From contig JAPDRO010000019.1 of NCBI GenBank assembly GCA_030247885.1, forward strand, positions 62,001-126,000: DNA of 64,000 bases, in the 5' to 3' direction. Under the pieces are notes generated by a model. That model made no database searches, was not told the DNA's origin, and saw only the letters and a program-made list of their open reading frames with translations. Within the stretch, counting starts at the first letter, position 1. Each line of letters opens with the position of its first letter. The position numbers and the translations under genes were made by a program. Of the stretch, positions 1 through 64,000 are shown piece by piece. Origin of the DNA: Taxawa tesnikishii (nom. ined.). Its lineage: Eukaryota > Ascomycota > Dothideomycetes > Dothideales.

Positions 1-1
1 C

Positions 2-385
2 GTCGATCTGTGCCGTGACGGCGACCTCGCGCCCTCGGCCGCCGGCGAGGATGCGCAGCAGCAGCAGCAGCAGCAACAGCGCACGCTCAATGCTAGGTGC
101 GGCAACTGCGGTGCCGTGTTCGACCGGCTGGTCATCGAGGAGCGCTTGCTGGCGGACGTGCAGAAGTTGGTCTTGCAGTGGGCGACGCAGGATCTCAAGT
201 GTGCCAAGTGCGCGAGGATCAGGGTGAACGATTTCATGGATCACTGTTCGTGCGCTGGAGAGTGGGTCACGACGGTCGGGAGGGACGAGGTGTTGAGGCA
301 GGTCAGGGTTTTTGGCAACGTGGCTAGGTTTTACGGGTTCAGGATGCTGGAGGATGTGGTGGGCAGCGTCCATGATGGGTTGTAG
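2..385 (+). CDS. pol2: DNA polymerase epsilon catalytic subunit, C-terminal end (partial)
   Basis: This is the last 127 codons of the catalytic subunit of the leading-strand replicative polymerase; the rest lies upstream of the window. It reads in frame from base 2 to the TAG at 383-385. The visible part has an eight-residue polyglutamine tract coded by a CAG run near 54-80. After it come the C-terminal cysteine pairs CGNC, CAKC and HCSC, spaced as in the second metal-binding module of Pol2. That module anchors the other subunits of the holoenzyme. No intron is seen. The gene runs convergently towards the P450 gene. Identification rests on the cysteine pattern and the surrounding VIEERLLADVQ and WATQDLKC segments. 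Confidence 0.85.
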   Translation, partial: VDLCRDGDLAPSAAGEDAQQQQQQQQRTLNARCGNCGAVFDRLVIEERLLADVQKLVLQWATQDLKCAKCARIRVNDFMDHCSCAGEWVTTVGRDEVLRQVRVFGNVARFYGFRMLEDVVGSVHDGL

Positions 386-740
386 GTATGATGGCACGGC
401 ATTGGATGTTTTGGGATGGATGGATGGATTATGCGTGCAATGGTATCATACCTAGGCTGTTGGTATGGTGAGCAAGGCGTTGAGGCTTTTGGACTGGACT
501 AGTTATATCGTTGTGGCCCTGATGATAGGTATAATTTGTTGTTTTTGTATTAACCTTTTGTTTGTCGTTCGTGTTGCTTTTCAAGATGCGCATATGGCAT
601 GCCACAAGCTTCCCGTCATAGTAAACCTGTTTGGTGGAGAAGCGAAGTGAATTAGGATGAGTAAAAAGCGTGGGTTGACGACTCGAGGAGAGGCCTGCAC
701 TCGATGATGTTGCGTTCGCGCGTCGTTAGTGAACGGTTCC
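386..740. other. Convergent intergenic region
   Basis: It lies between the 3' ends of pol2 and the P450 gene and should hold both 3' UTRs. A short GGAT tetranucleotide run is at about 414-428. No other coding signal was seen. Confidence 0.6.
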
Positions 741-2481
741 CTAGTTCGTCGCTTCATGAAGCCTCACAACCGGACCTTTGCCCGGGCAGGCAGTCAAAGT
801 AACGTTGGCAGTCACCGGCCTGGTGAGTTCGTCCTCGGCAGCTTCGATGCGATCGAATCGCTGCAGCAACCTGACGATGACATAGCTGGCTTCGATGATG
901 GCGAATTGCTCTACGAGGAGGACGCAGCGGTCAGCAAACCACGACCGCCGAAACGAACAAAGGGCGGGGTTGTACTCACGTCCGATACAGATCCTGGGGC
1001 CTCCGTTGAATGGCAAGTACTCCCATCCGGGTCTCTTCCCCTCCCACCGCTCCGGCTTCCATTCCTGGGCGTCGGGGCCCCAGATATCTGGCCTGCGGTG
1101 CATGACGTGGATCCAGTATTCGATGATGGTGCCCTTCTTCATGTAAATCGGCTTGGTGCCATCCGCGCCGCCGCCATTGGGAAGTGTGGTATCTTTGAGG
1201 GCCGTGCGTCCGTTTCCGGGGACGACCGTGTTCAGGCGCAATGTCTCGTTGATGATCCACTGCAGGTAGGCGCATCCTTTCAGCGAGGCAAACGAGAGAT
1301 TTTGGGGGTCGGCGTAGGAACCGAAGTCGTGGAGCACCGCTTGGCGAAGCTTGGCGTAGACATCGGGGCGACGGACCAAGTGGAAGAAGACGTAAGAGAG
1401 CAGACTGGCGGTAGTGTCGCGGCCCGCGAGTAGGATGTTGAGAAGCTGTGCGCGCAGCTCGATGGGATCGCGGGTCTGCTTTGCGAGAGCGTCGAGGAAT
1501 ACGTATTTCTCCTTGGCCTTGCCCTCTTCTGCGCTCTTCTCATCTGCTGGGGCCTGAAGCGCGATAGCGACAAAGTGATCGACGAAGCGGTTCACATCCT
1601 TGATGTTGTCTTGGAACTCCTTTGGGTTGTGCAGCCAGTACTTGTCCGCGAGACGGAAGCGCTGGGCGACGTGACGCTGGCCGCTGTCAAAGGCGGCGGC
1701 AAACACCTTCTCGTTTGTGACGCTGGGGTCGTTTGGGGAGACGTAGTCGGGGTCCGCAGCAATCAGCTGGGAATTTATAGAATGACCGAACAGAAACTCG
1801 GTGGCGGAGTCGATGGTGAAGCGGAAGAAGAGCGTCTGCAGGTCGACGACTGGTGTCCAGCCGTCGTTCCCTAATGGGACGGGGAGGGCTTTCATCAGGT
1901 GGTTTATGTGACGCTCCGAAAGACTTAGATCGGAAATCTGGTCGCGCACGAAATTGGGTCGAAGCATAGCCCGTGAATGCTCCCATTTCTCGCCGTCTTG
2001 GTGGAAGATGCCATCCCCGAGCAGCGGCCTAGAGCACAATCGATCAACACGCACTGCCGACGTGGGTACAGGTTTCGAGACTGGTTACTCACATCATGAT
2101 GCCTCGTCTGGAAGGCCCATGTCCGAAGTCCTTGAACTGAACGGCAAGTACTGCCTGAATGTTCTTGGGATCGTTGGTCTTGATTATCTCTGTGCCCAGC
2201 AAGCTGTACCGGAACGTCGTCGCCGGCCGACCCCACTGCTTGGATAGGTTGAAATGGCGGTCCATGACGAAGTCGACGAGTGTCCCCGCTTTGTCAGCTT
2301 CATTCATCTGTTTGAGATGGTTGATTCCAAGAAAGCCGCCGCCCGGCCACTTTGGCGGTGGCTCGCAGCCGAGAGACTTCGCTTTAGCGGCATGTCGGAA
2401 GTGCGAGACGATGGAGGAGAGAAGGTAGAATACGACGGCTGAGGCGCCACCCCAGAGGAGTAGGAAAAGGGACGAGTGCAT
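741..2481 (-). CDS. Cytochrome P450, CYP52-like (alkane/fatty-acid hydroxylase type)
   Basis: It is a predicted ER-anchored haem monooxygenase of 535 aa. CYP52 enzymes hydroxylate n-alkanes and fatty acids at the terminal carbon; that substrate is inferred from family resemblance. Exons are 2093-2481, 980-2028 and 741-910, and their 1608 nt are in frame. An N-terminal hydrophobic anchor (LFLLLWGGASAVVFYLL) is followed by the proline-rich hinge PPPKWPGG, the family stretch PLLGDGIF, the I-helix AGRDTT, the K-helix ETLR and the haem loop FNGGPRICIGQQ. The 69-nt second intron (911-979) falls inside that haem loop; splicing gives GQQFAIIEA, as the family requires. I start at 2481 because the ATG at 2556 would put 25 extra residues before the anchor. 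Exon length, phase and motifs all agree. Confidence 0.9.
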
Positions 2482-2906
2482 GATGTGGAGGTGGGGAAAG
2501 ACAAGCACGATGAACAGGCGTTCGAGGAGGCCGCCTTCAGGGTGAGGGCTGGCCAACGATGCAGCCGTGTTGAGGCTCGTTGAAGCAGTACTTAAAACGG
2601 TAGGCTACGTGCGTAGGACAAACAAGAGGCCGCGCAATGGTGAGGAGGGGTAGGTGCGGTGCAAGGGTGTGTTTAGAGGAACGGAAGGAACGACAGGTCA
2701 ATAGCTTGGCGGTAAGAAACTGATCCTCTGCCGCGCGCATCGGAGCACTTCAAGCTGGAGTATTGCTGTATATTGCCGTCGACATGTAGAAGGGAAGAGT
2801 GAAGCGGGGTGATGACTGCGGAGCGGAGGAATGTCTTGCCATGTTGTTCCATGGGTCGGTCGGAGTCAGAAGCATTCATGGCGTGGTATGATGTTGTACA
2901 GTTTTT

Positions 2907-2984
2907 AACTCCGCCTTCAGGCTTTGACGTGTCCTATTAACTCCGCCTTCATGCTTTGACGTGTTCTACTAACTCCGCCTTCAG
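2907..2984. repeat. 32-bp tandem repeat, about 2.4 copies
   Basis: Two units begin AACTCCGCCTTCA and continue with GCTTTGACGTGT; they differ at a few positions. A third partial unit of 14 bases follows. Confidence 0.85.
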
Positions 2985-3088
2985 AAGGCAGCAGTTTGAC
3001 GTCTCGTCTTGTCCCTCCGCATCCTCTTCTGCGCGTGGTGAAGTGGAAATTCCGAGTGCCGTAGCCCGCGATGGTCCAGCGCACCAGC

Positions 3089-3112
3089 ACCGACACCGAC
3101 ACCGACACCGAC
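3089..3112. repeat. ACCGAC hexanucleotide microsatellite, 4 copies
   Basis: Four perfect copies of ACCGAC in a row. Confidence 0.9.
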
Positions 3113-3434
3113 TTGGTGGTCGGACAAGGTTTCAAAGCTCGCTAACAGAGGAGCCAGCCAGTGTTAGGCCACCAGCACCATCCTGATCGACGACCGTCTA
3201 CCTTAGTCAACACTGTCAACCCCCACAGTAACAGCAACGTAAAGTAAAGACTGGTACACATGTTGCAGAACTGTGCTGTGCACATAGGGGAACTTCTGCA
3301 ATTGATCAATCCAAGCATCAGCCGATTCCATGTTTTGTGGAGGGCCACTTCAACTTGCGGGTGCAGCTCACCATCATTACAAACGGTGAACAAACAGGGG
3401 TTCCAATCCCTGCCAAACTGAGCAAACACGCCGT

Positions 3435-3488
3435 CCAGGCCATCCAGGCCACCCAAGCCACCCAAGCCACCCAAGCCACCCAATCCAT
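3435..3488. repeat. 9-bp minisatellite, 6 copies
   Basis: Six units of the type CCAAGCCAC; the three central copies are identical and the flanking ones differ by one or two bases. Confidence 0.9.
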
Positions 3489-3597
3489 CCCTACCTTTCC
3501 GTCAGGCCATGGCGAGTTGAACATCACGCCTTGAGCAGCATCATATGGAATCCGGAACACAATCCTGAACAAAGCTGCTCATATACACATGCGATAG

Positions 3598-5212
3598 ATG
3601 CGGCTGTCGACCTTAACCTCCGCTCTGGTCGCATTGCCGAGCTTTCCCTCGCCTACGCAGACCGCAACGAGCAACATGTCCTGGCCGGAAGTCTTGACCA
3701 GCCTTCGCCAGCAGTGAAGACGGTTGCCATCATAGGTCTAGCCATACCCTCCTTGTGACCCTTCTCCAACCATGCTGACACCAAGACAGGTGCTGGGAGC
3801 GCAGGAGCGTCGGCAGCTTACTATCTACGCAGATATGCCGACGGAGCCGGCCTTCCTCTTGACATCACCATCTATGACCGGAACCATTACATTGGTGGCC
3901 GCTCGACTACGGTGTACGCCTACAACGACACATCACAACCTGTCGAGCTCGGCGCATCCATCTTTGTGCAAGTAAACCACAACCTGGTCAATGCGGTCAA
4001 CGAGTTCAACCTCTCGGCCTCTGGCATCAATCGCGTTCGCCACTACGATGGTGGCCTTCTCGGCATCTGGAATGGCCGTGAATTCGTGTTCGTTCAATCA
4101 GCCAGCGACACCTGGTGGGATACCGCCAAGGCTCTATGGAGATATGGTCTCGCCCCAATCAAGACCGTTAGACTGATGAAAGCTACAGTGGGCAAGTTCT
4201 TGAAGATGTACGAGGCGCCCTACTTCCCCTTCAAGTCTCTGTCCCAGGTCGTGTATGATCTTGGCTTGACTGCCGTGACTGCGGCGACTGGCGAACAGTA
4301 CCTCAACGAGAACGGCATTGGCGCGCTCTTCGCAAACGAAATCATCCAAGCCAGCACAAGGGTCAACTACGCCCAGAATCTCCCATTCATCCACGGTCTC
4401 GAGGCAATGGTATGTATGGCCACCGAAGGCGCTATGGCAGTCGAAGGAGGCAACTGGCAGATCTTTTCAAGCATGATCAATGCATCAGGCGCGGATGTCC
4501 GTCTTGGAACAGGCGTCCGCAAGCTGGAAAAGCTTGACAACGGCTCCTACGTTGTTCACTCAGAACCGACGGACGACCGTCTTGCCGCATCCACAGATGC
4601 ACCGCAAGCTTTGACGAGGTCATCCTTGCCGGCCCCAAGCAATTTTCGTACATCGACTTCCAGCCCGCGCCGCGCCACACGCCGGATGAGATCCCCTACG
4701 TGCAGCTTCACGTCACCCTCTTCACGTCTGGTCATCTTCTTCAGCCGGAGGCCTTTAACCTCAAGCCCGGCGAGCGCGTCCCGCAGATAGTCCTGACGAC
4801 TCTGCCACCAGACGAGCAACCTCGAAACTCCTCTGCCGGTGTCGGCAGCCCGGGGTTTTACAGCATCTCGCTTCTGCGGGAAACCCGGGGCCGCCGCGGC
4901 CAAGAGTACCTTTACAAAATCTTCTCTCCATCGCACGTCAGCGATGACTTTCTGGGCACCATCCTCGGCTCAAGCGCCAAGGACACGGTGAGCTGGAGGT
5001 ACGACAAGGTCTGGAACAGCTACCCCTACGAGCTCCCGAGGGTTACGTTCGAGGAGATCAAGCTCGATGATGGGCTGTGGTATACGAGCGGCATCGAGAG
5101 TTTCATCAGTACGATGGAGACCAGCAGCCTCATGGGCATGAACGTGGCGCGGCTGATGGTTGACGAGTGGACGAAGAAGGGATTAGGCGATCCTACGGAT
5201 GGCCAGGCTTGA
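3598..5212 (+). CDS. Prenylcysteine oxidase/lyase-like flavoprotein (frame interrupted)
   Basis: It is predicted to be a secretory or vacuolar FAD enzyme that cleaves prenylcysteines released from degraded prenylated proteins. A 54-nt intron (3736-3789) joins VAIIG to GAGSAGASAAYYL, rebuilding the FAD-binding GxGxxG motif; NHYIGGRS follows. The downstream body (VELGASIFV, NYAQNLPFIHG, EGGNWQIF) matches the family. The frame then changes at about 4605-4620: the remainder, from FDEVILAGP to the stop at 5212, is one base out of phase, and adding one base near 4612 restores APQAFDEVILAGP. The start is also uncertain. The ATG at 3598 opens a good signal peptide (MRLSTLTSALVALPSF), but in a different frame from the FAD motif. 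Either a second indel lies near 3640-3710 or there is an unrecognised short intron. Given similar slips in neighbouring genes, sequencing error is likelier than decay. Confidence 0.75.
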
Positions 5213-5865
5213 GGTGTGTGAATCGGCGACGTTTCAGTCATAAAAAATGCAGGTATCTCTATTCCTTATTCCTCGTAGGCGACTCAATGTCTGGTAGCTC
5301 TCTTCTTTCTGCTTCTCGGTATCGTCACAGTCAATCTTCCGAACCGCAAGTAGTCGTTCGTCCAGCGATGACGTCCGTCGGCAGTGACATGAATGTAACA
5401 AAGACGTCCGTCATCAATGCCCTGGAAGAGCAACAACCTTCTTGTCATCTCCACGTAGTGTGCTTGTGCTTCACAACAAAGCAGCCACACCATACAGTCC
5501 ATTGTTTCGCCGCATGCACAACGCACTTCTAAATCAAGAAGATATACTTCTCCACCTATGTAGGAACACATCAGGAGGCGGTCACCCATTCACAACGAGT
5601 GGCCGGAGGCAGCACAATGTATCGTTACAGTGCCTGAAGGTGCACCGCCATCTCTACAACACTTCAGTCAGTACATGTGCAACACATCGAAGCGTTCACT
5701 TGCCAAACAACATAACCAGGGGATAATCTAATCTCCCTTGCTGTCTTCTCCAACCCAGCTCACACTCACCAACTCACACGCCCCTACCTACTCAGCCACT
5801 TTTTCAACTTCAAGCCCCTCCAAACCCGGCATTCCAAACCCCCACAAACCAAGACAGCCACAACC
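5213..5865. other. Intergenic region
   Basis: Presumed 3' UTR of the oxidase and promoter/leader of the next gene. No coding or RNA signal recognised. Confidence 0.5.
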
Positions 5866-6621
5866 ATGTCCTGGTTCGGAGTCGGATCTTCGCGCTCCAG
5901 TCACCGCAACGGCCACCACGGTTCAAGCCGCCGCAACGGCCGTCACAACGGCTCCGGACTCGACACGTACGACTCCATGCGCTCCGCCACCTACGGCGGC
6001 ACCACCGCCGGCAACCGGGAGCGCGATCTCCGCTCCTACGAGCCTAGTCACCTCTCCCGCTCGCGTCGCGGCGCAGTGGACCACGGCACGGGCGACCTCG
6101 CTCGAGACGCGTACACGCGCTCCTCGCGCGATCACTCCTCCGGCACCTACTACGAGTCGAGCTACTTGGCCCCAAGCCACGGCATCGACCCCCACTCGCG
6201 CGAGATCGCCGTCGGCCGCCGCGACGCCTACTCCTTCCCCAGCGGCTTCCGTAGCTGCCGCGCTCGCGGCGACAGCCCCGAGGATCGCAGGGCCAACATC
6301 CTGACTGGGACCAGGGACGGCCCGCGGAACCAGGTCTGGCATGGCCGGATGTACGTGCCTGGCCAGCGCGGTTGGCACGACTTCGGGGTCGACGGAGCGG
6401 GACGTGCAGGTCGCCGCCCCGATGGCGAGGATAGGTCGGGTGGTAGGGACACCCTCCTCCGCCAGCATGCGCACGAGTTCGCTGGTGCCAGCTACGGTGG
6501 CCACCGTCAGCGCGATTACCCCCGCAGTCATCGTGATGACGGGAGGGCTGGTGGGTACTCTTCCGCTGGCTACTCGTCTGCTGGCTACCAGACTCGGGAG
6601 ATCAGACCAAGCTATCGCTGA
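5866..6621 (+). CDS. Arg/Ser/Gly/Tyr-rich low-complexity protein of unknown function
   Basis: It is a 251-aa single-exon frame with an ATG in good fungal context (ACAACCATGTC). The first 130 residues are dominated by Ser, Arg, His and Gly, with SSRSSHRNG-like stretches. A less biased middle follows (about residues 143-175: GDSPEDRRANILTG, WHGRMYVPGQRGWHDFG). The end carries a short repeat, GYSSAGYSSAGYQ. No catalytic domain, signal peptide or membrane segment is seen. RG/SR-rich composition is common in RNA-binding or condensate-forming proteins, but nothing here proves that. The non-repetitive WHGRMYVPG segment is the best hint that the frame is a real gene, perhaps lineage-restricted. Confidence 0.6.
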   Translation: MSWFGVGSSRSSHRNGHHGSSRRNGRHNGSGLDTYDSMRSATYGGTTAGNRERDLRSYEPSHLSRSRRGAVDHGTGDLARDAYTRSSRDHSSGTYYESSYLAPSHGIDPHSREIAVGRRDAYSFPSGFRSCRARGDSPEDRRANILTGTRDGPRNQVWHGRMYVPGQRGWHDFGVDGAGRAGRRPDGEDRSGGRDTLLRQHAHEFAGASYGGHRQRDYPRSHRDDGRAGGYSSAGYSSAGYQTREIRPSYR

Positions 6622-7228
6622 TCGAACCGACGGGTCCGCTGCCGCTGCGGTAGTCCTGAAGGAAGATGGTATGGAAGGATGCGAAGATGACGTCCACATC
6701 TTCTGGCCGAGACGTCTTGATAAGGTGGACGTACGAGAGGTAGGTCGCAGGTAAGTGGAACTCCCGATGGGAGTCTGAACGGTAAGGACCTTTTCTTTAC
6801 GCTTTTCAGATCGGCTTCGAGGGCTCTGATGGCGTTTGAGACTGGACATGGGTTTTCTTGATCTAAACAAAACAAACAAGAAAAACACCCCTCAGGGGGA
6901 CCTCTAGAGGTCTTCCTGGAGGGGATACAAAACTCATCTGTGCCACATGTACTGCCTCCCTTGATTATTCAAACTTGCTGTAGCTTGAGACTCCCAAAAG
7001 CGACATGCTTCAGGCCCAATACAAGATTGTAGATAAGAATACGGACAGATGAGATAAAGACGAGATAGCAATGGAAACCAGCTACACAGTATCATGGAAA
7101 CGCGGCTGAACTCCGGCAGGCCGGTCTTGGCACGTTTCGATTCTCCGCCCACAGGAATTTCGTCTTGAACGTCGTCTCGGAATTACGCAGTCAAAGAACT
7201 CAGCGATCGCAATACCACAACCGTCGCA
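6622..7228. other. Intergenic region with strong hairpin
   Basis: 3' flank of the low-complexity gene and promoter of rpl29. A long inverted repeat at 6888-6924 is listed separately; nothing else recognised. Confidence 0.5.
6888..6924. repeat. 37-nt inverted repeat / hairpin
   Basis: The arms CCCCTC-AGG and CCTGGAGGGG flank a perfect 14-bp palindrome (GACCTCTAGAGGTC, 6899-6912). As RNA it would pair over about 18 positions with one bulge and two G-U pairs. It lies 267 bases past the stop of the preceding gene, so it could be a 3' UTR or termination element. Confidence 0.7.
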
Positions 7229-7669
7229 ATGGCCAGTGAGTAGCAGGATACAGGAGTTCCGCGTGACTGACCTAACCTGTTTCTCCAGAGTCCAAGAACT
7301 CGTCGCAGCACAACCAGGCCAAGAAGGCCCACAAGAACGGGTACGAAAAGACGACTCCCTCTGCCTGAAGATTGCACAGTTGCAACCTTCGCTACCGTCT
7401 CAATCCTGCATCTTTGAAATGAGGAGCACAAAAGCATAGTCAGGACAGGACGCTGACGGGGGCCTGGAACAGCATCAAGAAGCCCAAGACCCACAGATAC
7501 CCATCGCTCAAGGGTACCGACCCCAAGTTCAGGAGGAACCACAGACACGCCCTTCACGGCACCATGAGGGCACTGGTGCGTTCACCCGCGACATACCGGC
7601 GACAGCGAACGGATGCACTGACAGCCATTGCAGAAGGAGGTCAAGGAGGGAAAGCGTGATGCGGCATAA
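7229..7669 (+). CDS. rpl29: 60S ribosomal protein L29 (eL29)
   Basis: It encodes the small basic large-subunit protein eL29, 65 aa, split over four exons: 7229-7235, 7289-7340, 7473-7575 and 7634-7669. The spliced 198 nt are in frame and give MAKSKN, HNQAKKAHKNG, IKKPKTHRYPSLKG, DPKFRRNHRHALHG and KEVKEGKRDAA, the family from end to end. The first exon is only seven bases (ATGGCCA), and the introns (53, 132 and 58 nt) are many for so short a gene. Clustered 5' introns are usual for fungal ribosomal protein genes. I looked for C/D-box motifs in the 132-nt second intron and found none convincing. Confidence 0.95.
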
Positions 7670-8707
7670 GCGACATGATCTGATCCAACGGGCGGTTTCT
7701 GGGAGCATCTACGAGTTCAGCGGCGTCATCTCTGGTATCGGAAGCTCTTTTGCGCTGGACATCGGTTCATAGGAAAAAGGCTATGAGATCTGGTTGCTTC
7801 CGGTCATGCGACAAATGATTTTCTTCCTCCAGTCCTCTACAGCCTACTGTGTGTCCACGTGTGCGCACAAAGTCTGCTAACCATCCAGCGATCGGGAAGA
7901 TAATCTGAGCTCGCGCGACACGAAGAAAAGGCATATGTGTGTACAGCTTCGTGCCTAATCCATGCTTATGGCGCTGAAGGAAATTATAACGTGCCGATAC
8001 AAACTTCTACCCTCTCATTACCAAACACTCTCCCTTCTTACTCTATGAGGTGCGAGTGCATGGAGAGGGGTCACATACCAGGTATGCTTGAAAGAGTTCA
8101 TGCAGGATTGTCCGCAATGGCTTCTTACCTAAATACTATGTATGTCACGTCTCAATTCGAACTGTCTCATGCTTGGATCGCACAGTAGCGTGTTTGTATG
8201 GCAGATGTTGTGAATAGAACGCTCGTGGATGGTAGTTGCACTGATACAGCAAGACACCACATAGCCCTTTGTCACAAGCATCATAGATTATCGAAGGACG
8301 GTAGGCCAGCGAATATCTCAATGCGTAATGAGCCGAGCACGGAGATGTTTCAATGTCTGCACGTTGGCACCTTCACGGCTCTCTAATCGGAAACGGAGGT
8401 GTAGCAACACCTGACGAAGCAAGCGCGTGTACCGCTCCTTCCTTTCTCAACACCTAACGCAATCCGCACTTCAATTTCGTGTCCATCGGCTCGTTTTCTA
8501 GCTTCACATCGTCCTCACCTCACCTCTGTCGTGAACACATTCTTTCCACGGGAGCTTGTCGTCCTCATGGCCGACATACACCAATGACGGAAGAAGATAC
8601 AGCCTTCGCGCTCCCGCACTCCTATTCCTTCCACCATTCTCAGAGATCATGAAGAGCGGGAATTGATCGCAGAGACCGTGTCCATACCGACGACACCCCG
8701 GAAGAAG
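7670..8707. other. Intergenic region
   Basis: One kilobase with no convincing gene. The last 100 bases may include an upstream exon or leader of the next gene: an ATG at 8584 opens a 22-codon frame that I could not connect with confidence. Confidence 0.5.
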
Positions 8708-10606
8708 ATGAGGCCGAAGCTCAGCTCGTACTTTTCTCATTACATTCCTTCTGCTGCAGCTCACACCAAGCCGGAACACCTTGCTCCTGCGAGGGCTAGC
8801 TACGTGCGGCCTCGCTCTGTTGGAGCCGTACCGAGCATCGACACACAGTTTTACCAGCCGGATATTGATCAGCTCGTCAACTCGGTCATGAGCACCCTGC
8901 TCGTGTCGCCTCGTACACCGTTGGGCCCAAAGCACAACAGCTCACTTCTACTAATCATGGAGGCATGGCGGGACTTACGTGACGACAATGTCCGACTACG
9001 CGACAGGCTTAGCGAGGAGACAGACGCCAAGTATGCTGCTTTGCTTGAGGTCGACCATGCGGAGAAGAGATGGAAGGCTGAGGAAGACATGTACAAAGCC
9101 GAGGTGAAGAGGCTTGAGCTCTTGATAGCGAACAGCAAGAAAGGATTGGCCGGGGTCATGCAAGCCAGGCAGGCCAGTGTACTCCGGCAAGGTACGAGAA
9201 AGAGCAGAAAGCACGACAACGACGACGACGACGACGACAGAGAGACGGTTTTGAGTTCTTGGAGAGGACCAATCAGGAGGACAAGACGGCACGGAAGGAG
9301 CAGAGAGGTAGGCTCGCAGTGACACTGACCTTTGCTCACTTACTAAGTGATCACAGCCATACCACGTCAAAGGCTTGCCTCTCCATCAGACCCTATGAGA
9401 GCATTGTCACACAAAATGTCCATCACCAGCATCCATGCGGATCTGCCTTTTGGAACTCCCGTTAACCAAGGCCTCTTGTCTCGGACTATGTCACAACCAT
9501 CTTTCTTCAACAGGAAGTCGACTAGCTCAGAGGCTGCAAGTATACAATCACGAAAGTCCGAAAGGATGAATGAGAATCTGTCAGCCGGTGATTATTCCAG
9601 CTTCAGCTCTGCAGGTGACCCCCTACCGGATGAGCTCGAAGGTGACACCGTCGTGCAGACACGAGTCAACATCCAAGAAGACCTTCGCCAAATGCATCAT
9701 ATCGCATCACTTGTTGCCAAACAGCGTGGCGTCTCCGCCGATTTGCTCATGCCACAAGTCGTCGAACTCTGCCGTTGCGCTGCTGGTACCACCTCTGGCG
9801 TAGATGTCGGAGACGGTCCTTCTGGAGGAGACATCATTGCAAAGATGTCAAAAGCAAAAGGACTACGTGGTTTGCGAAAGCCGAAAGCTCACACAATCAG
9901 CAGCACTGCGCCGGAACTCGATATGCGACGCTTCTCGTTCGATCCTGGAGATGACTCAAGCTATCTGTCCCACGCACACCAGTCTCTACCTGCTGGCTTG
10001 GAACAATCGCCCCTTATACGTACGATGTCACTATCCCAGCTCCCTGAAGGGCGTATCGCAGACGGACTTACTGCAAGCATATGGCAACAACCGATAGTGA
10101 GCGGTCGACCACCTCCACCATCGCCATTGGTTCGCGCACCTTCTGGTTCTTCAAAGATACCAAGTCCATCGTTCGATCCGGCTCTCGCAAGGCCGAGGCG
10201 CGAAGACTCCAACTCAAGCTATTTCACCGCCATTAGAAATTCACAAGTAAGCCTGAGCAGCAGGAACTCCGAGTCAAGTTCACCAAGAGAAGCCATTTCT
10301 CCAGCCTTAAGCAGGAGCGCATCGAGGTACAGTCCAAGCGGAAGCGGAGGGTCTGTTGGCGGACGGAGACTTGTCGAGGAGAAAACCGGTCTGCGCAATG
10401 GCTCCCACAACCTGGCAGTCGCCGCTGCTCGGACAGCAGGCAGCTTGAGCAGTCAGGGTTCGACCAGCGATATCCGCGAAGTTCGTCACGTCAAGCGGCC
10501 CAGTGCGCAGAGCAGCAACGGTGGGCAGTCAAAGGTTTCGCAGCCAACCCTCGGGACAAATGCGAAGCAAGGAAAACGCAACTCTGCAGAAACGTTCGGA
10601 AAGTGA
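8708..10606 (+). CDS. Coiled-coil, Ser-rich protein of unknown function
   Basis: Exons 8708-9191, 9245-9307 and 9357-10606 give a 598-aa protein in frame throughout. I chose the ATG at 8708 (MRPKLSSYFSHY); an upstream exon cannot be excluded. Residues of about 80-150 form a charged heptad-like helix (DLRDDNVRLRDRLSEETDAK, KYAALLEVDHAEKRWKAEED), likely a coiled coil. FEFLERTNQEDKTARKEQR follows, then a long Ser/Pro/Arg-rich, probably disordered tail with one ordered-looking segment (VNIQEDLRQMHHIASLVAKQ). The first intron (9192-9244) contains a GAC repeat and ends at CAGAGAG; this acceptor is needed to join LRQ to DGFEFLER in frame. I do not recognise the family. The layout resembles cytoskeletal or spindle-pole scaffold proteins, but that is only an impression. 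Confidence 0.75.
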
Positions 10607-13600
10607 TGGGCCATGTGGCCCATGAATGAGAAAGATGGGTGCGCATCAATGAAGGCGGAAAGGGAGCAGTAAGAACTGGTGAGAGCTCTGCGCACTCCAA
10701 TGTTCAATGTTTAATGTGTGCATTTCATAGAAGGTATTTACGACTCCACGGATAATGAGAATATCTCATGCAGCAAGACTCCAGACGCTCCGGGCTTACT
10801 GGCGACATGAAGGGTAGTGTCGGCACTGCCTTCGATTTGAAATCGAGGCATGCAGTGTAAGCGTTGGCACTGACACAGTGCCTTGCCAATCCTTACTCTC
10901 TTATCGTGGCAGTGTTCAAGGCAAGAAGGCGTGATGGTCCCTCCAAGCCTTCAGCAGGGGTCTGAAAGGGCAGTAGCACGCAGGGCCGCATTCGAGCTCA
11001 CCAACCCCTGCAACCCTCTGCACCTGCGAGTCTGCAACCGCCGACCACGCGGCGAGTACGCGCCGGCACAGCCTTCATGCTGGTACGCCGTGTGCAACAG
11101 GCGAAGATGCGGATGGTGCCCAAGATGTTTTCCCGCCCATGAACAACAATCCCAGTAAACGAGCCGCGTTTTTGCTGTACCGACAAACCGACCTTGGCTC
11201 TACTGTCCACCAACAGTTTCTCGGAAAGATACCGACGATTAATATGGAACAAGGGAAAAAGCGGCATTGCTAAGGCTACGCAAAACAACGGATCCACGCC
11301 TGTGATCGGTCACCAAACTTGGCTCTTCTGTTCATGCCCACAAAAACCTCATCAATTGTCCACGCGTCGTCTCTTTTCCCTGCCTTGGCAATCAACAGAG
11401 GGGATTGTAACAGAGACTTGTTGCGCTGCAACCAACGAATGCATTTCGGTTAATGTTTTTGCCACGAGGGGTACGAAGGATGGAGATCTACCCTCGTAGT
11501 CGTCTTTGAAGTTTCGCTCTCATCCAGTAAAGCCCTCGATCGCCAGCGTACACAGCTGCATTAGTGTTACTATTATCATGTTCACCACACCACCATGTGG
11601 TTGCGCTGTTTCAACATGGGCAAGATGGCCTTTTTCTTTAGCCGAGAGAATGCCAGTTCTTGGAATTTCCTTTTCTCCGTGTTTTTCTTACTTTCTGCGC
11701 ACTGCCCTGATTTTGATCGCTAGTGAAATCGCGAATGGTCCTCGCGACATCCTCCTCCACCACCAGGAAGGAAAATCCCGGGCACAGTTCGCGCTGGGGA
11801 AAAAGTTGGCGTGCCTTTTCGTCCAGGTTTGGTCACATGAAGGAGGGCTTTGCTGCAGGTACGTAGCCCGCTGGGAGGTCGTCTGCAGGGGTTCGCGCTG
11901 ATTGCTTTATTGCTTCTGTCGTTTCATGTTCGTCAGAGCGTCTCCTGATACAGGCACGGGAAATCACGGCACGGCCTGGGTTTCTGCAGCATACGGCTCG
12001 GAACGCGGGGGATGGCACGGGTTTTTCGAAATGACGTTTTCGGTTTGTTATTGTGGCTCAGCAGCGGCAGATAAGACGAAATGATCTCCTTGTCGTCAGT
12101 TTGCGCTGTTTCTGCATGAGAGAGAGGAAGAGAAAGGGCAGTAGGAATGCTTCCCGCGACGTTGCTGCCGGTTCGGCAATCAGAGACAGAGACAGCCGGT
12201 CCAGACGTTCAGTGTCATGCCGTGAGGAGTAACCGCGAAAGCAATGCCTGCGATCGAGAACACTGCGCCTCTTTAATGCCCTATTCGATCGACAGAGCAC
12301 AGCCACATGCCACGTTGTCGACGAGGGCTAAGGATTCAGGCTAGTGGAAAGTCAATGACCCAAAGGCTGGCACATGACATCCCAATCCGTGATGGGGCGC
12401 AACGGCAATTTCCTCATCTGTACATGGCGCAAGAGATCATCGCTTTCCCTTGACGCGCAAAAGGTTGATCGTTCCCGAGGTTGCTGGACTTCTGCCAATG
12501 GCGACATCCTTTTTGCTGGAAACGCAGACGACGGCGGCTTGCGTTCGAGCAACGGGCTGCCTCGCTCAACGGTCGTGAGGGTCTATGTCCTGACGACTCC
12601 GGTTGCGATATCGCGACGAGAAGCATTTTGTTCGTTGGCACTGGCGAATCTCGATCGCTGGAGTCGAAGGGTCAGTTATCTATATGGCGGGCGTCTGAGC
12701 GGTGTAGACAAGCAAAAACGTGTCACAAACAGGCGCGTTACTCAGAGGGTGACGGCTGTTGCAACGACCAGTACCGTGATGGACTGGCAGATGCTGGCAT
12801 TGCTGGCATTCAGTTGCTGTTCACGGCGTAGCGCGTTGTCAAGCGTTGCGCCGAACGTATCTCAGCTTCGGCGAATTCTACAGTTCTATGGCATATCCCT
12901 GCAGTGTACTACGGAGGATTGCCATCTGACTATTACGGCAAGGAAGGTGTCTAGAAACGGGCACACACGCAAACAACGGGACGTTGTGTGCTGAGAAAGG
13001 TGATGCCGGAGGGGCTGGTGGTTGCGCTAGAATGGCTTAGTATGGACGCCGCTGAGAGCGACTACGGTACGGCGGTCTCGTTGTATGGGTTCGCATTGCA
13101 ACGGTCACTACCCACTGGCGCTGGCGCCCTTGCGATAACGGGGGCTTGCCGAGGTTTGTTCCAAACGCGCGATGAACACGACGCTCGTGTCATGGACATC
13201 TCGATGATCGAATTCTCCTCGAGAGATAACAACTGTAGAGGCAACGGTAGGTTCGAAACGGCGCACAAGGAAATGAGGCGTGGAACCTCCCGGTGTACGC
13301 CCCGACCAACAGAACATGACGGAACGCGTCGGGAGGGACTGAGCACAAACAAACACAAGCGCGCCCAATTTCGGCTGGAGCCGCGGGTGGCTGACGTCCG
13401 ACTCGTGTTCGAAGACATTCTTCTTCGTCTTCTTCGATCGATGAGCGCCCGGGGTTCTGGGAAATTGATCTCCACGATGAGCAGCGGAGGCCATCCACGG
13501 TGATTTGCGCGCAGGGGGAAAAAGGGTCACTTTTAATTGGAAAGACGGCAGAGCTCAGAGTCGAATGCCCCGTGCGAAACAGCGGCTGTCCCCGCTGCGT

Positions 13601-14531
13601 CATGGGAAGATGGAAGGGAAATGAGTTGTGGGTGGCCGTGTGAGCGCTTCGACACCAGGCAGGGTGTGGCTGAGAGAATTGGGTTTGCAGATGTGGCAGA
13701 CGGGCAATTGGGGTCTGCCGGGGATTCGGAGAAAGAAAGGCCTGGTCTCTGGGTTTGGGGAGGTGCAGGATGCGCGAGGCGGCTGCTGAGGTGAGGTCAA
13801 TAGACAGAGCTAACACAACCGCGAGTAGCGTCTGCACGCGAACCACGAGAACGTCGACGGAGTGTCAGCGTCGTCTGAAACCCCGCACGTGTGGCTGATC
13901 GAGCCACAGTTAAGGTGAGCGCTTGTGCGATGGTTCTGTCAGTGCCACACCCTAACGGAAGCGAGGTCAATTGCGATGGGGAGGGGGGGAAGAGGGCAGG
14001 ACAAGCGAGGAGACGCGGGAAACAGCTGACCACGATGCTTTTTGTGGCTGTGCTCGCCGGATGATGTGCCACATGTGGCGTCGACACGGCCTGAAACTGA
14101 GGCTGGAACTGTGGCCCTCGATTGTGGATACGCGTTTGACCAACTGGACCGGCGAATTTGGCCACCCCTTGCAGCAATGAAGCGCTTTTCTCGCCCATAT
14201 GGTAGAAGCGGACACGAGCGGGACGTGAGTATGACGGCTGAGAGCCAGAGAGCGCCGTATCAGTCCCACCACGAACACGCACGCACACGCACGCCAGCCC
14301 GCACATGCATTAGCCCGGCGTGAGGTCCCTGCACGCTCAAGGACCGGCCGCCCGCCTTATTAACTCGGCGCCTCGCCCGTGTGGCTTGACCATGCCTCTC
14401 TCCGGAACTGAGCCATATTCTTGTTGTTTCACGCTATACCTGCCTGCCAGCTCAACGGCGACCAAGAGCTTGCCCATAACTGCGCTCGCTGCTGAATGAC
14501 TTGACTGCGTTGCTAAGTCACCACTGCTTGC
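10607..14531. other. 3.9-kb gene-free block
   Basis: Many open frames occur by chance, none with an ATG start, domain or sensible splice structure. A cluster of short hairpins lies near 10815-10882. Its position upstream of a transcription factor gene suggests a long promoter or 5' UTR region, as is common for fungal regulators; this is inference. Confidence 0.5.
10866..10882. repeat. Short perfect hairpin GGCACTG-aca-CAGTGCC
   Basis: A 7-bp perfect stem with a 3-base loop. A related GGCACTGCC and another near-palindrome (10828-10851) lie just upstream, so the stretch is rich in inverted repeats. Confidence 0.7.
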
Positions 14532-17392
14532 ATGCGACAACGCCTATACCGTACAAATGTTCCGCAACAGGTGAGCAGCGCCCATTCCACCGTCCGAAGC
14601 CTCGCTGCCACAGCTGCGCGATCACTGCCACAGCTGCCGTTCCGGACTCCGCTACGGCTGCTATGCTAGCTGCAGGAAAACAACGGACGCTGACTGAGTT
14701 ATTCTCCGATACAGGGCGAACGCTCAAAACCGAGCGAGGAGTTGTTCAAGACCTTCAAGGCGGCGTATCCGCAGCTCGCTGCCAACACCAGCAGCGCGCC
14801 AGCCGACGAGTCGCATGGCGCGACGTCTCTCACCGACGCTCTGGACATCGGCCTCAGTGCCCGGTACGTCCACCCTTCCCTTCCATTCCCGTTTCCCCGA
14901 GAACAAACACCGCAGCCGGCGCGGTGCAGACGACGAGGCAGGCACCTGAGAAAAGAAACATAACAAGTCGTGAAAATGATGACTGCGCGACATGCGCTGA
15001 CCGGTTGTTACAGTCACTATGACCACCACGAAATCAAGGATGCGGACCCTACGCCAAGAGGCTCCAACGAACCATGGAACTTTACCAGCTCAGGCCTGAC
15101 GCCTTCAGCACTCGACCCAAACAGCCATGTGTTCAACGCCTTCGCAAACCAACTTCCAGGATACTACACGCCTACGCCCGGAGGCACAAACACGCTCTAC
15201 CACAGTCAGCATGCCGGTGACCTGCACACACCCGGCTTCAGCATGGGCTTGGGGACGCCACTGTCGATGCCCACCTCTGAAGGAGCCATGCACGCAGGAC
15301 AACAGACCGTCGCAATGCAAGGTTTCCACCATCAGCCGATGCACCAGATGCCACCAGCGCATTTCCAGAACATGAACCCATTCCAGATGCATCAAACACA
15401 GACTTTTCCACCCCAGAATTTCCAGCATCAGCCAGCGACCTTTGAGCGCAACGACAGCGGTCCATCGGACGACTCGTCGATGAATGACATGAATCTGGAC
15501 ATTGACATGCAGCACCAATCCTCTGACATGCTATTCCACCCACAAAGCTTTGGGACCATGGCACCACCGCCACTGCATCCATCGACGGAAAAGTATGCGG
15601 TCTTGATATATAAAATACTGTTAACTCACAGCCGCTGACCGTTCTCCAGGTTCCGCTACCACGTCACGCTCAACGCTCCAACGGCCATGATCAAGCATGC
15701 CGATGAAATCCCGGTGACTTACCTCAACAAGGGCCAAGCGTACACACTGAACGTGGTTGATACGGCGCCGCAGCAGTCCATGGTGGGCCAATTGAAGTAT
15801 CGCACGTTTGTCCGCATCTCGTTCGAGGATGAGCAGCAGCGGCAGCGCCCTGGTGCATGCTGGCAACTCTGGAAGGAAGGACGTGGCACCAACGAAGCCC
15901 ATCAAAGAGGCGGACGTCTGCAGGCCGTCGAGTACGTTGATCCTTCTCAGATCAGTGGCGGTGAGGACTCGAACCGTCCGAGAATCGAGCTGGAATCGGC
16001 TTCTTTTGACGGGTTCTGCGTTACATGGAGCCCTGCGCCGAACGGGACCATTGAATGTCCCATCTCTGTGCGGTTCAATTTCTTATCGACCGACTTCAGC
16101 CACTCCAAGGGCGTCAAGGGTATTCCAGTTCGGCTGTGCGCGAAAACCGAGCTTCTCTTGGACACCATGTCGCCAAACTCGCCTCGGCAGCCGGCGCACG
16201 AGATCTGCTACTGCAAGGTCAAGCTGTTCAGAGACCACGGCGCTGAACGCAAGCTCTCGAACGATGTGGCGCACGTCAAGAAGACGATCGACAAGCTCAA
16301 CCAGCAGATCGCACAGCTTGAGTTGGGAATGCGCGACGTGGGCAAGAGAAGAGAAGCGGATCTTTCTCGAAGGCCGGCGGGCCTCAGAGACCTGGAAAGG
16401 TGCTCAAACACAGGCGTACCTGGTCCATATCTTCGGCCACTTCCACCGGCGCTAGAGGGTCTAGCGAGGAGGACCTCCATGTGAAGCTCATGACCCTTCA
16501 GGACATGTTCACATCCACCAGGCCGGCCAGTGTCCTCTTCCTGCGTGGTACAGAGCAGGATGATCCGGACTTGCACCCTGTTCGACTTACCGGAGAACCT
16601 CAGGACCTTGCCAAGACAGAGCCTCTTGATACCATCTGGGAGAGGCAGAGCGTGCAGACTGGTGCCTCTTCGTCTATGGTCTCGCCAACGCCAAGCCAAC
16701 AGTCCATTACGTCTGGTGAAAGGCACGGCTCTGCTTTCCAGCATCCAGCACCTTTCGGTCCCCTTTCGCGCGTCTCTTCCAACGAATGGAGGAACATGGA
16801 TCTTCAAGCGTCCAATCCGCAACATCTTGCCAGTCCTCCTGACCAGCCAGTCAAGGTCCAGACTCATTCGCCAACCAGTGGCACACTTTCTGGCTGGATC
16901 GAGACACTTGGAGTCGATCACTCATACCAAGCTCCTCCTGAGCGAACCGTCAAACCTGGTATGTATATGTGCAACCCCTCAACTCTGGTTCTTGCTGCTG
17001 ACTTTTGAATAGTGGCCTGCTTCTACATCCAGCCAAGGGTTGCCGGCAAAAAGTCACAGGACAGCTTTTACAGAGCCATCTACTTGATGCGGAGATCGCT
17101 TACCGACTTCGTCAATGCCGCCGCTCTCAAGTCCAGCATTGACCCTGCTCAGGTCGTACGCACTGTCCGCGTTAGCCGCAACGGACTACACATTCTCATG
17201 GATGACGAGGCTATCTGCGAGATGCCGGAAGGCCAAGATATGACTGCAGAGTTCGCCGAGCTCAGAGCACAAACCCCCGTCAAGGCACCCCGCGACTGGG
17301 ACTCCGGCCCAACCGACATCCAGGTCGACGGTGACGTCGGCACGCTGGACAACGTTGTGACCGCTGGCTATGAGCTCAAACTCCTCTACTAG
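14532..17392 (+). CDS. Grainyhead/CP2-family transcription factor
   Basis: It is a nuclear DNA-binding protein of the Grainyhead-like CP2 family; Neurospora CSP-2, which controls cell-wall remodelling and conidial separation, is the known fungal type. Exons are 14532-14570, 14715-14863, 15014-15592, 15650-16958 and 17013-17392. A Gln/His/Met-rich N-terminal part with KPSEELFKTF and PWNFTSSGLTP precedes the CP2 DNA-binding domain, which starts at FRYHVTLNAP and includes TYLNKGQAYTLNVVDT and GVKGIPVRLCAKTE. A linker and a C-terminal domain (LHILMDDEAICEMPEGQDM) follow. The frame breaks once at about 16345-16355, in an AAGAGAAGAG tract. One extra base gives KRRRSGSFSKAGG and about 818 aa; alternatively a 50-nt intron (GTGGGC to CCTCAG) would also mend the phase. 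The first-exon start is inferred from splice phase and is uncertain. Confidence 0.85.
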
Positions 17393-18647
17393 AACCTCGC
17401 CTTGGCACACCATTTCCTTGCCTAAGACTGGCCTCCTAATACGCACTCTGACCTACCGATCACGACCGTCACGAACACTAGCATTTCTGCTCGCTGCGTC
17501 CTGGAGACCCGCCGACCGGTAATCATGGGTTGTTGTTGGAAGACGAAAAAGATATCACGCCGCGCGGTCCGCCGGCACTGAGATACCAAGCCTCTGATAT
17601 CGGGCGTTTTTTTTCCTTCTCTCTCTTCTGCTTGATACCCAACACCTGATCTTTGTGTCCTTTCTTGTTGACAACCCGCCACAATCCCTTGATCGCACCT
17701 ATCTCGCGCTTACCGCTTGTATATCTTGGCTTCAAATTGGCACCGCTGTCCTATGCTCGCCACTGTCTCCTCTCCTTTGTCTCTCCTTCGGATCTTCGAA
17801 GGGCGATTTACTTCGAAGGCGTTTGATTTGTGCATATCACATTATTGAGATACCCTTTTGGCCATCAGTGTGAACCGCCAGTATACCCACAAACACTCAG
17901 CACCAATTCTCTTGAAATACCCTCTCTCCCTTGTCACTTACACTGCCATCGTACTGTTTTACTTTGATTCGTCTCATGGGCTCTGGCAGCCGCATAATCT
18001 CTTCTTCGTCTATACGCCAACTCTTGGCAATATGTACGTACAAATGCACATCAGCCTTACATCGAACCCAATGAGATCAATTCTACTGTTCCGCATTCCA
18101 TACTATATAACAACGTCTGGTGACAGATCCGTCTGAGCTTCCCGTCGTCGTGTATCTCATCGTGCTTCCAAGCCGGATGACCGGGTCTGCGTGCAGCCGA
18201 ATGGGGTCTGCGATCGTAGATTCGGAGTCGAGAAGCAGCAACGGCGTGATGAGATGAGTCGTCTCACTCACCGCTCCGCTCCCGTCGCTGTCCGGTTTCC
18301 GCCACCAACACGATAGACCGGAACACGTGGATCGACTTGTAGCCGTTCTGCTCTTGTACTAACGGACGGTTTGGTACGAGCTTAGAGTAAGCATTCCGCT
18401 CGGAAGTGATGCAGCGAGATCCGGTGGAAAGTGGGATGCCGGACGTTGCCGAATGATGTCAATGCTGCCCGCTCAGCCCTACGGCTACATACATATTGTG
18501 AGATTGTTAAAGTTACACACGACTCAATACTCGTACAGAGTATAGACTTCTACGCTCTTTGTTTCGTTCGACCTATTCATCTTTCCCTGCAGGAGAAGAA
18601 GTTCTGCCTCTTTTCACAGTCGTGGTCCCCTCCAGCGGCATCTCGCA
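17393..18647. other. Intergenic region
   Basis: 3' UTR of the CP2 gene and promoter of the Sec14-like gene. Pyrimidine-rich stretches at 17600-17960 and nothing coding that I can support. Confidence 0.5.
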
Positions 18648-20658
18648 ATGGCGGAGCTCCAGCAAACCGAGTCATACCAGGTAAGTCATGATTGCGCCTA
18701 TCTGTGTCCAAGAGCTCTATACCAGGACCGAGAGATGTGCCATGGTCTTGCATTAGCAGAAGCTAGAGGCAGCGACCAGAGGGTTCAGACAAATGCTTCG
18801 GCACACGCGTTACGTATCAGAGAGGAGTAAGATGGCTGATCTATGGTGACCGTAGTACCCGGCGACACATATTGGACACCTCAATGCTGAGCAGGAACGG
18901 TCCTTGGAGCGGTTCAAGCAGCTATGCCAGCAAAGGGCTACTTCCATCCCGCGGGCGCCGCCGGCGGGAAAGAGGCTAGCCATGATGATGAGACAATGCT
19001 GTAGGCATCGTTTGACAAGAGTGGAAGCGATCAAGGACTGACAGGAACAAGGCGGTATTTGCGTGCGCGCAAATTCGTCCCTGAAGAAGCGTTCGGACAA
19101 TTCAAGGACACGGAAGACTGGCGCAAAGAGAACCAGCTTGACAAGCTATATGAGAACATTGACATTCAAGAATACGACGAGACGCGTCGGTTGGTGTGTT
19201 TGATGGACCCTGGTCGTACCGTGAGCCTGAGCTCATGGTTCTGCAGTACCCTCAATGGACTGGACGCCGGGATCGTCGAGGCATACCTGTCTACGTCTTC
19301 GAGGTCGCCCATCTGAACAGCAAGGCCGTGTCGGCGTACGAATCCTCTACCTCGAAGACCCAGTCTGTCACATCAAAGGTGCCGACCAAGATGCTGCGCC
19401 TCTTTGCGCTGTATGAGAACCTCACCAACTTCGTCTTGCCCTTGTGTTCTGGGATTTCCGACAGACCCTACCCCGAGACTCCCGTATCCCAGTCAAGCAA
19501 CATTGTCGATATTTCCAAGGTTGGACTGAAACAGTTCTGGAACTTGAAGAGCCATATGCAGGATGCCAGTCAGCTGGCTACCGCTCACTATCCTGAGACC
19601 CTGGACAGAATATTCATCATCGGCGCTCCTTCGTTCTTCCCTACGGTATGGGGCTGGATCAAGCGGTGGTTTGACCCAATCACTGTGGTAAGTTCTATGA
19701 GTGAAACGAGTTATTGAACATCAAGTTGAAGAGTTGGAACTAGTCGAAAATCTTCATTCTGTCAGACAAGAATATGAGATCCACGCTAGAGCAATACATC
19801 GCACCTGAGAACATACCGAAGAAGTATGGCGGAACCCTCGACTACAACTTCGGAGAGTTACCGAACATCGAGCCGGCCATCGACAACGTTCTCAAGTGGC
19901 ATAAGCCGCACGTATTGAAAACCAGAAATACCATCCCGACCGGACCAATCAGGTGGGAGAGAACTAGAGGGGATGATCTTGTCGCAGTCGCTGTAGGATC
20001 CGAAAAAGGCAAACAGAGGAACGACAAGGTAGCTACTCTTCACGTCACACAAGGAATTGCACAGGCGTCGATTGGCGCAGGAGCAAACAGCGCCCTTTAC
20101 CGTACGACAAGCGGCATTGATACCCATCCACCCAGCCCTCCACAGAGCCAAATCGATCTTCCAACGCCACCGGCAGAGGATTCGGAACTGCCAGAATCCT
20201 CACGCGCTGGTAACTACACTATTCCTCTCAGAGATGCGGAGCCCAGAGAAGGTACTTCTGGTACGCGCTTCCAAGCACAGCAACAAACGCACGCCCACAA
20301 CCAGCAAATCGAAGGCACACCAAACATGCGTGACAATGGCTACGGAGATAAGAACGCCGTCATGGAGCCAGGAACTGTTGGCCAGGCGCCAAAGACGCAT
20401 CCCATGCCCCGACCTGAGGAGCCGCAGCAACCGAGCTACATGGATCAGGCGAAGAACCTTGCAGGCGAGGCGTACGACAACGCTACCGGAGCGGCAGGAG
20501 CAGCTATGGCAGCTCTGGGTTATGGCGGAAACCAGCAGAAGGAGGAGCCAAAGGAGGACAAGAGAATTCCAGAGGATCCACGGGTCGCACAGATGCCGCA
20601 GAAGAATGTTGAGGAGTTCTTGAGGAGTCAGTACAACAGCAAGCCCAGCGGACACTAG
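18648..20658 (+). CDS. Sec14-like CRAL-TRIO phosphatidylinositol/lipid transfer protein
   Basis: It is predicted to be a cytosolic or Golgi-associated lipid-transfer protein. Exons are 18648-18680, 18856-19000, 19052-19193, 19247-19687 and 19744-20658. A helical CRAL-TRIO-N segment (RYLRARKFVPEEAFGQFKDT) precedes the lipid-binding fold: YPQWTGRRDRRGIPVYVFEV, HYPETLDRIFIIGAPSFFP, WGWIKRWFDPITVSKIF and PENIPKKYGG. A C-terminal tail of about 180 residues is Pro/Gln-rich and probably disordered. The frame slips in exon 2 at 18932-18934: CAGCAAAGGGC must have one more A to read LCQQKGYFHPAG into the next exon, and the exon total (1676 nt) is one short of a multiple of three. This matches the homopolymer slips in other genes here. 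Corrected length is about 558 aa. Confidence 0.88.
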
Positions 20659-22207
20659 ACGAGTGGGGCACTCCAAAGCGTTGATCTGGATACTGGATAT
20701 GGTAGTACAGGTTACGGCTAAGTGACCTGCGAGCGTGAAACGGCAGGCAGGATGAATTGAGTAATGCGAACAGAATCGATGTCGACCTTGGGGCATCGTC
20801 ACATCAACGTGGCTACTACGTTGCTGGGATGCCCGAGAATGGATATTGTCGGTTCAGACACTTCGCTTGAGCTTCACTCGAGCTTTGAGTCTTAGCTTCA
20901 CCCGAAATTTCCTTTGAATATCAAGCTTTGTTTCAGCTTCATATGGAATTCATTTCACATCTGTCCGCTTCGAAACGTTCGGTCTTAGAGGATGATGTGT
21001 GTAAGGCGATGAAATCAACCGCCAAGCCCCGCTCCACAGCTCTTCTCCATTCTCGACCTTTCGTTCTGACTCGACCCCCTTTCCGCAATCCACCTCACTG
21101 TCGTATCCATCCTCCCAAAGCAATCAAAACACCCCGGCGGAGACGGGTCTTTCCTGCCTCAAAGAACATCCGCACGCGGGGCACGGGTGCCATTGGCCAG
21201 CCCCACTCGTCTTATGCATTCGAAGCGGAACTCATGCCGGCGGACAATCTCGGCGCAGCGGAAGCTTTCGAATGCCGTGTTCGGTTGTCGATAGCGGAAA
21301 CCCGGTCATCAGTTGCTGGTACCAGTGAACCCTCTTGCTCGCGCGCGGATTGAGATCGGAAAACAAAGTATGTAGGGAACCAGGAAAGAGCGGGCAAGAT
21401 GGGGGACACGGAACCGTGATCTGGTTGCTGCGGTGTTGTGGCTGACGATCGATTACGTTCTGGACGTGCAACCGCCGGGATCTCTCTGACCGGCATCTCG
21501 TCGTGGTCTTTGGAACCGGACTGGGGGTGTTAGATTGGCGGGCGGGCGGGCTGGCGAGAAACCACTTGCACGACTCGCGGAAATCACTCTGGAAACTCGA
21601 CGTCTACAAGTGGCTCCTGTAACACCAGTCCGAGGAGTTGGACATTCCCGTGGCAACCCTGTAAATGCCTCCAGCATGTGCCACGCTGACCTGGTTTGTG
21701 GTCCAAGGGGTGACCAGAACGAGTGAGAAGTTGTTGCACCGTAGCTGGAGGTCGGAAACTTGAAGCGAACACTCTGCGTACTGGTAGGTGGGAGGGTCTG
21801 TAAAGCGATGGTCACAATGGGGCAGTGTGTGGGAAAAACAGGAGAAGAGTGCGCTTCATCCTGTCCGGCGGCTGTTGAAACACCAGTATGCATGTCGATT
21901 GTATATATTCAGCGCTTGACGCCGAGCCATCAGACTAACCACTTTCGATACAGGAGCTACTCCAGACGGAGGGGTTGTGATATGTATAGGGTTGACATAG
22001 CGCACCTTTTACTGTTGCGGTTCTCCAATCACTGTTGCGATCCTCTCTTTCAAAACTAGGAGATACGAAAAACCAAGAGCCGCCATCATGTTACAGCTTG
22101 AACACCTCGCGACCCAACGCGCCTTCATCTCTTGGTATCACTTCTCAGACCCAAGTAAACCCATCCGAAACGCCCTGCTCCCATTTTACAATTCCCGGAC
22201 ACACTAT
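20659..22207. other. Convergent intergenic region
   Basis: 1.5 kb between the 3' ends of the Sec14-like and smc4 genes. No gene, tRNA or element recognised. Confidence 0.5.
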
Positions 22208-25200
22208 CTAGGGTTGCCGTCCGGTAATGTAATCCCTGTTCTCTACCGTGACGCTCTTCGTCTGTGACACCGTTAGCGCTATATTTCAACATGACCCCAG
22301 AGCGCGGGAGAGTACTCACCATATGATTGACCTTGTAGACGCCAATCAACCTACTCGCAAGCTCGAACATATTATTCCGGAGGGAAATAACAACGAATTG
22401 AGCATTCTTGGTGCGCTCCTTGATATAGCTTGCCACAATTGAGACCTGCCACCTGGTTAGTTATAGGCTCATTCAAACCTATCGCACTCTCATCTCTCAA
22501 AACACTCACGTTACGAAAATCCAAAGCAGCATCAATCTCGTCCATGACATAAAGCGGCGTCGGACGATAGTGGTGCAGCGCAAACACAAGCGCCAACGAA
22601 CTCAGCGTCTTCTCACCGCCACTGAGGTTGCTGATGTTCTTCCAGCTCTTCTTGGGCGGCATCACGCTGAACAGAATGCCCTCCGAAAACGGATCTAGGC
22701 TGTCGACGAGCTCGAGCTCGGCGTTCCCGCCCATTGTGATCATCTGGTACATCTCTTTCAAGCGGAGTGAGATGGTCGAGAAGCCCTCCATGAAGCCCTC
22801 GAGACGCAGGCGGCGGAGGTCGTCTAGGTGTTTTTGGCTGCGTCGCGCGCGGCCAGGGATTCCTCGAGATCTGCGGTGCGAGCCTTGTGCTCGTCGACGC
22901 GGCGGCGGTATTCTTGCAGCACTGACAGTTCGACGGCCTGCGAGGTTGACTCTTCGAGCTGGGCGATGGCGGCCTTGAGCGCGTCCTTGGACATGTCCAT
23001 CAGCTCGTCCTTGGTGTATTGGGGCAGCGGCAGCGGCTCGAGTTCTTCGCCCGTGTCGGAGATGTTTTGCACGGCCAGCTTGCTGAGCTTTTCTTCCCAG
23101 TAGCGCAGACGCTTTTGGTTGTCGATGAGGATTTTTGGTTCTCTTCGAGCTTGTTGCGCATCTCGATTTCGACGGCGCGGGTCTCGTTCAGTTCAGCGGT
23201 TTGGGCGTCCAGCTCGGCCTTGAGGGCTTGGAGCTCTTCTTTCTTGGTTTCGAGAGCCTGTCGTGTGGAGTTAGTACGAGGTTCATCTAGTGCATAAAAG
23301 CGTCTGGGCATACCTCCTGTGCCTCTTCGGCTTGTCTCCTGCTGCCCGCCGCGTCCCTGTTCTGCTCCCTCATCTCCTCCTCAACCTGCTCTGCCTCGTC
23401 TTTCACCTTTCCCAACTCCTTTACAGCTTCGGCGTGAGCCTTTTCGTGCTTTGCCTTGATCTTCTCCGCCTTGGCATTTGCTACCTCTGCGGCAGACATC
23501 TCCTCAGTCCGGTTGTCGATCTGCTCCTTCAAGCCATCAACCTTGGCTTTCTGACCTCTGAGCTGCACACCACCGACCTCCATAATCTTGTCTTGGAGAG
23601 CCTTGATCTCCTCTTCAATACCGGCGGTCTCGAAAGCGAGCTTCTCGACCTCCCTCTCCATCTTAGCAATCTCCCTTTCCAGAGTGGAAATGCGGGATTT
23701 GTCTGCTTTGTCCGGCTGCTGCTCGTTGCTGAGCTCCTTGATCCTTCGCTGTGAATCTGCAATGTTGCGCTCGATACTGCCCATCTCCAAGTTCATTTTC
23801 TGGATCTGCGTTTCAAGAACCGGAATCTGGTCATTGAGTGCTTTGAGCCTGGCCTCGCATTCATGCTGTTGCTGTTGAAGCTCGGCACAGGCTTTCTCAA
23901 GCGCATCTCTGTCGACCTCAAGCTCGACGACTTGCTCCTTCGAGGCGTTGGCCACGAGCTTGGAGGACATGGCGCCCTTGGCAATGCGAGTACCACCACC
24001 GGACATCGTACCAGACTTGTCAATGAGCTGCCCGTCGAGGGTGACAACACGCCAGCGTTGAGCGCCGTAAGCAATGCGGTTTGCTTGCTCGAGATCTTTG
24101 GCTACGAGCGTGTTCTGGAGCACACTGTAAAAGGCCGGTCGGAATCTGCCATCCTTCGACTTGACAAGATCGAACAGTCGTGGTACGTTTTCCGGAGTCT
24201 GGATAGCGGAAAGGTCGCGTTTTGGGAGTCGGTCCAGGAGGATGAAGTTGGCGCGGCCCAGGTTGTTCTTACGGAGGTAGTCAATGCACTGCTGACCGAC
24301 CTCGACAGAGTCAACCACCAGGTTGTCAAGCGCGGGACAGGCGGTGGAAATCGCAACATCGTAGCGTTGGTCAATGGTACCGAGGTTGCCGAGGCGGCCG
24401 TGGAAGCCGTCGATTCTGCCAGACTCTTTAAGGCGCATCAGGCCGGTGAGCACGTTGCCCTGAATCTGAGTGGCAGCAAGGCTTGCGCGTGCCTCATCGG
24501 CCTTTTGCCTTGCACCGGACAGTTTCGAGCGCAACACTGGTTCCTTGGATGCAAGCTCTTCGATTTCGAGTTGCACCTGTTGTATTTCGCGTTGCACGGC
24601 TCTGCCTTGCTTCTGGGTCGCTTTGATCTCCACATCCTTCGCGTCTCTGGTCTCCTGAAGGGTGGTGATCTTGGCCTCAATCTCCACAATGGCATTGGCA
24701 CCAGAGTTTTCACGTTCACGGAGAATATCAAGCTCACTCTGTGCGACGGCAATGGCAGACTGCTTCTGGTTTACCTTTGCGTTCCACGGTTCGAGGGTCT
24801 TCTGCTTTGCGGCGATCTGGTCAGAGAGCCCTTGAGTCTTGCCCTTCAGGTTGTCTCTGATCCTTGCAAGCTCCTTCTCCTCAACCTTCATCTCCTCTTC
24901 CAGTTCTGAGATCTGGGCTGAAGTGCGCTCGATGTCATCGTCGGCCTGTTTTGCCAAAGTGCTGGATTCCGAAATACCGTATCTGCTGCTCTCAACAGTC
25001 TTCTCAAGCTTCTTGGCCTTGTTGGTAAGGAACTTCTTCTTCTCCTCGAACTTGACCATCTCCTTGTCGAACTTAGCCATCTGCTTCAACACGCCTTGCG
25101 TGTCCTGTTCCAAGCGCTCAAACTCCTTAGAACCGGCCTTGTACTGCTTTTCGAGGCGTTTGATGTCGTCTTCGTTGCCTCTATGTTTCTCAAGCTCTTC

Positions 25201-26727
25201 ATCAAGTTGTCCTTGGATCTGGCCGATGGCTTCTTCTGTGACCTGGATGTTGTCGCCGCACTCGTCGATGTAAATTTGATACAGCGCTGATTGCTTGGTC
25301 GCCAGTTCGTTCTCGTCCTGGATAAACGCCAGAGCCTTGTTTTTCTTGTCTTCGAGTGCGTTCTTCTCTTTCTCAACATGCTGAACTCTGCTGTTCTTGT
25401 CGGCGCAGACTTCGTTGAGCGTTTCCACTTGAGCTGCTGATTCCTCGATGGGCGTCTTGTATTTCGAAGTACCAATAATGTCCTCCAGATACTCCAGCAG
25501 ACCGTCGTCATGCTCGCCTTGCGCTTTTGGCTTCATCTGGGCGATCGATTCGACCTCGCCCTGCAGGATCAGGAAACGCTTGTGATCCAGGTCTACGCCT
25601 TTACCCTTCAACAGTGTCGTCACCACGGTAAAGTTCGACTCTTTCCCATTGATGTAATATTTGCTGGCATTGTTCTTGAAAGCTCGTCGCGAGATGATAA
25701 GCTGTGAGTCCGGAATGACGTTGTGGCCACCGCCAGGTAGATCCATTACTTCCTGGAAGTGCACTTCGACCTCACAGAACTCCAGATCCGGAAACGCTGC
25801 TGAGTTGTGGATCAGAGCGGATATCTTGCCCTGTCGCATCTTGCTGGCACGGAAACCGAAGACGAAAAGCAAGGAATCAATTACATTGGACTTTCCGGAT
25901 CCGTTGGGCCCGACGACTGAAGAGAAAGAGGCATGGAACGGACCAACTTCTTGCCTGCCCGCATAACTTTTGAAGTTCGTAAGGACCAAGTAGGTGATGG
26001 TCATTCGTGATTTTGGTTCTGCCGGCTCTTGCGAAGCTGGTATACCCTTTGCGCGTGCTCGAATCGCGATATCCATCGGCCTCTCCAACTGTGTGATCTG
26101 AGTGTTGACTTTGTGTATCTCCATCTCTTGCCTGGGTTCTGGTTTGGGTGTCTGTTCGTTGATGGCGGTTTCGGTGATGTCAGCCAACGGGGTGCTGTGT
26201 CGCAATCGCGCCTCCGGGGAAGCAGAAGGTTCTGGTGTAGGAAGCGCGGTGGGTTCTTCCGTTGCGTCTTCAGTTACTGAGACGAGCGAAGCTCTAGGTT
26301 TCCGTGCTGACGGTAGCTCTGTCGCGTCCTCTGTGACGGACACGATCGAAGCTCTGCTTTTACGCGCCGCTCTCACAGACTTTGCGGTTCGTCTTTCTTT
26401 CTTGACTGGCGACTTGGGCTTGGTGGGAGACGCTGGGTCAGCGACACTTTCTGGAGGGCTGAATAACTGCGACGGCTCCACGGATTCGGTCACTCTAGAT
26501 CGCCGTGTCCGGGTAGCCGTTTGTGGTGTGGCCATGCCGTCTGTCGTTTTCCGTCGCGTTGACGTCCGCGTGCTTCGGGCGGGTGCAGGTGTGAATTCTT
26601 CTTCGCTGTCGTCGTTTGCTTTCCGGCTGATGATGGTGTTCTCCTGTTCGTCGTCCGACTCTTCAACGACCACCTTGCGCCGGGCGGCAGCACGCCTCGA
26701 TGGGCGAACCGGCGATTCTGCAGACAT
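22208..26727 (-). CDS. smc4: Condensin subunit SMC4
   Basis: It is the core ATPase of condensin, needed for mitotic chromosome compaction. Exons are 23314-26727, 22510-23257, 22320-22445 and 22208-22261; the first intron carries a perfect TACTAAC branch site. The N-terminal extension of about 240 residues is basic and Ser/Thr-rich and holds a duplicated SVTEDATE segment. The SMC head follows (Walker A GPNGSGKSN, about residue 273), then coiled coil, the hinge (about SGRIDGFHGRLGNLG), a second coiled coil, the signature LSGGEKTL and Walker B YVMDEIDAALD. The protein ends SVTVENRDYITGRQP. YKTPIEESAA is typical of SMC4 as against other SMCs. Exon 2 needs one base added in each of two runs, T5 at 23132-23136 and T5 at 22831-22835 (A on the coding strand), to read NQKILIDNQKRL and AAKKHLDDLRRL. 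Corrected length is 1447 aa, normal for the family; as the gene is essential, errors in the sequence are the sensible explanation. Confidence 0.95.
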
Positions 26728-27517
26728 TGGGCGCTCTTCGAAATGTATCCACGCTGCTGTTGGTTAGTATGGTGGCTTGTCGTGTCGAGTATAACGTTGA
26801 AAGATGTGGGATGCGCCCACAAGATGCGCCCGCGAGTAAACAAAACAAACGTCGGCCCGCACAAACGCCGATCCGAATGTGACTGCCAAGTATCACATGC
26901 TCAGAACGAGCAAGGAGACACTCTACTCTACTCTACTAGTCAATCTCATAGATGTTGGTTCTAAGGTTTTGAGTGGGATTAATTGGGGTCCGACGTAAGC
27001 TTCCGCTACATCATCCAGTCAATTTTGTAGGGTTACTATTCGTTAGAAAAGATGTTGCACATTAATGGAGGGTGCACTAGCGAACGAAAGCGATTGTGCT
27101 TGGCACAAGCGAAAATCACGACGGAGTCTGTATGAGGACACCAAAAGATCCAACTATTACACGTCAAATTAGCTGAGTGGCGCAGAAGAAAGGGGTGAGA
27201 TTGTTGTCTGTAACTCCTGGCAGCAGACGGTCGCCGGTGTGGGAGGGTGACTGCGAGCGTGAGGAAGGTAGTGAGTTGCTTGCTCTGTCGTACGTAAGGT
27301 AAATCTCTCAAGGCAGTGCTGAACCGAGACACAAGAGAAATGCTCACCGTAGGTGTCTGGATGTTTGTCGCTCTGAACATGCTGTGATGCTGCTAGTACT
27401 GCTGCTGCTGGTCATGATGAGACTCGTATTCTGGATCAGCATCGATACTAAATCACATGCTGGGCAAAGAAATTGAAGTATATTTACATTCTATGTTGGT
27501 GATTACTCCAACAATTC
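26728..27517. other. Intergenic region
   Basis: Upstream region of smc4. It includes a 15-base fragment identical to the first 15 bases of the spliced downstream tRNA (27171-27185). No protein gene seen. Confidence 0.5.
27171..27185 (+). other. Truncated 5' copy of initiator tRNA-Met
   Basis: AGCTGAGTGGCGCAG matches the acceptor 5' strand, bases 8-9 and D-stem of the downstream tRNA without its insert; the following bases (AAGAAAGG) diverge. It may be a tRNA-derived fragment or a relic of a duplicated tRNA gene. Confidence 0.5.
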
Positions 27518-27643
27518 AGCTGAGTGGCGTATGTTACTTCCGAATCACATCATGTTATAATCATCCACTAACGCTCAATCAGGCAGCGGAAGAGCGCCGG
27601 GCTCATAACCCGGAGGTCCCTGGATCGAAACCATTCTCAGCTA
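27518..27643 (+). tRNA. Initiator tRNA-Met (CAT) interrupted by a 54-nt mRNA-type insert
   Basis: With 27529-27582 removed, the remaining 72 bases form an initiator tRNA. The acceptor stem AGCTGAG/CTCAGCT is perfect with A1-T72, the anticodon stem CCGGG/CCCGG has the three initiator G-C pairs, the loop is CTCATAA (anticodon 27604-27606), and the T loop is ATCGAAA with A54 and A60. The B box GGATCGAAACC (27622-27632) is intact and a T5 Pol III terminator follows. The insert starts GTATGT, has CTAAC 11 bases before its CAG end, and lies between bases 11 and 12, inside the A box; it is not at the canonical 37/38 site. Splicing would restore TGGC-GCAGCGG. The T stem has two mispairs and the D stem one, so the copy could be decaying. 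Confidence 0.75.
27529..27582 (+). other. Spliceosomal-type intron-like insert in tRNA-iMet
   Basis: It is 54 nt, with donor GTATGT, branch CTAAC (27568-27572) and acceptor ATCAG. These match the protein-gene introns of this window in length and signals. Confidence 0.65.
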
Positions 27644-27654
27644 TGGAGTGATAC

Positions 27655-27659
27655 TTTTT
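27655..27659 (+). terminator. Pol III T5 terminator
   Basis: A run of five T residues starting 12 bases after the discriminator base of the tRNA. Confidence 0.7.
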
Positions 27660-27919
27660 GCCTATCACCAGTCCTCGTTAGGCTTCAGCCTATCATCCTA
27701 TGCGACCTGAAAAAGTGTTTCTTCTTCTACTGTTTTGCTTCACAAATTGTAGAAACAGATTCTGGCGCTGCTGGTCGATCATGTTGCTAAGATGGTTTGT
27801 TAGTGCGACCGCACGTCGTTGACGTCGTTTTGTATGTTTCCCATAACATCAACCATGTTTCCTTTCCCACTACTCTCAATACTCCCTGATTTGAGCGATA
27901 CCATCATTGATTTGTCGCA

Positions 27920-28959
27920 ATGAGTATTCCGGACTTCAAGAACATATTCTACCAATGCTTCTATATCCCTAAGCCAACCCTAACCGAGGAGAACCTGCCG
28001 GATCAGAGCGGCAGGGTATTCATCGTCGTAAGTCGAGCCACTAGCCATTATCAGTCTCTCAACACTCATGACCCATGTTCAGACTGGTGGTTACGCGGGC
28101 GTCGGCCTGGAGCTCTCACGCATACTCTACCAGCGCAACGGCACCGTGTATATCGCGGGACGCTCCGAAGCCAAGGGCGCGGCCGCCATCTCGTCCATCA
28201 AGTCGAAATGCCCCTCATCGGACGGCCGTCTGGAGTTCCTCCACCTGGACCTGGCCGACCTGGCCACGATCAAGGCGTCAGCGGAGGCCTTCCTGGCGCG
28301 CGAGCGCAGACTCGACGTCCTGACCAACAACGCCGGCGTCATGGTGCCGCCCTCGGGCAGCAGAACCGCACAGGGCCACGAGCTCCAGATCGGCACAAAC
28401 TGCCTCGGCCCTTACCTCTTCACCCGCCTGCTCCTCCCCGTGCTCCAACGGACCGCTGCGGCCGCGCCACCGGGCTCGGTGAGGGTGACGTGGGCGGCCT
28501 CGCTCGCCACGGAGGTCTCGACCGCGGGGGCGCGTCGTTCGACGAAAGGGCGAGCCCGTGGTGCACGGGACCAAGATGGCCAACTACGCGCAGTCGAAAG
28601 CCGGCAACGTGCTCCTGGCGCACGAGTTCCTGCAGCGCTACGGCGGGGGCGGGGGCGGGCACGCCGGCATCGTGTCCAACGCCTGGAACCCCGGGAACTT
28701 GGTTTCGGAGCTGCAGCGCCATCAGTCGTGGTACGAGGCCGTCTTCGTCAACTGGCTGAGGTATCCGAGCGTGTTGGGCGCTTATACCGAGCTCTTCGCC
28801 GGCTGGGCCGACGAGGCGGGCAAGGAGGAGAATAAGGGAAAGTATGTGCTTCCGTGGGGACGGTTTGGACCCGTCAGAGCGGACTTGGACAAGGGTGCGA
28901 ATGGCAAGTCTGTCATGTTTTGGGAGTGGTGCGAGAGGGAGACGGCGTCATATGCTTAG
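27920..28959 (+). CDS. Short-chain dehydrogenase/reductase (SDR)
   Basis: It is an NAD(P)-dependent oxidoreductase of unknown substrate. Exons 27920-28027 and 28083-28959 are joined over a 55-nt intron that falls just before the cofactor motif TGGYAGVG. Further SDR landmarks are DLADLATIKA, the NNAG motif, and the catalytic YAQSK with an upstream serine in TWAAS. The C-terminal part (NAWNPGNLVSEL) is also typical. Two one-base gaps break the frame: a G5 run (28526-28530) and an A3 run (28545-28547). Adding one base to each gives GGASFDEKGEPVVHGTKMA, makes the length a multiple of three, and yields 328 aa. The coding sequence is markedly GC-rich. The fold resembles retinol-dehydrogenase-like SDRs, but the reaction cannot be told. 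Confidence 0.85.
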
Positions 28960-29346
28960 AAGAGGCCGCGATGAGGACTAATTCGCGAACATCATGCATG
29001 AATGGATGGATGGATGGATGTGCAGAGATAAAAACTTTGTAGTATTAAGGGCAGCGGGTCGCACCGCTTTGGCATTGTGCTCGCACGGCCAGGAAAATGA
29101 AGCGTTTACATGAGCTTCGGGGTATTCGTACAGGGATATATCAAACCAAAATCTGAATGATGCTTGCTCGATGCGGGAAAAGAGACAAAATAGCCAACCC
29201 CATGCCAGCGCCCCTCAGGGCGACAATTGGTACGTTGAAACAACAAGGAAAAAGAAAAAAAAACCTGTCCGCACTCGGAAATCGAGATGTTGCTTGCTGC
29301 ACAAGGGGTATTTGTTGAAATCGTAACGGAGAGTGGGAGTATGCCT
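28960..29346. other. Convergent intergenic region
   Basis: Between the SDR and Ras-like genes; contains a GGAT tetranucleotide run near 29003-29020. Otherwise nothing recognised. Confidence 0.5.
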
Positions 29347-30338
29347 TCACCAGCACTTTAGGCTGGCAAAGAATCCCTTCTTCTGCCTCGCACTCGGCGG
29401 CTTCTCGTGGTCAAAGGCACTGCTGACGGTGTGCTGAGTATGTTGCGTCTGTGTCTGCGTCTGCGTCTGCGCCTCCGACTGCGGCTGCTGCGGCCCGGCC
29501 GTCGCTTTTTCATTCAGCATGGGCTCTGCGGGTAACTCGACCGGTGCTGTCTGCATCATTGCGGTGGGGAGGCTGGTGGGTCGATGTCCTGCGGCATGCA
29601 GCCTTCGTGCTTCGACCACGCGCTTGACGATCGCTGCATTGGACCCTCCGTTAGTCGACGCTCCACGATCGTGCTTGCCGATTTTTCTGGGATCCAACCC
29701 TCATGCGCAAACTCACCAGCAAACGTCTCCTCAATGTTGACCATCTCCCGCGCACTCGTCTCCATGAATCCACACCCATGCGCCTTCGCCCACTCCAGTC
29801 CTTCTCTCGCGCCAACCTGCCGCATGCTCTGCAGATCGCATTTGTTGCCCGCGACCATGAGCGCTGGCCAGCACTGGCCACGCTCGAGCCGGGTCTCGCG
29901 CTCGACCTCGATCAGCTCGGCGAAGTAATTGAGTTGCTGTAGCGAAGATTGCGATGTGATGTCGTAGACGAGGAGAAAGGCGTCGGCGTTGAGATTCGAG
30001 GAGGACCACATGCCGCGGTATTCCTCTTGGCCGGCCGTGTCGGTGAGGGAGAGGGAGTAGGTTGTGCCATCGATGGTGCGGGTTACGGAGTAGGAGTCCT
30101 CGATTGTGGGGTCGTATCTACAGACAAGGTGTGAAGGGGTGGGCTGGAAGGAAGGATTCGGAGGATTCGGAGGATTCTGGGAACGTACTCATGCGTCCAC
30201 TGGCCCCGCACTACGCGCAAGGTGATGGATGATTTACCTGTGTGGTCGGTGAGTGGTGCATCTGAGTGACGAGTTCATAGAGACCTGCATACCACAACCG
30301 CCGTCCCCGCAGATGGTGATGGAGATTCTGTCGTCCAT
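29347..30338 (-). CDS. Ras-family small GTPase
   Basis: It is a predicted membrane-linked GTP switch of 260 aa. Exons are 30293-30338, 30189-30237, 29717-30117 and 29347-29633, in frame for 783 nt. All G motifs are present: GDGGCGKSS (G1), the Ras effector loop YDPTIEDSY, DTAGQEEY (G3), NKCD (G4) and ETSA (G5). The residues matching Ras Gly12 and Gln61 are normal. An insert rich in Glu/Arg (EVERETRLERGQ) follows the switch region. The hypervariable C-terminal part holds a Gln-Thr repeat coded by a 6-bp repeat near 29448-29475. The protein ends GFFASLKCW, with a cysteine two residues from the end and not in a CAAX box. The effector loop puts it in the Ras branch, not Rho or Rab; I cannot assign an orthologue. 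Confidence 0.88.
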
Positions 30339-31418
30339 CGCTGCAACTAAAGCAAAGGATCGATTAATCAAGGGCGCTGGTCCGCGCTTGAGGCGGCGCA
30401 ACGTCTCTTATATAATTAATTTAGGCGAAGGTAGTCGGGGTGACTATTCGAGAGGGTGCGGACGCGTGGGAAACACGGCGACAGCGGAAGGGAAGAAATC
30501 AAGGAATGCGTCAACAGAAGGCAGCGGATGGGGGAAGGGGACAAGAGGGGACACAAAGGGGATAAAAGGAGCTGGTCGCATGGTTTCTTGCGAAGTCGTA
30601 TTGGATTTATTCGTGCGGATGGCTGGACATGACCACCGCCGCCATTATTACCACCACCACCACCACCAGCTCCCCGGTCGATTGAATCATGAGCGCGGAC
30701 CACATCAAGGTCAGGCGTTCGGCACTTTCGGATCACCGCTTGATCGACGCGAACGCGCTGAAGTTGTGACCTACACCTACAATCCCACACGCGCCAGCCC
30801 ATCCCTCTTTAAGCGGGGTGAGTGCAAGGAGTCGTCCTCGAGAAGCCCGCGTTGGGAGACACTTTGATGGTATCGACCACGAGAGTAGACAGCGGCGAAA
30901 ATAACAATCACGACAACAACAACAACACCAACGACAACGACAACGACAACAATAACAACAACCCCAGCAAAGCGCCAACTCTGCAGCTACAACCAGCAGG
31001 GGAGGGGAAAGACGTGTTTCCGGCCGCGTGCAGGCCGCACATGTGCACGAAGCTTAAAGTGCTTGCAGGTCCAAGGCACGGCCCCACCAACGGACCAACG
31101 GTTTCTTCCCACCCAATAAAACTATCGCATCCACTCATATTAACACTATATCAGACCCAACTTCTCTTGGATATAGGCAAGGCACTGCCTCGGCTTGCAG
31201 CTTAAAACGATCAAGTATGCACGGCACGGCATCGAGAAGTGGGATCCGACCGGGGATCGACGGGTTCAGCCCGACCGGAACGGCAACCGACAGTTTAGCT
31301 CCCGATCACGTCAGACACAAGGCGAAAAGGCTCACTGTATGAGTGCGGACACCCGACCAAATTGCGTCTTCGTACATGCATCTCGCCCCATGCGTATCCA
31401 AGCAAGGCGACTGAAGTC
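30339..31418. other. Intergenic region with simple repeats
   Basis: Upstream of the Ras-like gene and downstream of the GH32 gene. It contains a CCA run (30648-30668) and an imperfect AAC/GAC microsatellite (about 30903-30964). A 204-codon frame across it is composition-driven and has no domain. Confidence 0.55.
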
Positions 31419-33356
31419 TCAGTAGGCCGGGTTCGTAGTGTTTCCGACGACCGTCCCGTTCGTGTTCTCCTGAGCAGCCCAGCCCGAAGTCAGTCCCCAG
31501 ACGGCCACGGCAGCGCTGGCATTCTGGCTAATCCCGCCCACTGTCAAGGCCAAAGCGTCGAGCGGACGGGTCGGGAAGAACGTCATCGTTGCACTCTGCT
31601 GTCCCCCGTTCACAAATACTTCGAGAATCGTGCGGTCGATGATGCCGCTGATTGTCCACGTGCCATTGCTGCTGCCACTGTACACGCCGGTAGACGAGAA
31701 CTTGTCCGTGAAATAGGGGTTATCGAAGCCGTACGTATGCTGACGCGAGAGCCATGTGTCACCCCGACCGTGGTGCCACCTTGAACCGACTCCCGCTTAG
31801 TGAAGAGAGGAAGGTGAAGTTAAGGGTACCGGCTAGTGTCGAGGACGTGAGGCCGGTTACGTTGGCCTCGAAGTAGAGCGCGCCGGATTCAACAGCAGAG
31901 TAGTCGATCAGGACAGTGCCGTTGCCCAGGCTGCTGTTGTAGGCCAGTTCTTGGGAGAAACGGGAGGATATGTTGAAGGGAGCTTGCACAAGCGCATAAT
32001 CCCCAAAGGGAAGTGTGGTTAGATAGCTTGTGCGTGGGACGGACATTGAGCTCCGCCAACCTTCCTGCGGCCCGGTGGGTACCTGCTCGCTTCAGTACAG
32101 GCCATTCGCATCACGAATACGGATTGAAGGCTTACCAGTTGGCAGTACTGCCAATTGCTCGCCCAAGCGATGTTGATTTGCGGCTGGTCGCCAGGTATGC
32201 CGTAGAACCACTGCGCGGCGTAATTGTCCTTTGCAAAGTCTGAGATGCGAGCTACTGCGTCAACAGCTTCAAAGTGTGTGCCGTTGAAGCTTCCAGGGAA
32301 ATATTGAGAGATGGAACCTAGACAACCACACAAGATCATCAGAACTTCGAGCTTCCCCGTCACGACATCGTTCCTTCAATTCGACTCACCTCCCAACGGC
32401 GCTCCGGGATTGATGCTGATCCAAAGCAGCCACGCTGGCGAATCGGAACCCTCCAGTGGGATCTGTATAAGATTCGGGCACTCATACTGGCGGCCAAGAA
32501 GGCCATGGTGCGAGAAGTTGGAGGCGTGAGTCCAGTTCTTCAGGTTAGGAGAGGTGAAGATGCCGATAGTAAACTCTGCTGCATATGCGACGACCATGAC
32601 CCAGCTGTTTGTTTCCGGATACCAGATCACCTGCGGGGCGTGGCTGTTTCAGTTGCGGTCAACACGTCAAGTGGGGGTTCTTTACCTTCGGGTCTCTGAA
32701 TTGGTCAGAGCCTATGGAGATGACTGGATTGCCTTCGTAATTCTCAAAAGTGTACCCTCCGTCTCTGGAGTAAGCGATGTTTTGAGTCTGCTCCCCAGAG
32801 CCAGCCTCAGGAATATAGGCAAGAGTGAAGATGGCGACCACTCCATTGTTTTGGTCAGGGAAGAACCCAGAGGTGTTGTTGACATCTACTACTGCAGAAC
32901 CGGTATATACGAACGTGTCATTGTTCGGGGGAAGATGGCAATGGGCTGGTTGACCCAGGTATAGCCGTCCGTAGATGTTGCGTGTCCCCAATGCTGGTTG
33001 CCAGCCACATCTGAAGTAGGGTTGTCTGGCCTCTGGTAAGCTGTTGATGCGAGCAGGAACACCGCAGTGTGTACATTGGTAGTAAAGATGTTGAACCCCT
33101 TGGGCATCAATGAACATGCCGTTCGGATCATTCTACATGGGATCAGCTCGAAGACTTTTGCAGGCTCTCTTGAAGACAAGCACATACCATAAATCCTTCC
33201 GGAGGAGAAATGAACTTGAGGGCGCTCGACTCCAGCATAGTCTCCGCTGATGGGTGTTCCTCTTGGCACATCTGCTTCTGCCGTGATTGTGCTCTGAGCT
33301 GAAGCACTGCCGAAGCAGAAAAGGACCAGTGATGTGACAGATTGCAAGAGCATCAT
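31419..33356 (-). CDS. Secreted GH32 invertase / beta-fructofuranosidase
   Basis: It is predicted to hydrolyse sucrose or fructans outside the cell. A signal peptide ([20 protein letters not shown]) starts the protein. Exons are 33188-33356, 33075-33132, 32686-33025, 32390-32630, 32136-32317 and 31419-32082, with introns of 49-72 nt. All three GH32 catalytic motifs are present: NDPNG (nucleophile Asp), FRDPK and YECPN (acid/base Glu). [19 protein letters not shown] and [13 protein letters not shown] also fit, and potential N-glycosylation sites are many. Four frame slips are needed. Near 33205-33215 one base too many breaks VHFSPEGFM; one base is missing in G5 at 32927-32931 (IAIFPPNNDTF), in the run at about 31762-31765 (VGGDTWLS) and near 31779-31780 (FKGGTTVG). 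Corrected, the length is 551 aa. Most slips are in homopolymers, so sequencing error is likely, though real decay is not excluded for this dispensable gene. Confidence 0.85.
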
Positions 33357-33884
33357 GTTCGTGGATAACAGCTTGATTCTGAAGTGTATGGACAGGAGCA
33401 CCTACCTACGTCGTGCCGACGAGCTTTTCTTATACCGGCATCTGAGGGCTGCTGCTTCCCCTCATTCTGGGCTGATAAAGTTACAAAGGACCGAATAGCT
33501 GCGGTATGATGATGTCGGGTGCAGGTCCTAAGACACCGTGAATGGTCCCTCCGCTGCTCGGTCAATGCACTCCGCAACAATCCCAGTCGCTGCATCTGAA
33601 CAGGTTGAGGGACCTGCGAAAGGTCCAAGGACCGAACTGAAAAGCAATTGCGACGCCCTGCACCTATCAGAGGCGCAGCGCAGGAGATACCGGGGTCATC
33701 GAAGGCCCTTCCGACCTGCGAATATACACCTACACGAGCACTGCACTTTGTTATGAGAGAGGTTTGTGTTGTGAAAGAGTATGCGACCAGTGGAGAGTGG
33801 AGCAGAGAAGGGAGAGAAGGGGAGAGTTGCGGAATGGAATGGCTTTGCCCGCTGCCTAACCGGAAGTGGAAGCATCAAAATACA
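33357..33884. other. Divergent promoter region
   Basis: Between the divergent GH32 and DUF427 genes. Nothing specific recognised. Confidence 0.5.
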
Positions 33885-34523
33885 ATGACGATATCCATTT
33901 CTCCTTCTCCTTCTCAAGTCAACCGTCTGTTCTTCTATCGCCTGTCTGAGTACTGCATCCCTGCTCCCAAGACTCGACGAACTCATTACGCTATAGCGCC
34001 AACGAGCATATGTGGTACACCGTCACAGCTGTACACTAAAGACGAGGATGACACTAGATCCTCGCACCTTCCTCGCCCACCGCGTCTGGAGCAGATCTCC
34101 AAACACGTCCTCATTAAATGGCCCGGCGCCGGTGGCAGTCGGATCGCAGAAACCCGCCGCGCATTCTGGGTCCTGGAGACTTATCATCCACCCACCTACT
34201 ACATCCCGCGTTCCGATGTCGAGCTTTCCATGACCACCACTCCACGCAAGACCTTCTGCGAATGGAAAGGCGTGGCTACCTACTTCAGCTTCAACACACC
34301 GTCGGGAGAGGAGGTGGAAAACCGAGCTTGGACGTATGAGGAGCCGACGAGGGAGTTCAAGGGTATCAAAGACTATGTGAGCTTCTACGCTGACGAAAGG
34401 TGGGAGTGCTATGTGGATGGCGAGAAGGTCGAACCGCAACCTGGTGATTTCTACGGAGGTTGGATGACGAGTGAGATCCTGAGAGAGAGCGTTAAAGGAG
34501 CGCCTGGGACGAGACATTGGTAA
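33885..34523 (+). CDS. DUF427 domain protein
   Basis: It is a 212-aa single-exon frame. The C-terminal 140 residues fit the DUF427 fold: ETRRAFWVLETYHPPTYYIP, KTFCEWKGVATYFSF, WTYEEPTREFKGIKDYVSFY and the closing QPGDFYGGWMTSEI with KGAPGTRHW. The biochemical role of DUF427 proteins is not established. The N-terminal 60 residues before the domain are unlike the family, so the true start may be elsewhere; 33885 is simply the nearest in-frame ATG with an open path. The gene is convergent with the CUE-domain gene (187 bp apart). Confidence 0.78.
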   Translation: MTISISPSPSQVNRLFFYRLSEYCIPAPKTRRTHYAIAPTSICGTPSQLYTKDEDDTRSSHLPRPPRLEQISKHVLIKWPGAGGSRIAETRRAFWVLETYHPPTYYIPRSDVELSMTTTPRKTFCEWKGVATYFSFNTPSGEEVENRAWTYEEPTREFKGIKDYVSFYADERWECYVDGEKVEPQPGDFYGGWMTSEILRESVKGAPGTRHW

Positions 34524-34710
34524 TGCTTTCAATCTGAGGGTTCGCGTCGCGTACCACGCTGCCGCATACCACTGTATCTCAGCGATACCCGGAAGCGAAG
34601 GGTTGTGGGTAACAGCTCGGAAGATTCAATGGAGCTTCGTTTGAGCCTCTCCTAAGCTTCACTCCAAACTTCATATCCGACCACCACACCGGCCGTCGCC
34701 TCGTATGTCT

Positions 34711-36687
34711 CTATCCGGGGAACCCAGCCCTCGCCATCTTCCTCGCCCTTCCCTCCCTTCGCCCTCCGCCCCTCGCCTCTTTCCTCTGCCGCGCAACCTG
34801 CGTCGATTTCTCATCCGCCGGACCAGCCGCATTCCCACCTCTGCCACCTCTTCCCCTGCCCCTCCCTCTACCCCGCCCTCTCCCACCACCTCTACCCCTC
34901 ATCGCGCCTCCCTCACCAACATCACTCTCCTCCGTGCCCTCGCCGTCCCTATACGCCGTCCTCTCAATCTCCCTCTGCACGCCATCAAACGCACTGAACC
35001 TCGCCTCCAACCTCTTCTGCCTCCTCGGGTCCCTGTGCAGCATGATGCCCCACCCTTCGATTGCCTCATCGGTCATACTCGTCTCCAACTTCAATGCCGC
35101 GCGCGCCTGACCTCTCCGCACCTCTGCGTTGCGCTCAAAGACGCCGCGGTCCAGCTTCCAGGCGCGATACAGCGTCTCCTCGTTCTCGTCTTTAGCCGTC
35201 GCGTCAACGTCGCGGTCGGGTTCGCCGTCCGGATGCGCCAGGTCCACAGTCCCGCCCACGTCCGCCTCGTCGTACGTGTCATCGCGCTCGTCGTCGTCGG
35301 AATCGAACGCCGCGAGTGCGGACAGGATAGCCGATTTGGCAGGCGCTCTGGTGCGGTCCGTGAGCATGGCGTCCGCGGTCATCTTCTCGTTCTTGCGGCC
35401 GGTGTGCAGGCGTGAGGCGTCCACTTCTAGACGGTCAAACTCATCGTTGTCAAAGACGTTGCGGCGCTGTGGCGGGGGTGTGGAGCGCGGGGCCAGGTGT
35501 GCGATCTTGTCCTGCTCCGAATCTGTGGGGGCGGGGAGTTGCGCGGTACGGTCCAAGCCGGAGAGGTGCGGAGGGAGTGACTCGTCGAGGAGGTGCGCGG
35601 TGGCGGTTTCGACCGAGTCGGAATAGAAATCCAGAAGTTGCGCGATGAAGGCGGAGCCGAGGTCGGGGAAGAGATCTTGGATTTGGGTTATCAGGCTCTG
35701 ACGGTGGATGTGCTGCCCGTTATTCAGGACACTGTGACCGTACGAGTCCGTGCCTGGAGCTCCGCCTTTACGCTTGAGAGCTCTGGATCGTGAGCGGTTC
35801 GGTCGCTTGGGACGAGCAATGGCCGGTGACCGGAATGAAGCAAGTGAATCGGCAAGTTTATGCGCCCTGTCTGTATCCTTGCCTGTGATGGACGTCCTCA
35901 ATTTCGACAACAAAGGCGTATTGGTGACAAGGTTCGCGATCAATGATGGCTCAGATTTGGCATTTTCTCCCTGAGCTTTTATCCCGTACAGTTGGTCAAA
36001 GAGGATTGAGTGATTGGGCTTCTCTCCTTTGGTAAATGCGACTAGGCACAGATAAACCAAGGTCACAAGCTTCTGCTGGAGAGCAGCGCTGCTCTTTCCA
36101 TACGCGCTCAAAACAGCATCCATGAAATCCGATCCGGTCATGAAGAAGGCACCTGCATCCGCCGAGGCATAGAGCAATGGAGCTAGTCTGGTGACGGCCT
36201 CCTCAGCCGAACCCGGATTGGATGTCTCGAGCGTTTTGGTCAGAAAAGACTTAACAGGTTGCAATGCTGCCTCCATTCCTCTGCTTCTCTTGCGCCATAG
36301 TGCCCGTAGCAGAGCATCGAGACTTTGGCTCTTCATATACACGTGACTGAGATCGGACAAAAACTCCCACCGCAACAACTCAGAAGGAGGGAAGTCGATA
36401 TCCAACAGAGCTCGATGAGTGAGTAAGAAGGCGGCCTTCCGTAATGTTTGGTGCTTAGCTGACCGTGAGCCATTACTGTGATCTTGAGATTCTTCATGGT
36501 AGTATGACTTTAGGAACGGGACCAAAGAGCGATCGTTCTGGGCGCCTGTTGTGAAGTCCTTCTTGCTGGAGCGCAAGTACAGCTCGGCAAGAGAGACCCA
36601 GGCATCCAGGCATACTTCCCATTCCTCTGGTACGAGATCCTTGCGGAAGGCCGCTGGCGGATACTGTGCTATTTGCGGAAGGCTCAT
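34711..36687 (-). CDS. CUE-domain protein, CUE3/ASCC2-like (ribosome quality control)
   Basis: It is a 658-aa intronless frame starting at the ATG at 36687. The N-terminal 320 residues are helical and fit the ASCC2/Cue3 N-terminal region ([36 protein letters not shown]). A CUE ubiquitin-binding domain lies at about residues 330-375 ([20 protein letters not shown], then [10 protein letters not shown]). The acidic middle has [17 protein letters not shown], and the C-terminal tail is RG-rich ([18 protein letters not shown]). Cue3 (Rqt3) belongs to the RQT complex, which splits collided ubiquitinated ribosomes. The architecture is the basis for the name; orthology was not tested. It shares a 488-bp divergent promoter with rps20, another translation gene. 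Confidence 0.85.
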
Positions 36688-37175
36688 GGTTGACGAAGTC
36701 CAGTCCCGATTGTGTGCCAACTAACGGACAACACCTCAAGGCCAAGCAAGGAAGACAAGGAAAGCAAGCAGAGGGGAGGAGAAGAGAGGAGAGAGATCTA
36801 GAAAGGTATCCGTGCGGTGTCAGACGTTGGGTTGCCCGATGTTTGATTCACTCTCCAAAAGCGTCATCGTCATATGGTGTCTCTTTCCGTCCTAGTACGC
36901 CAAGAGTTAACTCTCGGTTCGCGCCGAGAGATCCCCACCATCAGTTTTCTACCCTTACAGACTTGCGACTCCGGTGTTCATTCTCCAGATCGCATACCAA
37001 AGAAAAAAACTTCGCACGCCAGTCTCACTTCGCCGTGGTCTTGTGCAGTACCCGAGTCGGATTGGTCAACTCTCACCACAACAAAAGTACACCACCACCT
37101 TCCACTCAGCACCTACATACACGTGCCCTCGCTAACACCTTCAAGCAAATCTACATCTCTCCCAACCCGTTCAGA
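36688..37175. promoter_or_regulatory. Divergent promoter, CUE3-like gene and rps20
   Basis: 488 bp between two start codons pointing apart. The rps20 side is pyrimidine-rich (CCACCACCTTCC, CATCTCTCCCAACCC), as in many fungal ribosomal protein genes. Confidence 0.6.
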
Positions 37176-37591
37176 ATGTCTTTCCAGGACCCAAAGAAGA
37201 CCGCCCAGGGCGAGGCCCCAAAGATCCACAAGATCCGCATCACTCTGACCTCCCGCAAGGTGCAGTCGCTTGAGAAGGTCTGCACCGAGCTCATCGAGCG
37301 TGCCAAGAGCAAGGACCTCCGCGTCAAGGGCCCAGTCCGCCTCCCAACCAAGAACCTCAAGATCACCACCCGTAAGACCCCTTGCGGTGAGGGTTCCAAG
37401 ACCTGGGACAAGTACGAGATGCGCATCCACAAGGTAAGTAGGAGACGCAAACTGGAGAGAGGGTAACCAGAACAGGGGCTGACAATCATGTGAAGCGCCT
37501 GATCGACCTGAACGCCCCTACCGAGGTCGTTAAGCAGATCATCATCAACATCGAGGCTGGTGTTGAGGTTGAGGTTACCATTGCCGCCTAA
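37176..37591 (+). CDS. rps20: 40S ribosomal protein S20 (uS10)
   Basis: It encodes small-subunit protein uS10, 117 aa. Exons 37176-37433 and 37496-37591 are joined over a 62-nt intron after MRIHK. The sequence is family-like throughout: [60 protein letters not shown], then [20 protein letters not shown]. Codon use is strongly C-ending (AAG, ATC, GTC), as expected for a highly expressed gene. Confidence 0.97.
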
Positions 37592-38088
37592 ATGCGGAAT
37601 CCTTTGCGGACCATGAGCATAGCCGTCTGGAAACGATACTGAGATTGGGGGCAAGACAAGCTGAGAGCATATGAGAAGTGCGCAGTGGTGGTATCTGTAG
37701 CTGTTAAATCAAACGTACAGTGCTACAACCATATCTTGTGCAATTAGGGTTCCTTGATGCGACAGTGCGGCAAGCATAGCGTGCTGACACCAGGACAACG
37801 GTAATTGTGCGTGTTTCACCTTCAGGGCAGGAATTTTGCCTGCCTCGCCATTACGGTCGACAAGGATGGTAGGCTGTATCCCGGTAGACGCACTGTTGAA
37901 ATCTCACATGTGAACGACCAGCGGACCGCACGTCACACCAGTATAGAAGAGCTTTCAGTTGTACTCGATGTCTTCCTGTTATACACCATGCGATGCGATG
38001 CTATGCCATGCCATCCCGTGCTTACCAGCGCATTCCAAACGAGGTCCACCGCCCTAATATTACACCCCTGCCCCGTTTCTTCTCCCGA
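37592..38088. other. Convergent intergenic region
   Basis: Between the 3' ends of rps20 and rpt3. No further feature. Confidence 0.5.
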
Positions 38089-39404
38089 CTACTTGTAGAA
38101 ATCAAACTTGTCCGCCTCTTGCGTACCCTTGACTTGGCTGGTGTACGCATCTTCCAGATCTTGCTGGATGATGTTGTACCTGTTCTTCCTGACGGCCCTG
38201 AGACCGGCTTCTTGCATGATGGCGGCAATGACGGCACCGGAAAGAGGGTCGTTCCGGACGATCAAGCTGTCAAGGTCTACCTCGGGCGCCATGCTCATCT
38301 TGCTGGCGATGGTGGAGAAAATCAATCTCCGCTCTCTCCTGTCGCGCAAGTTTGGGAACTCAATCTTCCTGTCCAAACGTCCGGGACGGAGGAGCGCGGG
38401 GTCCAAAGTGTCGGCGCGGTTGGTTGCCATGATGACCTTCACGTTGCTAGTCTGGTCGAATCCGTCCATTTGGTTCAGTAACTCGAGCAGGATACGCTGA
38501 ACCTCTCTGTCGGCACCGGTTTGGGCGTCGAAACGCTTCGTAGCGATTGCATCGATCTCGTCAATGAAGATGATGGACGGGCTGTTCTCGCGTGCCATAC
38601 GGAACACATCGCGCACCATACGTGGACCCTCACCGAGATACTTCTGCACAAATTCCGATCCGACAACGCGGATGAAGGAGGCAGTGGTGCTGTTGGCGAC
38701 GGCCTTGACGAGCATGGTCTTGCCCGTTCCAGGCGGACCGTAGAGAAGGACACCACGGGGTGGGTCGATACCAATCTGCCGGTACAGGTCAAAGTGTGTA
38801 AGTGGCAGCTCAACGGCTTCGCGAATCTCCTGCTTCTGCATGTCCAGACCTCCGATATCCGCGTATGACACGTCCGGCTTCTCATCCGCACCGAGCATGG
38901 CAATGGACGAATCTGCTTCCGGAGGTAAAATATCGACAAGGGCATTGGAATGGCGGTGCAGGGCGACAGAGGAGGAGGGCTTGAGGAGTTCGCGGTCCAG
39001 AGTGGAGAGAATGCGGACAACGTAGTTACTACCCGTAGACGATTGTACGATTCCAGTGCTGTACGAACATTAGTATGTGCAGAACCACGCAATACCCGCG
39101 AACCTTACTTCTGGTCGATGGCCTCCATGAACTGTCCGATGACGAGCGGAACACTCTGTATCCTCTTGATTTCCTCCTGCGCTCGAACGAGCTCGCGCTT
39201 GAGGCTCCTCTGCTCATCCTTGATGTATTCCTCCTGCAGTTTGATGTACTCCAGTTGTCGCTGGAGCTTCTTAAATGTCGAGTACTGGTCATCTGAATCT
39301 GGTCCGACGCCTTCCAGCGATTCGATGTTTGGTATCGATGAAGGGAGCTGCTTCTTGTGTGGAGGTGTGGTGTTGATCGGGTTTTCGACCGCTGCGTCCG
39401 CCAT
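38089..39404 (-). CDS. rpt3: 26S proteasome regulatory ATPase subunit Rpt3 (6B)
   Basis: It is one of six AAA ATPases in the proteasome base that unfold substrates. Exons 39109-39404 and 38089-39058 give 421 aa in frame over a 50-nt intron. A coiled-coil N-terminal segment ([20 protein letters not shown]) leads to the OB region ([19 protein letters not shown]). Then comes the AAA domain: Walker A GPPGTGKT at about residue 203, Walker [11 protein letters not shown], sensor 1 VIMATNRAD and arginine finger [13 protein letters not shown]. It ends KFDFYK, with the C-terminal HbYX-like aromatic motif used to dock on the 20S core. It is highly conserved, with no frame problem. Confidence 0.97.
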
Positions 39405-39849
39405 TGTGAGTATGCAACTGAAGTCTTAGGATGGGTTTCCTGAGGTTTGGAGGCGTTGCCGAGGATATAAATGTGATGGAAAGTGGCAGAATGCGGCGTT
39501 TGGAAGGTGTTGCTGTCTGTCTGCTGAAGGCGTCTGGAGTGAGTTCGATGAGATGACGCGCCGCGCCGTTCCGTTTCGAGCTCGCTTCAAAAGTGCTGGG
39601 ATTGGAATAGGGTGCATGTCATATGGAAGCCCATTCACACGATTTTGGCAGAGATTGCCGCAACTTCTTCACACAACCTATGCGGAAGATGGACAGCACT
39701 CCCTGAGACGAGAGGCTCATACAGGAACACGTGCAGCGTGAATGAATCGACCCGGTGATTGCAGCTGATGTACAAGCTCTATTCCTCACAGCAAAAGTTA
39801 CAGTAATCACCGGTAAAGCGCTTCGCCGAGCCCTTGAATGCAAGACCGC
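39405..39849. other. Intergenic region
   Basis: Promoter of rpt3 and 3' flank of the MICOS gene. Nothing specific recognised. Confidence 0.5.
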
Positions 39850-40679
39850 TCATTTACCCTTCCTCACCCATTCCTCAACCGCCTCCCTCACGCCTTGCAC
39901 CTTCTCCTCAGCCATTGCAAGCCCCATCTGACTGTGAGCCTTTCCAGTGTCGATGAAGTGTCCCACACCCTCCCTGACGCGAATGTGGTTGTCCCGGATG
40001 GCTGGGTATTTCTCCTCATATGTCCAGATCAGGTTGCCAACGTTACGCGTGGTGATGGGCAGCACCGCATATCCGGCGCCAATGCCAGCGCCAACTGGGA
40101 CGGTCGCCCTGAGCAGGATGTTGCGGTTCCGGGTGACGATTGAGCCAGCCATAGCGGCTACTAGCACGTAGATACCGCCGGGAAGCAAGCGCTCGCCTGA
40201 CTCCTTGGGAGGTGCGAGGGAAGCAACTGTGGATGTAAAGTCCTTCTCCAAGTTGAGGAAGCGGTTCATGAGGTTGTTGAGTCCATCCTCAAAGTTGACC
40301 GCTTGACCGTAAAGGAAGAGGCGTGTGCGCTTGATTTGGCTGGCAAGTCTGTCCGTAGGTGTGGGCGAAGTGGTGGTAGGAGGAGCTGTAGATTCGGTTG
40401 TAACAGTAGTCGCGTGCACTTCTCGAGGAGACGGCAACTCGGCGCGCTCCGGGGTATCGTAGATAGGTTTCCGGTGGTGCTGTGGAACTTAGTCTCTGGC
40501 CACTACAATCGTTCGGGTCGCATACTGGTGCTTCGGCGTGGAGGGTGTTTCTAGGATACAGGGCAAGCCCAGCGGTCAAGGCCGCGACAGGAGCGGCGCG
40601 CTACGATGTCAGCACCAACGGACCGACTTCGAGCCAGGGAAACATCACATACATGCCGCAGGAGGGGTTGAAAGGCCAT
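39850..40679 (-). CDS. MICOS complex subunit, Mic26/Mic27 (apolipoprotein O) family
   Basis: It is an inner-mitochondrial-membrane protein that helps shape cristae junctions. Three exons give 243 aa: 40653-40679 (nine codons), 40526-40600 and 39850-40479. Both introns (52 and 46 nt) have good signals: GTATGT with CTGAC and TAG, then GTATGC with CTAAG and ACAG. The N-terminal part (MAFQPLLRHRAAPVAALTAG) is a likely mitochondrial targeting segment with a hydrophobic stretch. The ApoO core is clear: RLASQIKRTRLFLYGQAVNF, SLAPPKESGERLLPGGIYVL, AAMAGSIVTRNRNILLRATV and LPITTRNVGNLIWTYEEKYP, ending in EEWVRKGK. The tiny first exon is easily missed. It shares a 195-bp divergent promoter with OCT1. 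Confidence 0.9.
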
Positions 40680-40874
40680 TTCTATACGCAGCGGCCTTCA
40701 ATGGCAGGGCGAGTCGAGCACAGCGTTGAAGCTCGTACAAAGATTGAGATCCGGCGTCGGGAGAGCGGACGGCTTCCGGCCGAGCTTGGCCGCAATGACG
40801 GCGCGCTTGCATGTGCTTCTCTACGTGCAACTTCTCAAACACTCCATCCACCTCTGCGTGGAACAGGCGCCAGC
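40680..40874. promoter_or_regulatory. 195-bp bidirectional promoter of two mitochondrial genes
   Basis: The start codons of the MICOS subunit (minus) and mitochondrial intermediate peptidase (plus) are only 195 bp apart, so both promoters and 5' UTRs must overlap or abut here. Confidence 0.7.
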
Positions 40875-43280
40875 ATGCTCAAGCGCTTGCAGAGACAGCC
40901 CTGGACATGTTCGAGGTGTCTACGGGCTCAGCAACGGAGGGATCGCGGTCTCCAAACTGCCGCTGCCACTACCACTGCCACGAACACGCCAGATCTGAAG
41001 CCTGTCACCCACGGGGACCCAGGCGCGAACCACGATGATCGCCTTCTGCGGAAGATATTCGATTCACAACCGTTCTGGAAGGACTTCTCGGCCCGTTCCA
41101 AGCATCTCAATGCAGGGAGATCAGTTGGGCTCTTTCAGAACCGATACCTTTCGCAACCGGATGGCTTCCATCATTTCGCTTTGGTTACCCTGGAGAAGTG
41201 CAAGAGGATCGTCGCAAGAGTATTGGGATACAACACAGTAGAGGAATACCGGAACGTTGTTCAAGATTTGGATAGACTCAGCGATCTGTTGTGCCGGGTC
41301 ATCGATATGGCGGATTTTGTGCGCTCGACACACCCGGACCGGAATGTGCAGGTCCAGGCGCATCAGGCGTATTCTATCATGTTCGAGTACATGAACGTTC
41401 TCAATACCACCACCGGCCTTAACGATCAGTTGAAGAAGGCAGCCTCAATCCCGGAAGTGGCGCAGTCGTGGAGCGAAGAGGAGAAACTGGTCGCCAACAT
41501 TCTCATGAAGGACTTCGCCAAGTCTGCTATCGACCTACCGGAGGGAGACCGACAGGCATTTGTCGACATATCGAACGAAGTTGCCGAAGTCGGCACAACT
41601 TTTGTGGATGAGATGGCTGCAGACCGACCCTTCCTCAATTTCCAAAGTAGCAGGCTTAAGGGGATGGACCCGCAGGTGGTGCGTCAACTTACGAGATGGG
41701 GGACCGTGAGTCTGCCGACTGTCGGCATGCCTGCAAGTCTGGCGCTTCGACAAGTCGAGGATGCGGACACGCGAAGGGAAATCTACATGGCCAATCGCAC
41801 ATCCTCCCAGGCGAACATACAGCGTCTTGAGACCCTGTTGAAGAGGCGTTCTGATCTGGCCAAGCTTTCGGGACACGAGTCTTTCGCACACATGGCTCTG
41901 TCAGACAAGATGGCCAAGTCTCCAGAAGCCGTGACCCAGTTCCTAGATGCTTTGTCAAGGGACAACGCGCCGCGAGTTAAAGACGACGTAACGGAGCTTC
42001 TGGAGCTTAAGAAATCAGATGCTCGCAGTGACAATTTCCGCACTGGATTGAATGCCTGGGATAGAGACTATTACACGGCGCGTCTTCTGTCATCGATGCG
42101 CTCAAAAGCCCGAACACCTGACTTCATGTCAGCCTACTTCTCCGTTGGCACGGTTATGCAAGGGCTGTCGAGACTCTTCAATAGACTCTATGGCATCCGC
42201 CTCGTGCCCCGAGAAGCGTTGCCGGGAGAGACGTGGAACGAGGACGTTCGGAGACTGGACGTTATCGACGACAACGAGGGACTTGTGGCGGTCATCTATT
42301 GCGATCTTTTCGCACGGCCAGGCAAGACGCCCAACCCGGCTCACTTCACGGTGCGTTGTTCGCGCCGGATCCAGGCGGGAGAGATGCAGGAGGCAGCTCA
42401 GCTGTCCGCGGACAACTCATCGCTTTTCCCTACCGCCGAAGATGCAGTAGGTGACGGCTTAGCCGTGAACAAGAGTCTGCGGGACGACGGGAGGCTGTAC
42501 CAGCTGCCTACCATAGCATTGATCTGCGACTTTTCCGTTCCTGCATCATTCTCGTCCAGCACGAGTCCTAGACCCGCGCTCCTTACTTTCCGGGAAACGC
42601 AGACATTGTTTCACGAAATGGGCCATGCTCTGCACTCGATCTGCGGCAGAACGGTACTACAAAACGTGTCGGGAACTCGCTGCGCTACTGACTTCGCGGA
42701 ACTGCCGTCGGTACTCATGGAACATTTTGCTTCAGCACCAGAGGTCCTGGCTCTATATGCTCGCCACTGGGAGACAGACGCACCTCTCGATCCCCTCCGC
42801 GTTCAGGAGCGCGTAGAGATTGACAAGCGTCTGCAAGCTACGGAAACGGAAAGCCAGATCCTGCTTTCCATGCTAGATCAGGCGTACCATTCATCGCTGC
42901 CCCTCCAAGCAGATGGCTCATTCGATTCGACTAAAGTCTATCACGACGTCTGGAACAAGTACAGCAGTATCCCCGAACCAGCGGGCACGTCTTGGCAGGG
43001 ATTCTTCGGGCATCTGTTCGGATACGGCGCTACGTACTACTCTTACCTATTCGATCGAGCTATTGCCGGTAAGATCTGGAAAGATGTGTTCCAGAGAAGT
43101 CAGGGTGGTGCTGTAGACGCTCAGGCTGGCAGCTTGTTTAGAGATGAAGTCTTGGGCTGGGGTGGTGGAAGGGATGGATGGCAGTGTGTGGCCGGAGTAC
43201 TGAAGGATAAGAAGGATGTTTTGGCAGAAGGAGGCGAAGGCGCTATGAAAATGGTTGGAGAATGGGGTGTGCGAGATTGA
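40875..43280 (+). CDS. oct1: Mitochondrial intermediate peptidase (M3 family)
   Basis: It is a matrix zinc peptidase that removes an octapeptide from imported precursors after the main processing peptidase has cut. It is a single-exon gene of 801 aa, the usual size. The start at 40875 opens an arginine-rich targeting segment (MLKRLQRQPWTCSRCLRAQQ). The frame stays open further upstream, but that part lies in the shared promoter and has no family resemblance. The zinc site HEMGH is at about residue 580, in TLFHEMGHALHSICG, with the third ligand in LPSVLMEHFAS. GLFQNRYLSQPDGF and FGHLFGYGATYYSYLFDRAI are also typical. No frame problem. Confidence 0.95.
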   Translation: MLKRLQRQPWTCSRCLRAQQRRDRGLQTAAATTTATNTPDLKPVTHGDPGANHDDRLLRKIFDSQPFWKDFSARSKHLNAGRSVGLFQNRYLSQPDGFHHFALVTLEKCKRIVARVLGYNTVEEYRNVVQDLDRLSDLLCRVIDMADFVRSTHPDRNVQVQAHQAYSIMFEYMNVLNTTTGLNDQLKKAASIPEVAQSWSEEEKLVANILMKDFAKSAIDLPEGDRQAFVDISNEVAEVGTTFVDEMAADRPFLNFQSSRLKGMDPQVVRQLTRWGTVSLPTVGMPASLALRQVEDADTRREIYMANRTSSQANIQRLETLLKRRSDLAKLSGHESFAHMALSDKMAKSPEAVTQFLDALSRDNAPRVKDDVTELLELKKSDARSDNFRTGLNAWDRDYYTARLLSSMRSKARTPDFMSAYFSVGTVMQGLSRLFNRLYGIRLVPREALPGETWNEDVRRLDVIDDNEGLVAVIYCDLFARPGKTPNPAHFTVRCSRRIQAGEMQEAAQLSADNSSLFPTAEDAVGDGLAVNKSLRDDGRLYQLPTIALICDFSVPASFSSSTSPRPALLTFRETQTLFHEMGHALHSICGRTVLQNVSGTRCATDFAELPSVLMEHFASAPEVLALYARHWETDAPLDPLRVQERVEIDKRLQATETESQILLSMLDQAYHSSLPLQADGSFDSTKVYHDVWNKYSSIPEPAGTSWQGFFGHLFGYGATYYSYLFDRAIAGKIWKDVFQRSQGGAVDAQAGSLFRDEVLGWGGGRDGWQCVAGVLKDKKDVLAEGGEGAMKMVGEWGVRD

Positions 43281-43590
43281 CGGACGAAAGCCATTATCTC
43301 GTGCCTTCTTTGTGTGTATTAATAGGACGGCATGTCAGAGAGGACAGTCGAATGCAAATGCCGTGAACGACTATAGAGGCACCCAGCCGCTCGTCTTAGG
43401 TTGTCCAAGTGAAACCTTCCCCTTATTTCGGTCCCACCGATCTGATAAGTTTGCGCTTAATAGCCGAAAGCTTGGCGATCCGGTGTCTCTGACGCAATTC
43501 AACGAGCCTCCAATCAAACTCACATCTCCATTGTTCTACAGTGCTACGTTGTGAGCGCTACGCACAACCTTGGCGAAAGCGGACGGAAAC
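43281..43590. other. Short intergenic region
   Basis: 3' flank of oct1 and promoter of tan1; nothing recognised. Confidence 0.5.
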
Positions 43591-44744
43591 ATGGAAGACT
43601 CACGAAAACGCTCAGCAGAGTCGAGTGGTGGTGATGACCCGAACAAGCGCTCAAGAGTCAGTACACGATCAGAATTTGCATTCCAGAAGGGTTCTTTGAG
43701 GCTGACCGTTGCACTAACTACCATGGTATAGACCAAGGGAAAGAAACAATGGCGGGTGCCGCGCAAGAACGGTGAGGAGTTTGTCAAGCGTGCCATCCAG
43801 CCTGGCGATAGCGGCATATGGGCGACTTGTGACAAAGGCCGTGAGGGCAAATGCATAGGCGAACTTAGGGATTTGTTCAACGAGGTTGGCGATACCTTCA
43901 GGCTGAAGTGGTACCCAAGCTAACCGCTTCAGTATGCGGAACTACTATATGCGGATCAGATGCCCGAGTCCAACGCTGAGGCTGGTGGAGATGAGGATGG
44001 CGAAGGTGGTATCGAAAGCGAAATTCAACAAGAGCTCCAAGGCATCCGCAAGCCTAGCGCTGTGCAGCTATTCACGCCTATAAAGATAGACGTTCAATGC
44101 GGTGAGTCCGGTGGTGGCTTGAGTGTTGGTGTGCGGCTGACGAGGACGCAGTTGTGTTCTTCAGAACTAGCTCGCCTGTTGATCCCGTGGCTCTTGTGCA
44201 GAGAATCTGCAAGGATGCAGCGGAGAGTCCTCAGCGGAAAAGGACGCGCTTTACTAAGCGCTTGAGTCCCATGACCCTCATAGGGCGGGCCTCAGAGGAT
44301 GGTTTGGCCAAGGTTGCAGAACAAGTTCTCGCTCCACACTTTCATCAGGAGCCGCCGATTGCCAGGAAGGTATGGGGCTTCTGAGGCTGAAGAGCTTATG
44401 TGCTCGGATGGCTGATCCGTCTCACAGTTCGCGATACGGCCAAGCGTGCGCAACCACAACATCCTCAAACGTGACGGCATAATCCAGCAAGTAGCCAAAG
44501 CAGTGGGACCGGGTCATAAGGTCGACCTCAAGAACTACGATCTGCTGATACTGGTCGAGGTCTATACGGTGAGGGCTGCATTCCTCCTCGCTTGCACTTC
44601 GCTTGAGGCGTTTGCTGATATGCGTTTCAGAATGTATGCGGGATGAGCGTCGTCAGCGACGACTTTGAAACCCTCAAGCGGTACAACTTGGCTGAGCTCT
44701 TTGACCCGACACCCAAGGATGAAGCGAAAGGATCGAGCGGGTAG
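43591..44744 (+). CDS. tan1: THUMP-domain protein TAN1 (tRNA ac4C12 adaptor)
   Basis: It is an RNA-binding partner needed for N4-acetylcytidine at position 12 of tRNA-Ser and tRNA-Leu, working with the Kre33/NAT10 acetyltransferase. Six exons give 286 aa in frame: 43591-43656, 43732-43884, 43933-44101, 44152-44369, 44428-44568 and 44631-44744. A basic N-terminal segment precedes KKQWRVPRKNGEEF and IWATCDKGREGKCIGELRDL, both diagnostic of the family. The THUMP domain follows (VDPVALVQRICKDAAESP, FAIRPSVRNHNILKRDGIIQ and KNYDLLILVEVYTNVCGMSV). Six exons for such a small protein is dense but all phases fit. Confidence 0.93.
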
Positions 44745-45695
44745 AATGCAGATGGGCAGTGCCATGCAATCTCTCACAGCCTCCACTCGCGTCAACAAAC
44801 ACTGAATGTCCGTTGTGTTGCGACACCCGAGGTGCAGCTGCACGCGGCATTGAATCGCAGGTCTTGGCGTGAGCGCTCAGTGCGAGCCGAGGCCTGCAGA
44901 TCCCGCGTCGAAGATCCCGCGTCGAAGCCAAGCAAGCCACGAACACGGACGAACATTCCGCCAGGCTTCGAGATCGTTGCTTGCCAAGTCGTCTAGAGGC
45001 AAGGCAGATTGCGAGTTTCCCGGTCGTTGTGCTTAATCAACTAGCGGATGGCCCGCTGCGATGAAACTTTGCCCAGCTTGCTGCTGGTGAATTCCACGGG
45101 TGCCGGACGATGGCTTGCTGGCACGCGAGGCAGCACGTTGCAAGCCATGCCCAGAGGTCGTGCGGTGCCCGTTCCGATTGGCCTGCTTTAGCGAAGATTT
45201 CGCCCTAACCCTCCAGCAAGCGAGGGAGCGAGCATGCTGACGCACTTGTTCGCCTATACCGACGCCAGCAGTAGCACAAACGTAGTCTGCTTTCATCAAA
45301 CTTCATCAATCGTTCCTTGACTGTTGAACGCGTACGCTCTCTGCTATGCACCTATTCGCTTCCACACGCGAGACGGATGCCCTGCCCTGGAGCCAAGAGC
45401 CTTCGGAGTCAACCCAGACCGCCACATGCCTGCTTGTGACATAGCCTCTGAGCGTTGAAGCCATGTTAAACCCGACAAATGCTAAGTTTTGACAGCCGCG
45501 ATGGCGCCTGCGTTCCCTGATGCCGGGGCCAAATGGTCTATGCAACATCCAATTCCATTTTCTCACACTCTGTTCTCTTTTCAGCCATAATGCGTCGTCT
45601 CCATTTATGCCTCATCATCGCCATGCCATATTTTGATCCGCTTGTCGCCTTGGCTTTCTGTCCTTTCCTCGTCTCTATCCGTCTCTCGTCTCAAC
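44745..45695. other. Intergenic region
   Basis: Nothing coding. A 14-bp direct duplication (GATCCCGCGTCGAA twice) lies at 44899-44926. Confidence 0.55.
44899..44926. repeat. 14-bp tandem duplication
   Basis: GATCCCGCGTCGAA occurs twice in perfect tandem. Confidence 0.9.
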
Positions 45696-46783
45696 ATGCG
45701 TCTCCCTTCGTTGGAAGTCGCTGTACTCTCTCACCCACCCATGGACCAGCCGGGCCATAACAGGACTGATTCGAAATTCGTCAAGCCTTCAACGCCTTCG
45801 ACGGCGGATATCATCGCCACCATATGCAAACAGAACTATGCTCATCCGGTCAGGAGTGTGGAAAAGGTGTCGACAGATGCCCAGCAGACCTACCTCATCA
45901 CATGCTCCCAAGGCAGCAGAGCATTGTTGAAGCTTCCAACTACGGGAGCCGTCAGGTTGCTCCGACAGGAGCGTGACAGCCTAGCCGTCGAGGCATACAC
46001 TCTGCGTGTCATGTCTCCGGTTCTGAATACTTCTATGCCAAGTTTAATGGCGTATGTTCCGGCAAGCTCAGCCAGTCCGGCATTATCTCTGGTTGATCAG
46101 GGCATTGGGATACCTTTGATCAAACTCGGGGATCTAGCACCAACGGACGTACGAACGATCGAGGCCAGTCTGGAGTCATGGCCACGAACACTCTCTCTAC
46201 GAGGTCCCGCTTTCGGACTAATGTATTCTGTTATCCACGGCTCAGACGACGGCACCTGGCGGCGAGCTTTCCTCCGGATGGTAGAGACGCTGCTACATGA
46301 CGGGGAGGATATGCTGGTCAATCTGCCCTACGATAGGATAAGGACATTTGCTGCAAAGTACGGGACCGTCTTGGATGCCATCGTTGAACCGAGACTCTTG
46401 TTCCTTGATGGTTGTCGAAGAGACAATCTGATGATAGACCCTGTCACCAAGGAAGTGACCGGCTTGCTGGACTATTCGAATGCCGTTTGGGGCGACCCCG
46501 AGATGGCTGGATGCGGCGGAGGTCCGATGTACATTCGAGTGTCTGGTTCGGAAGGCAAGGCTACGGCTCCGGATGGTGTTGCTCGACGGCTGCTGTAAGT
46601 TTTTGACACAGTTATCCCTCAGGTTTGCACTGTTGACCAACAGTATCTAGATATTCGATGTATCTTTCCGCGCTCGATGTCGTCAAATGCTGCTACCGTC
46701 GCCGAGAAGATGAACAGGAGATCGAGGCTCGGAAATCTCTCACCTTCGCACTGAATCAACTGGACAGACTCGAGAACATGTGA
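45696..46783 (+). CDS. Aminoglycoside-phosphotransferase-fold protein, probably catalytically degenerate
   Basis: Exons 45696-46594 and 46651-46783 give 343 aa. The fold is suggested by the N-lobe segment SVEKVSTDAQQTYLITCSQG with ALLKLP, the RQERDSLAVEAYTLRVM helix, and the C-lobe end GLLDYSNAVWGDPEMAG. That last segment matches the metal-binding Asp region of the APH/choline-kinase family. The catalytic loop, normally of the type HxDxxxxN, reads FLDGCRRDNLMID: the His and catalytic Asp are not in place. Fungal APH-like proteins are numerous and mostly of unknown substrate; this one may be a pseudokinase. A second ATG at 45741 could also serve as start. Confidence 0.75.
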
Positions 46784-49365
46784 CCACCACGGTTGATATC
46801 TGACGCACTCAACAACTAGCTTCTTCAAGCATCAACCCCGCGGAGCAACAAACACGCCAGGTCTGGAGATGTCGCACATACAGACAGTCCAAGCCACCAG
46901 CGTCTTTGTGCAGGACCGGATTTCAAAGGCTTGCCGCTGTTTCTCTGATTCTAAGCCTGCGCACCTGTAGGTACGAAGCCTCTTCCGGTCCAGACGCGCC
47001 ATGCAGCAGTTGTGGAACAGTGGCTTCCCGTCCTAGCTTGATAGGTCCTCGGTTTGGGCGGCCACTGTCCTCAACTGCGACTGACTCAGCACAAGCTAGT
47101 CTGGCCTTACTTGAACTCCGAGGAAAAGCAGCAATGCATAAGCTTGGAAGCTTGTGGGGCTCGCGAGAGAGAGTATTGGAGGTCCCGCACACTCGGCGGG
47201 GTGATCCCCTACGAGCTTTTCACTCAAGGGGTTCCCGTTCGTTGTAATGGGTGTCCGCAGTCTGCTGTGACAGTAAGCATTGCCGAAACGATGCGCGCTG
47301 TTGAACCTTAGCGTCCGGCTAGAGAAAAGAGGGTAATCAACAGATGGTCTCGCTATGCCTACGGGGACACAGAACTGAAGCCGCCCATGGATACGGGATG
47401 ATTGACCGCCAATAAGCAACAGGTCCCTTCTTGCATGTAGATCTCTTATACAAAGTCTGTCATGGCGCAACCTAGCGTACACAGTTCTTGCAAGTCTCTA
47501 GCTCCTCCTCTATTAGCAGAGCGTATCATCTTATAGCCGCCCATCTAATGGTTCGTCTTCCTTTGTTTCGCTTGGTTATCGGTGGTATGAGAGCGACGAC
47601 TCGTTCATGCAAAGTCCAGGAAAGAAGCATAACAGCCCTAAGATAGAATGTTTGTGGGAGGAATTTCTGAGGGAATGGCTGGCTTGGCTAACGATCTCCT
47701 GCGAGATAAGGTCACACGAGATATGTGAATGTCCTGATCGTGGCTGGCTCACCGTCTTCTTATACTACGTACATCATCATCTCATGACGTTTCACTCCAT
47801 TTCTCCATCTTGACAACCATAGCCAAACCTGTGATAGAAGCGGACTTGTTACAGAAAGGCATCCGACATTCAGCAGGGGTCTGGACTTGGCGTAGTCCCA
47901 GCCAATGAAGCGTGCACGATAAGCTGACAAGGGCAAATTACGGAGGAACTCCGTTAAGTATTATGGAACTCCACTCACTCAAGATCTCTTGAACAGCGAA
48001 TGTGGACCTTTTCTGCGGATGCACGGCGTAGAAGCTTCAGTCAGCTCAGTGCAGGGCCATCTCCTTGTACAGAATTACCATAGGCCATCACCCGTTGCAA
48101 CCCGAGTTGAGGCTGCGAATAGATGTTGTCTGCAGTACGGCACATAGCGCAGAACGGTGCTCCTTTAATATGCCCCAACGCGGGAGCTACGGTAACACCA
48201 GGAACGAACGACAGATCGACGACCAACGTTGAGATAGGCTGCTGTCCAACCCAACAAGCAAACAATCTCCGAACGGGAGCCATGCTCGAAGGGATTTGCT
48301 GTTTGGTAATACCCGCGCTCAGGATACATTGGCGCCATGTGGAAGACGCGGATGCCAGATGCCTTTTTCCACCTGGCAGTTGAGCCTCATTCGACTACAC
48401 TCCTCGAACTGCAGACCACAGATCGCGACCCAGAACACGGCTCTCGACACGACACTGAGGCTTGAGGCATATTTGTGATATCCAGACCGTCGCACAAACC
48501 GCGGAGAAGGCTCATCAAGTCCCTCTCCACAGGATTACGGACGCAGAGTGGAGGGTGCCAGGTCACTGATAAGAGAAGCCTCCTAGGCCTGCAAGTAATC
48601 CACTTCGGGTCGACATCTGTGCGCACCAGAGATAAGCAGCAACGCAGTGTCGCGGCACTCGTCGGGTTGACGATCCTCTTCCGCTCTTCGAGTGCTCGTG
48701 AAAGCGGACACGGCCAATGAGGCTGTCTAATCGCTATCTATCTCGACTCTTCTCATGTGAAATGATGTCGCTGTTGCTTTCCAGACGGCTCTTGGTGTCT
48801 CAGTGTGGGGGCTCAAGGAGATAGATTTGTACCATCCTGACGGACAGATTCAGCCGCGAGAACAGATACAGATAAGTAGCTCTCGTTACGTCCGACAAGC
48901 GATCGATTCTTCAATCTCAAACTAGCTAAAAGACGGCATCCGGAACGGTTTTGTTGAGCTAACTCACCCGGAGAAGGGTGTTATACAGCTTTCCCTGCAT
49001 GTAGCCCTAGAGCCACTCGCCTTATCAGTTCCAGCGGCTCGGTGAGTCCATGAACATTGTGGATTCCCGCTACCAAGCGCCCAGATCTGCGCCAGGGACT
49101 ATCCGCGGACTTGTTTTTGCTAAGGCGTTTAGGAGATCTCTCTGTCACTGTGCATTCCGGAGAAGCTCAACTCTGTTGCTTAGACGTGGAGGTTTGTGGA
49201 GGAACAGATATATGGGATGTGAGGACCGCACCTATTGTTGCTCTTCCAGACCACAGCACAGGCACTCGTCCTTCAATCCAGCCTATCTTATCCTAACGAC
49301 CTCATCTGGGAAACAGCTTGAGTGGTCAGCAAGGAACCAGACGTCAGAACTACAACCTGCCCAGT
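46784..49365. other. 2.6-kb intergenic region with GATA cluster near its end
   Basis: No gene or RNA recognised. The last 630 bases form the nitrate transporter promoter, with GATA sites listed separately. Confidence 0.5.
48735..49026. promoter_or_regulatory. Cluster of AreA/NIT2-type GATA sites
   Basis: Six GATA cores lie upstream of the nitrate transporter: inverted at 48735-48738 and 48739-48742, forward at 48830-48833, 48865-48868 and 48871-48874, and inverted at 49023-49026 (CTTATCAG). Paired sites within 30 bp are what NIT2/AreA factors prefer. I did not find a clear NirA/NIT4 motif. Confidence 0.55.
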
Positions 49366-50998
49366 ATGAGTATCCTCACCGCACTCTTCGCGGCCCCAGA
49401 GGTCAACCCGATCAACAAGAAGGCGCGCTCAGTGCCCATTTTCAACCCAATCAATACCTATGGTCGTGTGTTCTTCTTCTCCTGGTTTGGATTCATGATC
49501 GCGTTCTGGTCCTGGTAAGTTGCCCAGTGCCAACAAAGCGCCATCGTGCTCCCCACATCGTGTGGCTGATGCTTGACACAGGTACGCTTTCCCACCACTC
49601 CTCAGCGATGTCATTGCCAAGGACATCCACCTTACTACGCCCGAAATCGGCAACTCCAACATCATTGCGCTTGTTGCAACCCTTCTCGTCCGTCTCGTTG
49701 CAGGACCAGCATGTGATCGCTTCGGTCCCAGATACACCTTTGCCGGATGCCTTCTCCTCGGCGCCATCCCCACCTTTTTGGCCGGTACCGTCACCAGCCC
49801 TGCTGGTCTGATGGTTCTTCGCTTCTTCATCGGTATCCTTGGTGGTAGCTTCGTGCCCTGCCAGGTCTGGACTACTGGCTTCTTCGACAAGAACATCGTT
49901 GGTACTGCCAACTCTCTCACTGCAGGTCTCGGAAACGCCGGTGGTGGTATCACCTACTTCGTCATGCCAGCCATTTACAACTCTCTTGTGCACCAGCAGG
50001 GCATGCGTCCTCATACCGCGTGGCGCGTCGCTTTCGTCGTTCCCGGTATCCTCATTGTTTTCGTCGCGATTGCCCTTGTACTCTGCTGCAACGACACCCC
50101 GACCGGCAAGTGGTCCGACCGCATGCAGGCTGCAGAGAACAACCTCCGTCAGCACGGCGTGCACCAGCAAGTCGTTGATGTTCCAGGCGAGATCACCACC
50201 GTCCCAAGCCATGAGATCTCTGAAGTCAAGAAGTCCGGCTCCGAGTCGCCGTCTGATATTGTCGATGAGGAGAAGAAGCTCGATGAGATCCGCGGTACTT
50301 TCGGAGACCACGAAGCACAGATCGGCGAGCAACAAATGGTCGACACCGCTCGTGGTGAGGTCGTTCAAAAGCCATCCTTCAAGGAAGCAATGCACGTCAT
50401 CTTCTCCCCTCAGACCTTCGTCACCGGCGCTTGCTACTTCTGCACCTTCGGCGCCGAACTTTCCATCAACAGCGTCCTGGGCAATTACTACTCCAAGAAC
50501 TTCAAGTACCTCGGCCTGCAGGGTTCTGGCAACTGGGCTGCCATGTTCGGCCTCATGAACGTCATCTACCGTCCCCTCGGTGGTGTCGTTTCCGACTTCG
50601 CCTACAAGTCAACCGGCAGCGTATGGTCCAAGAAGATCTTACTGCACACTTACTCGGTGCTTATGGGCGTCTTCCTGATCGCGATTGGTGTCACTGACCC
50701 ACACAACAAGAGCACCATGATGGGTCTTGTCGGCGGCGGTCTCGCATTCTTCCTCGAGGGCGCAAACGGCCTCAACTACTCCGTCGTCCCACACGTCCAC
50801 CCCTACGCCAACGGCATCGTCAGCGGCTTCACGGGCGCTTGCGGCAACTTTGGCGGTATCATCTTTGCCATCATCTTCCGCTACAACGGAAAGAACTACG
50901 GCAAGGTCTTCTGGATCATCGGTATCATTACCATCGCTGTCAACCTGTGTGTTTCCTGGATCAGGCCTGTCCCTAAGGGTCAGATCGGTGGCAGATAA
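49366..50998 (+). CDS. nrtA: Nitrate transporter, MFS nitrate/nitrite porter family
   Basis: It is a plasma-membrane proton-coupled importer of nitrate, like Aspergillus CrnA/NrtA. Exons 49366-49514 and 49582-50998 give 521 aa. The family opening [15 protein letters not shown] is followed by the first helix ([20 protein letters not shown]). The two nitrate signatures are present: [19 protein letters not shown] in the N half and [17 protein letters not shown] in the C half. [14 protein letters not shown] and [13 protein letters not shown] are the MFS loops. A long central cytoplasmic loop of about 90 residues is charged ([17 protein letters not shown]), as usual in fungal members. No nitrate or nitrite reductase gene is in the window, so it is not seen in a cluster. 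Upstream GATA sites suggest nitrogen-metabolite control. Confidence 0.95.
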
Positions 50999-51799
50999 GC
51001 GGATTGTTTGGTTCCTTTCTTTTGCATGAACGAAAAGCCTGCGTGCGGGTTTGATGATCGTCTAATGTATGGACCTTTGCAGTAATTGTACTTGCTTTGG
51101 AGCGGTTGGCTTGAGATATCCCATAGAATACTGATGACCGTTTGCTTGATGCGACGCGATGTGCTACTTCTTTAATCTGTCTCGGTGGGCGTGTTCTTCA
51201 ATAACCTCGAGCTTAGGCTTTGCTCGATCTCGAACCGCACGAGTTGGTTTGAGGTGGCGATGCGTGTGAGGATGGGCTATTGCTCACTCGCTTGTTGGTT
51301 GGTGGTGCCAAGCGTTCGATGCGCCGGTATGCAAATGTCTCCGTACGCGCACTCTAGTTCGCTTCCTATTCCCAACTAACCCTCTCATGTTCCAATTGAC
51401 TATCTACGTTCCACAATGCATGCAACCTGCCACTTGCGAGGAGCATCGCTGGAACGCACTGCACCCTTGTAGCGCAGATATTGACTGTCCGGCGGCTCAT
51501 CTTGATCTGACAAAGATGAGCAGAGTTTAATCATCGGGTGCATGTTCCTGGCCCGGAGGGTGCAGAGACCCGTGGAGTCTAGGCACGTTACTTCCGGCAA
51601 GTGAACAGATATTAGCATCACTCTTTAACTCACAGCGACCGTCCTGCACATCTCCTTTATCACCTACATCCGGCGCATCAAGCGAATACTTACTATCCAA
51701 GACCACACAACCTTCGGGTCAACATCTGCCACAACGAAGTCCTGGCGCAGTAGGGGAAAGCTTCTACAGGTCTGTCTCACCACGTTCGTCCTGCTACCG
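50999..51799. other. Intergenic region
   Basis: 3' flank of the nitrate transporter; no feature recognised. Confidence 0.5.
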
Positions 51800-52180
51800 C
51801 GTTCGCCCTTTTGGTCGCACTCTACGACCGCTGACCTCTTCCCCGGTTTGGCTATGACCAAGTGTGTAGTTGGTGGTATCTTGCAGAACGGAGGTTTGCT
51901 CGACCATCTCGACCATCTTTCCGACTCGTTGACCGGTATCATCGTCTCGTGCTACAGTCTCGGCTATCTCGGTGGATGCATCATCAATTCCTTCATCGGA
52001 ATCTGGCTCGGAAGACGACCCGTCATCTGGACGGCCATGGGGTGGATGCTTATGGGCACTGTTCTGCAGACTTCCGGTTTTTCAATGACGCATATGGTCA
52101 TGGCCACGTTATGATGGGCTTGGGATGTGAGGCTCTGTTGGCAAGTTGGAAGGGAGCACCGTTCGTTTGATTGTGGGTCG
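51800..52180 (+). pseudogene. Relic of an MFS sugar transporter
   Basis: A short stretch keeps clear sugar-porter sequence. FGYDQ at about 51846-51860 is followed by VVGGILQNGG, then SLTGIIVSCYSLGYLGGCII, the loop motif GIWLGRRPVIW and LMGTVLQTSGFSM. These correspond to transmembrane helices 1-3 of a roughly 500-aa, 12-helix protein. The rest is missing: the frame stops at about 52114, and a further weak match (VMMGLGCEALLAS) lies in another frame at 52105-52145. The phase also slips between FGYDQ and VVGG. No later helices were recognised downstream, so this is a truncated remnant and not merely a sequencing slip. Confidence 0.6.
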
Positions 52181-55100
52181 ACTGCTGTATCGTTCTTTCG
52201 ACAAGCTTTTCGGCTATGGTTCGTTCATGAGCTTCGTTTTTGCGGCTTTGATTTATGCCTTCGAGTTGGGTTTGCTGTTCGACAATGGTAAGGACCATGA
52301 TGGGGGTTCGGTAGTGTGGCGTATTGGTGGTATGGTGGATTGGCGATGTTGGCGGTCGTAGTAAGTACGTGGTAAGGATGGACGCAGTCAAAAAGAAAAG
52401 AAGGAAAAAGCAACAAAAGACAGATGAAGGCCGAAAGTTGAGGCACGAGAGTATACCGCACAGAGTCCCTATAGCGTTAACGAAGGGCACTAGAGGGATT
52501 GTGGAGACTCGGTACTAGGGTTATTTATAAGGACGGTAGCGTGCGAAGGGCATGCATGAGTGTATGAAGGGGTTTTGGCGGGCTAGCATCAGCGTCTCCA
52601 GCGCTTCGAAGGGTCGTGTATATTCACTGTTTAACGACGCAGCCATTGAGACGGTATCCTTCTCCACTGTTCCTCTGTCCCTCCTTTAGGTGAAGGCTTG
52701 AAGGTTACAGAAACTGAGCCTACAGGAATCGTGGTACTTTCTCAAACAGAATGCTGGGTGCGTCGGCCATGTACAATGAATGGAAAGATCTGCTTCAGAA
52801 GATTGACGGCTGCTTTGGAAGCAGCATTGAAACAATCCTACCACAGGGGATATTCCTGAGAGCTGTAGTCCGTACTGATCACTTTTATACACGAGGGCAC
52901 TGAGGTACGATATACCAGCACCGGCATCCGTATACGGTGGTGTTGACTAACATCTGATGATCTCAGGATGAGTACGAAGTAGTTGGGCTGCATCATCTGT
53001 TGAATGCTGTTAACGGAAGACGTGCGCGATGGATCCGGTAGTTACAGTGCAGAGAGAAGGAGATGGGATGAAATGAGCAGGTTCCTGGCGTAAGAGTGGA
53101 TTGTGAAGGCCGCCTAAGAAGACATCATCCTGGATTACTTAGATGAGATAGATCTGAAGATTGTTGCAAGATTGTAGTTTTGTGGTTTTGTATACCAAAG
53201 AGACTTCAGGAAACAAGACACAGATTGACTGGACCTTGGCCAAGAGGTGCACAATCTCTCCTACCCCTTTATCCGGCGGAGGTTGACCGAGTTCCCGTGC
53301 TGTCGCGGCTCCACTTGCCAGTCTAGCAGACTGTGAAGAAGCACACTATGGCTTGTCCATTTATACCCATGACGCTCTCACGACGCCCCAGCTAGCAAGT
53401 TCTTGCAATCTTAACGTCCAGTTCGTCATGCTGTGAATGTCCAAAACGTGGTACCGTATGTTTGTCCCGTGCTGCATAGTCGAACAGTCGGTGGGCGGTA
53501 TCCAGAAGATCTGGCAAGGCCAAGCAACTGTGAACATTTCATTTTTCCTGGTGTCCGAGATCATAGTGTTTCCATCATCACAGGCTGGTATCTGTCCGCC
53601 GAAGAGGTGTTGCGTAGCATAGGCGTGAAGAGTAAGCCAAGGAAGTGTTTGATGATGCCTGCACAAAAATCAGATAGGCAGCGTCCCTCACTGGTCTGAA
53701 CTGCGATGTCGTACGTCATTGATGGGAGTGAAGACGGACGGATAAAAGAACTCTGTCATCTGGTTCTATTATCTCTGTAAAAAGCGTCCACGTCAGACGG
53801 AAGGCGATGATGCCATGATCGCCTGTCATGCAAGGCTAGGGGAGCATATCGCAAGATGTTTCCCTGGAGGTGCTGTCGAGGTGAGGACGGGATGAGGTGT
53901 AAGGTCGACACTCTGTAACGGTGCGACTCGGGAAGTGATCGGCTCGTGCTTAATCTAGGCTACGTAGCTGTCGGTTGAATGGGGAGAAGCCGGCCAGATC
54001 AGAACCGCCCCTCTGGGCCAGTCACAGCACCTTTGTGCCACTGTTAAGTTTGTTTTGATGTGGGATTCGCCCACATGGTTACCAGAGACGGAAAGACTGA
54101 AGCCAAGCCGGAAGGGCCATGGAGGCAAGTGACCCGTCCTTGTCACACAGAAGCCACGAATTAATGGCGCTGCATCCACCGTCACTGTTGTTGTTGGATG
54201 CTAGATGAATTCTGAGGGTGCATACAAGGGAGCAAAACAGACTGAAGAGAAAACTTCAGAATTGACACGAGATTCGAAATCGTGTGCACAGATATTACAG
54301 GCCTCAATCTTCCGTGACAACAAGCCACAGCAAGAAGGATCTCCACTCGCGCGAGTCAAAGAAGAAGTGAATGGCGAATACTCGGAACAATTGGCCTGTG
54401 ATAGCAGCGGCTGCAAGCAGAGCTGATGATCGACCGGGCTCGTTTCTCCTGCTCTTTCCTGTAAAGGCAACAGGCTCATCTCTGCTAGATGCTCATTCTC
54501 TTAGCTGTTTTCTGATCTTGCGTCTAGTGGGCCGTGAAAGCGTAGAGAACGGTAACACGTGGGCCAAGAGTGGTTATAGATGCTCAAGCCTTTGGCTGGC
54601 TAACGCCAATAAACGCGGTCCGGTGCAAGCGAGTGCGCCTGCGGAATGACTCAGGAGGCTGTTGTTAGCACAAGTCTATATCGAGGTTTGAGCTTGAGTT
54701 GCGCGATACTGTTTCTCTTTTTGGTACCGTGGTGAAGACCAGCAGGATTCTAGGAGGAGCAGGAGCCCGACCCTGGAGGATAGAGGATGGTGATGAGTGA
54801 CGATCTGCTGCCACCTACTTCACGAACCTGTGAGGCTTTGCTTTTACCTTGTCGTTCCGAAGATGGTTCGGAGAGGCGAGGTGCATGGTCCGTATGCGCA
54901 GATACGCAGATGCGCAGATGTTGACCTGAGCCAAGAATTGAATTCGATGGGAAGCCGTTAGAGTTGAGGTCTGCCAAGACGAAAGCTATATGGAGGCTAA
55001 GCTAGGCTAGCGTGGCGGGCGGGTTTGGGGCGGACACAACGACGCCAACCCCGTGCATTTTTGCATTTCGCATCTGTGCAGGGGCGTGGGGAAGAACTGT

Positions 55101-56164
55101 CGTCCATCTGCTCGCCCACGTTTGTTTTTGACGCGCTCTGATTCGTCGACCACAACCTCACCCCTTGGCTTCGCCTGCACACTGAAGAACAATCGAAGCA
55201 TTCGGCCAACAGCCGTTTCGCCAGTCGATGGGGAAACACAAATCGCGGCTGACGGAAACACCGACGCTCATGCCACCTGCGCGAAAAACCTGTTGGTGTG
55301 AGAGTGCCTGGCAGTCTGCGTGCTGGCCGGAGTAGGAGTGCGTGCTACCTTGCCGTGCCCAAGCACGCGCGCAGCTGTAGGATTTCAATCAACATGCGCG
55401 CATGGGAGCTTACATGGCCGCCACCTAAGGCGTTAAAGTGCTTATTCTGCCCAGTCTCGGATTGGCATTCGACAAAGCTCGCTGTTACACTTGGCGTGCG
55501 ACGGCCAAGTGCGGGTATCGAAAGCTGTGAGTGCTTCTTTCGGGGTCACTTCCTCGATCCCTAAACGTTAACGACGGTGGACCCTACCACGCAGGCCCAG
55601 CGCTGCGGGTGAACATGATCTGCCGCGGCCTGTCGCGGGATCTGACTGAGAACCGAGCGAGAATCACACCAGAACCGGTACGCGTGGCCGGCGAGGCTGT
55701 CAAAACGGACAGAACAAGGGCGCGCGTGAGTTACAGGTGTGCTGATTGGATGGCAGACATGTATCTGGATCGCCTGAGGTCGCAACTAGGCCGCACACCT
55801 GCAGCGGAGCTCTAAGTGCTACTGTCCCTCAGACCCGAGGGTGTGGCTTGGCACCCTTGTGCGTGCAGCAGGGCAGGGTCCTGATTGGAACGGCCCAAAT
55901 CCAACGCCGCATAACATTGAGACGCGCATCGGTTTGTGGGCGTCGACCAATTTGTCTAGACGCGACCCTAAGGAAAAAAGGGCCCATCTGCTTGGTGGTC
56001 GCTTCTCTGCAGTGTGGTATACTCTTGGCGATAATCCATGTTTAAAGCCTTCGCTCGCTGCCCGTCGCCATCTCTTGTCTGTCACTCACTCACTCCTTGG
56101 CCTCACGTCTTGACCACTTCTTGGAAGTCTTGAATCTCTTGTCTACGTCTGGACGTCTTCCGCC
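52181..56164. other. 4-kb gene-free block
   Basis: No gene, RNA or recognisable element. All open frames are short and have neither domains nor splice support. The 3' end is the promoter of the phosphate transporter. Confidence 0.5.
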
Positions 56165-57943
56165 ATGGCAACCAAGACTGCGGGTGGTAACGCCGCCTTC
56201 CACAACTTCCACAACGACTACGCCCACATCGCCGACCCCAACGAGCGCCGCCGCCTTGCTCTTGCTGAGATTGACAAGGCTCCCTTCGGCTGGTATCATA
56301 TCCGTGCCATCATCGTCGCTGGTATTGGTTTCTTCACGGACTCCTACGATATCTTCGCCATCGGTCTGGTCACGACTATGTTGGGTGTCGTCTACTGGCA
56401 GGACGCCTCAGGCAAGGCCAAGGGTGCTATCCCTTCCAACTCCGACACTGCCATCAAGGTCGCAACCTCCGGCGGTACCGTCATCGGTCAAGTCGGTTTC
56501 GGATGGCTCGCTGATATGGTCGGTCGCAAGAGAATGTACGGTCTTGAACTGATCTTGATCATCTTCGCAACTCTCGCCCAGGCTCTCTCTTCGGACTCTC
56601 CCAGCATCTCCATCGTCGGTGTCATCATCTTCTGGCGTGTGATTATGGGTATTGGTATCGGTGGAGATTACCCTCTGTCCTCCATTATCACCTCTGAGTT
56701 CGCTACCACCAAGTGGCGTGGTGCCATGATGGGATCCGTCTTCGCTATGCAGGGTCTCGGACAGTTCGGTGCCGGTATCATCTCCTCATTGTCACCGCCG
56801 GCTTCAAAGAGTCCCTTCTCTCCGCTAAGAGCTACAGCACCTGCGGTGGTGTCTGCGGTATTGCCGTTGACAAGATGTGGCGTGTGGTTATCGGTTTCGG
56901 TGCCGTTCCTGCCTGCATTGCCCTCTACTACCGTCTCACCATCCCTGAAACTCCTCGTTACACCTTCGATGTCGCCCGCGACGTTGTCCAGGCTGGCTCC
57001 GATACCAAGGCTTACCTTACCGGCCAATCTCAGGGTATCCCAGATGAGATCACTCGCGTTCAGACCATGCGTGAGTCTGCTCCAGCTCTCGACCCACCCA
57101 AGGCTTCCTTCAGTGACTTCTGCCGCCACTACGGCCAGTGGAAGCATGGCAAGGTCCTTCTCGGTACTGCCGGTTCCTGGTTCTTCCTCGATGTCGCTTT
57201 CTACGGTTTGGGTCTCAACAACGCTGTCATCCTGAGACAGATTGGCTACGCGACCGGCAAGAACGTCTACGAGAACTTCTATAACCTCTCCGTCGGTAAC
57301 CTCATCCTTGTCTGCGCTGGTGCCATTCCAGGTTACTGGGTCACTGTTGCGACTGTTGACACCGTCGGTCGTAAGCCAATCCAGCTTATGGGCTTCACCA
57401 TCCTCACTGTCCTCTTCTGCATCATCGGTTTCGGCTACCACGCGATCGGCGAGAAGGGTCTTTTGCCTGCTACGTTCTCGCCCAGTTCTTCTTCAACTTC
57501 GGTAAGTCATCTTCATATCAAGCGGTCTATGAACATTTCTTCTAACAAACCTCGCAGGCCCCAACGCTACAACCTTCATCGTTCCCGGCGAGTGCTTCCC
57601 AACTCGCTACAGGTCTACCTCCCACGGCCTCTCCGCCGCCTCTGGTAAGGTCGGTGCTATCATAGCCCAGGTGCTCATTGGACCCCTCCGCGTCCGCGGT
57701 GCGACTGCCACCAACGCCTCCCCCTGGCTCAACCACGTCATGCAGATCTACGCCCTCTTCATGTTCCTTGGTATCTTCACTACCCTTCTGATCCCAGAGA
57801 CCAAGCGCAAAACTCTCGAGGAGCTCGCTGGCGAGGTCCCGGGCACTCCAAACTACGACCCCGCTACTGCTGGTCACCTCCACCGCAAGGACTCTGACTC
57901 TCCTTCCGGCGAGCAGGCCAACCTTGGCGAGAAGATGGTTTAA
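56165..57943 (+). CDS. High-affinity phosphate transporter, PHO84 type
   Basis: It is a plasma-membrane proton/phosphate symporter of the MFS. Exons 56165-57501 and 57558-57943 are joined over a 56-nt intron. Typical segments are DKAPFGWYHIRAIIVAGIGF, FFTDSYDIFAIGLVTTMLG, the loop GWLADMVGRKRMYG, the phosphate-porter signature GIGIGGDYPLSSIITSEFA, and IPETPRYTFDVARDV. TVDTVGRKPIQLMG and NATTFIVPGECFPTRYRST follow in the C half. Two one-base gaps break the frame: CC at 56784-56785 (GIISLIVTAGF restored) and T4 at 57461-57464 (GLFACYVLAQFFFNFG restored). Corrected, it is 574 aa, the family length. Both gaps are in homopolymer runs and match slips elsewhere in the window. Confidence 0.92.
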
Positions 57944-59301
57944 GTTTGACGTTCACAAAATCAGTGTCTCTTGGGTTATGGATTAGAATTAATGTAACTA
58001 GATCGGGGCAGCGGGTTGATACCTTTTCGACTTTTATTCCTCTACACGATTCCCTCGCTCTGTTTCCTTGAGCTAGCGCGTATGAAAACACTGTACTTCT
58101 ACTGCCATCGTTTCCCGCCGCTGTTGATAGTGATCCACCTCATATGCCGCTACACAGAAGATGCCACAGTGTCTAGATTTGGCGCGACAACGAAGGTTGC
58201 AGTCACCCGCCCACTACCTCCCAAGACTCGGTTCCCCACAAGGTATAGAAACAAAACCCCAACTTGCTCGGATTGTGTTGTAACAACAGAACCCTTTGAG
58301 GTCGCTTCAAGCTCGGAAAAGCAAGCAGTCTTGGCAGTCACGAGATGGAAGTGTTCAAGCGCTCAGAGTAAACGCCAAGGGCAGAGACGCCATCGTATAT
58401 GGCACACAACTGCCTTTCTTACGCTGCCGACAGTATCATCGCCGCATTTGCTGTTCTGCGATCTGGACATGGCCTCGTCGCATGGCCGCCCGCTTGTCCC
58501 GGTTGGTGGGCTGCGCTTTCACAAACCCCCGCTCACGACTGCGCAGGAACATGGCGTGCGCTGTTGGGCAGGCTACATCAGCATCCAATAAGCTCGGGAT
58601 TGCACAGCGTGATGAAGGATTTGTTGTCTTTCTTTGGCAGTGATTACGATCTTCACATGCCGTCTGATCCCTCCGCGCTCCACATCTCGGATTGCGGATT
58701 CGATCGCTGCCACGTGCATGGCCCATTGCGCGCGCCGTGAGACTGTGTGCGAAGGGACGGTGAGTGACGTTTCGATAGTTCCACTGCCTTTTCCTTCCTT
58801 GCTTGTTGGGAGGGCGCACAGTACTTTACTTATACATCAGCTGTCTGCTCCTTTCTGTTCTTTGCAATTTCCCTTTATTGGACAATCAGTTGCTCTCTGT
58901 GTCGCCCGAATTCATTGCCGGCAGCTTGGCCGTAATCTCCTTCCCCGCTTGCATCACTCGACCTCGAATCACGACAGCGCGCACGAATACAGCGCGACGC
59001 ACGCGATCACCACCCAGCAAGCACGCCATACTCGCATACGATCAACTCATCGCGAAGAGACAATTGCCTGCCTGTTAAGGTGCCAGTCCCTTGCGCATCT
59101 CTCGCCGTCAAGTCGTCACCCCGCAGTTGAAACACTATTACCGATTTCACCCCGCCGGCCTTACAATGAATTATATACTGCTCTACTCGCTCTCGCTCTT
59201 GCTCTACCAGAGCCTTTGCACTGCAGAAGAACACCGATTGGGGTACCGCATCGCTCAACTAAAAGCTGTCAGAAACGGAGCGCACATAACTAGCGCCCAG
59301 C
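57944..59301. other. Intergenic region
   Basis: 1.36 kb holding the 3' flank of the phosphate transporter and the promoter of the dioxygenase. Nothing recognised. Confidence 0.5.
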
Positions 59302-60556
59302 ATGGCACCAACCGCCCTCACGCAATCACCGCTTGATGTGCCCACGCCCAAATTTAACTACAACAAGCCCTCGAAAAGTGTATTTCCCGATGGTATCAAG
59401 ACCAGCGGGCAGACGTATCCGGACTACAGCCGATTGAAGCCGTATTCGGCATTTCCGAAAGAGATTACCGGACCTACTGTATGGAAGAGCGAAGACTACA
59501 AGAACAACCCAGAGCGGTGGACACACCGCTTCGGTGAGGAAGAGATCTCTGAAATCTCTGACGCTGCTGATGCATTCATTCAATCTGGAACGCCGCTTAC
59601 TGGCATCACAAAGGTAAACCCCACGTCCGTTGTACTTCGAACTGAAGTTGCTTACTTGCTTGTAGGACAAATTTCCGCTTCCAAAGTTCGGGGATTTCCT
59701 CACCACTCTTCGCAACGAGATCTTGAACGGCAAGGGCTTCCTCCTCTTCAAAGGCTTCCCGGTCCAAGAATGGGGTAACCACAAGTCCGCTGTTGCATAC
59801 ATGGGCCTTGGAACCTACCTCGGCTATTTCGTGAGCCAAAACAGCCGTGGGCACGTCCTGGGCCACGTCAAGGATGTTGGCGAGGACAGTACTCAAATTG
59901 ACAAAGTGCGTATCTACCGCACAAACGCGAGACAATTCTTCCATGCCGACGACAGCGACATCGTTGGGTTGCTGTGTATTGCGCGTGCGCTCGAGGGTGG
60001 CGAGAGCGACATCGTGAGTTCTCACCACGTTTGGAACACGCTTCAGAAGGAGCACCCAGACGTGGCCGAGACGCTGACGAAGCCGATCTGGTACTTTGAC
60101 CGTAAGGGCGAGACGTCTGTGGGACAGGAAGAGTGGATCAAAACCTCAGTCTTCTACCTCGAACCAGGCGAGAACGGGCGCGTGTACTCCAAGTGGGATC
60201 CGTACTACATTCGCTCCCTGACGCGCTTCTCCGATGCCGGATTGATCCCGCCCCTTTCACCAGAGCAGGAGAAGGCTGCAAAGGTGCTCGAGGACACCTG
60301 CATGAAGCTGGCGCTGCACATGGTTCTGGAAGTTGGCGACATACAATTTCTGAGCAATGCGCACGTTTTGCATGCCAGGACGGCCTACAAGGACTACCCG
60401 CCACCACAGCCCAGGAGGCATCTGATGAGACTGTGGCTCGCGACACCGCACACAGAGGGTGGATGGCGATTGCCGTTCGAAGACTCGGCGCACAAGAAGA
60501 GAGGCGGTATTCAGGTCAACGATAACCCGCCCGTGGCGCCGTTGGATGCGGAGTAG
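59302..60556 (+). CDS. TauD/clavaminate-synthase-like Fe(II)/2-oxoglutarate dioxygenase
   Basis: It is a predicted non-haem iron oxygenase of 400 aa. Exons are 59302-59613 and 59666-60556. The N-terminal part carries YPDYSRLKPYSAFPKEITGP and TVWKSEDYKNNPERWTHRF, typical of fungal TauD-like proteins. The jelly-roll core includes GKGFLLFKGFPVQEW and SQNSRGHVLGHVKDVG. The iron site is FFHADDSDIVGLLC (HxD) plus a distal histidine, probably in HVLHARTAY. RRHLMRLWLATP supplies the arginine expected to bind 2-oxoglutarate. The substrate is unknown; sulfonates or amino-acid derivatives are the usual guesses. No signal peptide and no frame problem. Confidence 0.9.
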
Positions 60557-61075
60557 AACATGTATGCTAAAAGAGGTCGATTCCTGTCCTCCAGATAGCT
60601 GTGGAATAGAACGCTGTACATATGCAGCTCTCAACAAGATAACGAACGTTCACAAGCGTCGAGTGATTGCGTGCTTTGTTACATGTTCGGGGGTAGATGT
60701 CAGATGCCGATTCGTGCAGGGATGATTGGACGAGGGTGCGTCCCGCCAACGTGCAATGCGTGTCAGAGAGCCGCACATACTGACAAGGCAGTCAACACAT
60801 GACAGAGATGCTTTGAAGTTTGTGTTTGCTTCCGGCCCATTCATCTACGCTGCGATAAGAAAGTCGATGCGTGTGTCGCGACGTCATCGTCGTTTTCTGG
60901 GCGGTCAAGCAGCCATCCCCAACCGCTACCAAGCAACCAGCGTTTACCACCCTTCTTCCAAGCAAAGGTCTGTTTGCCTGTGGGACATTAGCCAAGGGCC
61001 TAACAGAAACTCCGATTGCGGTGCAAACACCTCACCTCTATCTCCCTCTCTTCTCTCGAACGCTTGTCCGCAATC
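60557..61075. other. Intergenic region
   Basis: 3' flank of the dioxygenase and promoter of the oxysterol-binding gene; nothing recognised. Confidence 0.5.
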
Positions 61076-62690
61076 ATGTCTTCACGCTTCTCCAGCAAGT
61101 CCACCCCGGCCTCGCCAGCCCAGTCCGCACCGGCGTCTGGACGACCGTCGGCAGAGTCATCACGATCCGCTACGCCTGCACCGAACTCGTCTCTGGGAGG
61201 CTCGAGCAGCCAAGCGGCAGAGAGCGACAGCTCCAAGCTCAGGACTTTCGTGGGTATCCTGAAGAAGTACGTCCCACACACGGAGAGGGGCACATGCATA
61301 GCGGGGCACCTGTTCAAGAGGCAGCAAGATTGAACACTAACCAGACACTCTCCCACGTAGGTTCATTGGCGTCTCGGATATCGCAAACGTGCGCTTCTCA
61401 CTGCCTGCACAACTTCTCGAACCCATACCAAACCTAGAGTACTGGCACTACATCGACAGACCTGAGGTCTTTGCTGCAATAGGAGACTCGGAAGATCCGT
61501 TAGGGCGCATGTTGGGAGCGTTACGGTTCTGGTTCACGAAAGACTTGAAATACGTCAAGGGAAGCCATGCAAGCCATACAACTCTACACTGGGCGAGTTT
61601 TTCAGATGTCAGTGGGAGGTCGAGGATGTCCAGCCAGCACTGGTTGGTCAGGAGATCAAGCCCGATCCCGCGACTGGAGGCACAACAGCTGGGAAGAAGA
61701 TCATGGTTTCGTACATTACCGAGCAGACATCGCATCACCCGCCGGTCTCTGCGTACTATGTTGACTGCCCGGAGAAAGGCATCTCTGCTAGAGGATATGA
61801 CCAACTGAGTGCCAAGTTCACGGGTACGAGTGTGAGGGTGACACCTGGAAACTTCAATCAGGGCATATTTGTTACGCTGCACAGGCGGGGTGATGAAGAA
61901 TACCAGTTCACGCACCCTATCGCGTACCTGGGTGGATTCTTGCGCGGTACAACATTGGTACCCCTCGCTCAGCATGCCTAAGCTAACATTCACAGGGAAT
62001 CTGAACATCACAGTCGCGGATACGTGCTTTGTTACATGCCCCAAGACAGGCCTTAAAGTCATCCTGACGTACCTTGAGGAAGGTTGGTTGGGCAAGACGC
62101 AGAACAGGGTTGAGGGTGTGATCTACAAGTGCGATGTTGAGAAAGACAAGACGACGAGGATACAGGACGTTCCTGAGAAGGACGTTGTCGGTCGGATAGA
62201 GGGCGCATGGACTGACAAGATCTACTTTTCCAAGGGCAGCACACCCATGAAGAAGGTCTCGGTAAGTTCCTTCAAACTCCACAGTCCTAACCCTCTACGG
62301 AACCGCAACAACAGTACTGACTCCATCAAACAGGACAAGGACAAAATCCTCCTTGCCGACTTAAACCCGCTCTGGCCCGCCGCAAAGATCGTCCCACCAG
62401 CAGAGCAACAACTGCCCAACGAGAGCCGCAAGTTCTGGGATGAGGTCACCACTGCAATCCTTGATAAGCAATACTCGCAGGCTACATCGAAGAAGCAGGA
62501 CCTCGAGGAGCGGCAGCGCGAAAAGGCCGCCGATCGCAAAGCCCGCAATGTGGAGTGGAGGCCGCGCTTTTTCACCGATGCCACAAAACCCAATGGACGG
62601 CCTGAGTTGAGCGAGGAAGGCAGAAAGGCTATCGACAACCTGCACAAGGGTGAATACCACTTGGATCCCAGCAAGGAGACCGGAGCGTGA
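61076..62690 (+). CDS. Oxysterol-binding protein (OSH4/KES1-like lipid exchanger)
   Basis: It is a predicted cytosolic sterol/PI4P exchange protein. Exons are 61076-61266, 61361-61946, 61996-62261 and 62334-62690. A Ser/Ala/Pro-rich N-terminal part of 50 residues leads to the ORD lid (KLRTFVGILKKFIGVSDIAN, VRFSLPAQLLEPIPNLEYW). The family signature EQTSHHPP is present, then YLEEGWLGKTQNRVEGVIY and KFWDEVTTAILDKQY. WRPRFF closes the domain. No PH domain is seen, so it is the short type. The frame slips once in exon 2 at 61559-61561: a G3 run needs one more G to read YVKGKPCKPYNSTLGEFF. Corrected length is 466 aa. The third intron (62262-62333) is 72 nt with no in-frame stop, so its retention would add 24 residues. 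Confidence 0.92.
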
Positions 62691-63128
62691 GCGGGTACTC
62701 GATTGCGGAGGATTCCACCAAGGGATGAGCGAGATACACAATGGAGGCTTGAACCATATGTGGGTAAGGTGGGAATGCACACGGGTGGGCGTTTTATGGC
62801 GTATGGAGCTGATTCAACTTGTGGGTTTTGTGGCCCCCTGGACACGAATTGGATGGACATGCATCGAGTCGCCGTTGAGAGCTAGATATACTGATATGCT
62901 AGAACTGTTGTTGCGCAGGCTCGGCTAAGATGTTGCTCAGTACGGCAGTCCTTGGCGACCAGGAGCTTTTCCATTTGCGTTGCGTGGAAGCCGCAATGAT
63001 TTGATGGAAACGTTATTGCAAGGTTTGTGGTTCACTCTACGGCTTACTAAACTCACATAAGTGAATTCACGTAAAGACACCTCCCTCTTCCTCTCTCGCC
63101 TTTAGGACACGTGCACGACACTGCCATT
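62691..63128. other. Intergenic region
   Basis: 3' flank of the oxysterol-binding gene; nothing recognised. Confidence 0.5.
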
Positions 63129-63770
63129 ATGGAATCACAACACCGCCATCCGCCCCCATCACTACTGGGCATGCCAGCCGACATCCTACTCATGATACAC
63201 GAGCATCTCCTCAGTCCAGAACAGGGTGGCAGATGTACAAGCATTCCTCATCCGGAGACTGAACGGAGTGCCGGACGGTGTATGGATATCCATGCATGTG
63301 CAGCCAGTACAATACAGACCACATGCCTTACTACGATCAAGCGCCCCATTACAACAGCAAGGACATGTTGGTGACCTTCTTTGCGGGCAAGGGCAGTAAT
63401 AGGATCTACCGCACTCAGCGGCTTCGCATCTTCCCTTGGACCCGTGGGCTGGACCTGTCAGATCGAGTTTGCGGACCAGCATCCTCCGAACGTCTGGAAA
63501 CACCTCTTATGCCACCATCAGGACGGAGGTAGACTGGCAATGACTATATGCGTAGTATTTGCATGGAAGAAGCTGACGGACTGAGCAGGCGGATCTCCCA
63601 GCGCACTTGAGAAGCGCTGTCAGGCAGCTGGAGGCGACAGGCGTACAAGATTACTCGGCGAACTCTCGAGCAACAGCTGAACGAGCAGTCTTCAGACGCT
63701 CCCATGAAATTAATGAAGGCTGGATTGTGGTCCTGCAGAGAGCAAACCGCGTCAGGCTCGCAAGGCGATG
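63129..63770 (+). other. Possible gene with an F-box-like start; structure unresolved
   Basis: An ATG at 63129 opens MESQHRHPPPSLLGMPADIL, continuing LMIHEHLLSPEQ, which resembles the F-box/2EXR-type openings common in fungi. The reading frame cannot be carried on convincingly: coding-like peptides lie in other frames at 63280-63440 (SQYNTDHMPYYDQAPHYNSK) and 63440-63530 (QIEFADQHPPNVWKHLL). A good intron signal (GTAGAC, CTGAC, GAGCAG; about 63530-63588) suggests a real spliced gene. One-base errors or missed introns could explain the scatter. I cannot give a product or exact exons, and the gene may continue past the window end. Confidence 0.3.
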
Positions 63771-64000
63771 ACGAGTCACCTGCGGGCAATGTGAGGACTG
63801 AGACCCACAATGCTGTAGAGCGGTTCAAGATAGGCGGCCATGGAGAGCACACCCAACAGCAGGGCACCGAGAGGATTGGAGCTACCTCGACGGGGCGCAA
63901 GAGCATCTCGAGTCTGACGCTAGTAGAGAAGAGAAGGACTCGTGCGAAGGGAGACCGAGCAATGTCCAGGCACTCTCAAGGTACGGATGGGAGGAGACAC

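Follow-up and report, generated by a model that had tools for sequence, protein, structure and literature searches.

Spliceosomal-type introns in nuclear tRNA genes of Taxawa tesnikishii, including the three initiator tRNA genes found in its assembly

Introduction

Can an intron of the mRNA type reside in a nuclear tRNA gene, and would the spliceosome remove it there? The question is raised by an initiator tRNA-Met (iMet) gene of the ascomycete Taxawa tesnikishii that is interrupted in its D arm by 54 nt resembling the mRNA introns of its surroundings. Usually the work is divided, with the spliceosome serving Pol II transcripts while an endonuclease and a ligase serve tRNAs, and canonical eukaryotic tRNA introns sit at position 37/38. 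The stretch of DNA analysed here (the window) comprises 64,000 nt, C11:62001-126000 of the genome (assembly GCA_030247885.1, contig JAPDRO010000019.1), and the whole assembly (29,367,862 bases in 34 contigs) was searched by DNA query. Judging from these sequences, the insert is very likely a U2-type spliceosomal intron in a nuclear Pol III-type tRNA gene, and one of at least 12 such introns in ten genes.

Anatomy of the split initiator gene

The features of the gene are given below; exon 1, both splice sites, the B box and the T run were read directly from the sequence.

27479..27484, plus strand: TATATT, a TATA-like hexamer 39-34 nt upstream of the gene
27518..27528, plus strand: iMet exon 1, tRNA positions 1-11, the same as exon 1 of the copy on contig C1
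27525..27535, plus strand: A box in its genomic form, made up of exonic TGGC and intronic GTATGTT, 9/11 consensus positions
27529..27582, plus strand: 54-nt spliceosomal-type intron at tRNA position 11/12 (GTATGT...CTAAC...CAG), at the site of the first intron of the C1 copy
27529..27534, plus strand: 5' splice site GTATGT (the SMC4 mRNA intron starts GTATGC)
27568..27572, plus strand: branch-site motif CTAAC, presumed branch A at 27571, 11 nt before the intron end
27580..27582, plus strand: 3' splice site CAG
27583..27643, plus strand: iMet exon 2, tRNA positions 12-73, anticodon CAT, with the three mispairs given below
27622..27632, plus strand: B box GGATCGAAACC
27655..27659, plus strand: T5, a Pol III-type terminator

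The insert interrupts the D stem. Joining the exons yields a 72-nt tRNA with a full acceptor stem (7/7), A1-T72, three G-C pairs in the anticodon stem (G29-G31 with C39-C41), the anticodon CAT, A54 and A60. These are the marks of a cytosolic initiator tRNA, namely CAT, A1-U72, three anticodon-stem G-C pairs, A54 and A60. The coordinates of the exons and insert in the initial annotation were exact, and the rest of its anatomy, down to the B box and the T5, was reproduced. The three stem mispairs that it reported hold up when the fixed tRNA numbering is applied: G12/A23 disrupts the D stem, and C49/T65 together with C50/T64 leave the T stem (CCTGG/CCATT) with 3/5 pairs. Scripted values for the D and anticodon stems of this copy came from a shifted register and were left out in favour of the fixed positions.

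The joined gene is called tRNA-Met(cat) by ARAGORN, which makes no call by default on the unspliced genomic form and, when relaxed (-ps80), proposes a different, misfolded tRNA-Met. Neither ARAGORN nor Rfam gives any match in the raw window. No Rfam family exceeds its threshold there, and hence no group I or group II catalytic core was found at this copy; 53-59 nt, the length range of all inserts described below, is below the size that such a core needs. The gene lies between a minus-strand SMC4-like gene (ORF 23287-26727, with SMC domains by Pfam) and a plus-strand ORF starting at 27920 whose translation, read by eye, resembles a short-chain dehydrogenase. Elsewhere in the window, a sugar/phosphate-permease-like gene (56165-57648) is spread over two overlapping frames, as from a 1-nt frameshift near 56700.

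Split tRNA genes across the assembly

The whole-genome DNA search found two iMet genes besides the window copy, both of which are split.

C29:579331-579461: iMet, one 59-nt insert at 23/24 (GTATGT...CTAAC...CAG)
C1:570375-570553, minus strand: iMet, a 53-nt insert at 11/12 and a 54-nt insert at 23/24

The initiator identity elements are present in all three copies. Every cloverleaf stem is paired in the C1 and C29 genes, as is not the case in the window copy, and their mature sequences agree at 71 of 72 positions, position 16 being specific to the copy, against 68 of 72 for the window copy and C1. Intact intronless iMet genes elsewhere had been named beforehand as a finding that would speak against the intron, and none was found in the 29.4-Mb assembly: an iMet-specific pattern occurs at three places genome-wide, each of them a split gene, while the reversed control pattern occurs at none. 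The iMet supply of the cell probably comes, as far as these copies suggest, from C1 and C29. An unassembled intron-free iMet gene is possible, since the census described below is incomplete and the assembly search with an SSU bait found no rDNA.

Seven further nuclear tRNA genes carry inserts of the same type (sites in our own numbering).

C29:62913-63051: Arg-CCT, insert at 16/18 plus a canonical intron
C29:198778-198938, minus strand: Leu-CAG, insert at 15/16
C31:667058-667222: Leu-CAA, insert at 15/16, with GC-AG ends
C3:912800-912941, minus strand: Ala-TGC, insert at 19/20 plus a canonical intron
C32:968839-968979: Ala-TGC, insert at 19/20 plus a canonical intron
C33:554922-555049: Ile-AAT, insert at 18/19
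C31:785381-785588, minus strand: Leu-AAG (L140), inserts at 12/13 and in the variable arm, plus a canonical intron

Beyond the insert first noticed, therefore, 11 more occur in nine other genes, which supports the reading of the window gene as split by an mRNA-type intron. Altogether, of the 74 nuclear tRNA genes counted, ten hold 12 inserts, distributed over seven contigs (C1, C3, C11, C29, C31, C32 and C33) and affecting iMet three times, Ala-TGC twice, and Leu-CAG, Leu-CAA, Leu-AAG, Ile-AAT and Arg-CCT once each. The eight sites are 11/12, 12/13, 15/16, 16/18, 18/19, 19/20, 23/24 and one in the variable arm; seven of them are in the D arm, and none is the canonical 37/38. The Leu-AAG gene L140 combines two spliceosomal-type introns with a canonical one, three introns in all. 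Split genes were sought with B-box-plus-terminator patterns, DNA queries and fetched stretches; each parse was checked as contiguous genomic sequence, and gene ends were computed from match positions.

The 64 insert-free genes in the count passed a script filter and were called by ARAGORN. The script gave a 65th (L126), which has no ARAGORN call and is probably a chance match. At least four plausible insert-free genes (L057, L087, L114 and L133) failed the filter and stand outside the count, so that 10 of 74 falls short of a complete census; moreover, the census is non-random, because insert-bearing families were followed up, and fungal baits for eight families (Phe, Lys, Tyr, Trp, Gly, Ala, Pro and Val) gave one Lys gene only, leaving these families under-sampled. 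That gene, L133 (C7:558954-), has no TTTT within 25 nt, and pattern searches can therefore overlook genes; its T stem pairs only with a six-nt T loop and its T run lies far downstream, an oddity that may reflect an indel or an odd gene. A Ser-type 3' half (L085/L128, C11:419810-) has a B box and a T run and no 5' half within about 400 nt, and was left uncounted. Eleven candidates with a poor T stem or no acceptor partner were set aside as chance matches (L058, L069, L079, L081, L084, L096, L116, L117, L118, L123 and L124), and a Cys identity for L066/L132 was ruled out by TGC in the loop and G3-U70, which make it Ala-TGC, as ARAGORN also has it. On contigs C25, C26 and C28 lie mitochondrial-type tRNAs of two distinct sets; C25 also holds a nad5 fragment whose best match is the ND5 chain of PDB 7zm7, presumably that of Chaetomium thermophilum, and the assembly may contain two mitochondrial genomes.

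Automated annotation copes poorly with the split genes. With introns of up to 100 nt allowed, ARAGORN overlooked six of the ten unspliced forms and gave the other four a wrong name; after removal of the inserts, it still mislabelled two of ten (Leu-CAA as SeC, Leu-AAG as Leu-taa); several of its isotype names are unreliable because of introns. A genome-wide search with RF00005 had no insert-bearing gene among its 63 scored candidates (of 926). Standard tRNA finders can thus overlook or misname such genes.

Splice signals and controls

A joint test was applied to all inserts: a GT or GC start, G at +5, a YAG end, and YTRAY with its branch A 6-20 nt from the end. All 12 pass. Eleven start with GT and one with GC, every one has G at +5 and YAG at its 3' end, and each contains a CTRAY-type branch site whose branch A is 10-13 nt from the 3' end, compared with 11-13 nt in mRNA introns of the window (n=3) and 11-12 nt in U6 introns (n=3). 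Their lengths of 53-59 nt may likewise be set against 50-62 nt (mRNA, n=3) and 51-56 nt (U6, n=3). To place the mRNA introns, we followed the reading frames of conserved proteins by eye.

39059-39108, minus strand: RPT3 mRNA intron, passes the joint test
23258-23313, minus strand: SMC4 mRNA intron, passes the joint test
37434-37495: S20 mRNA intron, fails solely at the Y of YAG (ends AAG)

With two of these three passing the same test, the likeness to mRNA introns of the window claimed for the first insert holds. Only 3 of 24,000 mononucleotide-shuffled inserts pass. Canonical anticodon-loop introns as placed by ARAGORN, which are abundant in this genome (59 of the 64 insert-free genes, a share that is unusually high for fungal genomes), differ from the inserts in position, in length (2-40 nt by ARAGORN) and in signals, none of the 59 passing in any register within 4 nt and three having GT...AG in some register. 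The mRNA-type inserts in tRNA genes are real and far beyond chance.

Among the 47 scored candidates (of 1,430) for U6, which is a Pol III gene in known fungi, three genes were found, all split after about 60 nt by introns that pass the joint test (3/3).

C19:390845-, C23:1835706- and C33:874318-: U6 genes L129-L131, each with an mRNA-type intron of 51-56 nt

The 5S rRNA genes are dispersed, with 47 scored matches (of 1,720 candidates; 46 of the 47 above the cut-off) on many contigs. Over model positions 1-120, none of these 47 has an intron-sized insertion, so mRNA-type introns are not general to all Pol III genes.

Transcription of the split genes

Because the insert splits the A box of the window gene, the initial annotation foresaw a problem for transcription. 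The split itself is there, but it is less serious than was thought: exon 1 followed by the 5' splice site keeps 9 of 11 positions of the consensus TRGYNNANNGG. Across the ten split genes the genomic A box scores 9-11 of 11, since the GT... that follows the exon restores part of it; seven have an A box split by an intron, with 9 or 10 of 11 positions left, and in iMet C29 and both Ala genes it is whole.

The most serious rival reading accepts the introns as spliceosomal and proposes that at least some of the genes are transcribed by Pol II from a CACGTG promoter, with the transcript then trimmed to a tRNA. The seven split A boxes would suit it, and so would CACGTG itself, which occurs in the 70 nt upstream of three of the ten split genes (starting 16-26 nt upstream in iMet C1, Leu-CAG on C29 and Leu-CAA on C31) and of 1 of 65 others, a post hoc comparison (Fisher P = 0.007) whose 65 genes include the doubtful L126. 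However, a B box is found in all ten split genes, and all ten have a T run no more than 15 nt from the 3' end, a count that is partly circular because several were found by a TTTT pattern. TTTT is absent from all 12 introns, which, at an expectation of 2.0 (P = 0.09), is not significant. The three whole A boxes also speak against Pol II, as do TATA-like hexamers within 80 nt upstream in 3 of the 10 split genes versus 27 of the 65 others, and a Pol III transcript with an mRNA-type intron already exists in the U6 of Schizosaccharomyces pombe, as described in the accessible part of PMC10484740. We regard this reading as unlikely but worth keeping in mind: on the sequence signals Pol III is the likelier polymerase, with Pol II perhaps serving some genes.

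Working genes or dead copies

It could also be that the split genes are dead, introns having struck redundant, unused tRNA genes (e.g. by reverse splicing). The window copy, with its three mispairs, invites this suspicion, and for that copy the suspicion voiced at the start is probably right: three of its 4 differences from C1 (of 72 positions) break stem pairs, and with good splice signals and damaged D and T stems it is probably a third copy in decay. Insert-free paralogues exist for Leu-CAG, Leu-CAA, Leu-AAG and Ile, and the split genes of these four could in principle be dispensable. The same does not hold for iMet, which lacks an insert-free copy in the assembly, nor for both Ala-TGC genes and the sole Arg-CCT gene found, all of which are split.

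The stems point the same way. After removal of the inserts, the acceptor stem pairs fully (7/7) in ten of ten genes and the T stem (5/5) in nine, the exception being the window copy. Among the nine non-window genes, eight have a complete D stem (4/4), Leu-AAG having 3/4 (G13/A22), and eight a complete anticodon stem (5/5), Leu-CAA having 4/5; the mispaired letters of Leu-AAG and Leu-CAA are found in their insert-free paralogues L083 and L082 as well. The paralogues also fix the exon boundaries independently of the splice signals, since the joined Leu genes match them (CAG with L051/L052, CAA with L082, AAG with L083/L092) and the Ile gene minus its insert matches the intronless Ile gene of C34 at every one of 74 nt.

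Exons are kept where introns have diverged. The 23/24 introns of iMet C1 and C29 agree in 33 of 59 aligned columns. Core identity between introns at the same site is 0.56 (iMet 11/12), 0.58 (iMet 23/24), 0.52 (Ala) and 0.42 (Leu-CAG/Leu-CAA), and shuffled introns give means of 0.38-0.44 and maxima of 0.56-0.67, so that there appears to be a weak residual likeness, within the shuffle range, in three pairs and none in Leu-CAG/Leu-CAA. The mature Ala-TGC tRNAs differ at two positions, which form a compensatory acceptor pair (G7-C66 on C3, A7-T66 on C32) with its halves on opposite sides of the intron; the remaining differences lie within the canonical intron. Conserved exons with diverged introns are, on sequence grounds, the pattern of working genes whose introns are spliced, and the pattern argues for iMet C1 and C29 and for Ala rather than for the window copy. 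With the splice signals also intact in all 12 inserts, we consider general death of the split genes improbable to a high degree.

Relation to known introns

The open-access text of PubMed Central, which covers few subscription papers or preprints, yielded, among the papers listed, no report of a spliceosomal intron in a nuclear tRNA gene, and none appears in the accessible parts of PMC3978253, PMC5499181, PMC10484740, PMC11782384, PMC4090602, PMC8527467 and PMC8450103; the novelty supposed for the window gene stands to that extent. The last of these, the tRNAscan-SE 2.0 paper, gives one intron as the limit for eukaryotic tRNA genes in the part available (PMC8450103). As far as the accessible literature goes, the nearest precedents are U6 introns and lichen rDNA introns, followed by the bulge-helix-bulge (BHB)-type tRNA introns of a red alga and the inserts of nucleomorphs. 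U6 snRNA genes of S. pombe and others have mRNA-type introns (PMC10484740). There too, a short gene for a structured RNA is interrupted by an intron of the spliceosomal type, as are the three U6 genes found in this genome. The difference is that U6 itself belongs to the spliceosome, and reverse splicing close to the catalytic nucleotides is the proposed source of its intron, whereas tRNAs stand outside the spliceosome. In lichen fungi, the passages at hand describe ectopic short spliceosomal introns in rDNA, one of them 57 bp, and yeast excised such an intron from its rRNA (PMC8527467); the likeness is that of short spliceosomal introns in a fungal non-mRNA gene, but the host there is a Pol I rRNA rather than a tRNA with an internal promoter.

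Nuclear tRNAs of Cyanidioschyzon merolae and nucleomorph tRNAs have ectopic introns whose positions include the D arm or D loop, and a single gene may hold more than one, according to the available portions of PMC3978253 and PMC4090602. By analogy, the inserts of T. tesnikishii could be functional ectopic introns cut by the tRNA splicing endonuclease at a BHB. The algal introns are BHB-dependent, the Guillardia inserts measure 3-24 nt with their removal given as unknown, and the same portions describe no GT-AG or branch-site anatomy for either, unlike the inserts found here (PMC3978253, PMC4090602). Endonuclease cleavage would leave unexplained the GT/GC-YAG ends, the branch site at a fixed distance and the mRNA-intron length of all 12, and we give it very little credence. 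A BHB score found the full motif at none of the 12 junctions, and likewise at neither of two canonical-intron positive controls. An artefact of assembly or contamination, to which the two mitochondrial-type tRNA sets (a possible sign of a mixed assembly) and the two-frame permease-like gene (a possible indel error) might point, is next to impossible to reconcile with 12 inserts on seven contigs, all with intact signals and correct joins, nor does sequencing error produce introns of 53-59 nt.

Implications

Under the preferred reading, that of U2-type spliceosomal introns in Pol III-type genes, Pol III would transcribe from the B box and a whole or partly regenerated A box, sometimes with an upstream TATA-like element, and would stop at the T run. 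GTATGT and CTAAC in the pre-tRNA would be recognised by U1 and U2, and the spliceosome would join the D-arm exons, with the cloverleaf folding afterwards. RNase P and RNase Z would finish the tRNA, together with the tRNA splicing endonuclease where a canonical intron is present. Two observations lead us to infer the splicing step: no iMet gene free of introns was found in the assembly, and exons are conserved.

If so, the spliceosome would be obligatory for every initiator tRNA, hence for translation initiation, while acting on Pol III transcripts, and Leu-AAG would be processed by two unrelated machines; we think this somewhat bolder claim likely, with less assurance than the identity of the introns. 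The split genes make it testable whether the spliceosome can act on Pol III transcripts beyond U6, whether spliceosomal activity can become limiting for translation initiation, and by what route spliceosomal introns enter non-mRNA genes. Taken at face value, the sequences suggest that in Taxawa tesnikishii the spliceosome has turned into a tRNA-processing machine.
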